In this document: positions 1 through 40,516 of the stretch, one piece after another
Layout: the number at the start of each line of letters is the position of its first letter
Numbering within the stretch: the stretch's first letter is position 1
Virus record (IMG/VR): IMGVR_UViG_3300023284_000693
Location: 1-40,516 of that record
From: a virus
Length of the DNA stretch: 40,516 bases
Direction: 5' to 3' (one strand)
The notes under the pieces: model-generated
Database searches by the model: none
Told to the model about the DNA's origin: nothing
What the model saw: only the letters and a program-made list of their open reading frames with translations
Program-made: the position numbers and the translations under genes

Positions 1-87
1 CAATAATATAAACACCTCCATCAGTGCCAACCCACAAAAACGCTTCAAATCCGCGCAGCGATCCGCTCTCTACACCACATCACCAAA

Positions 88-101
88 TACTCTAAAGAGT
101 A
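88..101. repeat. Perfect 14-bp palindrome
   Basis: TACTCTAAAGAGTA is fully self-complementary. It lies in the control region 19 bp before the first GTGTCCG motif (120-126). It could bind a dimeric regulator; no other copy was found. Confidence 0.5.
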
Positions 102-246
102 TATGGGTGACATTGTAGAGTGTCCGGCAAAAAAACACTAAAAAACACTCGCGGACACCGAAACCTACAGCCCTACTCCCCCGTGGCCTCCAGAGCGTCC
201 GCGACCCATGTATCAACACTAATGGCCAAATGGACGCCGGAAAAGT

Positions 247-273
247 GGCACTCAAACATGTGCCAGGTGTCCG
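247..273. promoter_or_regulatory. GGCAC-N8-GTGCC operator followed by GTGTCCG
   Basis: A perfect dyad GGCAC TCAAACAT GTGCC (247-264), then two bases, then GTGTCCG (267-273). The same composite with identical spacing recurs at 337-363. The dyad is shared with sites at 441, 474, 5814, 40324 and 40365. It is likely a binding site for a dimeric phage regulator; the regulator itself is not identified. Confidence 0.6.
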
Positions 274-336
274 AACAACCCAAATCCTGTGCCGGACATG
301 TGGCACATGTCTACAGCCTTAGTCCCACGTGGACCG

Positions 337-363
337 TGCACTAGGGCTAGTGCCCGGTGTCCG
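337..363. promoter_or_regulatory. Near-consensus operator followed by GTGTCCG
   Basis: TGCAC TAGGGCTA GTGCC (337-354) has one mismatch to the GGCAC-N8-GTGCC family. It is followed after two bases by GTGTCCG at 357-363, exactly as at 247-273. The N8 here is itself nearly symmetric (TAGGGCTA). Confidence 0.5.
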
Positions 364-410
364 TTTGAATCTAACAGTCGTTACACGCGGAACAACTCGC
401 GGACACGCAA

Positions 411-424
411 AGAATTGCAATTCT
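411..424. repeat. Perfect 14-bp palindrome
   Basis: AGAATTGCAATTCT is perfectly self-complementary and lies just before the paired operators at 441 and 474. Possible regulator site; no other copy seen. Confidence 0.45.
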
Positions 425-440
425 CTAAAAAACGTGAATT

Positions 441-458
441 GGCACACACTTTAGTGCC
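441..458. promoter_or_regulatory. GGCAC-N8-GTGCC operator
   Basis: GGCAC ACACTTTA GTGCC; the symmetry extends one base each side to TGGCAC and GTGCCA, and further to TTGGCAC/GTGCCAA. Its centre is 33 bp (about three helical turns) from that of the next site at 474-491, which suits side-by-side binding on one face of the DNA. Confidence 0.6.
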
Positions 459-466
459 AATAAGAT

Positions 467-496
467 TTGACAGGGCACGACCTCGTGTGCCATGAT
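467..496 (+). promoter_or_regulatory. Sigma70-like early promoter with operator in its spacer
   Basis: A perfect -35 TTGACA (467-472) is followed after 18 bp by CATGAT (491-496), a 4/6 match to the -10 consensus. The GGCAC-N8-GTGCC palindrome (474-491) fills the spacer, so bound protein would block RNA polymerase. Transcription would start near 503, about 35 bases before the first early gene at 538. It is the best promoter candidate for the + strand cluster. Confidence 0.6.
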
Positions 497-537
497 TAGA
501 GTGTATCAACAACCAGCACTACCGAGGAGATGAAGAA

Positions 538-711
538 ATGACACTTGATGAAGCCCGGGACGACAACGAGATCACGTTGGATGAGCTTATCCAGGAGCTG
601 AAAGATCATGACTTTAGTGATCCTCTGGATATAGGGGAGTGTAAGGATCACGCTGCCATGGGTAACGGCATGTACAATTCACGCCTTATTATTGAGTGGC
701 TTGGGTATTAG
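538..711 (+). CDS. Small acidic early protein, 57 aa, unknown
   Basis: First gene of the early cluster. ATG 538 is preceded by a strong ribosome site, GAGGAG, eight bases upstream in an ACCGAGGA leader shared with other genes here. The protein is acidic and probably mostly helical (Asp/Glu-rich residues 4-28), with no membrane segment and no recognised domain. It lies about 35 bases downstream of the predicted start of the 467-496 promoter, so it should be expressed immediately after infection. The next gene begins 2 bp after its stop. Small acidic first-expressed phage proteins often inhibit host functions, but nothing here identifies a target. Confidence 0.7.
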   Translation: MTLDEARDDNEITLDELIQELKDHDFSDPLDIGECKDHAAMGNGMYNSRLIIEWLGY

Positions 712-712
712 C

Positions 713-967
713 ATGAACACATCAATCAAGCTCTATTTCTTCCTACTCAACGCCAGCGAAAAGATGTTGCGCAACCTTGACCATGCACTTGAAGACACTT
801 TCATATTCATCAACGGCATCATTAAAGCAGTATGGGATGTCATCATGGGCACGCTCAGGTGTGTGTTTTGGTTATTGATCATAGCGGCGTGTGCTGCGAT
901 GCTATTCTCCATGCCATTGAGCATTATATTAATCATCTTTGTTCTGGTGTTGATCACCGAGCTTTAA
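713..967 (+). CDS. Small membrane protein, 84 aa, unknown
   Basis: The chosen ATG at 713 follows the previous stop by one base; an in-frame upstream TTG at 692 lies inside the preceding gene and is less likely. Residues 1-45 are soluble. Residues about 46-84 are almost continuously hydrophobic, with a methionine-proline break near 65-68 that suggests a two-helix hairpin or one long helix ending at the C-terminus. No family recognised. It is probably an inner-membrane early protein, for example for host takeover or exclusion; that role is inferred only from position. Confidence 0.65.
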   Translation: MNTSIKLYFFLLNASEKMLRNLDHALEDTFIFINGIIKAVWDVIMGTLRCVFWLLIIAACAAMLFSMPLSIILIIFVLVLITEL

Positions 968-990
968 TCCACCCACCGGGGAGTACTACT

Positions 991-1158
991 ATGGATACAG
1001 ACCAACGACTGAGAGAGGCGACGCTATCACCACATGCAACGCATGATTGGGTGTCAGCTATCGAGAGTTACAACCAGGTAATTGATCACGCTGCCCAGAT
1101 GGTAGAGGACGGCGTGCTGACATTCGACGAAGCGCAGTGGCTGGTGTCAGCACACTAA
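991..1158 (+). CDS. Small protein, 55 aa, unknown
   Basis: Starts at ATG 991 with GGGGAG about eight bases upstream. The same frame stays open upstream but overlaps the membrane-protein gene and lacks a ribosome site. Probably all helical (residues 18-50) with a C-terminal segment containing the pattern DGVLTFDEAQWLV. No domain recognised. Part of the same-strand early cluster. Confidence 0.6.
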   Translation: MDTDQRLREATLSPHATHDWVSAIESYNQVIDHAAQMVEDGVLTFDEAQWLVSAH

Positions 1159-1184
1159 TCGCACAATTGTAAGGAGCTACGCAA

Positions 1185-1391
1185 ATGGTTACTGTAAAAT
1201 ACATCATGCTGGATCGTGACACCGGGGAGTTTCTTGGCTCATATCGCGATGTGGATCTATTGGCATGGGAGACGGCAAAGGAATTTATGGAATTCATCGA
1301 AAAACACAAAGCCTGCTTTTGTTCTCTGTATGAAAACACCGGCGTTCAAATTTGCGATGGAATGGTCATCCATATGGAAGTCACCACATAA
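1185..1391 (+). CDS. Small early protein, 68 aa, unknown
   Basis: ATG 1185 has AAGGAG at the expected distance in a leader (GGAGCTACGCAA) nearly repeated before the next gene (GGAGATTACGCAA). The protein begins with a beta-like stretch (VTVKYIMLDRDTGEFLGSY), then a helix rich in Glu/Lys, and ends with a Cys-containing strand. This is a small alpha/beta fold with no family I can name. Confidence 0.65.
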   Translation: MVTVKYIMLDRDTGEFLGSYRDVDLLAWETAKEFMEFIEKHKACFCSLYENTGVQICDGMVIHMEVTT

Positions 1392-1418
1392 ACTATAAAA
1401 CTGTTGGAGATTACGCAA

Positions 1419-1592
1419 ATGGCCTACGGCATAAAGAGTACAAAGACAGATGAATGGTTCATGGGTTTTAAAAAGTCTGATGATGGGTATCAACAGATGT
1501 GGACCCCCAACAAGAACCAGGCAACTCCCTACTCACGAGCCGAAGCTGATGCACAGGCATATTTACTAAATCGCAAGGAGCCAGACAAATGA
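1419..1592 (+). CDS. Small early protein, 57 aa, unknown
   Basis: Translation probably begins at ATG 1419 with TTGGAGA ten bases upstream; a TTG at 1404 is part of that ribosome site and was not chosen. It begins MAYGIKSTKTDEWFMGF and ends with a likely helix (YSRAEADAQAYLL). The stop overlaps the next start by 4 bp (ATGA), implying coupled translation. No family recognised. Confidence 0.65.
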   Translation: MAYGIKSTKTDEWFMGFKKSDDGYQQMWTPNKNQATPYSRAEADAQAYLLNRKEPDK

Positions 1593-1774
1593 AAATCGTA
1601 GCACTGGTCAGCAAGAAAAGCGTTTACGGCACTGAAAAGATTTATCCGGAGAATAACGTCGCAAAGCAGCTCGCCATCATCGCGGGCACCACCACACTCA
1701 CACAGCGAACCGTTCGTGCAGCAAAAGCCATGGGTATCGAGTTCGCACTCAATCAGGAGTTTGAAGGCATATGA
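1589..1774 (+). CDS. Small basic early protein, 61 aa, unknown
   Basis: Coupled by ATGA overlaps to both neighbours. The short basic protein (MKIVALVSKKSVYG...) ends with a helix followed by EFALNQEFEGI. No signal peptide, membrane segment or known motif is visible. Belongs to the run of tiny early genes and has no assigned function. Confidence 0.6.
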   Translation: MKIVALVSKKSVYGTEKIYPENNVAKQLAIIAGTTTLTQRTVRAAKAMGIEFALNQEFEGI

Positions 1775-1998
1775 TTTATCAAAAGCAACCGCCAACGGAA
1801 TATGGATTCAAAGATTTTAACGGCAATGCCTGGTGTGACCGGTGGGTTGATACCTCTAACTGGTTAACCAGAGACGTCAACAAGTCCGCCGGGCGTATCG
1901 TCATGCCCGATTCACTGGTTCAGCAGGAGCGTGACCGTTTCCTTGACCAGCGCCATAGGCACTATGTATTGTGTGCCGGGATTGCGCGAGGACGGTAA
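1771..1998 (+). CDS. Small protein, 75 aa, unknown
   Basis: Starts at ATG 1771 overlapping the preceding stop. Aromatic-rich N-terminal half (YGFKDFNGNAWCDRWVDTSNWL) and an Arg/His-rich C-terminal half with two Cys (residues 22 and 69). No recognised domain. A 74-bp spacer follows before the next weak ORF. Confidence 0.6.
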   Translation: MIYQKQPPTEYGFKDFNGNAWCDRWVDTSNWLTRDVNKSAGRIVMPDSLVQQERDRFLDQRHRHYVLCAGIARGR

Positions 1999-2072
1999 TT
2001 GACAGCCGGGTTTATCAGATGGCACTTGATTGAGCGTCATCGCATAAACTGACTGATACCGAGGATAGGATT

Positions 2073-2144
2073 ATGGGATATAAAAAGGCAACCAGAGAAC
2101 CGGCACGATTTGCAGCTCCAAAATTACGGATTTGTGACCGGTGA
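2073..2144 (+). CDS. Possible 23-aa leader peptide or micro-gene
   Basis: ATG 2073 has a good ribosome site in the recurrent ACCGAGGA context. It encodes a basic 23-residue peptide ending ICDR, whose stop overlaps a GTG start at 2141. It may be a true small protein or just a translated leader that delivers ribosomes to the downstream GTG gene. Too short to judge by composition. Confidence 0.4.
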   Translation: MGYKKATREPARFAAPKLRICDR

Positions 2145-2299
2145 AAGTCATCCGCCGCAAAACGTTCACGCGCATTGGTAGCCTGCGCAACTTCTACAAG
2201 ACGCTCAATCGTCATCAGGCGGAACAATGTACTATTACCCGGACGTTTGCGGGCAACTATAAAATCCAATATCACACAACCGAGAGGGTCAGTAAATGA
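2141..2299 (+). CDS. Small basic protein, 52 aa, unknown
   Basis: Open frame from GTG 2141, overlapping the upstream micro-gene stop (GTGA) and the downstream start at 2296 (ATGA). This suggests translational coupling rather than its own ribosome site. Strongly basic, with many Arg, Lys, Thr and Tyr (KVIRRKTFTRIGSLRNFYKT), which could mean nucleic-acid binding. No family recognised. Confidence 0.5.
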   Translation: MKVIRRKTFTRIGSLRNFYKTLNRHQAEQCTITRTFAGNYKIQYHTTERVSK

Positions 2300-2517
2300 A
2301 AGCAAATTTGATAATGGTCAGGGACATGAAAACCTGGCAGGAATGCGATGAAGCGGTCGAGAGTATTGTACGTGATCATCGTAACTTCTCATGCACATGG
2401 GAGGACTGGAAACGGGGCGCACCCGCCAGTGAGAACCTGAAAGCTTCAGCATCGAAAAAGATCCAGGCACTTAAAAGCCGGGCCGATAAATTCCTGAGCA
2501 AAACGGATGACCAATGA
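2296..2517 (+). CDS. Small helical protein, 73 aa, unknown
   Basis: ATG 2296 sits behind an AACCGAGAGGGTC leader. The N-terminal part contains CDEAVESIVRDH and CTWEDWKRG. The C-terminal half is a Lys/Ala/Ser-rich helix (SKKIQALKSRADKFLSK) likely to be amphipathic. Overlaps both neighbours by 4 bp. No domain recognised. Confidence 0.6.
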   Translation: MKANLIMVRDMKTWQECDEAVESIVRDHRNFSCTWEDWKRGAPASENLKASASKKIQALKSRADKFLSKTDDQ

Positions 2518-2861
2518 CAGATAAGTATAAATTTAGTGCTGAATGGGAAAAACCCACACGGATAAAAGAAATTAATATCCGATTGCCGATGAGGCACACG
2601 CTATGGAAAAACAAAAGTGGCGGGAACGATAATTCCTACCGGGTGTTGTTTGTTACGAATAGGACTAATGTGCATCTGGATCACCCCATGCAGGTAGTGT
2701 GTGAAAATGCATTCAACCATACCAAGTGGAGTGTTGATTTATCAGAATGGGCAAACACCATGGAATTTGAAAGGGCGGAACGCCACTTGCTCACTACGTC
2801 CGAATTGCAGAAGTTGAACCAGGGGTATGAATCGTATTGGAGGGCTCAATGGATAATCTGA
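2514..2861 (+). CDS. Small phage protein, 115 aa; possible DUF1653-like core
   Basis: Starts at ATG 2514 overlapping the upstream stop. The central stretch YRVLFVTNR...HPMQVVCEN...KWSVDLSEW resembles the compact beta domain of DUF1653-type proteins (YRVL...VVY...W.RPL), found in many phages and bacteria with no assigned function. This is a pattern-level match only. The 3' end overlaps the next gene by 13 bp. Confidence 0.6.
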   Translation: MTDKYKFSAEWEKPTRIKEINIRLPMRHTLWKNKSGGNDNSYRVLFVTNRTNVHLDHPMQVVCENAFNHTKWSVDLSEWANTMEFERAERHLLTTSELQKLNQGYESYWRAQWII

Positions 2862-3148
2862 CGCCGAAAACTACCCGCGCCCTACGCATTAGATATGCCG
2901 GATTCCCGGATGGGGAGTTAACTAATGGATGGGGCCATCCATGGATTGATGAACGCAGCGACCTTACAAAATGCTGGCAGCAATTCAACAGGGAAGGGCA
3001 GCCCTGTGGCTCCATGCTTTTTGGCGATGAAGGGCAAATAATCATGCAGTTTGAATCATGCGGCTGGAAAATTGAATCAATCATCATTGTATATAGGGCA
3101 GACGAATTTTATACTTATCTGTTTTCTTCATTGGCCATCCGTTCATGA
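2849..3148 (+). CDS. Small protein, 99 aa, unknown
   Basis: ATG 2849 is preceded by TTGGAGGGC, giving a good ribosome site within the end of the previous gene; the upstream TTG 2837 is part of that site. Contains repeated Gly/Trp turns (GFPDGELTNGWGHPWID) and predicted beta strands (SMLFGDEGQIIMQF). Probably a small beta-rich domain of unknown role. Overlaps the methyltransferase-like gene by 4 bp. Confidence 0.6.
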   Translation: MDNLTPKTTRALRIRYAGFPDGELTNGWGHPWIDERSDLTKCWQQFNREGQPCGSMLFGDEGQIIMQFESCGWKIESIIIVYRADEFYTYLFSSLAIRS

Positions 3149-3825
3149 GAGTTCTAATTGGCTGCGAGAAAAGTGGCATCGTCCGCGATTGGTTTACCAC
3201 CCTTGGCCATGACGCCTGGAGTTGTGACCTTCAGCCCAGCGACAGACCAGGTAATCATCTGCAATGCGATATTGAAACGGTGCTGCACATGGAATGGGAT
3301 GTAATCATCCTCTTCCCCGAATGCACAGCTATGTGCGTATCCGGGAACTCCACTTATGCCGCAGGAAAACCAGGATTCCGCAAAAGACAAGAGGCGGTAA
3401 TGTGGACGTTTGATTTATGGTGCAAATGTTTGTTCATGGCTCAGTACGTTGTCATGGAAAACCCGGTCGGTGTTCTGGGAACCATGGCACCAATGCCTAA
3501 ACCCCATTTTGTTCAACCATACGACTTCGGCCATGATGCCAGCAAGAAAACCGGCTTCTTTCTGCATAACCTCCCACCATTGGAACCTACCATACGGTTT
3601 CCAGGTCGCTGGGTCATGGACAAGGGTATTCTCGTTGAGCGATGGTCAAACCAGACTGACACGGGTCACAATGTATTAGGCCCCAGCGATGATCGCGCGG
3701 AGATCCGGGGCCGCACCTACGACGGTATTGCTGAAGCCATGGCTAAACAGTGGTCGGCTTTCATGGCAGCGGAAACCCTGGAGCTGCAACGACAACTAAT
3801 CCATAAACTGAGAACACAGTCATGA
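3145..3825 (+). CDS. DNA cytosine methyltransferase-like protein, 226 aa
   Basis: Resembles the short C5-cytosine-methyltransferase-like proteins common in phages. The N-terminal SAM-site pattern is MRVLIGCEKSGIVRD (residues 1-15). Next is an acidic loop around SCDLQPSD (27-33), a PEC motif with Cys60 followed by SG, an ENP motif (105-107), and the K-T-G-F-F-L...LPPL.PT segment typical of this family's second half. Classical C5 enzymes have PPC or PC where this protein has PEC, and the target-recognition domain of restriction-type enzymes is absent. It could methylate phage DNA against host restriction or be a non-catalytic relative. Belongs to the early operon with ATGA overlaps on both sides. 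Confidence 0.75.
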   Translation: MRVLIGCEKSGIVRDWFTTLGHDAWSCDLQPSDRPGNHLQCDIETVLHMEWDVIILFPECTAMCVSGNSTYAAGKPGFRKRQEAVMWTFDLWCKCLFMAQYVVMENPVGVLGTMAPMPKPHFVQPYDFGHDASKKTGFFLHNLPPLEPTIRFPGRWVMDKGILVERWSNQTDTGHNVLGPSDDRAEIRGRTYDGIAEAMAKQWSAFMAAETLELQRQLIHKLRTQS

Positions 3826-3980
3826 CCATTCAAGAGTGGGAAGACATAAAATATTATATGGATATCAATATTGAATTGCAATTAACTGATAGCCGTGATG
3901 AAACCAGAAAAGAAATGTTACGAGATCAATTGCATCAAGCCGAAATGCCTATACTCGTTAAACTAACCGAGGATAAATGA
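3822..3980 (+). CDS. Small acidic helical protein, 52 aa, unknown
   Basis: ATG 3822 overlaps the methyltransferase-like stop by 4 bp. The peptide (MTIQEWEDIKYYMDINIEL...) is probably two helices with balanced charge. The frame ends at TGA 3978, where AACCGAGGATAA also forms the ribosome site for the next gene at 3982. No family recognised. Confidence 0.6.
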   Translation: MTIQEWEDIKYYMDINIELQLTDSRDETRKEMLRDQLHQAEMPILVKLTEDK

Positions 3981-3981
3981 T

Positions 3982-4206
3982 ATGAGTGCCAACAGAAAAA
4001 TTACAATAGCAGTACAACGAGTGGAAGAAGCAAAATTTCATATATCATCTGCCCAGGAGTTCGAACGAAAACGCACTGACAATTACCCCTCCAATCTGCA
4101 AGGCACATGGGGCCATCAGAGAGCAGAGGAAAATGCTACTGAGTTGTTCGCTATATCAGTTGAATTTCAAAATCTTACTGAGCGACTTAAGAAGGTGCAA
4201 GCATGA
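3982..4206 (+). CDS. Small helical protein, 74 aa, unknown
   Basis: ATG 3982 follows an AACCGAGGATAAATGAT leader. The sequence reads as two long helices (residues 6-33 and 48-72) with heptad-like hydrophobics, so a small coiled-coil or helical bundle is likely. Stops with a 4-bp overlap onto the lipoprotein gene. Function unknown. Confidence 0.6.
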   Translation: MSANRKITIAVQRVEEAKFHISSAQEFERKRTDNYPSNLQGTWGHQRAEENATELFAISVEFQNLTERLKKVQA

Positions 4207-4451
4207 ATAAAGACAGACGAAAACAGATTATTGGCATTGTTGCACTGGTACTTATCGTATTGGCTGGTTGTGACCAATCCCCTTATATGCATGGGACCGT
4301 ACTTGAAGTAAATGATACTGGAGTCCGAGTAGAATGGACTGATGGAACTGTCGGTTCCTATCGAACTTCGGATGCCGCATTTATAGGGGACACCGCATGT
4401 GCCTATGCAGGTTCTGGCTATGTTTCTGTTGGATGTGGAGATTATAGATAA
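4203..4451 (+). CDS. Small lipoprotein, 82 aa
   Basis: Begins with Lys/Arg-rich residues (MNKDRRKQ), a hydrophobic stretch (IIGIVALVLIVLAG) and a lipobox VLAGC with Cys at residue 23, the hallmark of a lipoprotein signal. The mature part (about 60 residues) is a small beta-like domain with further Cys residues (CAYAGSGYVSVGCG) that could form a disulfide. It would be anchored in the inner or outer membrane. Phage lipoproteins expressed early often block superinfection; that role is inferred from type and position only. Confidence 0.75.
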   Translation: MNKDRRKQIIGIVALVLIVLAGCDQSPYMHGTVLEVNDTGVRVEWTDGTVGSYRTSDAAFIGDTACAYAGSGYVSVGCGDYR

Positions 4452-5374
4452 TGAAAATACAATACAGAACGCACAACTTTAAACCCAAAAGTCTGGAACT
4501 GATTGAGCGGGCTAACTATGTTATCCAAGAGTTCGAGGCCGATGGCTATACCGTTACGCTTCGTCAATTGTACTATCAGTTCGTGCGTCGATTGTGGATT
4601 GAAAACACGATGGAAAATTACAAAAGTTTCGGCGCAATGATTACCAAAGGTCGCTATGCTGGCATGATTTCATGGAAAGCCATGGAGGATCGAATACGGA
4701 ATATCAAGGAGTACAATTTCTGGGATGATGACCAGGCTTTGATTGATGTGCTGGCAGACCAAATCAAATTCGATTTATGGGCAGACCAGGATCATTATGT
4801 TGAATGTTGGGTCGAGAAAGATGCGCTGGTGCAGGTCATAGCGCGCGCTTGTAGGCCGTTGCAAGTACCCTACCTTTGTTGCCGTGGGTATATGTCAGCG
4901 TCCGAGGCGTGGGCCAGGGGGCAGAAAATGAAGGCCATGACAGAGGAAGGCAAGCAGTGTGTCATTATTCATGTAGGTGACCATGATCCTTCAGGAATAG
5001 ACATGACCCGCGATAACCAGGATCGTCTTAATGAGTTCATTGGACTTGATGACTTCAGCGCATCGGCCGGTATAGATATGCGCCGGGTCGCGCTCAATAT
5101 GGACCAGATCGACAAGCATGATTTACCTCCTGCACCCGCAAAGAAAAGTGACTCACGCAGTGAGGAATATATTGAGCAGTATGGCGATAATTCGTGGGAA
5201 CTGGATGCATTGTTACCCAAGGATCTTGTGAAACTTATCACTGATGCAATCAAACCACTCATTGACTGGGACCTATGGCACCAGCACGATGATGAAGAGG
5301 CAAAAATGAAAGACGATCTTGAAATACTGGCCGGTGCCTGGAGTGAAATTAAACGGTCGTTCTCCTATGATTAA
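4451..5374 (+). CDS. Topo VI-A/Spo11-like Toprim protein, 307 aa
   Basis: The N-terminal segment carries TLRQLYYQFV (residues 36-45), matching the catalytic-tyrosine winged-helix motif of topoisomerase VI subunit A and Spo11, with Tyr41 or Tyr42 as the candidate nucleophile. A Toprim domain follows: VEKDAL (121-126) supplies the metal-binding Glu, GYMSAS (146-151) a core strand, and GDHDPSGID (176-184) the D-x-D pair matching the DGDPYGI motif of Topo VI-A. It is shorter than cellular Topo VI-A. No B subunit or GHKL ATPase is encoded in the window. It may nick, cleave or relax DNA, or help recombination or replication start. Stand-alone Topo VI-A-like proteins are known from mobile elements. 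The ATG overlaps the previous stop by one base. Confidence 0.7.
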   Translation: MKIQYRTHNFKPKSLELIERANYVIQEFEADGYTVTLRQLYYQFVRRLWIENTMENYKSFGAMITKGRYAGMISWKAMEDRIRNIKEYNFWDDDQALIDVLADQIKFDLWADQDHYVECWVEKDALVQVIARACRPLQVPYLCCRGYMSASEAWARGQKMKAMTEEGKQCVIIHVGDHDPSGIDMTRDNQDRLNEFIGLDDFSASAGIDMRRVALNMDQIDKHDLPPAPAKKSDSRSEEYIEQYGDNSWELDALLPKDLVKLITDAIKPLIDWDLWHQHDDEEAKMKDDLEILAGAWSEIKRSFSYD

Positions 5375-5591
5375 ACTGACAGCCCAGTTTTATGAGGACA
5401 ATATTTACGGCTATATAAAATTCAGGGACTTGAAGCAGCACGAACAGGGAACCAGAGCGCAGCCCGCAGACATTAAAATTTTGAATGCTAATCTGTCGCG
5501 GGAAGCACATAAATCAATGAGGCGAGCAATCGCCAACGATATCAACGGCTATATTAAACCCAAACCAGCGGACAATAGGGATCTATTATGA
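5367..5591 (+). CDS. Small protein, 74 aa, unknown
   Basis: ATG 5367 overlaps the end of the Topo VI-A-like gene by 8 bp; a longer frame upstream lies inside that gene. Starts MIKLTAQFYEDNIYGYIKF and has a basic C-terminal half (REAHKSMRRAIANDINGYIKPK). The pairing with the Toprim gene could reflect a functional link. No family recognised. Confidence 0.6.
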   Translation: MIKLTAQFYEDNIYGYIKFRDLKQHEQGTRAQPADIKILNANLSREAHKSMRRAIANDINGYIKPKPADNRDLL

Positions 5592-5803
5592 ATAAACATC
5601 ACGCCAGGTATTTTGTATTAAAAAGGATGTGGCCTTATCTCATATGGTCCTTTGCCGTCATCCTATTATTGGGTTGCGTTTATCTATATTTTGCACCTCC
5701 ATGGTGGTTCGCGTTACCCTTCATTTTTGTCCTTATATTGGTGAACTATCTGGAATATAGAGAGGGTATGCGCTGGCAAAGGCGAGAATACGACCGCATT
5801 TAG
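5588..5803 (+). CDS. Small membrane protein, 71 aa, two predicted TM helices
   Basis: Starts with a basic segment (MNKHHARYFVLKRMW), then two hydrophobic stretches at about residues 17-35 and 38-56 separated by a proline/tryptophan turn (APPWW). It ends with a charged tail rich in Arg/Glu. Both ends are predicted cytoplasmic. An inner-membrane early protein of unknown role. It is the last gene before the operator at 5814, so it may end a transcription segment. Confidence 0.65.
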   Translation: MNKHHARYFVLKRMWPYLIWSFAVILLLGCVYLYFAPPWWFALPFIFVLILVNYLEYREGMRWQRREYDRI

Positions 5804-5813
5804 ATAGTTGCAT

Positions 5814-5831
5814 GGCACGCATAAGTGTGCC
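5814..5831. promoter_or_regulatory. GGCAC-N8-GTGCC operator inside the early cluster
   Basis: GGCAC GCATAAGT GTGCC, a perfect member of the operator family, extending to TGGCAC/GTGCCA. It lies in the only non-coding gap (5804-5857) of this stretch. TTGCAT immediately upstream may be a weak -35, but no convincing -10 follows. It probably controls a second early transcript beginning with the gene at 5858. Confidence 0.55.
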
Positions 5832-5857
5832 ACTCTCCACAAACCGAGGATCAACCA

Positions 5858-6055
5858 ATGAAGAAACAAACCAACCAGCAAAATGTCGCCGAGTACAATC
5901 GTCGCGCATATGGATTGAACGGTGCGATATCAACATCGTGGGACGGCAAGGTTAAAACCTACGCTATTTCCGGCGTTCCTGGCATCCTCACCAAATTTGA
6001 ATCGATCGAGGATGCACTGTTGCGCCTCGACAAACGAGGGGAAAACCAGGTATGA
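5858..6055 (+). CDS. Small protein, 65 aa, unknown
   Basis: ATG 5858 is preceded by AAACCGAGGATCAACC, the recurrent leader with a GAGGA ribosome site; the frame is open upstream through the operator but without a start signal. Basic N-terminus (MKKQTNQQNVAEYNRRAYG), then a small beta region (KVKTYAISGVPGI) and a helix. First gene after the internal operator, so likely the first product of a separate regulated transcript. Confidence 0.6.
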   Translation: MKKQTNQQNVAEYNRRAYGLNGAISTSWDGKVKTYAISGVPGILTKFESIEDALLRLDKRGENQV

Positions 6056-6552
6056 AATTATTTTGTTTAACGACCGGTAAAGAAGTGGCCGTAGGCGACA
6101 AGCTTAAAGCAGTATCAGGTGTAGTAGTCGGCTATGAGGTCGAGGTGATAAAAATCACCCCTCCAAGTGGGGAGTACCGAAAGGGGGCCGTCAAATATAA
6201 TGTAATAGAACGAGGGGTAATAAAGCAATACATGCCACCTAACGTCATTGATTGTATCTTTATCCAGAATGATTCGCTGATTACCTCAGTGACCTACGAC
6301 AATGAGAAATCATTGAAGGATACGATCACGGAAATCCTGCTTAAGTTCCTCGCTGATAAACGAGAGGTTCGCAAGATCCTGATAGGCTATAGGGAGTGGG
6401 ACCAGATAAGCCAGCTGAAACATGGACATACTATTGTGCCGTCGAAAGGGAAAGTACCCCCTCATAAATTCCTGGGCATATTGACCGAACGAATTCCGCA
6501 TCGAGAACAGTGTTTGGCGTTCGAACATGGCCCCATGAGGAACGAGAGTTAA
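6052..6552 (+). CDS. Unknown protein, 166 aa
   Basis: Overlaps the previous stop by 4 bp. The N-terminal half (residues 1-75) is beta-rich with Val/Gly strands (VAVGDKLKAVSGVVVGYEVEV), perhaps an SH3-like or KOW-like fold. The C-terminal half has a helix (SLKDTITEILLKFLADKREVRKI). No family recognised. Confidence 0.6.
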   Translation: MKLFCLTTGKEVAVGDKLKAVSGVVVGYEVEVIKITPPSGEYRKGAVKYNVIERGVIKQYMPPNVIDCIFIQNDSLITSVTYDNEKSLKDTITEILLKFLADKREVRKILIGYREWDQISQLKHGHTIVPSKGKVPPHKFLGILTERIPHREQCLAFEHGPMRNES

Positions 6553-6565
6553 ACAAGGTGAAATT

Positions 6566-7048
6566 ATGATATGCTTAGCCAAAGAAATGGATTATACCTT
6601 ATTGGAAATCACCAAGCATTTACCAATGCGCTCAATAGATAAAAATGATGGTCCATATCTCGAACGTTATTACGTTGGGCAGGATAGGCGTGGTGAACAG
6701 ACATGGCTGCATCGTTTTCTGTCGGCAGATGAGGATCAATTTTTGCACTCACATCCATGGTTTGCCGACTCCACAATAATTTGTGGTGGGTATACTGAAG
6801 AGAGTGCGAGAATTGACAGACTTAAGCGTAAAGTCACAGAGCGATTTAGCGTAGGCAACAAGAACATCATTAATCCCTGCACACTGCACAGGATTATCCG
6901 GGTTGATAAATATACATGGACCGTATTGCAGGTTCAACCAGGTCGGCGAAGATGGTATTTCATTGACGGAGAAGGACGGGTCAATGATATGAGTGGTGGA
7001 GAAGGGGAAGACTGGTGGCTGAATCACAAACCGAGAGGGGTCGTATGA
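6566..7048 (+). CDS. Cupin-like phage protein, 160 aa
   Basis: The core WLHRFLSADEDQFLHSHPW (residues 47-65), then IICGGYTEE, then a second half with LHRI...YTWTVLQVQPGRRRWYF, matches the cupin-like small beta-barrel proteins found widely in phages. His49, His61 and His63 could bind a metal. The enzymatic role of this family is not established. Preceded by AAGGTG as ribosome site; overlaps the next gene by 4 bp. Confidence 0.7.
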   Translation: MICLAKEMDYTLLEITKHLPMRSIDKNDGPYLERYYVGQDRRGEQTWLHRFLSADEDQFLHSHPWFADSTIICGGYTEESARIDRLKRKVTERFSVGNKNIINPCTLHRIIRVDKYTWTVLQVQPGRRRWYFIDGEGRVNDMSGGEGEDWWLNHKPRGVV

Positions 7049-7533
7049 GATTAACCGGGCTGACAAAATGGGATGCCAAGGTTCCATGGAAATCGGAATA
7101 CAGAAATGATTTCGAGGCAATGAAAAAACACCTGGCCGAGAAAACCAAACCGGGATTACCCTACAATGCGATGACCATTATGCAGGAACTGAACATCAAT
7201 AATCTGTTTGACATGAATGGCCGGGACAAAAAATGTCTACAACAAGTAATTAAATACCTGGTCATTAATGAGAACTGGCGGATGTGCAGACCCGCTTATT
7301 ATTTTTGCATTGATGAGGGATACAGTAATACTTCTCTCTATGACTTCCTGGACGTGATGATACCACCAGGCTTCCCTTTTTCCCTGGTCAGTGCAGCCAG
7401 GAATATTAAGGGACTCACTGGTGAAGACGTAAAGACGGACACGCTCAGAAAAACGGTAGGAAGATTACGAAAAAAGGGTCGCTTTGTTAAGGTTGACCAT
7501 CGCAGATTCAAACGAACTCACATAGGATACTAG
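7045..7533 (+). CDS. Unknown protein, 162 aa, basic C-terminus
   Basis: ATG 7045 is chosen because it overlaps the previous stop (ATGA) and sits behind AACCGAGAGGGGTC; an upstream in-frame GTG at 7015 lacks these. Predicted helical in the middle (MTIMQELNINNLFDMNGRDKKCLQQVIKYLV). It ends with a possible winged-helix-like basic segment (LRKTVGRLRKKGRFVKVDHRRFKRTH), suggesting nucleic-acid binding. No family recognised. Confidence 0.6.
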   Translation: MRLTGLTKWDAKVPWKSEYRNDFEAMKKHLAEKTKPGLPYNAMTIMQELNINNLFDMNGRDKKCLQQVIKYLVINENWRMCRPAYYFCIDEGYSNTSLYDFLDVMIPPGFPFSLVSAARNIKGLTGEDVKTDTLRKTVGRLRKKGRFVKVDHRRFKRTHIGY

Positions 7534-7535
7534 TT

Positions 7536-7859
7536 ATGGCAACTGTTCTGGAAAAGCAATACAACAAATGGTTACGCAGTGTTTTGAGAGTGCCCAAGTC
7601 ATCAAAAATGCCACTTGTCACTGCTTATCTGTCAATGTTCAGAGGCCAGCGAAATGAAGCACTACGAAGCATTAACAGGCTTCGCAAAACACAATACCAA
7701 ATACGACGATTCAGAGAATGGGAAAGAGGATCTACCAAGCTGCCGTTACCCCTGAAGGCCCACATGCAAGAGGCTGTCATCAAGGCCAGATTCGGTGAGG
7801 TGGGGGTCGATTTACTTCGGCTGCTCGATCTGCAAAGCGACGATCAAAATTTGCTGTGA
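7536..7859 (+). CDS. Basic protein, 107 aa, possibly DNA-binding
   Basis: ATG 7536 follows the previous stop by two bases. Very basic in the first 65 residues (RSINRLRKTQYQIRRFREWERGS...). The pattern Y-Q-I-R-R-F-R-E-W-E-R-G vaguely resembles the recognition-helix end of small HTH proteins, a weak likeness. The last 48 bp overlap the 3' end of the opposing HTH gene, so the two messages would be complementary there. Confidence 0.6.
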   Translation: MATVLEKQYNKWLRSVLRVPKSSKMPLVTAYLSMFRGQRNEALRSINRLRKTQYQIRRFREWERGSTKLPLPLKAHMQEAVIKARFGEVGVDLLRLLDLQSDDQNLL

Positions 7860-8018
7860 TACCAGGAATGCCATGAGCTTTTCCACGGTAGCAGGCCTGG
7901 GGTTTCGTTGCGTACCGGCCATAATATTATAAATCGTTATCCGGGACAGGCCAGTGTGCTCTATGATGAGATGTGGTTTGAAGCTCGCCAGAACCGGCTT
8001 TAATTCTTCAATATCCAT
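7812..8018 (-). CDS. XRE/Cro-like HTH regulator, 68 aa
   Basis: The only minus-strand gene in the early half. ELKPVLASFKPHLIIEHTGLSRITIYNIMAGTQRNPRP (from residue 4) fits a helix-turn-helix of XRE/Cro type: HTGLS before the turn, RITIYNIMAG as recognition helix, and RNPRPATVEKLMAFL as the following helix. Start ATG 8018 has AAAGG ten bases upstream; ATG 8042 would add eight residues but has no ribosome site. It diverges from the gene at 8102, and the 60-bp gap holds a near-palindrome, the usual arrangement of an autoregulated repressor. It is the best candidate in the window for the protein that binds the GGCAC-N8-GTGCC sites, which is not proven. Confidence 0.75.
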   Translation of the reverse strand: MDIEELKPVLASFKPHLIIEHTGLSRITIYNIMAGTQRNPRPATVEKLMAFLVSQQILIVALQIEQPK

Positions 8019-8042
8019 GGCCCTGAAACCTTTGGTTGACAT

Positions 8043-8101
8043 TAATATTAGATGCCAGTATAACTGCCAGGCACATTTTGTCAATCAATGAGGAATATAA
8101 C
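8043..8101. promoter_or_regulatory. Divergent intergenic region with near-palindrome
   Basis: This short gap separates the HTH gene (left, -) and the replication module (right, +). It contains GCCAGT ATA ACTGCC (8054-8068), a dyad with one mismatch, then a lone GGCAC half-site (8070-8074), then the GAGGA ribosome site for 8102. Promoters for both directions must lie here or just inside the genes, but no strong -35/-10 pair is evident. Confidence 0.5.
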
Positions 8102-8635
8102 ATGTCGATAGAACAGACTATTAAAGAGTGTACAGTGGCTATGGTGGCCTTGACTGATGCCCTGGGTAGCAAAGGGGGTGGGGCCAAGACCAAAGCGGCG
8201 GGAGCAATCACAGAGAAGCCAGCAATACAGGCCGCAAGCGGGGGAACGACCGGTATTACCCTTAAAGAACTGAGCGCACTGGTGATATCCGTCGCAGCCC
8301 TTCCTGGGGGCCGGGATACTGTCATAAAAATTCTGGCCAAGGTCAAGGCAGGAAAAGCCCGGGAAGTCCCCAAAACGAAATATGGTGTTGTTGCCAAGGC
8401 ACTTGCTGCTGCATTGGAGAAAGCCCAAAAAGCTGCAGCCGCTGCCAAGGCCAAAAAAGCCGCCGTTGCCAAGGCCAAAAAAGCCAAGGCTGATTTGGAT
8501 GATGATTTAGCTGATTTGGGCGATGACGATTTGGGCGACGATGATTTGGGCGACGGTGATTTGGGCGACGACGATCCTTTTGGCGAAGACGATGACTTGG
8601 GCGACGACGACGATCCCTTTGGCGAAGAGGTCTAG
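8102..8635 (+). CDS. Lys/Ala-rich protein with long acidic tail, 177 aa
   Basis: ATG 8102 has GAGGA upstream; the frame is open further upstream but only through non-coding sequence. Three parts are visible: a helical N-terminal domain (1-110, with LKELSALVISVAALPGGRDTVIKILAKVKAG), a Lys/Ala helix (about 111-143, repeated KAKKA), and an Asp/Gly-rich tail with LGDDD repeats and two DPFGE units. Acidic tails with a final hydrophobic are typical of ssDNA-binding proteins that recruit partners. As first gene of the replication module it could be a replication or recombination accessory. No named family. Confidence 0.65.
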   Translation: MSIEQTIKECTVAMVALTDALGSKGGGAKTKAAGAITEKPAIQAASGGTTGITLKELSALVISVAALPGGRDTVIKILAKVKAGKAREVPKTKYGVVAKALAAALEKAQKAAAAAKAKKAAVAKAKKAKADLDDDLADLGDDDLGDDDLGDGDLGDDDPFGEDDDLGDDDDPFGEEV

Positions 8636-8637
8636 CT

Positions 8638-9849
8638 ATGCGTGAGATCCGCCCTTCCGGTGCAGATACCTGGACAGTTTGTTATGGACAGCCCGCGTAT
8701 GTGGAGTCACTCAACCTTGTTGAGGAACCCAAATTTTATGCAGACGAGGGGACGGCCGCTCACGAAATAGCATCAGACTGTTTGCAAGAAAATGAATCTA
8801 CGTCCAACGTTCGTTTGGGCGACATGATCGCTACTGATAGCGGCGACATCGAGGTAACCATGGAAATGGTTGATGCGGTCGATGCCTATCTGATTGAGAT
8901 CTACAAATCCGCTGAAGACAAAAACCTGATCGTTGAAAAGAAAATTGATTGTTCCGATGTGTTGGGAAAAGGGAGAACTGGCACCGGGGATGCAATCATT
9001 GTCCCATCTGAAGAAACCACTCTAGAAATTCATGACTACAAACATGGGAAAGGTGTTGAGGTTTTCGCGCGCAGAAATAAGCAGATGATGATCTATGGTG
9101 CAGCGTTTATTTTATCCAATCCCTTTTTGGGGCCATTTGATAAAGTAAAATTAACCATCCATCAGCCACGAATTAAAGAAGCACCCGACTCGTGGACTAT
9201 GAGTGTTGAAAAGCTGATGAAGTTCGCAAAGTTTGCTCGTAAGATGGCAAGCAAAGCGGACAATATTATCATCCCAGGTGAAGGTCTTGTGCCAGGTGAG
9301 AAACAATGTTTCTGGTGTCCCGGTAAAGCAACATGTCCAGCTATCCACGAGCAAATTGCCTCGGTATTTGATGATATCGATCCCTTGTTCGACCAAGTTA
9401 ATTTGCCAGACGACAGTGAGGATCTGGCTGAGCGATATGAGAAAGTCAAGCTCGTCCAGATGTGGTGTAAAGCAGTTCTGGCGGCAGGATTTAATGAGCT
9501 GGATCGTGGTGGGGATCTGCCAGGGTATAAACTGATAGAGGGACGGCGTGGTGACAAAAAATGGAAGGACAAGAGGCGAGCCGTGAAAGCACTGACCAGT
9601 ATGCGATTGCGCAAGGATCAAATGTATGAATCAGCGTTGAAATCCCCCACCAAAATATTTAAATTATTGAGTGCGCCACGCATTGAGAAATTAAAGCGTG
9701 CGGAATTGATAGAGCAAAGTCCAGGAAAACCAACCGTGGCAAAAGCTGATGACCCACGTGAGCAAATTTTACGGAAACCGGTATTCGATGATTTAGATAA
9801 TGGGAATCACCTATCAAATCACGGTTTAGATGATGGTATTAATTATTAA
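8638..9849 (+). CDS. DUF2800 PD-(D/E)XK nuclease-like protein, 403 aa
   Basis: Begins with the DUF2800 signature RPSGADTW..C (Cys15) and EGTAAHEIA. The nuclease core follows: GTGDAI with Asp118 and IHDYKHGKG with Asp133 and Lys135 (D...D-x-K). A downstream C-x2-C-x5-C group (CFWCPGKATC, about 224-233) with Cys15 could hold an iron-sulfur cluster as in Cas4/AddB. Family members are phage recombination or DNA-processing exonucleases by homology; activity is inferred. It sits directly before the DUF2815 protein, the usual partner in phage replication modules. Confidence 0.85.
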   Translation: MREIRPSGADTWTVCYGQPAYVESLNLVEEPKFYADEGTAAHEIASDCLQENESTSNVRLGDMIATDSGDIEVTMEMVDAVDAYLIEIYKSAEDKNLIVEKKIDCSDVLGKGRTGTGDAIIVPSEETTLEIHDYKHGKGVEVFARRNKQMMIYGAAFILSNPFLGPFDKVKLTIHQPRIKEAPDSWTMSVEKLMKFAKFARKMASKADNIIIPGEGLVPGEKQCFWCPGKATCPAIHEQIASVFDDIDPLFDQVNLPDDSEDLAERYEKVKLVQMWCKAVLAAGFNELDRGGDLPGYKLIEGRRGDKKWKDKRRAVKALTSMRLRKDQMYESALKSPTKIFKLLSAPRIEKLKRAELIEQSPGKPTVAKADDPREQILRKPVFDDLDNGNHLSNHGLDDGINY

Positions 9850-9865
9850 CAGGAGAGTAGAAACG

Positions 9866-10528
9866 ATGGCCAAGAAAAAAGTACAGATACAATTACGACT
9901 CGATAATATGCGGACGAGTTTTTGCAAAATATGGGAGGCTGAAGGGGTAAAGCCAGGAGACAAACCCGCATTCTCCTGTCACTTTATTTTTGAAGACGGT
10001 GACCCCCAATTGAAAAAAGTCAAACAGGCTGTACGCAAACTTTGTCATGCGAAGTGGGGAAGCAAAAATGGTGACAGTGTATTGCGACAATTGATGAAAA
10101 GGGACTTACTCTGTCTTCACAATGGAAATGACAAGGTGGACGGTGATGGTAAGGTGATGGAGGGTTATGAGGACAAATGGTATATCTCAGCGCGTTCCTA
10201 TGTGCCTCCTACCATTGTTGATCTGAACCCTAAAATTAAGCTGACTGAAGAGGATGGCAAGATTTTTTCTGGTTGCTTCGTTAACTGTTACCTTTCGTTG
10301 TGGGTCCAGACAGGTCAGTATGGCAAGCGAATCAATGCACAAATGCAAGGGGTCCAGTTTCGCAAAACCGGTGATTCCTTCGGTGGTGGTAAAGCGGCTG
10401 ATCCTGGTGTGTTCGACACGTTGGCCGATGAGTTCGCCGAAGATGAAAACTTCATGGATTTTGACAGCGATGATATTGATGATGCTGACAAACTCGTGAC
10501 GGATTTTGACGACGATATACTACTCTAG
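9866..10528 (+). CDS. DUF2815 ssDNA-binding-like protein, 220 aa
   Basis: Chosen ATG 9866 is preceded by AGGAGAG; the longer frame from 9830 overlaps the previous gene. Matches the DUF2815 family of phage ssDNA-binding/annealing-type proteins: SFCKIWEA near the N-terminus, SCHFIFEDGD, the central region YISARSYVPPTIVD, and YLSLWVQTGQYGKRINAQMQGVQF. It ends in an Asp-rich tail (DSDDIDDADKLVTDFDDD), the partner-recruiting tail type of single-strand binding proteins. Likely coats ssDNA at the fork or in annealing recombination with the DUF2800 nuclease. Confidence 0.8.
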   Translation: MAKKKVQIQLRLDNMRTSFCKIWEAEGVKPGDKPAFSCHFIFEDGDPQLKKVKQAVRKLCHAKWGSKNGDSVLRQLMKRDLLCLHNGNDKVDGDGKVMEGYEDKWYISARSYVPPTIVDLNPKIKLTEEDGKIFSGCFVNCYLSLWVQTGQYGKRINAQMQGVQFRKTGDSFGGGKAADPGVFDTLADEFAEDENFMDFDSDDIDDADKLVTDFDDDILL

Positions 10529-10530
10529 AA

Positions 10531-11076
10531 GTGGATGATTTTGGTTGGGTCGATATCGAAACTTACAGCCGGTATGATTTAAAAGAGGTGGGGGCCGATG
10601 TCTATTCGCGCAACTGCGAGATAATCCTGGCGAGCTATGCCTGGGGACTGGACGATATCAATTTGTGGGAGGTGGGACAGAACCCCGCCGAAGTGAAAGA
10701 GATGCTGGCCATGTCCAGGATCAACATCGCTCACAATGTCTGGTTCGAGTTCAACGTCTTTAAACGTGCTGGCTGGTGCAACCGCCCAATTTCCGATTGG
10801 CACTGCACCATGGCCCAGGCTCATGCACATTCACTACCTGGCAAACTCAGCATATTGGGCAAGACATTGGGATTGCCAGACGATCTGCAAAAGAAAGGTG
10901 ACGGTCTCAGACTGATTCGACTTTTTTGCAAACCTCAGCGCGGAGGGGGCAGATTGACCAAATTGGATTTACCCGAAGAGTGGGAACGCTTCAGACAGTA
11001 TGCCATAGGTGATACAGTCACATTACGAGAAGTTTACAAGCGTATGCCGAGGATCAATCTAGATGCGTGTTGCTGA
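10531..11076 (+). CDS. DNA polymerase A, 3'-5' exonuclease part, 181 aa
   Basis: Proofreading domain of phage-type family A DNA polymerase. Exo I is VDIETYS (Asp8, Glu10), Exo II NIAHNVWFEFNVF (about 65-77), and Exo III YAIGD (Tyr157, Asp161). Starts at GTG 10531. The frame stops at 11076, 14 bp into the polymerase ORF, which is in the +1 frame. In relatives the two parts form one protein of about 650-700 residues, so either the enzyme is truly split and coupled, or a single-base frameshift (natural or sequencing) separates it. Confidence 0.85.
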   Translation: MDDFGWVDIETYSRYDLKEVGADVYSRNCEIILASYAWGLDDINLWEVGQNPAEVKEMLAMSRINIAHNVWFEFNVFKRAGWCNRPISDWHCTMAQAHAHSLPGKLSILGKTLGLPDDLQKKGDGLRLIRLFCKPQRGGGRLTKLDLPEEWERFRQYAIGDTVTLREVYKRMPRINLDACC

Positions 11077-12574
11077 ATTCGAAAGAAGCCTATGGCTATT
11101 GGACCAAAAAATAAACAGTCTTGGTTTCATGGTCGATACAGCACTTGCGAAGAAAGCAGCCCTTGCTTGCCAAAAAGAAAAAGTCGAACTGGATGCATTG
11201 GTGGACAAGCTCACACTGGGCAAAATCCAAAGTGCAAACCAGCGTGAAAAGCTCAAAGACTTCCTTTTCACAATCGGCTGTGATCTGCCTAACATGCAAG
11301 CTAAAACAATTGAAGAAGCATTGGATGACGGCGCAAGTGGAGAAATAAAACAATTGCTTGAAGCCCGTCAACGGGTATCCAAATCCAGCACAGCCAAATT
11401 CCTCAGAATTCTATCTGCCATCGGACCCGACGGGCGAATGCGAGGTGGTCTCCAGTTTTGCGGTGCTTCACGCACAGGCCGGTGGGCAGGTAGATTATTT
11501 CAGCCACACAATATACCACGGCCGTCCAGGGTATGGACCGTAGTAAAAACGTGCATCAAGATAATAATGGAAGGCTGGGCTGATGTGGTGACGGATAACG
11601 TACACCAGATGTGTTCTGATATCGGCCGTTCAATTATCATCGCCGCCAAGGGCAAGAAATTACTGGTTGCTGACTACTCCTCGATAGAAGGTCGAGTGTT
11701 ATGCTGGATCGCGGGCGAGATACAAAAGCTTGAAGCATACGCAAATAATGAAGATATGTACGTGCGCACCTATCGCAAGATGTTTGGCTTTGCGGAAACT
11801 ATCGAGATCTCAAAAGACAATCGGCAGAAAGGAAAATGCTTTGAGTTGAGCATGGGTTATGAAGGTGGAGTAGATGCCCTGGTCCAGTCGGCCAAGACCT
11901 ATAGCGTAGACTTGGATCAACTCGGCCATGGTACATGGATACATGCACCCGGGCACATCAAAAACAGAGCCAATAAAAACTATGCATTTGCCATCATACG
12001 AAACGATCCTGCTTTGAGAGTAGGTAAAAAAATGTACATCCAACTGGAATGTGCAAAACTGATTTGGCGAAGCACCTCACCCCGCACAGTCAAGCTATGG
12101 AAAACTTTGAACGGTGTCGCCATTGCTGCTATTGAGAATCCAGGTAAACGATATCGTGCAGCAAAATGCATGTTTATCATGGTGGGGGATACGTTGGCGA
12201 TAAAATTGCCGTCAGGGCGCTGCCTGCTTTATTCTCGTCCACGGGTCCACATAGAGAAAAAGAAGAGCAAGCGCAAGACCATCACATATCAGGGTGTTTA
12301 TGGTGGCCGTGAGAACCTGTATGGGGGAAAGCTGGCCGAGAACATCACATCGGCTATCTCTCGTGACATTCTTGGCTATGCCATGCTCAAGGTGGACCAG
12401 GCAGGCTTTCCAATTGTACTGACCGTTCACGATGAAATTATCGCCGAGGTGTGGCGAAAAGGAGCGCTGACCCTTAAAAAAATGATTGCTTTAATGCTGG
12501 AAATACCACGTTGGGCTATGGGCATACCACTAGCCATTGAGGGTTACCAGGATGTACGATACTACAAAAAATGA
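11063..12574 (+). CDS. DNA polymerase A, polymerase part, 503 aa
   Basis: Carries the palm and fingers of a family A polymerase: motif A ADYSSIEGRVLCWIAGE (about 202-218), motif B RQKGKCFELSMGYEGG (about 253-268) and motif C VHDEI (about 455-459) with the catalytic Asp residues. The N-terminal EFERSLWLLDQKINSLGFMVD is the usual linker that follows the exonuclease domain in single-chain relatives. ATG 11063 lies 14 bp before the exonuclease stop, without its own strong ribosome site, so translation would need coupling or frameshifting. It is the replicative polymerase of this phage. Confidence 0.9.
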   Translation: MRVAEFERSLWLLDQKINSLGFMVDTALAKKAALACQKEKVELDALVDKLTLGKIQSANQREKLKDFLFTIGCDLPNMQAKTIEEALDDGASGEIKQLLEARQRVSKSSTAKFLRILSAIGPDGRMRGGLQFCGASRTGRWAGRLFQPHNIPRPSRVWTVVKTCIKIIMEGWADVVTDNVHQMCSDIGRSIIIAAKGKKLLVADYSSIEGRVLCWIAGEIQKLEAYANNEDMYVRTYRKMFGFAETIEISKDNRQKGKCFELSMGYEGGVDALVQSAKTYSVDLDQLGHGTWIHAPGHIKNRANKNYAFAIIRNDPALRVGKKMYIQLECAKLIWRSTSPRTVKLWKTLNGVAIAAIENPGKRYRAAKCMFIMVGDTLAIKLPSGRCLLYSRPRVHIEKKKSKRKTITYQGVYGGRENLYGGKLAENITSAISRDILGYAMLKVDQAGFPIVLTVHDEIIAEVWRKGALTLKKMIALMLEIPRWAMGIPLAIEGYQDVRYYKK

Positions 12575-12587
12575 GAAAGGATATTTT

Positions 12588-12947
12588 ATGAAACTGACAA
12601 GAGTTGCAATGACTATTACCTTCACCCCGGTTATTGGTGACGGTTTCGAAATTAACAAAGATACACACTTGAAGCAATTCAAGGAAATGTTGTGGAGATC
12701 GGCCCAGAATAAAACCGCTGATGAATTCAGGGAGGACTTGACCATCTGGCAAACCATGCACGGTTTTGTTGAGGAAGAAGACGTGACGGCTAAAAGTGTT
12801 GAACAGGTAGATCGCGCACTTGTTCACCATATGCAAGTGGATTGCGCCAGGGAAGTTTTAACTTCCGCCGCAACCGTTAAAGCAATGCTGAATACTTTTG
12901 CTCAATTAAGTGCAGACGCGTCAGAAGATCCAAATCAAATAAACTGA
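12588..12947 (+). CDS. Unknown protein in replication module, 119 aa
   Basis: ATG 12588 has AGAAAGG upstream. N-terminal strand (MKLTRVAMTITFTPVIGDGFEI), then an acidic, mostly helical protein (EFREDLTIWQTMHGFVEEEDV, VDRALVHHMQVDCAREVLTSAATVKAML). Lies between the DNA polymerase and primase-helicase genes, so a replication accessory role is plausible. No family recognised. Confidence 0.6.
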   Translation: MKLTRVAMTITFTPVIGDGFEINKDTHLKQFKEMLWRSAQNKTADEFREDLTIWQTMHGFVEEEDVTAKSVEQVDRALVHHMQVDCAREVLTSAATVKAMLNTFAQLSADASEDPNQIN

Positions 12948-12956
12948 GTTTCGATT

Positions 12957-14837
12957 ATGCAGTCACCTTTTTTAAAATACGTTCACCACGGATGGCGGCT
13001 TATTCCGATAGAGGTTGGTGATAAATCACCCCGACAACGCGGCTGGAATCGTGAAGAGCTGACACTCAGTGAGCCGGATGATATAGAAGGCGTGCAGGCT
13101 GCCGGGTTGGCTCACGCCTATAGTGGCACTTGTGCAATTGACATCGATGATATCCAGTCCTCATTGCGATATATGCAGCAATTCGATATCGACCTCAAGG
13201 AAATGTACATGGCGCCCTCAGCGGTGCGCATTCTCAGCGGTCGGAAAAACCGTGCCAAACTAATTTACAAGTTGCCCAAACCACTTCAGTCCATAAAGAT
13301 AATTGATACTGTGAACGGACTCCAGGTAAACATAATCGATTTTCGATGTGGCACTGCTGACGGGCTAACAGTTCAGGATGCTTTGCCTCCCTCCATCCAT
13401 CCCATTACAAAAAAACCCTATTACTGGTCCTATGGTGACGACCTGGTGGGTGATTGGGAAAATCTGCCCGACCTGCCGGAAAATATGCTGACGTTCTGGA
13501 TTTCCCAGATTCACGAGCGCAATACTGACAAAGAAAAAACCGACATAGCATATTCCACTGAAGAGTTGGTGGGGCTGCTTGAAAATTTGGACCCCGACTG
13601 TGACAGGGACCAATGGCTCAGAATTGGCATGGCCGTGCATAGTGCATCAGATGGCGGACGCCAGGGTATTGAAGTTTGGAATGACTGGTCAGCAAAGGGG
13701 GAAAAGTACCAGGGCCAAAAAGATATCGTGACATGCTGGCGAAGCTTTCATGGGTCCGGGATCACCGTTGACTATTTACTAATGCATCAAATCGCAGATG
13801 TCGAAGTGTTCGAGGATATTACCGACGCCGTTCCTCAGGAGAAAGTCAAAAAACGAAAAAAGTTCCGGTCGATTCTACTTAGCGAGTGGGTGAAACGCCC
13901 GCCGCCCAAATGGCTGATTCACAACACACTGCCGCAAGCAGATCTCGCTATGATGTACGGCGCACCTGGTAGTGGGAAATCATTTTTTGCCATGGATCTT
14001 GCGTTATGCATTGCAACCGGCAGATCATGGCGTGACAAGGATACCGAAAAAGGGGACGTAATGTGGATCGCTGCTGAAGCGGCGGCATCAATGATCAATC
14101 GGGCAAAAGCCTATATGTTGCATCATGACGTGGCCTTGACCGACTCTTTCAGGATCATCGTTGAAACGCCTGATTTCAATATGGTTGAACACATTCGGGA
14201 AATTGGATTGGAAGCCAAAAAATACAGACCTGTGCTAATCATTGTCGATACACTAACAGCCGCTGCCGGTGGCGCAAATGAAAATTCCGGCCAGGACATG
14301 GCGAAAATACTCGCGGCATGTCGGGCACTACACGCGGCATCGAGAGCTTTAATACTTTTAATTCACCACTCCGGGAAAGATGCATCAAAAGGTGCACGTG
14401 GATGGTCCGGCCTTCGAGCAGCCATGCAAACCGAAATAGAAATGGACCAACTGGCCAATGGTGAGCGAATCGCCAAAATTGCCAAACAGCGTGATGGTGA
14501 GCAAGACATAGAATTTCCTTTCCGACTACTCTCGGTCGATCTACCGGACGTTGACGGCGTGTCTCAAACATCCTGTGTTGTGGAATCAGAAGAAACGGGA
14601 TTTGAAGAAGAGCTGATCGAGGAATCGGAGGGTGGTAGTTATGTTGCATTAACAGATTTGGAAAATGGGGAGGATCATTTAGGTATCGCAGCATTTAAAA
14701 ACGTTTTGGAGGAGCTGGAAGATGACACAGAGACGTCAATTACCCTACAGCATTTCAGGGAGTCAGGCCATTATGACGTGAGTGATACGAAAATAAAATT
14801 ATCCACATGCAGGGAGATAGTCGATGAAAAATTCTAA
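12957..14837 (+). CDS. Primase-helicase: PrimPol-like, PriCT-2 and AAA_25 domains, 626 aa
   Basis: Three regions. The N-terminal part (1-200) resembles the bifunctional primase/polymerase fold, with AIDIDD (about 60-65) as the metal-binding motif. Residues about 205-280 (LLENLDPDCDRDQWLRIGMAVH...GQKDIVTCWRSFHG...TVDYLL) match the PriCT_2 primase-linked domain. The C-terminal part is a RecA-type ATPase of AAA_25/RepA type: Walker A GAPGSGKSFF (about 337-346), Walker B LIIVDTL (about 426), and a sensor stretch LILLIHHSGKDASKGARGW. It would unwind DNA and make primers at the phage fork. The acidic tail overlaps the VRR-NUC gene by 14 bp. Confidence 0.85.
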   Translation: MQSPFLKYVHHGWRLIPIEVGDKSPRQRGWNREELTLSEPDDIEGVQAAGLAHAYSGTCAIDIDDIQSSLRYMQQFDIDLKEMYMAPSAVRILSGRKNRAKLIYKLPKPLQSIKIIDTVNGLQVNIIDFRCGTADGLTVQDALPPSIHPITKKPYYWSYGDDLVGDWENLPDLPENMLTFWISQIHERNTDKEKTDIAYSTEELVGLLENLDPDCDRDQWLRIGMAVHSASDGGRQGIEVWNDWSAKGEKYQGQKDIVTCWRSFHGSGITVDYLLMHQIADVEVFEDITDAVPQEKVKKRKKFRSILLSEWVKRPPPKWLIHNTLPQADLAMMYGAPGSGKSFFAMDLALCIATGRSWRDKDTEKGDVMWIAAEAAASMINRAKAYMLHHDVALTDSFRIIVETPDFNMVEHIREIGLEAKKYRPVLIIVDTLTAAAGGANENSGQDMAKILAACRALHAASRALILLIHHSGKDASKGARGWSGLRAAMQTEIEMDQLANGERIAKIAKQRDGEQDIEFPFRLLSVDLPDVDGVSQTSCVVESEETGFEEELIEESEGGSYVALTDLENGEDHLGIAAFKNVLEELEDDTETSITLQHFRESGHYDVSDTKIKLSTCREIVDEKF

Positions 14838-15123
14838 TATCCGAGAGAAGGACGTTGAGAAACGACTGGTTAAAAAGACCAAGACTATTTTAGGTGGCAC
14901 TGCCTATAAATTCACTTCTCCCTCTCGCCGATCTGTGCCAGACCGAATATTATTATTCAATGGCCATTGCATATTCGTTGAGTGTAAAGCACCCGGCAAA
15001 ACCTGGACAGCTAAACAGGCAGTAGAACGTGATAAGTTGCAAGAGGCAGGTCAATTTGTGTTCCTGAATTCAACCTATGACGAAGTAGATGAGTTAATTG
15101 AGGCATTGAAACTAATATCATGA
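14824..15123 (+). CDS. VRR-NUC domain nuclease, 99 aa
   Basis: Complete small VRR-NUC protein: Glu8 or Glu12 on the first helix, SVPDRILLF with Pro39-Asp40, and FVECKAPG with Glu53-Cys-Lys55, the PD-(D/E)XK active site, then a final helix. The family cuts branched or structured DNA; phage copies of this size act alone or as dimers. It sits between the primase-helicase and the SNF2 helicase, the classic order in phage replication modules. Start overlaps the previous gene by 14 bp. Confidence 0.9.
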   Translation: MKNSNIREKDVEKRLVKKTKTILGGTAYKFTSPSRRSVPDRILLFNGHCIFVECKAPGKTWTAKQAVERDKLQEAGQFVFLNSTYDEVDELIEALKLIS

Positions 15124-16493
15124 TACTGGTTCCAAGATCCTATGCACCCGCAGTCACTAATTTCATCATCGAGGTCCCGCGCTGCAATATCTGGATGGAC
15201 CCCGGCATGGGGAAAACCAGTATCACGTTGTCAGCGTTCGATATCTTGTGGTTGGCCAGCTCCAGTAAATTTCCCGTTCTTGTTATTGCCCCATTGCGTG
15301 TTGCCCGAAGCGTATGGACTGATGAGATAAACAAGTGGGAGCAGTTCCAAAATTTGCGTATTGTGGAAATTATCGGCACTGAAGAACAACGACTCAAGGC
15401 CCTGAAAAAGGACGTAGAAATTTATACTATCAATTACGAGAATATACCATGGTTAGTCGAAACACTCTCAAGGCAATGGCCATTCAAGTCTATTGTCGCG
15501 GACGAGTCCACAAAATTGAAAGGCTACCGTTTAAGGCACGGTGGAAAGCGAGCCACTGCCTTGGCCAAAGCATCGAAGCATACGGCGCGTTGGATAAATC
15601 TGACTGGCACCCCAGTACCGAATGGGTTGATCGATCTGTGGGGCCAACAGTGGTTCATCGATGCCGGGGTCCGCCTGGGCCACTCCTACACCTCTTATGT
15701 GGAACGATGGTTTACCGAAAACAAATATGCAAAAACAATTATACCAAAGCCATTCGCGCAGCGGCAGATCACCAAACTGATTTCGGACTGTACCATAAAT
15801 CTCAATGCCGCTGACCACATGGATGTCCACGAATCGGTCAAGGTCAATATCATGGTGGATCTGCCAATCAAAGCGCGGCGCATCTACGACAAGATGGACA
15901 AGGAAATGTTTGTGGCCATAAAAAATGCACCAATGCTGGAAGCCAAGACAGCCGCCGATCTATCAATTAAGTCGCTTCAGATTGCCAGCGGTGCATGCTA
16001 TCGTCCTGAATCGACGGATTGGCAGATCATCCATAATGCTAAAATCGAGGCACTGGCGGATCTTCTTAATGAGCTGTCCGGGAACCCACTTTTAGTGGCA
16101 TACCATTTCAAAACGGATCTCACCCGAATCCTTCAGCATATCCCCCAGGCAAGGCTCGTAAAAACCAGGAAGGATGAAGATGACTGGAATGATGGAAAGA
16201 TCCTATGCGGCCTTATGCACCCGGCTAGTGCAGGCCATGGCCTCAACCTTCAGCATGGAGGGCATCACATAGCATTTTTCAGCCATTGGTGGAACCTGGA
16301 ACATTATTTACAGGCCATCGAGCGAATTGGGCCTGTCAGACAGCTCCAAAGTGGATATGACCGCGTTGTATTCATTTATCATCTGTTGGCCAGGGATACT
16401 ATTGATGAGGACGTAATGATGCGAAGAGAGACCAAGCGCAGCACGCAGTCAATTATCAGGGATAGGGTAAAGAGATTATCGAGATCTCGATAA
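15120..16493 (+). CDS. SNF2/DEAD-like DNA helicase, 457 aa
   Basis: Superfamily 2 ATPase of the phage SNF2-like type. Motif I is DPGMGKT (about 26-32), motif II VADEST (about 125-130), motif III LTGTPVPNGLIDLWGQ (about 160-175). In the second lobe, HGLNLQHGGHHIAFFSHWWNLEHYLQAIERIGPVRQ (about 378-413) contains motifs V and VI, with Gly-Pro replacing the more usual His-Arg-Ile-Gly-Q order. Probably remodels branched DNA or aids recombination-dependent replication with the VRR-NUC nuclease. Overlaps the upstream stop by 4 bp; last enzyme of the module. Confidence 0.9.
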   Translation: MILVPRSYAPAVTNFIIEVPRCNIWMDPGMGKTSITLSAFDILWLASSSKFPVLVIAPLRVARSVWTDEINKWEQFQNLRIVEIIGTEEQRLKALKKDVEIYTINYENIPWLVETLSRQWPFKSIVADESTKLKGYRLRHGGKRATALAKASKHTARWINLTGTPVPNGLIDLWGQQWFIDAGVRLGHSYTSYVERWFTENKYAKTIIPKPFAQRQITKLISDCTINLNAADHMDVHESVKVNIMVDLPIKARRIYDKMDKEMFVAIKNAPMLEAKTAADLSIKSLQIASGACYRPESTDWQIIHNAKIEALADLLNELSGNPLLVAYHFKTDLTRILQHIPQARLVKTRKDEDDWNDGKILCGLMHPASAGHGLNLQHGGHHIAFFSHWWNLEHYLQAIERIGPVRQLQSGYDRVVFIYHLLARDTIDEDVMMRRETKRSTQSIIRDRVKRLSRSR

Positions 16494-16614
16494 ATGTTAG
16501 CCCCCAACACCAAACGAGATGAAGAGGGCCAACAACCGAGGATCAAGGCCGAAGCCCTGAAGACGTGGCAGGAACCACAAGCGGAATCTAACACAGATTA
16601 GTGGAGAAAAACAA

Positions 16615-16839
16615 ATGTTCGGAGATATGAGAGATGATTGGAAATTGCGGGAAATTGAGCAGAAGGCTGATAATGCCAATAATAGGCTTCATGAACTGGA
16701 CTCGTTGCATGGTGATGTGGATCGTCTGGAACGTTCCAATAGGGAACTTCGCTCCCATTTTGATGGGCTACGCAATGAATTCCAAGCCTGCCTTGAAAGA
16801 CTCAGAATGATGGAAGAAGCTCAAAATGATCACGATTAA
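16615..16839 (+). CDS. Small coiled-coil protein, 74 aa
   Basis: ATG 16615 follows GTGGAGAAAAACAA. Nearly the whole chain is one charged helix with heptad-like hydrophobics (LREIEQKADNANNRLHELDSLHGDVDRLERSNRELRSHFDGL), so a dimeric coiled coil is likely. It is the last + strand gene; its stop overlaps the stop of the opposing endolysin gene by three bases. The 121-bp gap before it (16494-16614) has a GGCCAACAACCGAG leader repeat but no other gene. Confidence 0.65.
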   Translation: MFGDMRDDWKLREIEQKADNANNRLHELDSLHGDVDRLERSNRELRSHFDGLRNEFQACLERLRMMEEAQNDHD

Positions 16840-17303
16840 CGGGCCATAATGTTAGTTTTGATTTGCACATCACTGAATTCCCGATCCCAACTGGGGTAGT
16901 GGAAAATTTGCTGTTTTAATGGCGTGTCCGGGACAAAGGCTCTGGCGTCCAGGTGAATGAAGGTTTTGCTTAGGCCCAATGACCACTGCAACTTCCATGC
17001 CAATCTTGCAAATTCAAAACGGTCATGGCCGATCCAGTTGCCCCATTGAATGTCGATAGCACAAGTGCCACCAGTCTGATGTACAGGGTTGAGTGTAAGG
17101 TGCAGGGATCGCTTATGGCCACCCTCATTCTCATTGTGCGTCCCACAACGGCAAACACTGCTGGGGGTCAATGGTTTAGCCCATGCCACACGCAATGCAA
17201 CCAGACGCGCTGCAAAAGCAACGTCCAGTCTGATTAGGCCACAATGGCGGCACGCTAATTCCTTCTCCGGGAAGTACGGCAATGCAATTATCCAACTATT
17301 CAT
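16836..17303 (-). CDS. M15-type peptidase endolysin, 155 aa
   Basis: Matches the Peptidase_M15_3 family of zinc D-Ala-D-Ala carboxypeptidase/endopeptidase lysins. N-terminal FPEKELACRHCG is typical. SVCRCGTHNENEGGHKRSLHL (about 49-69) is the family's SxYRxxxHNxxVGG...SxH segment with His68. CAIDIQ gives Asp84, and FIHLDAR gives His117 and Asp119 of the zinc site. It would cut peptide cross-links in peptidoglycan at lysis. No signal peptide; release depends on the adjacent holin-like protein, whose stop overlaps this start (ATGA). The 3' end collides with the + strand gene. Confidence 0.88.
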   Translation of the reverse strand: MNSWIIALPYFPEKELACRHCGLIRLDVAFAARLVALRVAWAKPLTPSSVCRCGTHNENEGGHKRSLHLTLNPVHQTGGTCAIDIQWGNWIGHDRFEFARLAWKLQWSLGLSKTFIHLDARAFVPDTPLKQQIFHYPSWDREFSDVQIKTNIMAR

Positions 17304-17584
17304 GTTTTCACCTTAATCCAATTCCAAAACACCACCCCAACGGTGGCAAAAACCACCCACACCGTCGAAATCACCAGAAACATTCCAGCCACAAAACCCC
17401 GCTGGCCATGAATTGATTCCTGAATATCTGACAGTTGCAATTGCATGGGCGTTAGTTTCTTGTCGTTCATGCCATTAATCCGATCACCCAAGATCTTGAG
17501 CCTTTCGGCCACGTGCTCTTTTTCATTCTCCAGAACTGCCACTTTCTTTTCCAATCTAGCCACCTTTTCCCCAAGATCTGCCAT
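17300..17584 (-). CDS. Holin-like protein (XhlA type), 94 aa
   Basis: Residues 1-60 form a strong coiled coil (MADLGEKVARLEKKVAVLENEKEHVAERLKIL), followed by a hydrophobic helix at about 68-90 (VAGMFLVISTVWVVFATVGVVFW) and a short basic tail. This coiled coil plus C-terminal TM design is that of XhlA-like proteins that work with holins. Placed immediately before the endolysin, it is probably the membrane part of the lysis cassette. No other holin candidate is nearby. Confidence 0.75.
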   Translation of the reverse strand: MADLGEKVARLEKKVAVLENEKEHVAERLKILGDRINGMNDKKLTPMQLQLSDIQESIHGQRGFVAGMFLVISTVWVVFATVGVVFWNWIKVKT

Positions 17585-17607
17585 ACTGCACCTGTCAGGT
17601 TATAAAT

Positions 17608-19623
17608 CTATGTAGATATGGAGGCATTGCCATTAATTGTCCATGTTTCGCCTGTGGTTGTGGAAACAAAACTGGAGCCCGATATATAGTCATCGGGGTT
17701 AAAATCAACTACGGTTGTTCCATTAATGCCGTTTTTGATGACTGCCTGATTTACCTTGCCGGCCATAACATCAACTGTACCATTTTCCCTCGCTCCAATT
17801 TCAACCGGTGAAGTGGAATCAAAAATGCCGGTCCTTGCAAGTGCCACATCTGTTCCCAGTTGGTCCCAGCCCGAATCGTTTTCAATGCTACTGTCTGAAC
17901 GGGTAAAAAATTGGACGGTATCCGTTGTGTTATTCCAGGTGGCCCTGATCCCATGTTCAGAACCGTCCACAAAACCAGGTACTACAGTACTTAACACTCC
18001 TGCAGTATTAGTCCCATTCTGACTTATAAATAGTTGAAATGCGCCTGAAGTAAAGACACGGAAGTAATATGAATTTTGGGTTCCGGCAGGGGTCCGTTTG
18101 CTTATTAATGCCATGGAACTGGCCGGTGTCCAGTCATCGAGGGAACAAGACAATCTCAGATCTATATCGCTTGTCACACTTGCCGCTGCACTGTCCGGTG
18201 TACTGGCATAATCCCCGGACGCCCCCGGCAAAAGCAGAAATTTATTGGCGGGCGTTGTTATGTTATATTTCGTTTCCAGTGCGGCGATATTTTGTGCAAC
18301 CTGTTCCGCCGTATGGGTTCCGTTGTATACAAGCACTGACGCAATATAGCATTTCATTGTTGACGCGCCCGCCTGATCGCCAAGCAAGGTAGCCCATCCA
18401 AAATTAGCATTATTTCCCGCATCTCCTGTGATTTCTCCCACACCAGAGACCGTCAGTTTAGTTGTGGAATCCCCATTAAACTCGCCGACAAAAACATGAA
18501 CGTCAGTATCATATGGCTCTACAAGGACTATTGCTGTACCACCCTGGTAAAGAGCGAATCTGTCATTGCCAGAATTTAATGTAAACAAAATGGCTCTTTC
18601 ATTTAAAGCATCCCGACCATTGATAAAGTGTTGTGAAGGTGGAGCGGGATCAGTTGCGCGCATAACTGCATACATGACGAAAGGGGACGGTATCAATTGG
18701 TTAATTGTTGATTCCATCGAAACACTACCGATGCTGTGAACCACATTATGCCCGGTATTCTGAATAAACATGTTTCCACCTAATGTCCATGTTTCACCAG
18801 TCCGGGAACTGACAAAAGTAGTTCCGGAAACATAAGAAGCCGGGGTCATGTCAGCAACTATTGTACCGTTAATTCCACTATATAAAACTCCCCGATGTAT
18901 ACTGCCATTTATATCACCAATAAAATTACTTCCAATAGCTAAAGGTGTACTGGAAACGAATACAGATGGAATGGAATTAGTTGCTCTAATAGTACCAAGC
19001 TGAGTAAAAGTCAATCCAATGGGGTCATTTGTATCTTCTGTAGAGGTGCCAAATATAGCTTCATTGGTGCCAATATTGTAAGTCACATTAATCCATGTAG
19101 TATCGCCATCAATAGTAGGTAATACTATTGAAGACTGCACGGAAAAAGCAGCACTGATGCCATCAGTAGAAACTGCCAAATTCAAAAATCCTGTTGTGAG
19201 CAATTGGAATACGTAAGAGATACTGGGTAACCCTCCATTCCATTTTGACATGAGATCTTGATTTACGGCAGGCGTATAATCATCCAATGTTACCCGGACC
19301 CTAATTTCAAAACTGCCCGTAACCAGATCTATTATGGAATTGGTGGGTGTTGTGAGTTCTGCTGTACCACCATAGGAAAGTACAGCGGCACTAATGGATC
19401 GCCTTAAATTTGCAGTCGTACCGGTCAATACATCAAAATCAAAAGCTGCACCCCCGGAACCAAGATTGTTTTGGAATTCCGTTACCAGTCCATTAACCAA
19501 AACGATTCCACCTTCGTCCATTTGCACCAGGGCACCGGGAATTATGGGCGGGCTTCCACCCCCGCTAAAAGCAGCCGTTCTATGGTGTTTTTGTCGGGAT
19601 AACGCAATTAAATTATTGATCAT
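17608..19623 (-). CDS. Tail fibre-like protein with three LamG/ConA-like modules, 671 aa
   Basis: Beta-rich protein with three concanavalin-like modules. Module A (about 85-270) and module C (about 455-671) are paralogous: they share SLDD/TLDDxTPA...LxSK...Y.F.....G...L..S..G and end in nearly the same motif, FVSSRTGETWTLGGN and FVSTTTGETWTINGN. Module B between them ends with CYIASVLVYNGTHTAEQVAQNIAALETKYN, a common closing helix of LamG domains. Such folds bind sugars, so this is a candidate receptor-binding fibre or tip. Start overlaps the upstream stop (TAATG). Confidence 0.8.
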   Translation of the reverse strand: MINNLIALSRQKHHRTAAFSGGGSPPIIPGALVQMDEGGIVLVNGLVTEFQNNLGSGGAAFDFDVLTGTTANLRRSISAAVLSYGGTAELTTPTNSIIDLVTGSFEIRVRVTLDDYTPAVNQDLMSKWNGGLPSISYVFQLLTTGFLNLAVSTDGISAAFSVQSSIVLPTIDGDTTWINVTYNIGTNEAIFGTSTEDTNDPIGLTFTQLGTIRATNSIPSVFVSSTPLAIGSNFIGDINGSIHRGVLYSGINGTIVADMTPASYVSGTTFVSSRTGETWTLGGNMFIQNTGHNVVHSIGSVSMESTINQLIPSPFVMYAVMRATDPAPPSQHFINGRDALNERAILFTLNSGNDRFALYQGGTAIVLVEPYDTDVHVFVGEFNGDSTTKLTVSGVGEITGDAGNNANFGWATLLGDQAGASTMKCYIASVLVYNGTHTAEQVAQNIAALETKYNITTPANKFLLLPGASGDYASTPDSAAASVTSDIDLRLSCSLDDWTPASSMALISKRTPAGTQNSYYFRVFTSGAFQLFISQNGTNTAGVLSTVVPGFVDGSEHGIRATWNNTTDTVQFFTRSDSSIENDSGWDQLGTDVALARTGIFDSTSPVEIGARENGTVDVMAGKVNQAVIKNGINGTTVVDFNPDDYISGSSFVSTTTGETWTINGNASIST

Positions 19624-21443
19624 TATGGTGTCACCTGTAATTGTTGGTCGGCTGGCTCACCTAAAGTCTGTAACGCGCCCGCTGCTCCTAATGGCAAAAC
19701 AGGCAATGTATTGACGCTGGGATCGAAGCCCAGTAGATCGGATGTTATCTGTCTCTTTCTCGATGTTGACGATGCATTTTTAATTGCGTCAATGCCAGCC
19801 ATAAACATCGACATTCTGGCTTGGCCTTTGGACAGTGCATGGCCGAAATAAGTCCGGACAATTGCTTGTGTCATATTGAACTGGAAACGGGGTGATTGAA
19901 CCTTGGACGTTGAGCTAACAAGATTCCGCAATTCACGCATGGGGACAACTGATTCAGGAAAAAGAGCTTTGGTTAACGTGTCGTTATTCCTCACGAAAGT
20001 ATCGTAGTTTCTAACGAAGCCCGGAAGATTTGGATTTTCCTGTAATAATGGCTGCATGATGTCAAAAAGTGTATCCTGGCGAATGGCAGAAAAACCAGGG
20101 CTGTCCCGACCGATGAGATCCCCTATTCTATTGACCACATCACCGGATTGTTTTTTAGCTCCTGTCGCATTGGTTCCTATGATCCATTGCTTGATCTGTT
20201 CAGGTGTTGCTTGCTGAGTAGAAAGTTGTTGGATGACCTTATTATCATCAAAATTAGCCTTGTACTGATTGTGGGCACCACGTGCATCTTTCCAGCGCTG
20301 GATTGCTGCTGGATCTCCACTGATCATATCGGCATTAAACATGGCGTCCATGAACGAATCTACCTGACCTTTTATTATCCCCATTGCTCGATTTTCGGCA
20401 GGATTAACCCCCCGATTTTCCTTGCCTAATCTGGCCCGGTAATCTGACAGTGCATTGAGTTTTACCGAAGCAGTATCAGGTAATGCGGTAATCTCTTCCA
20501 ATTCAGCCAATCTTCTATTTAAGATTGTTTTGTCAACCTTATCCACATTACGCAAGGACTCAATCACGGCAGTATTAAGATTATCAATCTGCCGGACGGG
20601 GATAGCGGCTTTGGTCTCTCTGGCAGAGAGGTATAAATTATCAACATTGGTTTTAGCCAGTTCTCGTGCATTGACAAGTTCGTTTTGGATCAAATCAAAA
20701 TTTTGTGCCCTTACCGTTTGGCCTCCTGTCTGAGCCGCCGCCGATGTGGCGATTTGTTGACCCTGAACATCAGCTCTTGCCCCTACATCAACGCCGGTTG
20801 CTTCCTCAATTTCAGCCAATCTCTGGCCACCCTCACGCCTGCGCGCAACGGCACTTGGTCTTGGTCGTGCTAAACCAGGAGGGAAAGTCTCGGCAAAGGT
20901 CTGGACAGCAGCACCAATTGCCGGGCTTCCTGTCACGTCTGCGATCTGTTCGGCTCCAGGCTGGATGACATTCCTGAAAAGCGCTTCAACCGGTCTGGAA
21001 ACCGCCGCTAGTGATTCTCGGCCCGCTCCTCCACGTGGTACGAACGTACCGGCCCGTCGCCGATTCTGCACAGCGTTACTGGCAGCTTCAGAAGCACGCA
21101 TAAGCGGCTCGTCATCCCCTGCAATGAAACTGGACACTCCTTCAATAATGCCTGCACCTATTCCCTCCAGGCCAGCCACGGGCTCTGTGAGAGCACCTGT
21201 AAGCATCGTGGCCATCATTTCACCCGTTCCTATGAGCTGATCGCTAAAAGGCCGCTCGAAGAACTGGAAGTCCTCTTGCTGGCCAGTTGGGCCTTGCGGC
21301 TGTGCTGATTGTCCAGGCAATGTGATTAGTCCACGACTGACCGCTACGTCAAATCGCACTTTTTGATCTGGGTTCAAGCGAGCCTGCAAACCACGATTGG
21401 CAATTTCCTGGAACCGGGATCGATTTTCTTCTGGAGTAGCCAT
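19623..21443 (-). CDS. Internal virion/DNA-ejection-like protein, 606 aa
   Basis: Starts with a charged helix (EENRSRFQEIANRGLQARLNPDQKVRFDVAVSRGLI), followed by a hydrophobic segment near residues 70-110 rich in Gly/Ala/Met (MMATMLTGALTEPVAGLEGIGAGIIEG). A long helical, Gln/Asn/Arg-rich region makes up the rest. This matches the large, helical internal (ejection) proteins of short-tailed phages encoded just before the fibre and lysis genes. Functional class is inferred from gene order, composition and size, not from a clear domain. Confidence 0.6.
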   Translation of the reverse strand: MATPEENRSRFQEIANRGLQARLNPDQKVRFDVAVSRGLITLPGQSAQPQGPTGQQEDFQFFERPFSDQLIGTGEMMATMLTGALTEPVAGLEGIGAGIIEGVSSFIAGDDEPLMRASEAASNAVQNRRRAGTFVPRGGAGRESLAAVSRPVEALFRNVIQPGAEQIADVTGSPAIGAAVQTFAETFPPGLARPRPSAVARRREGGQRLAEIEEATGVDVGARADVQGQQIATSAAAQTGGQTVRAQNFDLIQNELVNARELAKTNVDNLYLSARETKAAIPVRQIDNLNTAVIESLRNVDKVDKTILNRRLAELEEITALPDTASVKLNALSDYRARLGKENRGVNPAENRAMGIIKGQVDSFMDAMFNADMISGDPAAIQRWKDARGAHNQYKANFDDNKVIQQLSTQQATPEQIKQWIIGTNATGAKKQSGDVVNRIGDLIGRDSPGFSAIRQDTLFDIMQPLLQENPNLPGFVRNYDTFVRNNDTLTKALFPESVVPMRELRNLVSSTSKVQSPRFQFNMTQAIVRTYFGHALSKGQARMSMFMAGIDAIKNASSTSRKRQITSDLLGFDPSVNTLPVLPLGAAGALQTLGEPADQQLQVTP

Positions 21444-21445
21444 AA

Positions 21446-22648
21446 TTAAAACCTGAATAAGTCATCGTCAGACAAGGCTTCGATGTCCTCTGTGGGTTGA
21501 GGAATCAATGCCTCCAGGCCCAGATCCCCCTCAAATTCCTTTTTCATTCGTGCCTTGAAATTGGTTTCAAAATTACGTGCAGTCCTTACCGCCTCATCCC
21601 GAAGTACAGCGGCAAAGGCAACCGGGTTAGCTGCATTGCCTCCCACCTGCTCAATAAATCGCACTATATCCCTATTGCTGACAGAATTACTTCGTTGACC
21701 GGCAGCGGCCGCCGATTGGAAAGCCATGGACGTAATCAAGCTACGCATCCTCGCATTGTTCACACCCAACTCATCAAACTGTGCATCGTAGGTGTCGGGA
21801 TCTAGCTGGGAGGGCTCAAACTTCATGCCAAATATCTCAGCTGCCGTTTGCGCTTCAGCTTTGAGATCTCCAAAAAGTGCCGCTGCACGTCCGGTCAATG
21901 TGTTAACCCCAGGCTCTTCCTGAAGCAGAGTGAGGGCGTCCCCAGCCGTAGCAATAAAATTCGTCGTGGCAACCTGGGCATCTCTGAGATTTCGTGCTTC
22001 GACATTTCCTAACACTCCTTCCGCAGCACCAGAAATGCTCATTGACTCCAGAAGCCTGTCGCCTTCTTTTGTTTCATACTTGGTGCCATCAAGAAGCTGC
22101 AGCCCTTTTCCCGTAGGGTCCAGTTGCATGGGGATTGCGTCCTCGGCACCCCCTCCAGCGGGAATCAAATGTACCAAATCCAGTTTTGGATCAACTTCAC
22201 CCTCAATACCGGCCAAATCATTAACACGGCCGAAAAGAATTTTAGCACGGCGTTTTTCGCCTCTGGCTTCTGCGTCCTGTGCTTGCTTGAACGTTGCATT
22301 GATTTCATCCAGTCCAGAGATCCCTGTTAGCGCATTTGGATCGGCAGGAGCCACCGCCTGATTCAGCGTCATAAGCGTACCGGCCATTTGCGGATTTTCC
22401 ATGACCTGGCCAAAAATGTTTGGGTCTTTGGTGAGCTGCTGGATTAGTTGCTGTCCTGGTGTAGTCGCAGGACCTTGCACTGATGCCTGCAACGCTTCCA
22501 TAATTGGGGCGAGCGTTCTTTGCTGTTCCAATTGCTGCGTTGTTCGCTGAAATGCCGGAACAAACGAACCACCTAATCCAGTACCAGCCGCACTGCCAAA
22601 TCGTGAACCACGAGAGGGTCCACTGGGTCCAGTTGCTAAAATAGCCAT
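21446..22648 (-). CDS. Internal virion-like protein, 400 aa
   Basis: Gly/Ser/Ala-rich N-terminus (SGPSRGSRFGSAAGTGLGGSF), then a Gln/Ala-rich helical region and a C-terminal half with AFQSAAAAGQRSNSVSNRDIVRFIEQVGGN. One of three consecutive helical, Gln/Ala-rich proteins between the tail proteins and the fibre, as expected for DNA-ejection proteins of podoviruses. No single domain recognised. Starts at ATG 22648 behind a TAGGAGGA ribosome site. Confidence 0.6.
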   Translation of the reverse strand: MAILATGPSGPSRGSRFGSAAGTGLGGSFVPAFQRTTQQLEQQRTLAPIMEALQASVQGPATTPGQQLIQQLTKDPNIFGQVMENPQMAGTLMTLNQAVAPADPNALTGISGLDEINATFKQAQDAEARGEKRRAKILFGRVNDLAGIEGEVDPKLDLVHLIPAGGGAEDAIPMQLDPTGKGLQLLDGTKYETKEGDRLLESMSISGAAEGVLGNVEARNLRDAQVATTNFIATAGDALTLLQEEPGVNTLTGRAAALFGDLKAEAQTAAEIFGMKFEPSQLDPDTYDAQFDELGVNNARMRSLITSMAFQSAAAAGQRSNSVSNRDIVRFIEQVGGNAANPVAFAAVLRDEAVRTARNFETNFKARMKKEFEGDLGLEALIPQPTEDIEALSDDDLFRF

Positions 22649-22657
22649 AAATTCCTC

Positions 22658-24016
22658 CTAGCCAGTAAAACTTGGGTTGGGTCTCACAATTGGTGCCGGA
22701 GTTCCACTATCAGAACCAAATACTGCGGTTGCCAGCGAATTACCAAATCCACCCCCAAATGCTGTCGCTCCAGCGCTTATCAGTGGCTCCAATATCCCAC
22801 CTCCTCCGGGATCACCTGGAATAGTCACTATATCGGATGTATTGCCACTCACCAAAAGCTGTAAAATATTCATAAGTGATTGCTGTTGTTGATTAAACTG
22901 TTCCTGTCCCTGGGTCAATCCAAATTGCTCAATCAGTCGAGGCAAAGCAGCACTATCCAAAGCATTGGTAATGCTGTTGATTTGCGTATTCTCAAACGGT
23001 GCAATTTGCGTTGCCGCTGCAAGCTGTCGTTCTTCAGCGCCCGCCTCGCGCGCTTGCCCGGACTCAAATACCTGTGATAGTAAAGTGGTTAAATCAAGTT
23101 CCCGCCCTTGCTGCGCATTAAAAGCTTCTGATGTGATATTAGCTAGATCAAGTTCCCGCCCTTGCTGCGCATTAAAAGCTCCTGATGTGATATTAGCCAA
23201 ATCAAGTTCCCGCCCTTGCTGCAACTCAAAACCTTGCAGGAGCTCAGAAAGCAAATCACTCTGTCGCCCGCGTTCCTGTGACAGGTTCTGGAATGCGAGA
23301 TTCGAACCTACATCGCCCAGTGCATTTGCCAAGCCAACATTCATTCTTGACTGGGCCATCTCAAACGGACTGGAAGATCCAGGCTGGACAAACTGACCGG
23401 CCTGTGTAAACTGCCCTCGCTCCAGTGCTGCTGCATCTCCAAACTGTTCAAGGATGGGTCGAGTTGCAGCAGTGATCGCATTCTGCAAAATGGGGTTGTC
23501 AGCCATTTGACTTTCGCCACTCAGCAACTGGAAAATCTGATCAAAAGCTGCTGAAGTTTGTCCGGGCCGATTAGCCGACTCCGCGAAAATTGGATTCAGG
23601 AGCTGGCCCAAATCCATGCTCCCACCCAAAACCGGGTTGACAGCCGTTGAGCTAGTCCCTCCACCCAGAACCGGGTTGACAGCCGTTGAGCTAGTCCCTC
23701 CACCCAGAACCGGGTTGACATTCGTACCTGCACCAGTGCCACTGGCAATTGATGACAGAGTGTCACGTGCCGTATTAATGCCGGATGCCCCACCAGGTGT
23801 AAACATCTCTGAAATACGGGCCAATAGATCTGACTCAAGCCCACTCAATTGGGCGGTAGTTTCCCCACCAAATTGAGGCAGTCCACCTTGTCCAACTGCA
23901 CTACTTAAAAATTGCAATATGTCGTCTTGTAGTTGGATCTGCCCCTGGGGTCGTACATCCTGAACCGTTGCCGGTTCGGGATCATCCCCAAAAAGAAAAT
24001 CACTGATAAAACTCAT
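22658..24016 (-). CDS. Repeat-containing internal virion-like protein, 452 aa
   Basis: Two tandem repeat arrays are visible. NPVLGGGTSSTAV (13 residues, 39 bp) occurs twice plus a partial third copy at about residues 99-132. The unit AFNAQQGRELDLANITS (18 residues, 54 bp) occurs two to three times at about 265-315. The rest is Gln/Leu/Ala-rich and helical, with Gly-rich ends. Third of the ejection-type proteins. Repeats identical at DNA level imply recent expansion. Function inferred from position. Confidence 0.6.
   Translation of the reverse strand: MSFISDFLFGDDPEPATVQDVRPQGQIQLQDDILQFLSSAVGQGGLPQFGGETTAQLSGLESDLLARISEMFTPGGASGINTARDTLSSIASGTGAGTNVNPVLGGGTSSTAVNPVLGGGTSSTAVNPVLGGSMDLGQLLNPIFAESANRPGQTSAAFDQIFQLLSGESQMADNPILQNAITAATRPILEQFGDAAALERGQFTQAGQFVQPGSSSPFEMAQSRMNVGLANALGDVGSNLAFQNLSQERGRQSDLLSELLQGFELQQGRELDLANITSGAFNAQQGRELDLANITSEAFNAQQGRELDLTTLLSQVFESGQAREAGAEERQLAAATQIAPFENTQINSITNALDSAALPRLIEQFGLTQGQEQFNQQQQSLMNILQLLVSGNTSDIVTIPGDPGGGGILEPLISAGATAFGGGFGNSLATAVFGSDSGTPAPIVRPNPSFTG
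23091..23221 (-). repeat. 54-bp tandem repeat in internal virion-like gene
   Basis: Units at 23091-23144 and 23145-23198, and the start of a third at 23199-23221, are nearly identical. They encode an 18-residue helical unit with QQGRELDL. In-frame copies can expand or contract without breaking the gene. Confidence 0.85.
23622..23720 (-). repeat. 39-bp tandem repeat in internal virion-like gene
   Basis: Two almost identical 39-bp units (23622-23660, 23661-23699) plus a partial third encode NPVLGGGTSSTAV repeats, a Gly/Ser-rich flexible linker. The first two differ at one base. Confidence 0.85.
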
Positions 24017-24471
24017 AATAGCCCCTCCTCTAAATCAAATCTGAATACACTTCCCAACTTCACAGGCTTTCCGACAGCCCCAAAGACCTTGGCAAAACCC
24101 ATTGGTTTGTTGTTGGTGTCGATAGCAATAATTTCATTATACCCACCTTCAATTGCAAATTCACACATCATCGCCAATAATCCGTTTCTGGTCTCGGCTC
24201 CTCCCCTCTTGCAGTAGAGGTGGATTACCACACACCCAGGGTTAAAAGCGGTCGCGCTGAGTTGGCATAACATGGCACCAGTGAAACCACTTTCGTCGTG
24301 AGCAATGAATAATCCCAGGTTGTCCTTGTGTATTTGTGTGGCCAGTTCAACCAACGCCTGTCCAGGTTTTCTCACCATCTTATCGGACTCAAAAAACTGA
24401 AGTATAAATTCCCGAAAATCGGGTAGCATAAGTGCTGCGTTGTTTCTTATTCTCATCGTCTGTATTGTCAT
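24013..24471 (-). CDS. GNAT-like acetyltransferase fold protein, 152 aa
   Basis: Alternating strands and helices with LGLFIAHDESGFTGAMLCQLSAT (strands beta4-beta5 style), VVIHLYCKRGGAETRNGLLAMMCEFAIEGG (the acetyl-CoA-binding loop region plus helix), and EIIAIDTNNKPMGFAKVFG fit a small GNAT fold. GNAT-like proteins occur in the structural clusters of several podophages with unknown substrate. The canonical Q/R-x-x-G-x-G/A loop appears only loosely as KRGGAETRNG, so binding of acetyl-CoA is uncertain. Overlaps the neighbouring genes by 4 bp each. Confidence 0.65.
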   Translation of the reverse strand: MTIQTMRIRNNAALMLPDFREFILQFFESDKMVRKPGQALVELATQIHKDNLGLFIAHDESGFTGAMLCQLSATAFNPGCVVIHLYCKRGGAETRNGLLAMMCEFAIEGGYNEIIAIDTNNKPMGFAKVFGAVGKPVKLGSVFRFDLEEGLL

Positions 24472-24779
24472 CCTAAATTAACCCATGCGGCTCCATCTGA
24501 TCCCCGGAATTTTTGACCCACTGCACCGTCACTAACGTAAACTATGCCGCGTTCAAAATTGGCGGCACTGGGTAAAGTTGCAATAGTAAAATCACCTAAA
24601 ATGAATGGTGCTTCCATCGGTGTTTCACCATCGTTTGTGATTGCCAGGTTTATCCTTGTCCCATGTTCACGAAAAGCTGACACCATCTCACGTGCAAAAT
24701 TAACCGCCCATCTGTCCAACTCCGGGACTCCCGACGTCGGAAGGTTAAATGGGACTTGTTCAATTACTGGTAGAGCCAC
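24468..24779 (-). CDS. Small fibre/tip-like protein, 103 aa
   Basis: GTG start at 24779, with GGAGGG eight bases upstream, inside the end of the zinc-ribbon gene. N-terminal helix (LDRWAVNFAREMVSAFREHG), then a C-terminal segment TLPSAANFERGIVYVSDGAVGQKFRGSDGAAWVNL. That segment is the short beta motif seen at the end of many phage tail-fibre, tip and structural proteins. Probably a virion protein; no precise assignment. Confidence 0.65.
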   Translation of the reverse strand: MALPVIEQVPFNLPTSGVPELDRWAVNFAREMVSAFREHGTRINLAITNDGETPMEAPFILGDFTIATLPSAANFERGIVYVSDGAVGQKFRGSDGAAWVNLG

Positions 24780-24924
24780 AAGGACATCCCTCCATTAATT
24801 TCTGTTTAGTGCCAATTAACTTTGTTTTGCACTTTGGGCAAATCCAATGCAAATCAACTGCCAGTTCGAATTGCTCGGTCAACGCTTTTGATTTAAGCGA
24901 CTCTCGTTTTTTCTGTTTGGTCAT
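24760..24924 (-). CDS. Zinc-ribbon mini-protein, 54 aa
   Basis: A short gene fills the otherwise empty gap between the tail protein and the fibre-tip gene. ATG 24924 overlaps the upstream stop (ATGA) and the stop at 24760 overlaps the next GTG start by 20 bp. The protein has a basic N-terminus (MTKQKKRESLKSKA), then ICPKC and GCPCG, which give C-x2-C and C-x-C pairs for one zinc. Role unknown; possibly an assembly or regulatory factor. Confidence 0.7.
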   Translation of the reverse strand: MTKQKKRESLKSKALTEQFELAVDLHWICPKCKTKLIGTKQKLMEGCPCGSTSN

Positions 24925-26777
24925 CGTCCTCCCCCTGGTGCAGTGTCAAGCGCATAGCCAGCCAATGAGTAATAAAATGCGCTTTGGTCAACACCGATTT
25001 CTGTCTCAGCGTAACGGGTACTTTTTCTGGGCGTCACAAAATGACGTTCGTCCGGGATGCCGGTTGAAAAGCCCTGGTCGGAAAGTAAAACAGCAACACC
25101 ATCCACTGTGTTTGATCCATACAGTCGCACCCGGACCTCATTAACAGACCCCAATTGCTGTTTGATAAAGGGATAGATACGACGCACTATCCCTTTGAAT
25201 TCCACATTACCCACACTCACTCTGGCAAAGCGCACGTAACTATCCATTAGTGTCCCATTTTTACTGGTGCTGCCATTCAAAATAAATATATCCCCTGTCT
25301 CAGTGCCAAAGAGTGTCAGCGGGAATTGTTCATGGAAAAATCTGTCGTCCCATCGATAGCTGAAATCTTGCCATTCTTCCGAGATCTCATTCCACGTCAG
25401 CGTAGATTGGCGTCGATAAGATCCCATGGACAAAGCAGGAAGTTCACGCCGGGTATGTGGGTCTGGTGCGTAGTCGCCAACGTTCTCCATGTAATGTGTG
25501 ACATAGGCTTGTTCAGGTGTGCCGTTGATGCCCACCTCCACATCCTGGGTTAGTGGTGTAACCCAATGCAATTCGCCACGCTCTTCATCAAAATGGCTGA
25601 GCATAAAATCATTTCGCAGTGGTGTGACCCGACGAACAATATCTCGCCAGACGTGATCATTTACCGGGGTGATTGTAGCCCCGTTAAATCGATATTGTCG
25701 ATCCGCTCCGACGAAATCGTGGAAGTCCGGGTATACTGCAACACCCCTTGGAGAAACAGGGCCGTAGCCAGTCACTACCGTTCTGAAAAGGTAAACCAGT
25801 GGAAGCGTGACACTTTGCGCGAGCGTGATATTTTTCTCCGAGTAGATAGCAATCAATTCGCCGATGGCTTTCATTGTCTGAATTCCATCAGGTCCGTCAT
25901 GGACAATTAATTCTGTCGCCTCACCGGTTACCGTATCTTCCGGTTTCCCAATGTCACTTGTGCGGATTGAGAATTTCTTAAACTCACCTCCAGTGGTTGG
26001 GGCACCATAGATCAATTTATTTTTATGCCGTAGTAAAGTTTTGCAGGTCTCCACATTTCCCAGTACTGGTAAATAAGCAACATCAGCCACACCGTCCCAG
26101 GCTAATACAGGATCTGTCCCGTTAGTGAAATAAATTCTGTCACCTTGTGCAGACGGACCACCCAGGGCATCGCCGTTATAGAATGTTTCGGTAAACCATG
26201 GTGTTCCAATATCGCCAGTCATTACCTGTCTAATCGTATAGGGCGATGGACCTGCACTGACTTCCCCATAGTTCGTCGTTAATGTCAGTTGCAGATCATT
26301 ATCAACCGTCAATACCTTATACCAAATAGCGCCCTGGCTGGTCACACCAACAGCACCAAAGCTGAAAAAATCCCCCACCTTCACATCGGTTGACCATGTG
26401 GTGCCCACCCCGACAACAACCGGCGATCCATTCACTACAGTAGCCGTTCCAGTTTCAGTCCGGGGTGTCAGATAATCAAGTAAGCCGGTCAAGTCATCGA
26501 ACACAAACAGATCGGTTGTGTTGCCGAATATTGTGCGAATAGTCTTATCACGCAATAGGAATGATTCTTCCAGCAATGCAGGTTTGCCATCCAGATTTAC
26601 CGGGGTCACGTCATCGGGGAAATTACTCCACCCCAAATTATCAAAATCGACACTGCCCTGGCTGATGCGAACGTTCAAACAGTCTTTCATCGCCCGGCGT
26701 GGAATGGCCGTGGGGGAAACCCCCAGATACAAACCAAGGTTCGGTGTTTGTATATTGTTGTCTCGTCGAATGCTCAT
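24921..26777 (-). CDS. Large tail hub/stabilisation-like protein, 618 aa
   Basis: The N-terminus (NIQTPNLGLYLGVSPTAIPRRAMKDCLNVRISQGSVDFDNLGWSNF) resembles the start of phage tail-tube-B or tail-stabilisation type proteins, which begin with a conserved pattern about 'parameter-set' binding and then have a beta-propeller-like body. The body here has many repeated strands (LYGSNTVDGVAVLLSDQ, YRQSTLTWNEISEEWQDF). Encoded after the adaptor and fibre genes, it is probably the tail hub. The exact family assignment is not certain. Confidence 0.65.
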   Translation of the reverse strand: MSIRRDNNIQTPNLGLYLGVSPTAIPRRAMKDCLNVRISQGSVDFDNLGWSNFPDDVTPVNLDGKPALLEESFLLRDKTIRTIFGNTTDLFVFDDLTGLLDYLTPRTETGTATVVNGSPVVVGVGTTWSTDVKVGDFFSFGAVGVTSQGAIWYKVLTVDNDLQLTLTTNYGEVSAGPSPYTIRQVMTGDIGTPWFTETFYNGDALGGPSAQGDRIYFTNGTDPVLAWDGVADVAYLPVLGNVETCKTLLRHKNKLIYGAPTTGGEFKKFSIRTSDIGKPEDTVTGEATELIVHDGPDGIQTMKAIGELIAIYSEKNITLAQSVTLPLVYLFRTVVTGYGPVSPRGVAVYPDFHDFVGADRQYRFNGATITPVNDHVWRDIVRRVTPLRNDFMLSHFDEERGELHWVTPLTQDVEVGINGTPEQAYVTHYMENVGDYAPDPHTRRELPALSMGSYRRQSTLTWNEISEEWQDFSYRWDDRFFHEQFPLTLFGTETGDIFILNGSTSKNGTLMDSYVRFARVSVGNVEFKGIVRRIYPFIKQQLGSVNEVRVRLYGSNTVDGVAVLLSDQGFSTGIPDERHFVTPRKSTRYAETEIGVDQSAFYYSLAGYALDTAPGGGR

Positions 26778-27667
26778 TATATTTGTAAGTAACTCACTTG
26801 CGCTAAGTCATCCCCTTCTGGTACACCTTGGGTTCCCAGTGCATTGCCCATTGAAGTCCAGTCTGTGCCATCAAAATCATAGGCTTGTAATTCATCATCG
26901 GCGGCAGAACCCAGAATAATTTGTGTTGCTGATAACGCGCACATTGTATTGAAATTTTGTGAGGCTATCGACAATGCATTTCCAATCTGCGCGATGGTCG
27001 TACCGGACAAATCATAAGCTATTAGCTCGTCAGTGTTCCAGTTGAAAACGGCATACGTTGTCGCATCCAATACAGCGATACATGCAAGGCTCGTTGAAAT
27101 GGTCAAGAAGGCAAACAGAGTCCAGTCTGTGCCATCAAAATCATAAATCCTGATTGCATTAGAAACAATCACAATTACTCGCGTACTTGATATAGAGTCC
27201 ATGCATTTTATGTTAGACGCAGCACCAATTGAATTTCCAACTATCGCCCAATCAGTCCCATCAAAATCCCATGTGGTCATATCGGAAACAGTACCAATTG
27301 CAACTCTGGTAGAACCCATGGCTGCAACGCGGGGAAATGCCAAAGCAGCGCTTGAATTAACCTGAAATTCATTGCCAACGAGAGACCAGCCTGGATCGTC
27401 AAAATTATACATCCCCAAACGAAAATTATTGAACTGGTCACTGCCCACAATCACCACACGGTCAAGAGTTACACCGGTAACGCCAGATCTGTTGGGGGCA
27501 TCCCCGGTTAGTGTTGTGACAACGGTGGCATTGCCGACCGTGGTTGAATCAGTTCCGTCAAAGAGATATGCTTGCAACTCTCGTGAAGCATTGAAAAGCG
27601 CAAAGTTAAATACAAACTCAGGCTGCTTGGTAAACCACATGAACCACATTACTTTTTGATCAGACAT
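26777..27667 (-). CDS. Beta-propeller-like virion protein, 296 aa
   Basis: Built from about six repeats of roughly 42-48 residues, each with a variant of IYDFDGTDWTLVGN (for example NFDDPGWSLVGNEF, TWDFDGTDWAIVGNSI, IYDFDGTDWTLFAF, AYDFDGTDWTSMGNAL) plus a strand such as ATQIILGSAADDELQAY. This periodicity fits a beta-propeller of Kelch/WD-like geometry. It lies between the DUF4376-like and tail hub genes, so it is probably a tail-tip or fibre component that may bind a host ligand. The stop abuts the tail hub start. Confidence 0.75.
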   Translation of the reverse strand: MSDQKVMWFMWFTKQPEFVFNFALFNASRELQAYLFDGTDSTTVGNATVVTTLTGDAPNRSGVTGVTLDRVVIVGSDQFNNFRLGMYNFDDPGWSLVGNEFQVNSSAALAFPRVAAMGSTRVAIGTVSDMTTWDFDGTDWAIVGNSIGAASNIKCMDSISSTRVIVIVSNAIRIYDFDGTDWTLFAFLTISTSLACIAVLDATTYAVFNWNTDELIAYDLSGTTIAQIGNALSIASQNFNTMCALSATQIILGSAADDELQAYDFDGTDWTSMGNALGTQGVPEGDDLAQVSYLQI

Positions 27668-28317
27668 TAGGGCCAGCCAGTTTCCAAGTCAATATCCAAG
27701 GGTGTCGATGATTCTTTTATCCCGTCAATCAGTTCCGCTAACCTGTCATAGCATCCTTGCACATAGTCATCGACAGCAATAGACATTCCATCAATAACAC
27801 TTTTTGGCAGTAAAAGACTTTGGTCCCCAAAGACGAATTTCCGATCCGTTTTTGCACCCAACACCGCACCTATTAATCGTGCGATTCCAACAGCGTCGGT
27901 ACGAACGGGAATTGTACCGACGAGTATTCCAGCGTCCATTTTTTCCGCTGCCATTCTTTTCACTTCCGTTATCAATGCTGTACGAAGTTCGTCGAGGGTT
28001 GGATAACGAGGTTCGACCCGCCAAGCTTGATGGAAACTGCCTTCAATTTTATTAATGGTTTCCGTCAACTTCTCTGAAAACTTATCATAGTCGGGCTGTT
28101 TATGTGGTATCACAGGATCCGCCATGGCCAAGTCAAAACAATACTGATCCCACCTCTCTTCATTGGTTGGTAAAAACACAACCTGAATTATTGTTGATGT
28201 GTCAGACTTACTACGGCTTTCAGCAACTGGGGGTCCTGGCAATTTTCGACGGCCTGCACGCCTTCTAACTTCCCGGGCAGAAATTAATTTTCCTGTAGCC
28301 CTCTCTCTGTATCTCAT
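27667..28317 (-). CDS. Phage tail-associated protein with DUF4376-like C-terminus, 216 aa
   Basis: Basic N-terminus (RYRERATGKLISAREVRRRAGRRKLPGPP). The C-terminal part (about 110-210: VKRMAAEKMDAGILVGTIPVRTDAVGIARLIGAVLGAKT...FVFGDQSLLLPKSVIDGMSIAVDDYVQGCYDRLAELIDGI) follows the DUF4376 pattern of a small beta stretch, then helix with a conserved Q.C....L. That domain occurs in proteins encoded next to tail fibres, often as assembly chaperones. Fits its position between fibre-like and propeller genes; detailed function unknown. Confidence 0.65.
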   Translation of the reverse strand: MRYRERATGKLISAREVRRRAGRRKLPGPPVAESRSKSDTSTIIQVVFLPTNEERWDQYCFDLAMADPVIPHKQPDYDKFSEKLTETINKIEGSFHQAWRVEPRYPTLDELRTALITEVKRMAAEKMDAGILVGTIPVRTDAVGIARLIGAVLGAKTDRKFVFGDQSLLLPKSVIDGMSIAVDDYVQGCYDRLAELIDGIKESSTPLDIDLETGWP

Positions 28318-28326
28318 TTGTGCCTC

Positions 28327-29163
28327 CTACGTCGTGAAGTTTGCAATTATGCCAAGAAAGATAGTCAATCCATCATTCGTTGATAGAATAATTAAATCAC
28401 GCCCATCCACAGTTAGCGGAATACTCACCCCATCTGGAACAATCAGCGTATAAGAAGAAGTCAACGAAAGGGCAAAATTCCCCCCGTCTATAAGATCCAG
28501 ATAAATAGTTTGCTCTTCACCATCCGCAGTATCGGGCATATTCACAAATGTAAAAACCGTATCTTCGGTAATAGTAATCTCAAAAACAGTAGCGGTTTCA
28601 AAATCAATTTCTATGGCCCCGGCAACACTGGAAATTGTTCTTCGACGACCGCGATAAAAATTATTCGTTCTTAAAGATCCAACAACGATATCTGTAAACT
28701 GAAGGTCGATAGCCAGTTCACCATTAAAAGTTAGACGCGCTACGTTCCCCGCCTCATCTTGCCAAAAGATCTCAGCCTGTCCGTTAAATTGTTTGGTGTA
28801 TAGATTGATCGCATCAACTGGCACGGTAGGGTCAACTGCTTGCTGCGGCATATTGACCACTGGGTTATTCAATTTGCCATCATTGGTTAGCTGAGAAACC
28901 AGGCCATTGCTATCAATGTAAAAACATTCGACGATGCCATTAATAGTTTTTGAATAGAGCACACCCTCAGTACCGCCACCCCCTGGGTCACCAGATAAGT
29001 CCACCAGGCGGCACTGTCTATGCTTTCCCTGGTCAGCATCGTCTGGATCAAAATGATCCCCATTAAAAATAACACTTTGCGCCGATCTCTGTGCACGCTC
29101 ATTCGCTGGGTATGAGGAGATTACATCATTGTCTTGTGGATTGTTTGCATCACGACTAACCAT
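28327..29163 (-). CDS. Fibre-like structural protein, 278 aa
   Basis: Beta-rich. The N-terminal half has repeated elements (FYIDSNGLVSQLTNDG and IFWQDEAGNVARLTFNG) typical of phage fibre or head-fibre proteins. The C-terminal half (VFEITITEDTVFTFVNMPDTADGEEQTIYLDLIDGGNFALSLTSSYT) resembles the repeat found in phage tail-collar or decorating proteins. No signal peptide. Lies next to the adaptor gene. Probably a tail fibre or fibre adaptor, with no precise family. Confidence 0.65.
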   Translation of the reverse strand: MVSRDANNPQDNDVISSYPANERAQRSAQSVIFNGDHFDPDDADQGKHRQCRLVDLSGDPGGGGTEGVLYSKTINGIVECFYIDSNGLVSQLTNDGKLNNPVVNMPQQAVDPTVPVDAINLYTKQFNGQAEIFWQDEAGNVARLTFNGELAIDLQFTDIVVGSLRTNNFYRGRRRTISSVAGAIEIDFETATVFEITITEDTVFTFVNMPDTADGEEQTIYLDLIDGGNFALSLTSSYTLIVPDGVSIPLTVDGRDLIILSTNDGLTIFLGIIANFTT

Positions 29164-29168
29164 GATTA

Positions 29169-29897
29169 TTATCTCCTTCCAAATTGTAAACGGCTACGGG
29201 GTGCTTTGCTAGGACTATTGGCGCCAAGACTAATAGTTAGCTCATTACGCCGCTGTAACCTTTTTCGTTTGTCCACATTCTTGAACGTTTTATATTCTGA
29301 ATCGGCCAGAGCGCGATAGCTTAGCCCCCGCTGTTCGTCACGATTAAATAACATTCCGTATTCAGTTGCCCTGTAAATGACGTAAAGCTCAGCACCATTA
29401 GTCATATAATTAGAATTAGTGCCATCAACCAAATCATCAGAATATGCATAATATGGCAAACTCAGTCGATAGTCACCGTCATCATAAAGTGATTGAGTGT
29501 CTGGCATTGGGTAGGAATGGAATTCAGTTGTGTCTTCGTCGGCGTCAAAAATCTCCAAAATGAATTGTGGTGAACCAATGTCAATATCTGGATCATTGCC
29601 ATATCGGCGATTCATGTCTGAGCGTGAGGGTGCCCAGTCAATCTCACTTACCTTCCCGTCTCCACCAATCAGAAACGGATCAGATCTGGATGCTTTGTAT
29701 TTGGTGGGTGCGTTGACTTGCTCTCTCTGGTTGGGGACAGTGATGATCTCCAACGTCCTTTCCATGTTACGAAAATTATGCAACTTTTCAGCGGCTTCAA
29801 TCGCCTTGTTGATCCAGAAAGGAACCAGATCTATGGTGGAGTCCGGCAGATCCAGAATATAGTCCTTTACCGTTTGTTGTATTACACTAAATTGCAT
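29169..29897 (-). CDS. Tail adaptor protein (gp4/gp11-like), 242 aa
   Basis: The N-terminus (QQTVKDYILDLPDSTIDLVPFWINKAIEAAEKLHNFRNMERTLEIITV) is the helical start typical of short-tail adaptor proteins that dock onto the portal (P22 gp4 and T7 gp11 families). FYVIYRATEYGMLFNRDEQRGLSYRALADSEYKTFKNVDKRKRLQ near the end also fits. It connects portal to tail hub. It is the first gene after the terminator-like hairpin at 29915-29947. Homology is at pattern level. Confidence 0.75.
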   Translation of the reverse strand: MQFSVIQQTVKDYILDLPDSTIDLVPFWINKAIEAAEKLHNFRNMERTLEIITVPNQREQVNAPTKYKASRSDPFLIGGDGKVSEIDWAPSRSDMNRRYGNDPDIDIGSPQFILEIFDADEDTTEFHSYPMPDTQSLYDDGDYRLSLPYYAYSDDLVDGTNSNYMTNGAELYVIYRATEYGMLFNRDEQRGLSYRALADSEYKTFKNVDKRKRLQRRNELTISLGANSPSKAPRSRLQFGRR

Positions 29898-29914
29898 TTA
29901 CCACCTCCAGAAAC

Positions 29915-29947
29915 TAAAAAGGGCCAGGCCGTCACCGGCCCAGCCCT
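29915..29947 (-). terminator. Rho-independent terminator-like hairpin after capsid genes
   Basis: Read on the - strand, an 11-bp stem (two G-T wobbles) with arms AGGGCTGGGCC and GGCCTGGCCCT encloses the loop GGTGAC and is followed by five T residues (29915-29919). It stands in the non-coding gap between the capsid module (upstream on the - strand) and the tail genes. It would limit read-through, making capsid RNA more abundant than tail RNA. It is the only such hairpin seen in the late cluster. Confidence 0.7.
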
Positions 29948-29970
29948 ATCCTTGCCAGTTGTTGGGCGCA

Positions 29971-30588
29971 TTACACCAAATCAGAATCATCACGACCAAT
30001 GCTAGTTCTGGCCTCCTTCTTCTGCGGCATATTTTCTAATGCGAAAATTGCCAGCTTAGGCATTCTCAGTGCTCTTGGTACGACCACCCCAGCCTCTTTC
30101 AAAAGTGCGCGAATCTTTTTAGAATCCATAGTTGCATATGGGTTCATTTGTAGAGGCGGCTCGTCTGCCTCTGACACGAAATCATTGCCCGTCAGTGCTT
30201 TGTAAAGGAGTATAGCCTCTTCCTGGGTTAACCTGGTATCCGTGACTGGCTCATCGCCAATTACAACGGCATAGTTGCCCGGCGTGATTTCCTTCACTTC
30301 AAGCTCGTTGATCAAGTCAGGATTATTTTCCAACAGATCCTCCATGCGTTGTTCCATTGCAGCGAACTTTGCACCAATCTGCCGCTCATAATTTACCTTC
30401 AGCCTTTTCTTGGCGTAGGCTTTGCGATCCGAAACGGTATTAAAACCGGCTGCAGATGCCAGCTCTTCCGTTACCCTCACTCCCTTTTCATCAAAATAGA
30501 CACCCGGTGTATCAACATACATTACAATACGATGACCTTGTGTACTCATGCGGCTATGACATCCTCGGTTTCTTTCTATATTCGACAT
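29971..30588 (-). CDS. Unknown late protein, 205 aa
   Basis: Start ATG 30588 has AGAGGA upstream in a TTAACCGAGAAG leader; an alternative ATG 30549 would remove 13 residues. A helical middle (VSDRKAYAKKRLKVNYERQIGAKFAAMEQRMEDLLENNPDLINE) is followed by a beta stretch (PGNYAVVIGDEPVTDTRLTQEEAILLYKALTG) and a basic tail. Sits between the decoration-like genes and the terminator. Could be a head or assembly protein; no family recognised. Confidence 0.6.
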   Translation of the reverse strand: MSNIERNRGCHSRMSTQGHRIVMYVDTPGVYFDEKGVRVTEELASAAGFNTVSDRKAYAKKRLKVNYERQIGAKFAAMEQRMEDLLENNPDLINELEVKEITPGNYAVVIGDEPVTDTRLTQEEAILLYKALTGNDFVSEADEPPLQMNPYATMDSKKIRALLKEAGVVVPRALRMPKLAIFALENMPQKKEARTSIGRDDSDLV

Positions 30589-30640
30589 TACGTGTTTCCT
30601 CTTCTCGGTTAAAAATCTTTTTACAGTAGCCCGCTAAAAA

Positions 30641-31066
30641 TTACAGACTCGCTCTAAATGCCGTAATCTCCTGTCCAGCGAAGGGAAGCTCCCAATATTC
30701 AAGCGATATATCACCTGTACTAACTCCACCAGCAGGAACAGAAACGGCTATGGATACAATGTCTCCGGCATTAACCCGTAATCCATTGGGTGGTCCTGTA
30801 ATATCTTTATAAATGCCTAAACCCTGTGCCAAGGCGACACCATTCAATAAATCAGTCCCCAGATCAGACGTGACACCAATAGAAGTAATGCGCAATTTTA
30901 ATACCATAGGAGCCAATAGGCCCGCCGCTGCATCGGATATTACAGCAAAACGTTGAATCATAATTGGCTTGCTTACAGCGAATATTAGCAAATTGGAATT
31001 GGCTACTGCATTAAGATTCTGGCCACGATTAAATACAACCCTACTTTCTCTATTTTCTAATGACAT
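30641..31066 (-). CDS. Capsid decoration-like protein, paralogue 2, 141 aa
   Basis: Close paralogue of the next gene upstream (31088-31513): both start MS.xNRESRVV, both contain LNAV.N..LL.F...KPI.IQRFAVI..AA.GLLAPMVL.LRI and both end with AVPAGGVSTG..SLEYWELPF.G.EIT. Compact beta fold (probably a jelly-roll) with no signal peptide. Position just after the major capsid gene on the transcript suggests head decoration or fibre-base proteins. The two copies are clearly a tandem duplication that has diverged. Confidence 0.75.
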   Translation of the reverse strand: MSLENRESRVVFNRGQNLNAVANSNLLIFAVSKPIMIQRFAVISDAAAGLLAPMVLKLRITSIGVTSDLGTDLLNGVALAQGLGIYKDITGPPNGLRVNAGDIVSIAVSVPAGGVSTGDISLEYWELPFAGQEITAFRASL

Positions 31067-31087
31067 AATTTTTCTCCTGAATTAACT

Positions 31088-31513
31088 TTAAAGGCTTGCA
31101 ATAAATTGCGGAGTGATCTCAGCACCGCTAAAAGGCAACTCCCAATATTCAAGTGATACGTTGCCGGTACTTACGCCACCGGCAGGTACAGCAATGGCTA
31201 TGAAAACGGAATCACCAGCGTCAATGCGCAATGGAGCAGTAATGTCTTTGTAGATGCCAAAACCTTCTGCCAAGGCAGCACCATTGAGTAAATCCGTTCC
31301 CAAATCGACTGAAAAGCCGACACGAATTTTCCTGATTCGCAACCTCAATACCATGGGAGCCAACAGACCTTGCGCTGCGTTAGCAATGACGGCAAACCGC
31401 TGAATCGTAATGGGCTTGTTCGCCACAAACTCAAGCAATCCCTGGTTCACGACTGCATTAAGATTCACTCCGCTTGCGCCCACAACCCGGCTTTCCCGGT
31501 TTGCTACTGACAT
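31088..31513 (-). CDS. Capsid decoration-like protein, paralogue 1, 141 aa
   Basis: Upstream member of the tandem pair; starts at ATG 31513. Same length as its paralogue and about two-thirds identical to it by eye. Beta-rich, small, encoded directly after the major capsid protein. The pair may form hetero-oligomers or decorate two different capsomer sites. No known family named. The 41-bp gap to the capsid gene has no other feature. Confidence 0.75.
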   Translation of the reverse strand: MSVANRESRVVGASGVNLNAVVNQGLLEFVANKPITIQRFAVIANAAQGLLAPMVLRLRIRKIRVGFSVDLGTDLLNGAALAEGFGIYKDITAPLRIDAGDSVFIAIAVPAGGVSTGNVSLEYWELPFSGAEITPQFIASL

Positions 31514-31554
31514 CGCTACTACTCCTAAAAAATTAGCTGGTTAAGTACATCCTA

Positions 31555-32475
31555 TTACAAGCTCAGAATATGTATTACGCGAGCATGATCCGCGTCAGTC
31601 CAAACCAACCCGGCTTCCAATGTACCAACCCAACCCGTATCACGGAATCGACCCAGGTCTTCAGGAAATCCAGTCCGCAATTCAGGCTCATCAACAATTG
31701 CCTGTACTACTGCGTCAGCTCCAAAGAAAACGGCTTCACCAAGTACACCGCCAGTGCCAAGTGAATTACTTAGTGAATCGTCGTTATTGGTTTCAACCAA
31801 CATAAAACCTTCGACATTGCGCAACTGGCCGTCCAAAAAGGGTTGCGCCGTGGTGGGAGATTGCCAGTCTTTGTACTCAGAATCATTTTTGATCCCACGA
31901 GCAGCTTTGGTGCCAAGTATCCCAATATATTTACCGTTGCGATATTTTGGTACTTTCAGGTCTCGAAGCTCATCATAAACAATGCGCAGATCTGCAATAC
32001 TCAAATTCGTATCGGCAACCGCAGCGGCAACACCAGTTGTGCTGAAAACACCGCCAGCAACAAGAGGCGTGTACTTAATAAGCGTAGCCTTAAATCCATC
32101 AGCCACCATGTCATCCATGGTGAGGCGCATTTGATCCCGCAACACTGCCTGAAACTGATTGGTGATATCATAGTAAGTGAGGTTTTCCTCAAAATCCGTC
32201 ATCGGAATTTTGAATCCCCATTCTGATACGGTAATGCTGGTCGTATCAATTAGGGGACGACCAGACGGTAGCCTGTCCAGCTCAGCAACTCGCTGTGCTT
32301 TGTCCAAAGGAAAAATTCGGGTAATCGTTATCGACGCCCCTTTACCTTTGCCGTATCCGGTTTCTGGTCTGGCGAATATTGCAAACTCAGTATCCGCAAT
32401 TGCGGCCATACGAATGTTCGCGGAAAGTGCATGATCTTTATATACGCCGGTGGGCGCATCAAGAGTCCATGTCAT
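31555..32475 (-). CDS. Major capsid protein, N4-gp56-like, 306 aa
   Basis: Matches the N4-gp56-type HK97-fold coat protein. The N-terminal arm is followed by RIFPLDKAQRVAELDRLPSGRPLIDTTSITVSEWGFKIPMTDFEENLTYYDITNQF (about 55-110), the family's strands and spine helix. Then comes a domain with DLRIVYDELRDLKVPKYRNGKYIGILG. The C-terminal part has EAVFFGADAVVQAIVDEPELRTGFPEDLGRFRDTGWVGTLEAGLVW. It builds the icosahedral head around the scaffold encoded next. Length and gene order (portal, scaffold, capsid) are standard. Confidence 0.88.
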   Translation of the reverse strand: MTWTLDAPTGVYKDHALSANIRMAAIADTEFAIFARPETGYGKGKGASITITRIFPLDKAQRVAELDRLPSGRPLIDTTSITVSEWGFKIPMTDFEENLTYYDITNQFQAVLRDQMRLTMDDMVADGFKATLIKYTPLVAGGVFSTTGVAAAVADTNLSIADLRIVYDELRDLKVPKYRNGKYIGILGTKAARGIKNDSEYKDWQSPTTAQPFLDGQLRNVEGFMLVETNNDDSLSNSLGTGGVLGEAVFFGADAVVQAIVDEPELRTGFPEDLGRFRDTGWVGTLEAGLVWTDADHARVIHILSL

Positions 32476-32498
32476 AACAATTACCCCTTAATCAAACT

Positions 32499-33323
32499 TT
32501 AAATTAAACCCATTTTGTGCTGTACGTTTTTGATCTCTTTAACTAAACTTAGGGGTTTCTTACCTGGTGCCTTGCCAGTCCTTTTCAGGGTGGGCATAGA
32601 TGCACCTTTTACGCCTACGGTCCTCGGTTTTTTCTTGCCTGGTTTCAAATTTGCAACGTTATCATCATCGTTCCCGTCGTCTTCTTCACCCTCTTCAATA
32701 CCCAACTCATTGCGCATAGTTGTAGCGACGGTTTTAAGAAATTTATCAGGATCAGCAAACATAACTTGCTGTGCATTGACCCCACGGTTTTGAATTTTTT
32801 TAACTTCCTGTGCCACGACCGCATGAAAAATTGCAGGCTTTTGCGAGAGTTCTTTATAATCGCGAGAAAACCGGTTATTAAGATCCGCCAACCCGTTTTG
32901 GGTTGCTTGTTGATTGGTGACGGCATTGGTAGTCGCAACGGTATGTTGGTTGATGTAGTCAGAAACACTACTCCCCAATTTTTTGTAAAATCCTTCCTTG
33001 TCTTCCACTGGATCGGGCAAATCTGAAAAGTCCAGTTCGGTAGGCACTGGCTTCAATGCTGCCGCTGCTGGTGCGGCTACTGATGGGGGTCTCTGTGACA
33101 ATTCCAGAATGGTATTCTGCAGAAAGGTCCGTTCCTCCTTGTGGGAAGTTTCAAGACCGTCCAATTGCTCCTGCAAACCTACAATGGCGGGATCAAGATC
33201 ATCATCAATATCACCCACCAAATCCATGTTGGGATCGTCCATATCAGGATCACCCAATGTCAGTGGAATTGTGCCTAATGCCATTTCTTCTGCTGTCGCT
33301 ACCTTACCCATTGTCGTCTCCAT
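32499..33323 (-). CDS. Scaffolding protein, 274 aa
   Basis: Highly charged. Acidic N-terminus (GDPDMDDPNMDLVGDIDDDLDP), a coiled-coil middle (LQEQLDGLETSHKEERTFLQNTILELSQ), a helical region (SSVSDYINQHTVATTNAVTNQQATQNGLADLNNRFSRDYKEL), an EEGEEDDGNDDDN patch and a basic C-terminus (KKPRTVGVKGASMPTLKRTGKAPGKKPL). This build is typical of phage scaffolds, which bind the capsid protein via the basic end. Located between portal and coat genes. Start ATG 33323 lies behind TTTTAACCGAGATGGAGAC. Confidence 0.75.
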   Translation of the reverse strand: METTMGKVATAEEMALGTIPLTLGDPDMDDPNMDLVGDIDDDLDPAIVGLQEQLDGLETSHKEERTFLQNTILELSQRPPSVAAPAAAALKPVPTELDFSDLPDPVEDKEGFYKKLGSSVSDYINQHTVATTNAVTNQQATQNGLADLNNRFSRDYKELSQKPAIFHAVVAQEVKKIQNRGVNAQQVMFADPDKFLKTVATTMRNELGIEEGEEDDGNDDDNVANLKPGKKKPRTVGVKGASMPTLKRTGKAPGKKPLSLVKEIKNVQHKMGLI

Positions 33324-33369
33324 CTCGGTTAAAATTGAACTTCATTTCCAGGCACCATAAGCCACCAGG

Positions 33370-33615
33370 CTATAAACTGTCAACTGGTTTTGCTTCAGCC
33401 TGCCTGGCTACTCGCTTGTTCTGCCGCTTCAGCCTCCATACGACCTGCCGTTGCGCATAGATCTCATACCACTTTTGCATAGCCATTTCAGGGGTGAACT
33501 TCCCGCCAGTTATGGCGTGTAGAACTTTTACGATAGTTTCTTCTTCGGCTTCCTTCAGATCATCCCCGATGATTTCCAGTGCTTTCAGTGCCAGAGGGTT
33601 TGCGGGCTTTCTCAT
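33370..33615 (-). CDS. Small helical protein, 81 aa, unknown
   Basis: Lies between portal and scaffold, start overlapping the portal stop. Helical with two acidic/basic blocks (LKEAEEETIVKVLHAITGG; a basic tail with VVWRLKRQNKRVARQAEAK). May be a head-assembly accessory. No family recognised. Confidence 0.6.
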   Translation of the reverse strand: MRKPANPLALKALEIIGDDLKEAEEETIVKVLHAITGGKFTPEMAMQKWYEIYAQRQVVWRLKRQNKRVARQAEAKPVDSL

Positions 33616-35444
33616 TAGACTAAATCCTGATTGGGGCCTTGACCCGGTTGTCCACCCTGGGCTTGAGCGTTACGTTGCTGGGTGAGTTGCTGGACCATTC
33701 GTTCGCGCTCATCCAGTACAAAATCGTCTTTGTCAATGTTGAACAAAGCGAAAAGCTGGTCAACGACCTTCTTCGGTGACAGCTCGGAAAATAGCTGTTG
33801 TGCCAGTGCTTCATTCTGGCCGATGACACCCAATGCGGACATCAAATTCTGTAGTCGTTGCTGTCTGTCCACGATGCCTGAAATGCCACGAACCTGTATG
33901 ACAAAACCGGAATCAATGAACTCTTCCCGACGCTCATTAAACATCTGGGCCACTTCTACCCCAATGACGTCGGCGATGTCCATAAAGTCCATGTGTTGCA
34001 GCGCAGTTTTCCAGACGCGATCAAGGAGCTGTTCAATCAGCCTGCTCTCAATTGTGCGTGCCATGGATCGAATAATGGCCGAACCTGATTGGGCGACCGC
34101 AGAAATTTCCGTTGCGGTTGTTCGACCATTCGGCGCGAGTTGTCCCAGTGCAATCTCGGATAATTTTGCGCCCTCTTTCAATTCTTCTTTCAATGCATTC
34201 CAGACCCGGAACGCTTCAGCGGGGAGTGTTCCCAAATCAATCTCGGCGATGAATCTTTGCAGCCCGTCAACCTCTTCCGAAGTGACAAAAAGTTTGTTCG
34301 GGCTGACGCCTTCCTCGATCTGTGTCGGGTCTTCCAACATATCAGGATTGACGATAAAAGCTTTCATTGTCGAGGTGTATGTACCATCCAGAATCAGGTT
34401 CGTTAATTCGATAAAAGCATCGGCAACATCCCGCCAGTCCTCCATGTAGGTACGACCATAGATCGATAGTGGGACCGAGATCATTGGTGTAAAAATGATC
34501 CAGTCCCGTTTGTGGTCAAAGGGGTTTTCTTCGGGGCCACGAATGATGTGTTTATGATTGGCCACAACCACCAGGGCATTTTGCGCAATTACCTCCCCGT
34601 CTGCCATGATAATTGTACATAGCCATTCTTCGATAGTAATCGGAGTACGCCCACTGCCTTCGGTCTCCGGTGACCCGATGCCGGACGAATCCCGTCGATT
34701 ATCTCTTACGTCTTTGTCCTCCTCGGCAATCAATTCCATGATGGCATCAATATCATAAATCATATCACCATCTTCATTTGCTTCTCTGGCAATATTCAGC
34801 AATTCGTATTTATCAATTTCATATTTACGACGGCGATAAAGTCCACGGCCTTTTGAGTCCAACCAGACTTCACGGGGATCAACGGTGGAAACTCGCGGCC
34901 ATCCGTTCGGCGCATTTAAATCCTCCTCCCATGTCACTGAAGCACAGCAAGCCATGAGCGCGCCAAGCTTCATTTGGTCTTCAAACACAGAAGAGAAATC
35001 AACCACTTGTGCATCCGGCGTGCGAGCGCAACGGGACAGTAAAACTTTCAGGGTTTTGGTGATGTGGACGGTGAGTGCACCAGGTTTTCCCGAAGCGTCA
35101 GTGACAGTGAACCACTCGGCTGTGCGATCCATTGCTTCGCGCATGGCAGCGGCCCATCGATCAACAATAGTGGGAACCTCTGGCATAACATGCCTGCTTT
35201 GCCATTTCGCTTTGCCACTATGATCATATCGTCCCCAGTAGCGATCCCAGTTCCCTCTCCATATATCATCGCGGGGATTCTCGCCACCCTTTCTCGCTGT
35301 TTCGCCCTCATTGGCATATCCGGCCAAAACGTTGATCACGTCTTGCTCGGTGAATTGTGATTCTTCTTCGTCAAGCTCCACTTCGTTCAGATCCATTTCC
35401 AGATCGGGATTGTGAACCGGCAAATGTTCAGGGTGTCTAGCCAT
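33615..35444 (-). CDS. Portal protein, 609 aa
   Basis: Length and position right after the terminase genes fit a portal. N-terminal acidic stretch, then WRGNWDRYWGRYDHSGKAKWQSRHVMPEVPTIVDRWAAAMREAM, where tryptophans and a helical pattern match podoviral portals. The middle has RVSTVDPREVWLDSKGRGLYRRRKYEI and DAFIELTNLILDGTYTSTMKAFIVNPD. The C-terminal half is helical with GQLAPNGRTTATEISAVAQSGSAIIRSMARTIESRLIEQLLDRVW, the clip/wing helices of portals. Forms the dodecameric ring at one vertex. Assigned by pattern and context, not a named family. Confidence 0.75.
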   Translation of the reverse strand: MARHPEHLPVHNPDLEMDLNEVELDEEESQFTEQDVINVLAGYANEGETARKGGENPRDDIWRGNWDRYWGRYDHSGKAKWQSRHVMPEVPTIVDRWAAAMREAMDRTAEWFTVTDASGKPGALTVHITKTLKVLLSRCARTPDAQVVDFSSVFEDQMKLGALMACCASVTWEEDLNAPNGWPRVSTVDPREVWLDSKGRGLYRRRKYEIDKYELLNIAREANEDGDMIYDIDAIMELIAEEDKDVRDNRRDSSGIGSPETEGSGRTPITIEEWLCTIIMADGEVIAQNALVVVANHKHIIRGPEENPFDHKRDWIIFTPMISVPLSIYGRTYMEDWRDVADAFIELTNLILDGTYTSTMKAFIVNPDMLEDPTQIEEGVSPNKLFVTSEEVDGLQRFIAEIDLGTLPAEAFRVWNALKEELKEGAKLSEIALGQLAPNGRTTATEISAVAQSGSAIIRSMARTIESRLIEQLLDRVWKTALQHMDFMDIADVIGVEVAQMFNERREEFIDSGFVIQVRGISGIVDRQQRLQNLMSALGVIGQNEALAQQLFSELSPKKVVDQLFALFNIDKDDFVLDERERMVQQLTQQRNAQAQGGQPGQGPNQDLV

Positions 35445-35448
35445 ATTG

Positions 35449-35793
35449 TTATACCAGTGTGGACATGCCCAATGTGAAGGCTATCAGGGTGGCACCATCA
35501 CCGCCTATGGTACGCGGTCGAAAATATCGCGGGTTTTCCCAGACGTAAAACATTCCCAGCGTGCCAATAGGATCTACCCCATTAGAGGTGAGTGGAACCC
35601 ACGTAGAGTTATCCATTGAGCCCTCCAATACGAAAGTCCCGACAGCACCCACTACACCCATAATTTGAAGCGTTTTATCAGGGTATTTACCGAGATCGGA
35701 CACAACACCATCATCATCAGCTTGCAAAAAGCCCCAAAAAACTGTCTGGTACTTATTGTTATTATCGGTAGTCATAGCCGCTATTGTAGTCAT
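35449..35793 (-). CDS. Small head or decoration-like protein, 114 aa
   Basis: ATG 35793 is chosen because GAGGTG sits seven bases upstream; a GTG at 35802 is within that site. The core VFWGFLQADDDGVVSD...TLQIMGVVGAVGTFVLEGSMDNSTWVPLTSNG and RYFRPRTIGGDGATLIAFTLGMS is a compact beta domain typical of phage decoration proteins. It sits between terminase and portal genes, an unusual spot for a decoration protein. No firm family. Confidence 0.65.
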   Translation of the reverse strand: MTTIAAMTTDNNNKYQTVFWGFLQADDDGVVSDLGKYPDKTLQIMGVVGAVGTFVLEGSMDNSTWVPLTSNGVDPIGTLGMFYVWENPRYFRPRTIGGDGATLIAFTLGMSTLV

Positions 35794-35820
35794 GGGTTTC
35801 ACCTCATAAAATTCGTTCTG

Positions 35821-37347
35821 TCACTCTTTGTGGTAACGGCCGCTATTATAGCCATCAGTTTTACCTGTCAATCTGCGAGCTTCTTTGGGAACCAGTATAT
35901 CCTTTCGCTGCATTCCCATTGATGTTCCGGGGTGCGGTGCCCGGTTGAAATAGCCACTATTGCGCGCCAGTTTGGCCTTTTTCTTTTTCTTTAGCAACTG
36001 TCCCAGTGGAAATAGCCTGGCAGCACCATACCCCATGCAGTCACCGGGATGTGAATGCTCATCTTTGACGATGGCCCCCACCACACCAGCTCGCGTTTTG
36101 TGGTGGTGCCATCCACCCCGCAAGGCGAACCATACCTCTTTTGCATACCGTCTATCAACCTGAACCACGCCAACACCGTTAATCGTCCGGCTCAAAACGC
36201 CTTTCAGCGGGTCCACCCTGGCCGATATGCTCTGTACACCCTGGGTCCATCTACCCCCCAATTCCTTCTTGATTACCCTCACCGCGTCATTGTTGGAATT
36301 GGACTGTTCCGGGCTTCTGAGATTCGGGTCTCCAACATGCTCATAGGTAAACCCTGCGAAACGGGTCGCCAATCTGGGTTGTATGATATTCTCAATCAAT
36401 TGGTACATGCCGATTCCCTGGCCCACATGAGATTCGAGGATCAACCAGAAACCAACCGGTGTGAGTTGAGTGATAAGACAAGTCGGATTCAACCCGCCAT
36501 CATACAACAGCAAAAGCGGGTAGCCCTTGATGGGTTCAATGCCACTGGTCAGATGCAAGTCATCATCCCATTCACCGGTAACCGGTTTGCCCACTTGTTG
36601 AAAACCCGTCTTGCCTTTTACGAATCGTTTAATCAGATCAGGGCGCGACTTCCAGTTACGTTCCATGGATTCGTAATAGCCGGGGGGAAGGTTCGCGAGG
36701 TTTTCAGGCTCGCGGGTCTGGAAGGATTTAAAACCACCGACCTGTGCGGGCAATAGTTTTGCACCGGTTGGTTCAGTACCTGGATCGACAAACAGTTTGT
36801 AAGTCCAGTGGGATTCGTCCGGGTTGTTTTGTGCCAGTTTGCACGAATACCAGTTCATCCCCTTTTGCCGAAGCTGGGCAAGGATGGTGGTAAAAATAAA
36901 TTCAGGAATGCCGGACGAGGATCCCGCCGCTGCACTCGGCTCATCGATCAGTGCAAACGCCAGTGGCATGGAAGCGATCTTGGTCGCATCCTCTTCACCA
37001 TCAACACCGAGCCAATAAATTTTCCCTTTGAGTCCGGTACGTTTTGTGTTCCACACCCAGAGCTTATCACCGGAATGCCAGTCCCCAAAAACACCATCAG
37101 GAAACCAAAACAAAAATTCTTCAAGTGTAGTCCTCTTTAAATTTTCCCATGTGTCACGAATGCAAATGCCGGTCGCTCCGGGATTGTGTTTAGTATAGTA
37201 AAAAGCGGCCCATGCCAGTCCCGCTGATTTTCCTTCCCCCTTTCGCGACTGGAACAGATCCGCTTCTGCGTGTGACTCAATAAATCCCTTCTGGGTGAAA
37301 TTGGCAATGAACTCAATTTTCTTCGCTTCACCAGAATCAATTGTCAT
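35821..37347 (-). CDS. terL: Large terminase subunit, 508 aa
   Basis: DNA-packaging motor. The ATPase has Walker A SRKGEGKS (34-41) and Walker B FALIDEP (131-137). A coupling-type LAQNNPDESHW (171-181) follows. The C-terminal nuclease begins at LLLLYDGG with Asp283, and includes a later FEHVGDPN-like stretch (TYEHVGDPNLR) and HPGDCMGYGAARLF near the end. It cuts concatemeric DNA and pumps it through the portal. Lies just downstream of the small-subunit gene, overlapping it by 4 bp, which supports the pairing. Confidence 0.9.
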   Translation of the reverse strand: MTIDSGEAKKIEFIANFTQKGFIESHAEADLFQSRKGEGKSAGLAWAAFYYTKHNPGATGICIRDTWENLKRTTLEEFLFWFPDGVFGDWHSGDKLWVWNTKRTGLKGKIYWLGVDGEEDATKIASMPLAFALIDEPSAAAGSSSGIPEFIFTTILAQLRQKGMNWYSCKLAQNNPDESHWTYKLFVDPGTEPTGAKLLPAQVGGFKSFQTREPENLANLPPGYYESMERNWKSRPDLIKRFVKGKTGFQQVGKPVTGEWDDDLHLTSGIEPIKGYPLLLLYDGGLNPTCLITQLTPVGFWLILESHVGQGIGMYQLIENIIQPRLATRFAGFTYEHVGDPNLRSPEQSNSNNDAVRVIKKELGGRWTQGVQSISARVDPLKGVLSRTINGVGVVQVDRRYAKEVWFALRGGWHHHKTRAGVVGAIVKDEHSHPGDCMGYGAARLFPLGQLLKKKKKAKLARNSGYFNRAPHPGTSMGMQRKDILVPKEARRLTGKTDGYNSGRYHKE

Positions 37348-37859
37348 AGCAAGTCCCCGTTCTCAATGAGAGGAATCTCATTATCCTCAACGTATTCAAT
37401 CAATTTTTCTTCGGGTTCTGCCGTTGCCTCAATGGTATAAACACCACTGGGTTCCTGGTTGAGTTGCAGATTGGTGTTGATGATAATTGATCCAGTGCCG
37501 GACCCACCCGCATCCTTCGATGGCGTATGCAACAGTTTGGCCATACCCCAGATCGCCTGTCCGGCTTTAATGCGTGAGTTGTCAGTGGATTGTGTGTCGT
37601 TGTTGATGGCTTGCATTGATTTGAGAACATCCATGGATGCTTTTTTTGCGGCGATGACAAATTCAGATCCGTCATCGTTCAACAGCCGCTGAACTTCAAG
37701 GACTGCACTCTGGAAGGCGCGATGTGATTTGATTTCTTTGAGTTGGTGCAGTTTGAGATCGTAGCGCGTACACAGTTGGTCGTCCTTGAAAAATGCACAC
37801 GCTACGTCAAATGCCAATTCTTCTACTTCTTTTGAATCCATCTCGATCATTACTGCCAC
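37344..37859 (-). CDS. terS: Small terminase subunit-like protein, 171 aa
   Basis: Gene immediately upstream of terL (4-bp overlap). The N-terminal helical region (SKEVEELAFDVACAFFKDDQLCTRYDLKLHQLKEIKSHRAFQSAVLEVQRLL) has the HTH-like layout of DNA-recognising small terminases. The middle helix (DSRIKAGQAIWGMAKLLH) could oligomerise, and the acidic C-terminus (EPEEKLIEYVEDNEIPL) could contact the large subunit. Assigned by size, position and fold pattern. Confidence 0.75.
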   Translation of the reverse strand: MAVMIEMDSKEVEELAFDVACAFFKDDQLCTRYDLKLHQLKEIKSHRAFQSAVLEVQRLLNDDGSEFVIAAKKASMDVLKSMQAINNDTQSTDNSRIKAGQAIWGMAKLLHTPSKDAGGSGTGSIIINTNLQLNQEPSGVYTIEATAEPEEKLIEYVEDNEIPLIENGDLL

Positions 37860-37910
37860 CCTGTCCCGGTTCGTCGATACCAGGAGGGTACATTAACCGT
37901 TGGGGGATGG

Positions 37911-38513
37911 CTAGTCCCCGCTCCCCTCATCCGTGAAGTTCAAATCAATGGGCCTGCCCACTGGTGGGTTGGCTACTGGTGTGTTGTTATTCATTTTCTC
38001 ACCCCCACCAGTTACCTTCGACAGGTCCGGGTCGATATATGCTGCCGGATTTGCATGTTCCATGTATAGCGCGCACAACACGCGATCCACCTCTGCCCTG
38101 CTAATTTTTTGATTTATTTTTCTGTCCGACATATACAACCAGATGTTATCACCTTCCCAGTCATTCACTGTCATCAGTCCAAAACTGATTGAATCTCTAA
38201 AACCATTGTTCAGATCATCAATATATTTGTCATATTCCTTTCCCTGCAATGGTGGCGCAATTTCCGGCTCCATGTCCTGATCTCTGAAAGGTTCTTCGTC
38301 CATCACGGGAACATCAGTCCATGGTGACCAATTAACGATGGGATCGGTTCCATCTGCATGAGGGGTGTATACACGCGAACGTGTTTGCAATTTCACCACG
38401 TGGCAGTGAATCCCCGCGCCCACATGAAAAGCATTATGGTAATCTGACTCCGCAGAATCGTCAGTAGCCAGTGCTGCGACTTTCAGTAATCTAGTTTCCA
38501 TCATAAATATCAT
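37911..38513 (-). CDS. Unknown late protein, 200 aa
   Basis: Several ATG codons (38513, 38504, 38501) lie at the start; the first is given. Mixed sequence with HNAFHVGAGIHCHVVKLQTRSRVYTPHADGTDP near the N-terminus, an acidic stretch (DQDMEPEIAPPLQGKEYDKYIDD), and a tail with GGGEKMNNN. Overlaps the 201-aa gene's end. No family recognised; precedes the packaging genes. Confidence 0.55.
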   Translation of the reverse strand: MIFMMETRLLKVAALATDDSAESDYHNAFHVGAGIHCHVVKLQTRSRVYTPHADGTDPIVNWSPWTDVPVMDEEPFRDQDMEPEIAPPLQGKEYDKYIDDLNNGFRDSISFGLMTVNDWEGDNIWLYMSDRKINQKISRAEVDRVLCALYMEHANPAAYIDPDLSKVTGGGEKMNNNTPVANPPVGRPIDLNFTDEGSGD

Positions 38514-39096
38514 CCTCGTTTGTTTCAGAAAAGTGAACCTTGTTTCGATCCCGCCCCGGTGAGTAAATCTGTTGTACCGTTTTTATGGGTGGCATCTCGA
38601 CAAGAATTGTTTCAATGGCATAAATCAGTTCATGACACTGGTGCGTATGATAGCGCATGTAATTCGCCAACCTCTCTTCGGCATTACCGGTTGCTGCTCT
38701 TTTGGCGTTAAGATCGGCATACAGACCATTGGCTATTCGTTCGGCTTTTATCCCGGCTCTTTTGCGCACTCCCTTCAGCTGCTGTTCCAATTCAGCCGTT
38801 TGTGCAAAACACGCATCCACCTCTTTGTCCCAATGCACTATCGCCTGCTCAATCCGCTCAAGAATGCGAACGGACCAGACAATGCGACGCAACACCAGAT
38901 CCCGCAGCAACGATACACCATTTCCGTTGTCCGCGTCACGCCGCAATTGCATATACAACTTCTGACAATGCGCGGCCAACTTCTTATCTTCAATCGTGCC
39001 AAGCCAGTGGGGGGAAAAAGAAGCGGGGGCGTCCACCAACATATCACGCCAGTTGAGTGCAGTTTTCCATTCGAACGTCTGTTTTTTAAAGGTCAT
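38491..39096 (-). CDS. Unknown helical late protein, 201 aa
   Basis: Almost entirely helical and rich in Ala, Arg and Glu (DLVLRRIVWSVRILERIEQAIVHWDKEVDACFAQTAELEQQLKGVRKRAGIKAERIA), with conserved-looking His/Cys (HTHQCHEL) near the C-terminus. No membrane segment. First unknown after the RyR gene and before packaging; possible DNA-binding or assembly role. Overlaps the following gene by 23 bp. Confidence 0.6.
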   Translation of the reverse strand: MTFKKQTFEWKTALNWRDMLVDAPASFSPHWLGTIEDKKLAAHCQKLYMQLRRDADNGNGVSLLRDLVLRRIVWSVRILERIEQAIVHWDKEVDACFAQTAELEQQLKGVRKRAGIKAERIANGLYADLNAKRAATGNAEERLANYMRYHTHQCHELIYAIETILVEMPPIKTVQQIYSPGRDRNKVHFSETNEDDIYDGN

Positions 39097-39140
39097 TCGT
39101 CTTTAACCACCACATTCCTGATATTCCATGATAAGCATAA

Positions 39141-39707
39141 TCATTTTTTTGTTTCCCCGGTTGTTGGCTGCAACCCCGTCAATCCCAAATCCTCAACCTC
39201 CATAAGTTTACGAAGTGCCACTTTGTCAAACTCGTCTATCCCAGAGCAATCAAGCTCGTCCATGCCGTTGCCGTTCAAAACATTTGCTGCGATACAGTGA
39301 CTATAGTTTCTCGCTATGTCCGCGACGGCGCACATAAACCCCCGATTGAATTTAAGATCGTTTTTAGCTGCTACGCAACTGTGAACTACCTGCCGGAACA
39401 AAAAATCCTTGGCCTGTTGTTCCCGTGCAAGAAAGACAAAAGGGATCATGCAGGGATGGGTTTTGGCTTCGGGATCTCTGACCTCACCCCACCTCCAGCC
39501 GTCATTGCGTTTTTCTGCAAGCCAATTATCGTGGCTTGCTCCGGGCCCCGCTTCGGGATTTCCCAGATAGAACCTGACGCAATCCATAGCACTGTCCTTT
39601 TGCCACTGTGGTGCATTTTCCCAGCTGGGTTGGGTCATATCCCCAAAGGCCAAACATAATGCGGCGTTAATTTCATGAGCTACTTTTGCAATTTGATCAA
39701 TATCCAC
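39141..39707 (-). CDS. RyR-domain protein, 188 aa
   Basis: The N-terminal half (1-115) is a complete RyR-type domain: IAKVAHEINAALCLAFGDMTQPSWENAPQWQKDSAMDCVRFYLGNPEAGPGASHDNWLAEKRNDGWRWGEVRDPEAKTHPCMIPFVFLAREQQAKDFLFRQVVHSCV. Phage and bacterial RyR-domain proteins share this pattern; the domain is named after the ryanodine receptor, and its phage role is not settled (a ligand or nucleotide sensor has been proposed). The last 70 residues are helical. GTG start at 39707, two bases after the upstream stop; head of the late cluster. Confidence 0.85.
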   Translation of the reverse strand: MDIDQIAKVAHEINAALCLAFGDMTQPSWENAPQWQKDSAMDCVRFYLGNPEAGPGASHDNWLAEKRNDGWRWGEVRDPEAKTHPCMIPFVFLAREQQAKDFLFRQVVHSCVAAKNDLKFNRGFMCAVADIARNYSHCIAANVLNGNGMDELDCSGIDEFDKVALRKLMEVEDLGLTGLQPTTGETKK

Positions 39708-39709
39708 TG

Positions 39710-39953
39710 TTAAAAATCCTCGCTATTTGAATTGAAAACCCCTCTGTCAATCCCGCTCCCTTGCATATTGCCAGGAGCATTGGCGTTGCAGGTCGCGGGA
39801 TTGTCGGCGAATGATTGGATCGCTTCGTGCCGCTCGGCTGCTATTTGACACCTTGGGGATTGACAGAGAGGCCTCGGTTGTTGGCCTCGGTTGTTGGCCT
39901 TGAGGGGAACTGTAGTCCAGTTGATAGCGGTTGTCAAATGGGCTGGCTGACAT
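39710..39953 (-). pseudogene. Small late gene split by a 13-bp tandem duplication
   Basis: From ATG 39953 the frame gives MSASPFDNRYQLDYSSPQ... but ends early at 39747. Another frame (also reachable from GTG 39964) gives a natural-looking C-terminus (QIAAERHEAIQSFADNPATCNANAPGN... SNSEDF) and stops at 39710, two bases before the next gene. Removing one copy of the 13-bp tandem repeat at 39874-39899 joins the two into one 76-aa frame. So the intact gene is probably broken here by slippage, or is phase-variable, or was mis-assembled. Function unknown; N-terminus shared with the right-end partial gene. Confidence 0.6.
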
Positions 39954-39968
39954 GACTTTTTCACCGTT
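39856..39968. repeat. Left arm of a perfect 113-bp inverted repeat
   Basis: Its reverse complement is base-for-base identical to 40404-40516, which is the last 113 bases of the window. The arm covers the 5' end of the small split gene. Identity ends sharply after AACGGTGA at 39961-39968. Confidence 0.95.
39874..39899. repeat. 13-bp tandem duplication inside coding sequence
   Basis: TCGGTTGTTGGCC occurs twice head to tail (39874-39886, 39887-39899). Because 13 is not divisible by three, copy number changes the reading frame of the - strand gene. The other inverted-repeat arm carries the same two units at 40473-40498. Confidence 0.9.
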
Positions 39969-40017
39969 AATTTTTTTTGCCTGTGAAGTTTTTAGGGTTT
40001 TGCAATTTTTTACCAAA

Positions 40018-40113
40018 TTGCAGTTAATTGCAGAATTGTAGACCCTTACGTTTTTGCAGTTAATTGCAGAATTGTAGTTTATTACATAACTGTAAATTTT
40101 TACGGAATTGTAG
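40018..40113. repeat. Iteron-like 36-bp-period repeats
   Basis: TTGCAGTTAATTGCAGAATTGTAG occurs at 40018-40041 and 40054-40077. A third, partial unit preserves GAATTGTAG ending at 40113, again 36 bp later. The region is AT-rich. Regular direct repeats in an AT-rich intergenic stretch are typical of replication initiator binding sites, but no initiator of the iteron type is identified here. Confidence 0.6.
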
Positions 40114-40225
40114 TTTATTGCGGTTGTGATTTTTTGGGGTCGTGATACGTGCGGAGGGGGGCGAAGGCGTGGACTACGTGGATCTCTGGACACAGGGGGA
40201 CATCGATTCCTAACACTTGATATGC

Positions 40226-40257
40226 CTATTTCCGGTAATATCCATTACCGGAAATAG
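40226..40257. repeat. Perfect 14-bp inverted repeat with 4-base loop
   Basis: CTATTTCCGGTAAT (40226-40239), loop ATCC, then ATTACCGGAAATAG (40244-40257). Could be an operator, a single-strand origin hairpin or an RNA hairpin. No run of T or A follows to suggest a terminator. Confidence 0.7.
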
Positions 40258-40323
40258 CGATCCCTTATAAATCAATGACTTACAAACATTCATGCAAATA
40301 ATTGCAAAACCGAACGGCAGAAA

Positions 40324-40341
40324 GGCACACTAGGTTGTGCC
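40324..40341. promoter_or_regulatory. GGCAC-N8-GTGCC operator
   Basis: GGCAC ACTAGGTT GTGCC, a perfect member of the operator family seen at the left end. A TGACATAATATGTCA palindrome follows at 40345-40359. Confidence 0.6.
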
Positions 40342-40344
40342 ATT

Positions 40345-40382
40345 TGACATAATATGTCAGGGATGGCACTAGATTTAGTGCC
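40345..40382. promoter_or_regulatory. TGACAT palindrome and second right-end operator
   Basis: TGACATAATATGTCA (40345-40359) is perfectly symmetric and contains a TTGACA -35-like sequence (40344-40349). It is followed by GGCAC TAGATTTA GTGCC (40365-40382), extending to TGGCACTA/TAGTGCCA. Together they resemble a regulated promoter for the + strand gene at 40419, though no clear -10 at the right spacing is seen. Confidence 0.55.
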
Positions 40383-40403
40383 ATTTGCCAGGAAATAAGG
40401 GCG

Positions 40404-40516
40404 AACGGTGAAAAAGTCATGTCAGCCAGCCCATTTGACAACCGCTATCAACTGGACTACAGTTCCCCTCAAGGCCAACAACCGAGGCCAACAACCGAGG
40501 CCTCTCTGTCAATCCC
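40404..40516. repeat. Right arm of the 113-bp inverted repeat, at the window end
   Basis: Exact reverse complement of 39856-39968. It stops where the window stops, so its true length is unknown. That coincidence suggests an assembly break at an inverted repeat, though a real inverted duplication is equally possible. Confidence 0.95.
40419..40516 (+). CDS. Partial gene: second copy of the split small gene's 5' end
   Basis: ATG 40419 starts MSASPFDNRYQLDYSSPQGQ..., identical to the start of the - strand gene at 39953 because both lie in the inverted-repeat arms. It runs off the window after about 32 codons. Upstream it has its own leader (AAATAAGGGCGAACGGTGAAAAAGTC) and operators. It also carries the 13-bp tandem duplication. 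Whether a complete second copy exists depends on sequence beyond the window. Confidence 0.45.
   Translation, partial: MSASPFDNRYQLDYSSPQGQQPRPTTEASLSI

Follow-up and report, generated by a model that had tools for sequence, protein, structure and literature searches.

The window analysed here is the complete virus record IMGVR_UViG_3300023284_000693, 40,516 bases in length. Its plus strand holds, exactly as the first-pass annotation had claimed, an intact 307-aa reading frame at positions 4451-5374, in which the motifs TLRQLYYQFV, VEKDAL and GDHDPSGID occupy residues 36-45, 121-126 and 176-184, respectively. We conclude that this gene almost certainly encodes a Mini-A protein, that is a stand-alone relative of Topo VI-A and Spo11, carried by a tailed phage. 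The gene and the two genes that overlap it are:

4203-4451, plus strand: 82-aa gene upstream of Mini-A, its stop codon overlapping the Mini-A start (TAATG); operon context only
4451-5374, plus strand: Mini-A (Topo VI-A/Spo11-like) gene, 307 aa, assigned from PHROG 6247, identity with the phage NP1 protein and 229 non-redundant relatives
5367-5591, plus strand: 74-aa orphan gene downstream, overlapping the Mini-A 3' end

Because the Mini-A ATG overlaps the preceding stop codon and the next gene overlaps its 3' end, Mini-A is internal to a plus-strand operon. Up to about 16.8 kb, the plus strand carries genes for a DUF2800/PD-(D/E)XK nuclease, a Gp2.5-like annealing protein, DNA polymerase A, a PrimPol-AAA protein (PrimPol-helicase) and a helicase, and the minus strand encodes terminase, portal, major head and tail-fibre-type proteins. 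Judged by this replication-gene layout and by the overlapping gene ends, the early phage operon proposed in the first-pass annotation is a fair description of where Mini-A sits. Its surroundings are rich in small accessory genes.

The same annotation had drawn attention to a nearby methyltransferase-like gene and to a tiny partner gene. The former is real (3145-3825; PHROG 757, E 2.5e-47) and is separated from Mini-A by three small genes; its relatives occur at 7 Mini-A loci only, from about five distinct phages and in varied positions, and a linked pair was rejected on these grounds. The latter, the 74-aa gene, has no family in Pfam or PHROG, no phage match and no match in the loci of Mini-A relatives, and its role as a partner is unsupported. 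Relatives of the 82-aa upstream gene are likewise absent from Mini-A loci.

Three other observations concern the window. DNA polymerase A lies in two overlapping plus-strand frames (10531-11076 and 11063-12574), which match successive parts of PHROG 17; either the polymerase is split or there is a frameshift. A repressor-like HTH frame on the minus strand (7812-8084) is located inside the plus-strand operon, with a promoter-like TTGACA-16-TATACT at 8084-8057. The early region also contains a cysteine-dioxygenase-like gene (6566-7048, plus strand; PHROG 4786, E 4e-23).

Membership and distribution of the Mini-A class

The class to which the gene was assigned, Mini-A, is reportedly that of Takahashi et al. 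2020. The 307-aa protein is covered over residues 1-300 by PHROG 6247, which bears the name "DNA topoisomerase" (E 2.1e-100); Pfam and NCBIfam gave nothing significant for it. The corresponding protein of Pseudomonas phage NP1, 41% identical over 287 aa (E 1e-77), is the one drawn as a Mini-A example in the legend of Fig. 4 of PMC7614492. Homology to this example is full-length, and the window protein shares with Mini-A proteins their length, the catalytic set, phage or plasmid carriage and the absence of a B subunit. The same record also carries terminase, portal and major head protein, placing the gene on a virus. Together with the profile match to Topo VI-A described below, the NP1 homology bears out the first-pass assignment to the Mini-A class. 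By these comparisons the similarity is real and beyond chance. The nearest relatives are about 41-53% identical; the protein is thus a new sequence within a known class, with nothing that sets it apart.

Mini-A is widespread. Using tblastn, matches were found in 76 phage records, 70 of them across at least 80% of the protein, and in 54 plasmid records. Scans of viral contigs each returned more than 500 confirmed matches (at least 535-591 relatives per scan, one of the scans using an alignment led by the window protein), and a scan of genome contigs added 235. Carriers include an 8.8-kb archaeal plasmid (LC711082.1), on which the match is annotated "Topo Mini-A", and a 15-kb Paenibacillus plasmid (NZ_CP009289.1).

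Two irregular members were encountered. In phage RDJL Phi 1 (HM151342.1, 14394-15265) Mini-A is in two pieces across gp26 and gp27, which suggests a frameshift in that record. A 672-aa apparent Mini-A fusion proved artefactual, having arisen because the earliest start codon was chosen in a GC-rich frame.

Conserved residues, predicted fold and relation to Topo VI-A

The positions relevant to catalysis and folding are, all on the plus strand:

4484-4684: winged-helix (5Y-CAP-like) region, residues 12-78, from the secondary-structure order of the models and the TLRQLYY profile alignment
4562-4564: Arg38 codon, four residues before the Tyr, as is R102 in Topo VI-A
4574-4576: Tyr42 codon, predicted catalytic tyrosine, aligned with the second Y of TxRxxYY
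4793-5092: Toprim core, residues 115-214, from the secondary-structure order and a match to the Topo VI-A Toprim profile
4814-4816: Glu122 codon, Toprim acidic residue, aligned with the E202 position of Topo VI-A
4979-4987: Asp177-His178-Asp179 codons, Toprim DxD, aligned with the D254/D256 position of Topo VI-A
5198-5200: Glu250 codon in WELDAL, probable counterpart of Topo VI-A E342 from motif and spacing

R38, Y42, E122, D177, D179 and E250 are invariant in 229/229 non-redundant relatives spanning 27-53% identity. In an overlapping set of 180 sequences that includes annotated records, the sole departures are D179N in Haloarcula virus HCIV-1, which was entered twice. Y41, by contrast with Y42, is replaced by H or F in 25 of the 229 relatives. 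Topo VI-A chains from the PDB carry the motif TxRxxYY, whose second Tyr is, by counting, Y106 in 2q2e_A and Y103 in 1d3y; the catalytic residue of Methanosarcina mazei (M. mazei) Topo VI-A is Y106 (PMC13040014). Since Y42 is invariant, Y41 is variable and Y42 falls on the second Tyr of TxRxxYY, the likely nucleophile is Y42 and not Y41. Of the two candidate tyrosines named in the first-pass annotation, Tyr42 is therefore kept and Tyr41 dropped.

This conservation weighs on the idea that Mini-A has lost its cutting activity and serves as a DNA-binding or accessory protein. The name 'DNA binding protein' in two phage annotations would suit such a protein, as would our literature search, which found no published Mini-A activity; according to reviews, no archaeal Mini-A has been characterised. 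A dead enzyme would not, however, keep its Tyr and all metal-binding residues invariant across 229 sequences, and we consider a loss of cutting extremely unlikely.

AlphaFold models were built from 60 aligned sequences (pLDDT 90.6, pTM 0.82) and from 120 aligned sequences (pLDDT 94.2, pTM 0.86). In the N-terminal part, the models place a helix at residues 12-30, a bridge at 35, a helix at 37-46 that holds Y42, a helix at 54-69 and bridges at 70 and 78. A linker helix (94-104), a beta-alpha-beta-alpha-beta-alpha-beta arrangement (115-214) and C-terminal helices follow. The predicted order fits a winged helix followed by a Toprim domain. The helix-bridge order of the models is compatible with the winged helix that the first-pass annotation had expected ahead of the Toprim domain, but structural searching did not retrieve Topo VI-A: when both models were compared with the PDB using Foldseek, Topo VI-A was absent from the best matches listed, the top ones being spurious by TM-score. 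The first model had no clear viral relative in a nearly empty library of viral predicted structures. The Foldseek miss may reflect insensitivity of the method or a real structural difference.

For profile comparison we used a diverse 17-member Mini-A alignment (A1), which includes divergent archaeal and Streptomyces members, and Topo VI-A sequences taken as the letters of PDB chains and from 31 archaeal genomes. HHalign scored A1 at 43.4 against the 31 archaeal sequences plus 2zbk (80 column-shuffled decoys at most 24.4) and at 51.4 against three Topo VI-A PDB chains (80 column-shuffled decoys at most 27.9), and reversed profiles scored 14-16. The alignment runs from TLRQLYY, paired with TIRDLYY of Topo VI-A, through the Toprim domain. 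With deep phage-dominated Mini-A alignments the score falls to about decoy level, and so the sequence link to Topo VI-A rests on the divergent archaeal and Streptomyces members. In sequence searches, neither the window protein nor A1 matched any solved structure. An HMM scan covered about 1,950 proteins; outside Mini-A its top matches, to a Topo VI-A, an unrelated protein and a fused Topo VIII-like protein, were weak throughout.

TxRxxYY, the Glu and the DxD follow each other in the same order and at similar spacing in the window protein and in Topo VI-A. The two differ in that the window protein is about 64 residues shorter before the Tyr and has no companion GHKL B subunit. Because the Tyr lies at position 42 here and at 106 in M. 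mazei, the latch segment of Topo VI-A (residues 44-67, PMC13040014) has no counterpart.

In Topo VI-A, a salt bridge between R102 and E342, the clasp, keeps the Tyr off the DNA and holds the winged helix (WH) back, and an E342Q mutant of Topo VI cuts more (PMC13040014). R38 appears, from its sequence position, to match the clasp residue R102. E250 is probably the counterpart of E342: WELDAL resembles LEIEAM of 2zbk, and E250 lies 73 residues past the first Asp of the DxD, the equivalent spacing in Topo VI-A being 88. The automatic HHalign alignment did not recover the E250-E342 pairing. That clasp residues are invariant in proteins without the subunit thought to open the clasp is a point worth keeping, and whether E250 in a lone Mini-A acts like E342 of Topo VI bears on the control of both Spo11 and Topo VI.

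The A-subunit module and the clasp residues are also found in Spo11 (PMC13040014), which differs in being eukaryotic and in working with TOP6BL-type and other partners. In Topo VIII, the type IIB enzymes of plasmids that come either fused or as two genes, a GHKL ATPase is fused or adjacent to the A part, whereas the 307-aa Mini-A has no extra domain. What seems to be a fused Topo VIII is encoded in one archaeal genome (L212, 1344-3920): an 859-aa protein whose N-terminus is of GHKL type and whose C-terminus resembles Topo VI-A. Its A half has IRQVFY, IEK and DCDIDG motifs as in Mini-A and scores above decoys.

Absence of a B subunit and possible modes of action

The GHKL ATPase domain (HATPase_c) is absent from the 40,516-base window. 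Of 45 Mini-A records, 44 had none and the remaining one, a Streptomyces plasmid, had a single such domain. The model for the Topo VI-B transducer (Topo-VIb_trans) found nothing in any of 46 Mini-A records, and archaeal controls were positive. This record set includes complete phage genomes (NP1, Delta, RcRudolph, Pam3 and others), together with IMG/VR records of which some may be fragments. These results support a Mini-A without a recognisable B subunit in cis, as the first-pass annotation had stated.

We also clustered 1,909 genes from 80 viral loci and the window. No gene accompanies Mini-A, and the neighbours cluster weakly. Immediately downstream lie mixed genes, such as a helicase (PHROG 62, 6/75), assorted HNH nucleases and integrases, and the genes immediately upstream are mixed as well, with repressor-like (Cro/CI-type) regulators in about 7/73. 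Mini-A thus moves without a fixed companion, and this speaks against an obligate encoded partner.

These observations bear on whether Mini-A is a true topoisomerase that works with an unrecognised host or phage ATPase subunit, passing strands as Topo VI does and so ridding phage DNA of supercoils or tangles while it replicates. Such a role would agree with the database name, with the replication genes that Mini-A phages also carry and with the intact catalytic residues, among them the clasp, whose retention would be expected where an outside subunit does the opening. It sits poorly with the transducer count (0/46), the GHKL match in one record only, the want of a conserved neighbour as candidate partner and the N-terminal shortening (Y42 versus Y106) that removes the latch stretch. 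On balance we judge it quite unlikely.

We propose instead, with about even confidence, that Mini-A may take part in early phage DNA metabolism as a B-independent 5'-tyrosyl DNA-cleaving enzyme, needing no ATP and cutting by means of Y42 and a Toprim metal site. More specifically, two copies would pair over bent or crossed double-stranded DNA, and each strand would be cut by Tyr42 of one copy together with the Mg2+-holding E122, D177, D179 and probably E250 of the other. Mini-A would be left joined to the 5' ends through Tyr42, and an ATPase B subunit would take no part in the cutting. The winged helix would be restrained by the Arg38-Glu250 pair and move into place only under the influence of DNA shape, not of ATP. 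As to the role, our guess is that early in infection Mini-A might act on replication or recombination intermediates of the phage, either introducing breaks into them or sealing breaks reversibly.

Cutting by a lone Mini-A is supported by the invariant catalytic set, by the lack of a B subunit and by the presence on the same strand of DNA polymerase A, the PrimPol-helicase, the DUF2800 nuclease and the Gp2.5-like gene. Against it counts the behaviour of Topo VI, in which ATP-driven closure of the B subunit brings the Tyr into place (PMC13040014), a step that a lone A-like protein would have to do without. The Foldseek result without Topo VI-A, the score drop with phage alignments and the unrecovered E250-E342 pairing count against it as well. 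A stronger version, in which a self-sufficient Spo11-like enzyme has its R38-E250 clasp opened by DNA shape alone and the phage uses programmed 5'-tyrosyl breaks to start replication or recombination, seems to us unlikely.

A related possibility is that Mini-A starts replication: Y42 would nick or cut a phage origin and stay on the 5' end, and the 3'-OH would prime synthesis or recombination-dependent replication, in the manner of HUH Rep or Spo11. Members of the family are known to become linked to the 5' end and to leave the 3' end free (PMC13040014), and the annealing protein and nuclease of the window suit recombination. The two small plasmids mentioned above also speak for it, as no Pfam replication initiator was found among the ten other proteins scanned on them, which are part of their genes. 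The window has its own PrimPol-helicase, however, so that a nick is not needed for priming, and the family's neighbours are varied; we regard an initiator function as rather improbable.

Mini-A could also be a nuclease directed against other DNA, such as the host chromosome, plasmids or competing phages. JetD/MksG of Wadjet and GajA of Gabija share a distantly related Toprim module, and distant TOPRIM dimers of this kind are the nucleases of Wadjet/MksBEFG and Gabija (PMC13040014). Some Mini-A members match DUF2399, a weak similarity (best E 1.6e-4), and the many small accessory genes around Mini-A would suit such a role. Unlike JetD and GajA, however, Mini-A has a strictly conserved Tyr, which at 229/229 points to Tyr-linked and not hydrolytic cutting, and it lacks an SMC or GajB partner. 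Its neighbours have no SMC or ABC-type protein in common, and no Wadjet JetABC/SMC genes were found among the annotated neighbours in the window or the genes common to relatives. A nuclease directed against other DNA is, in our assessment, very unlikely, and tyrosine-linked cutting by Mini-A is the reading that we prefer.
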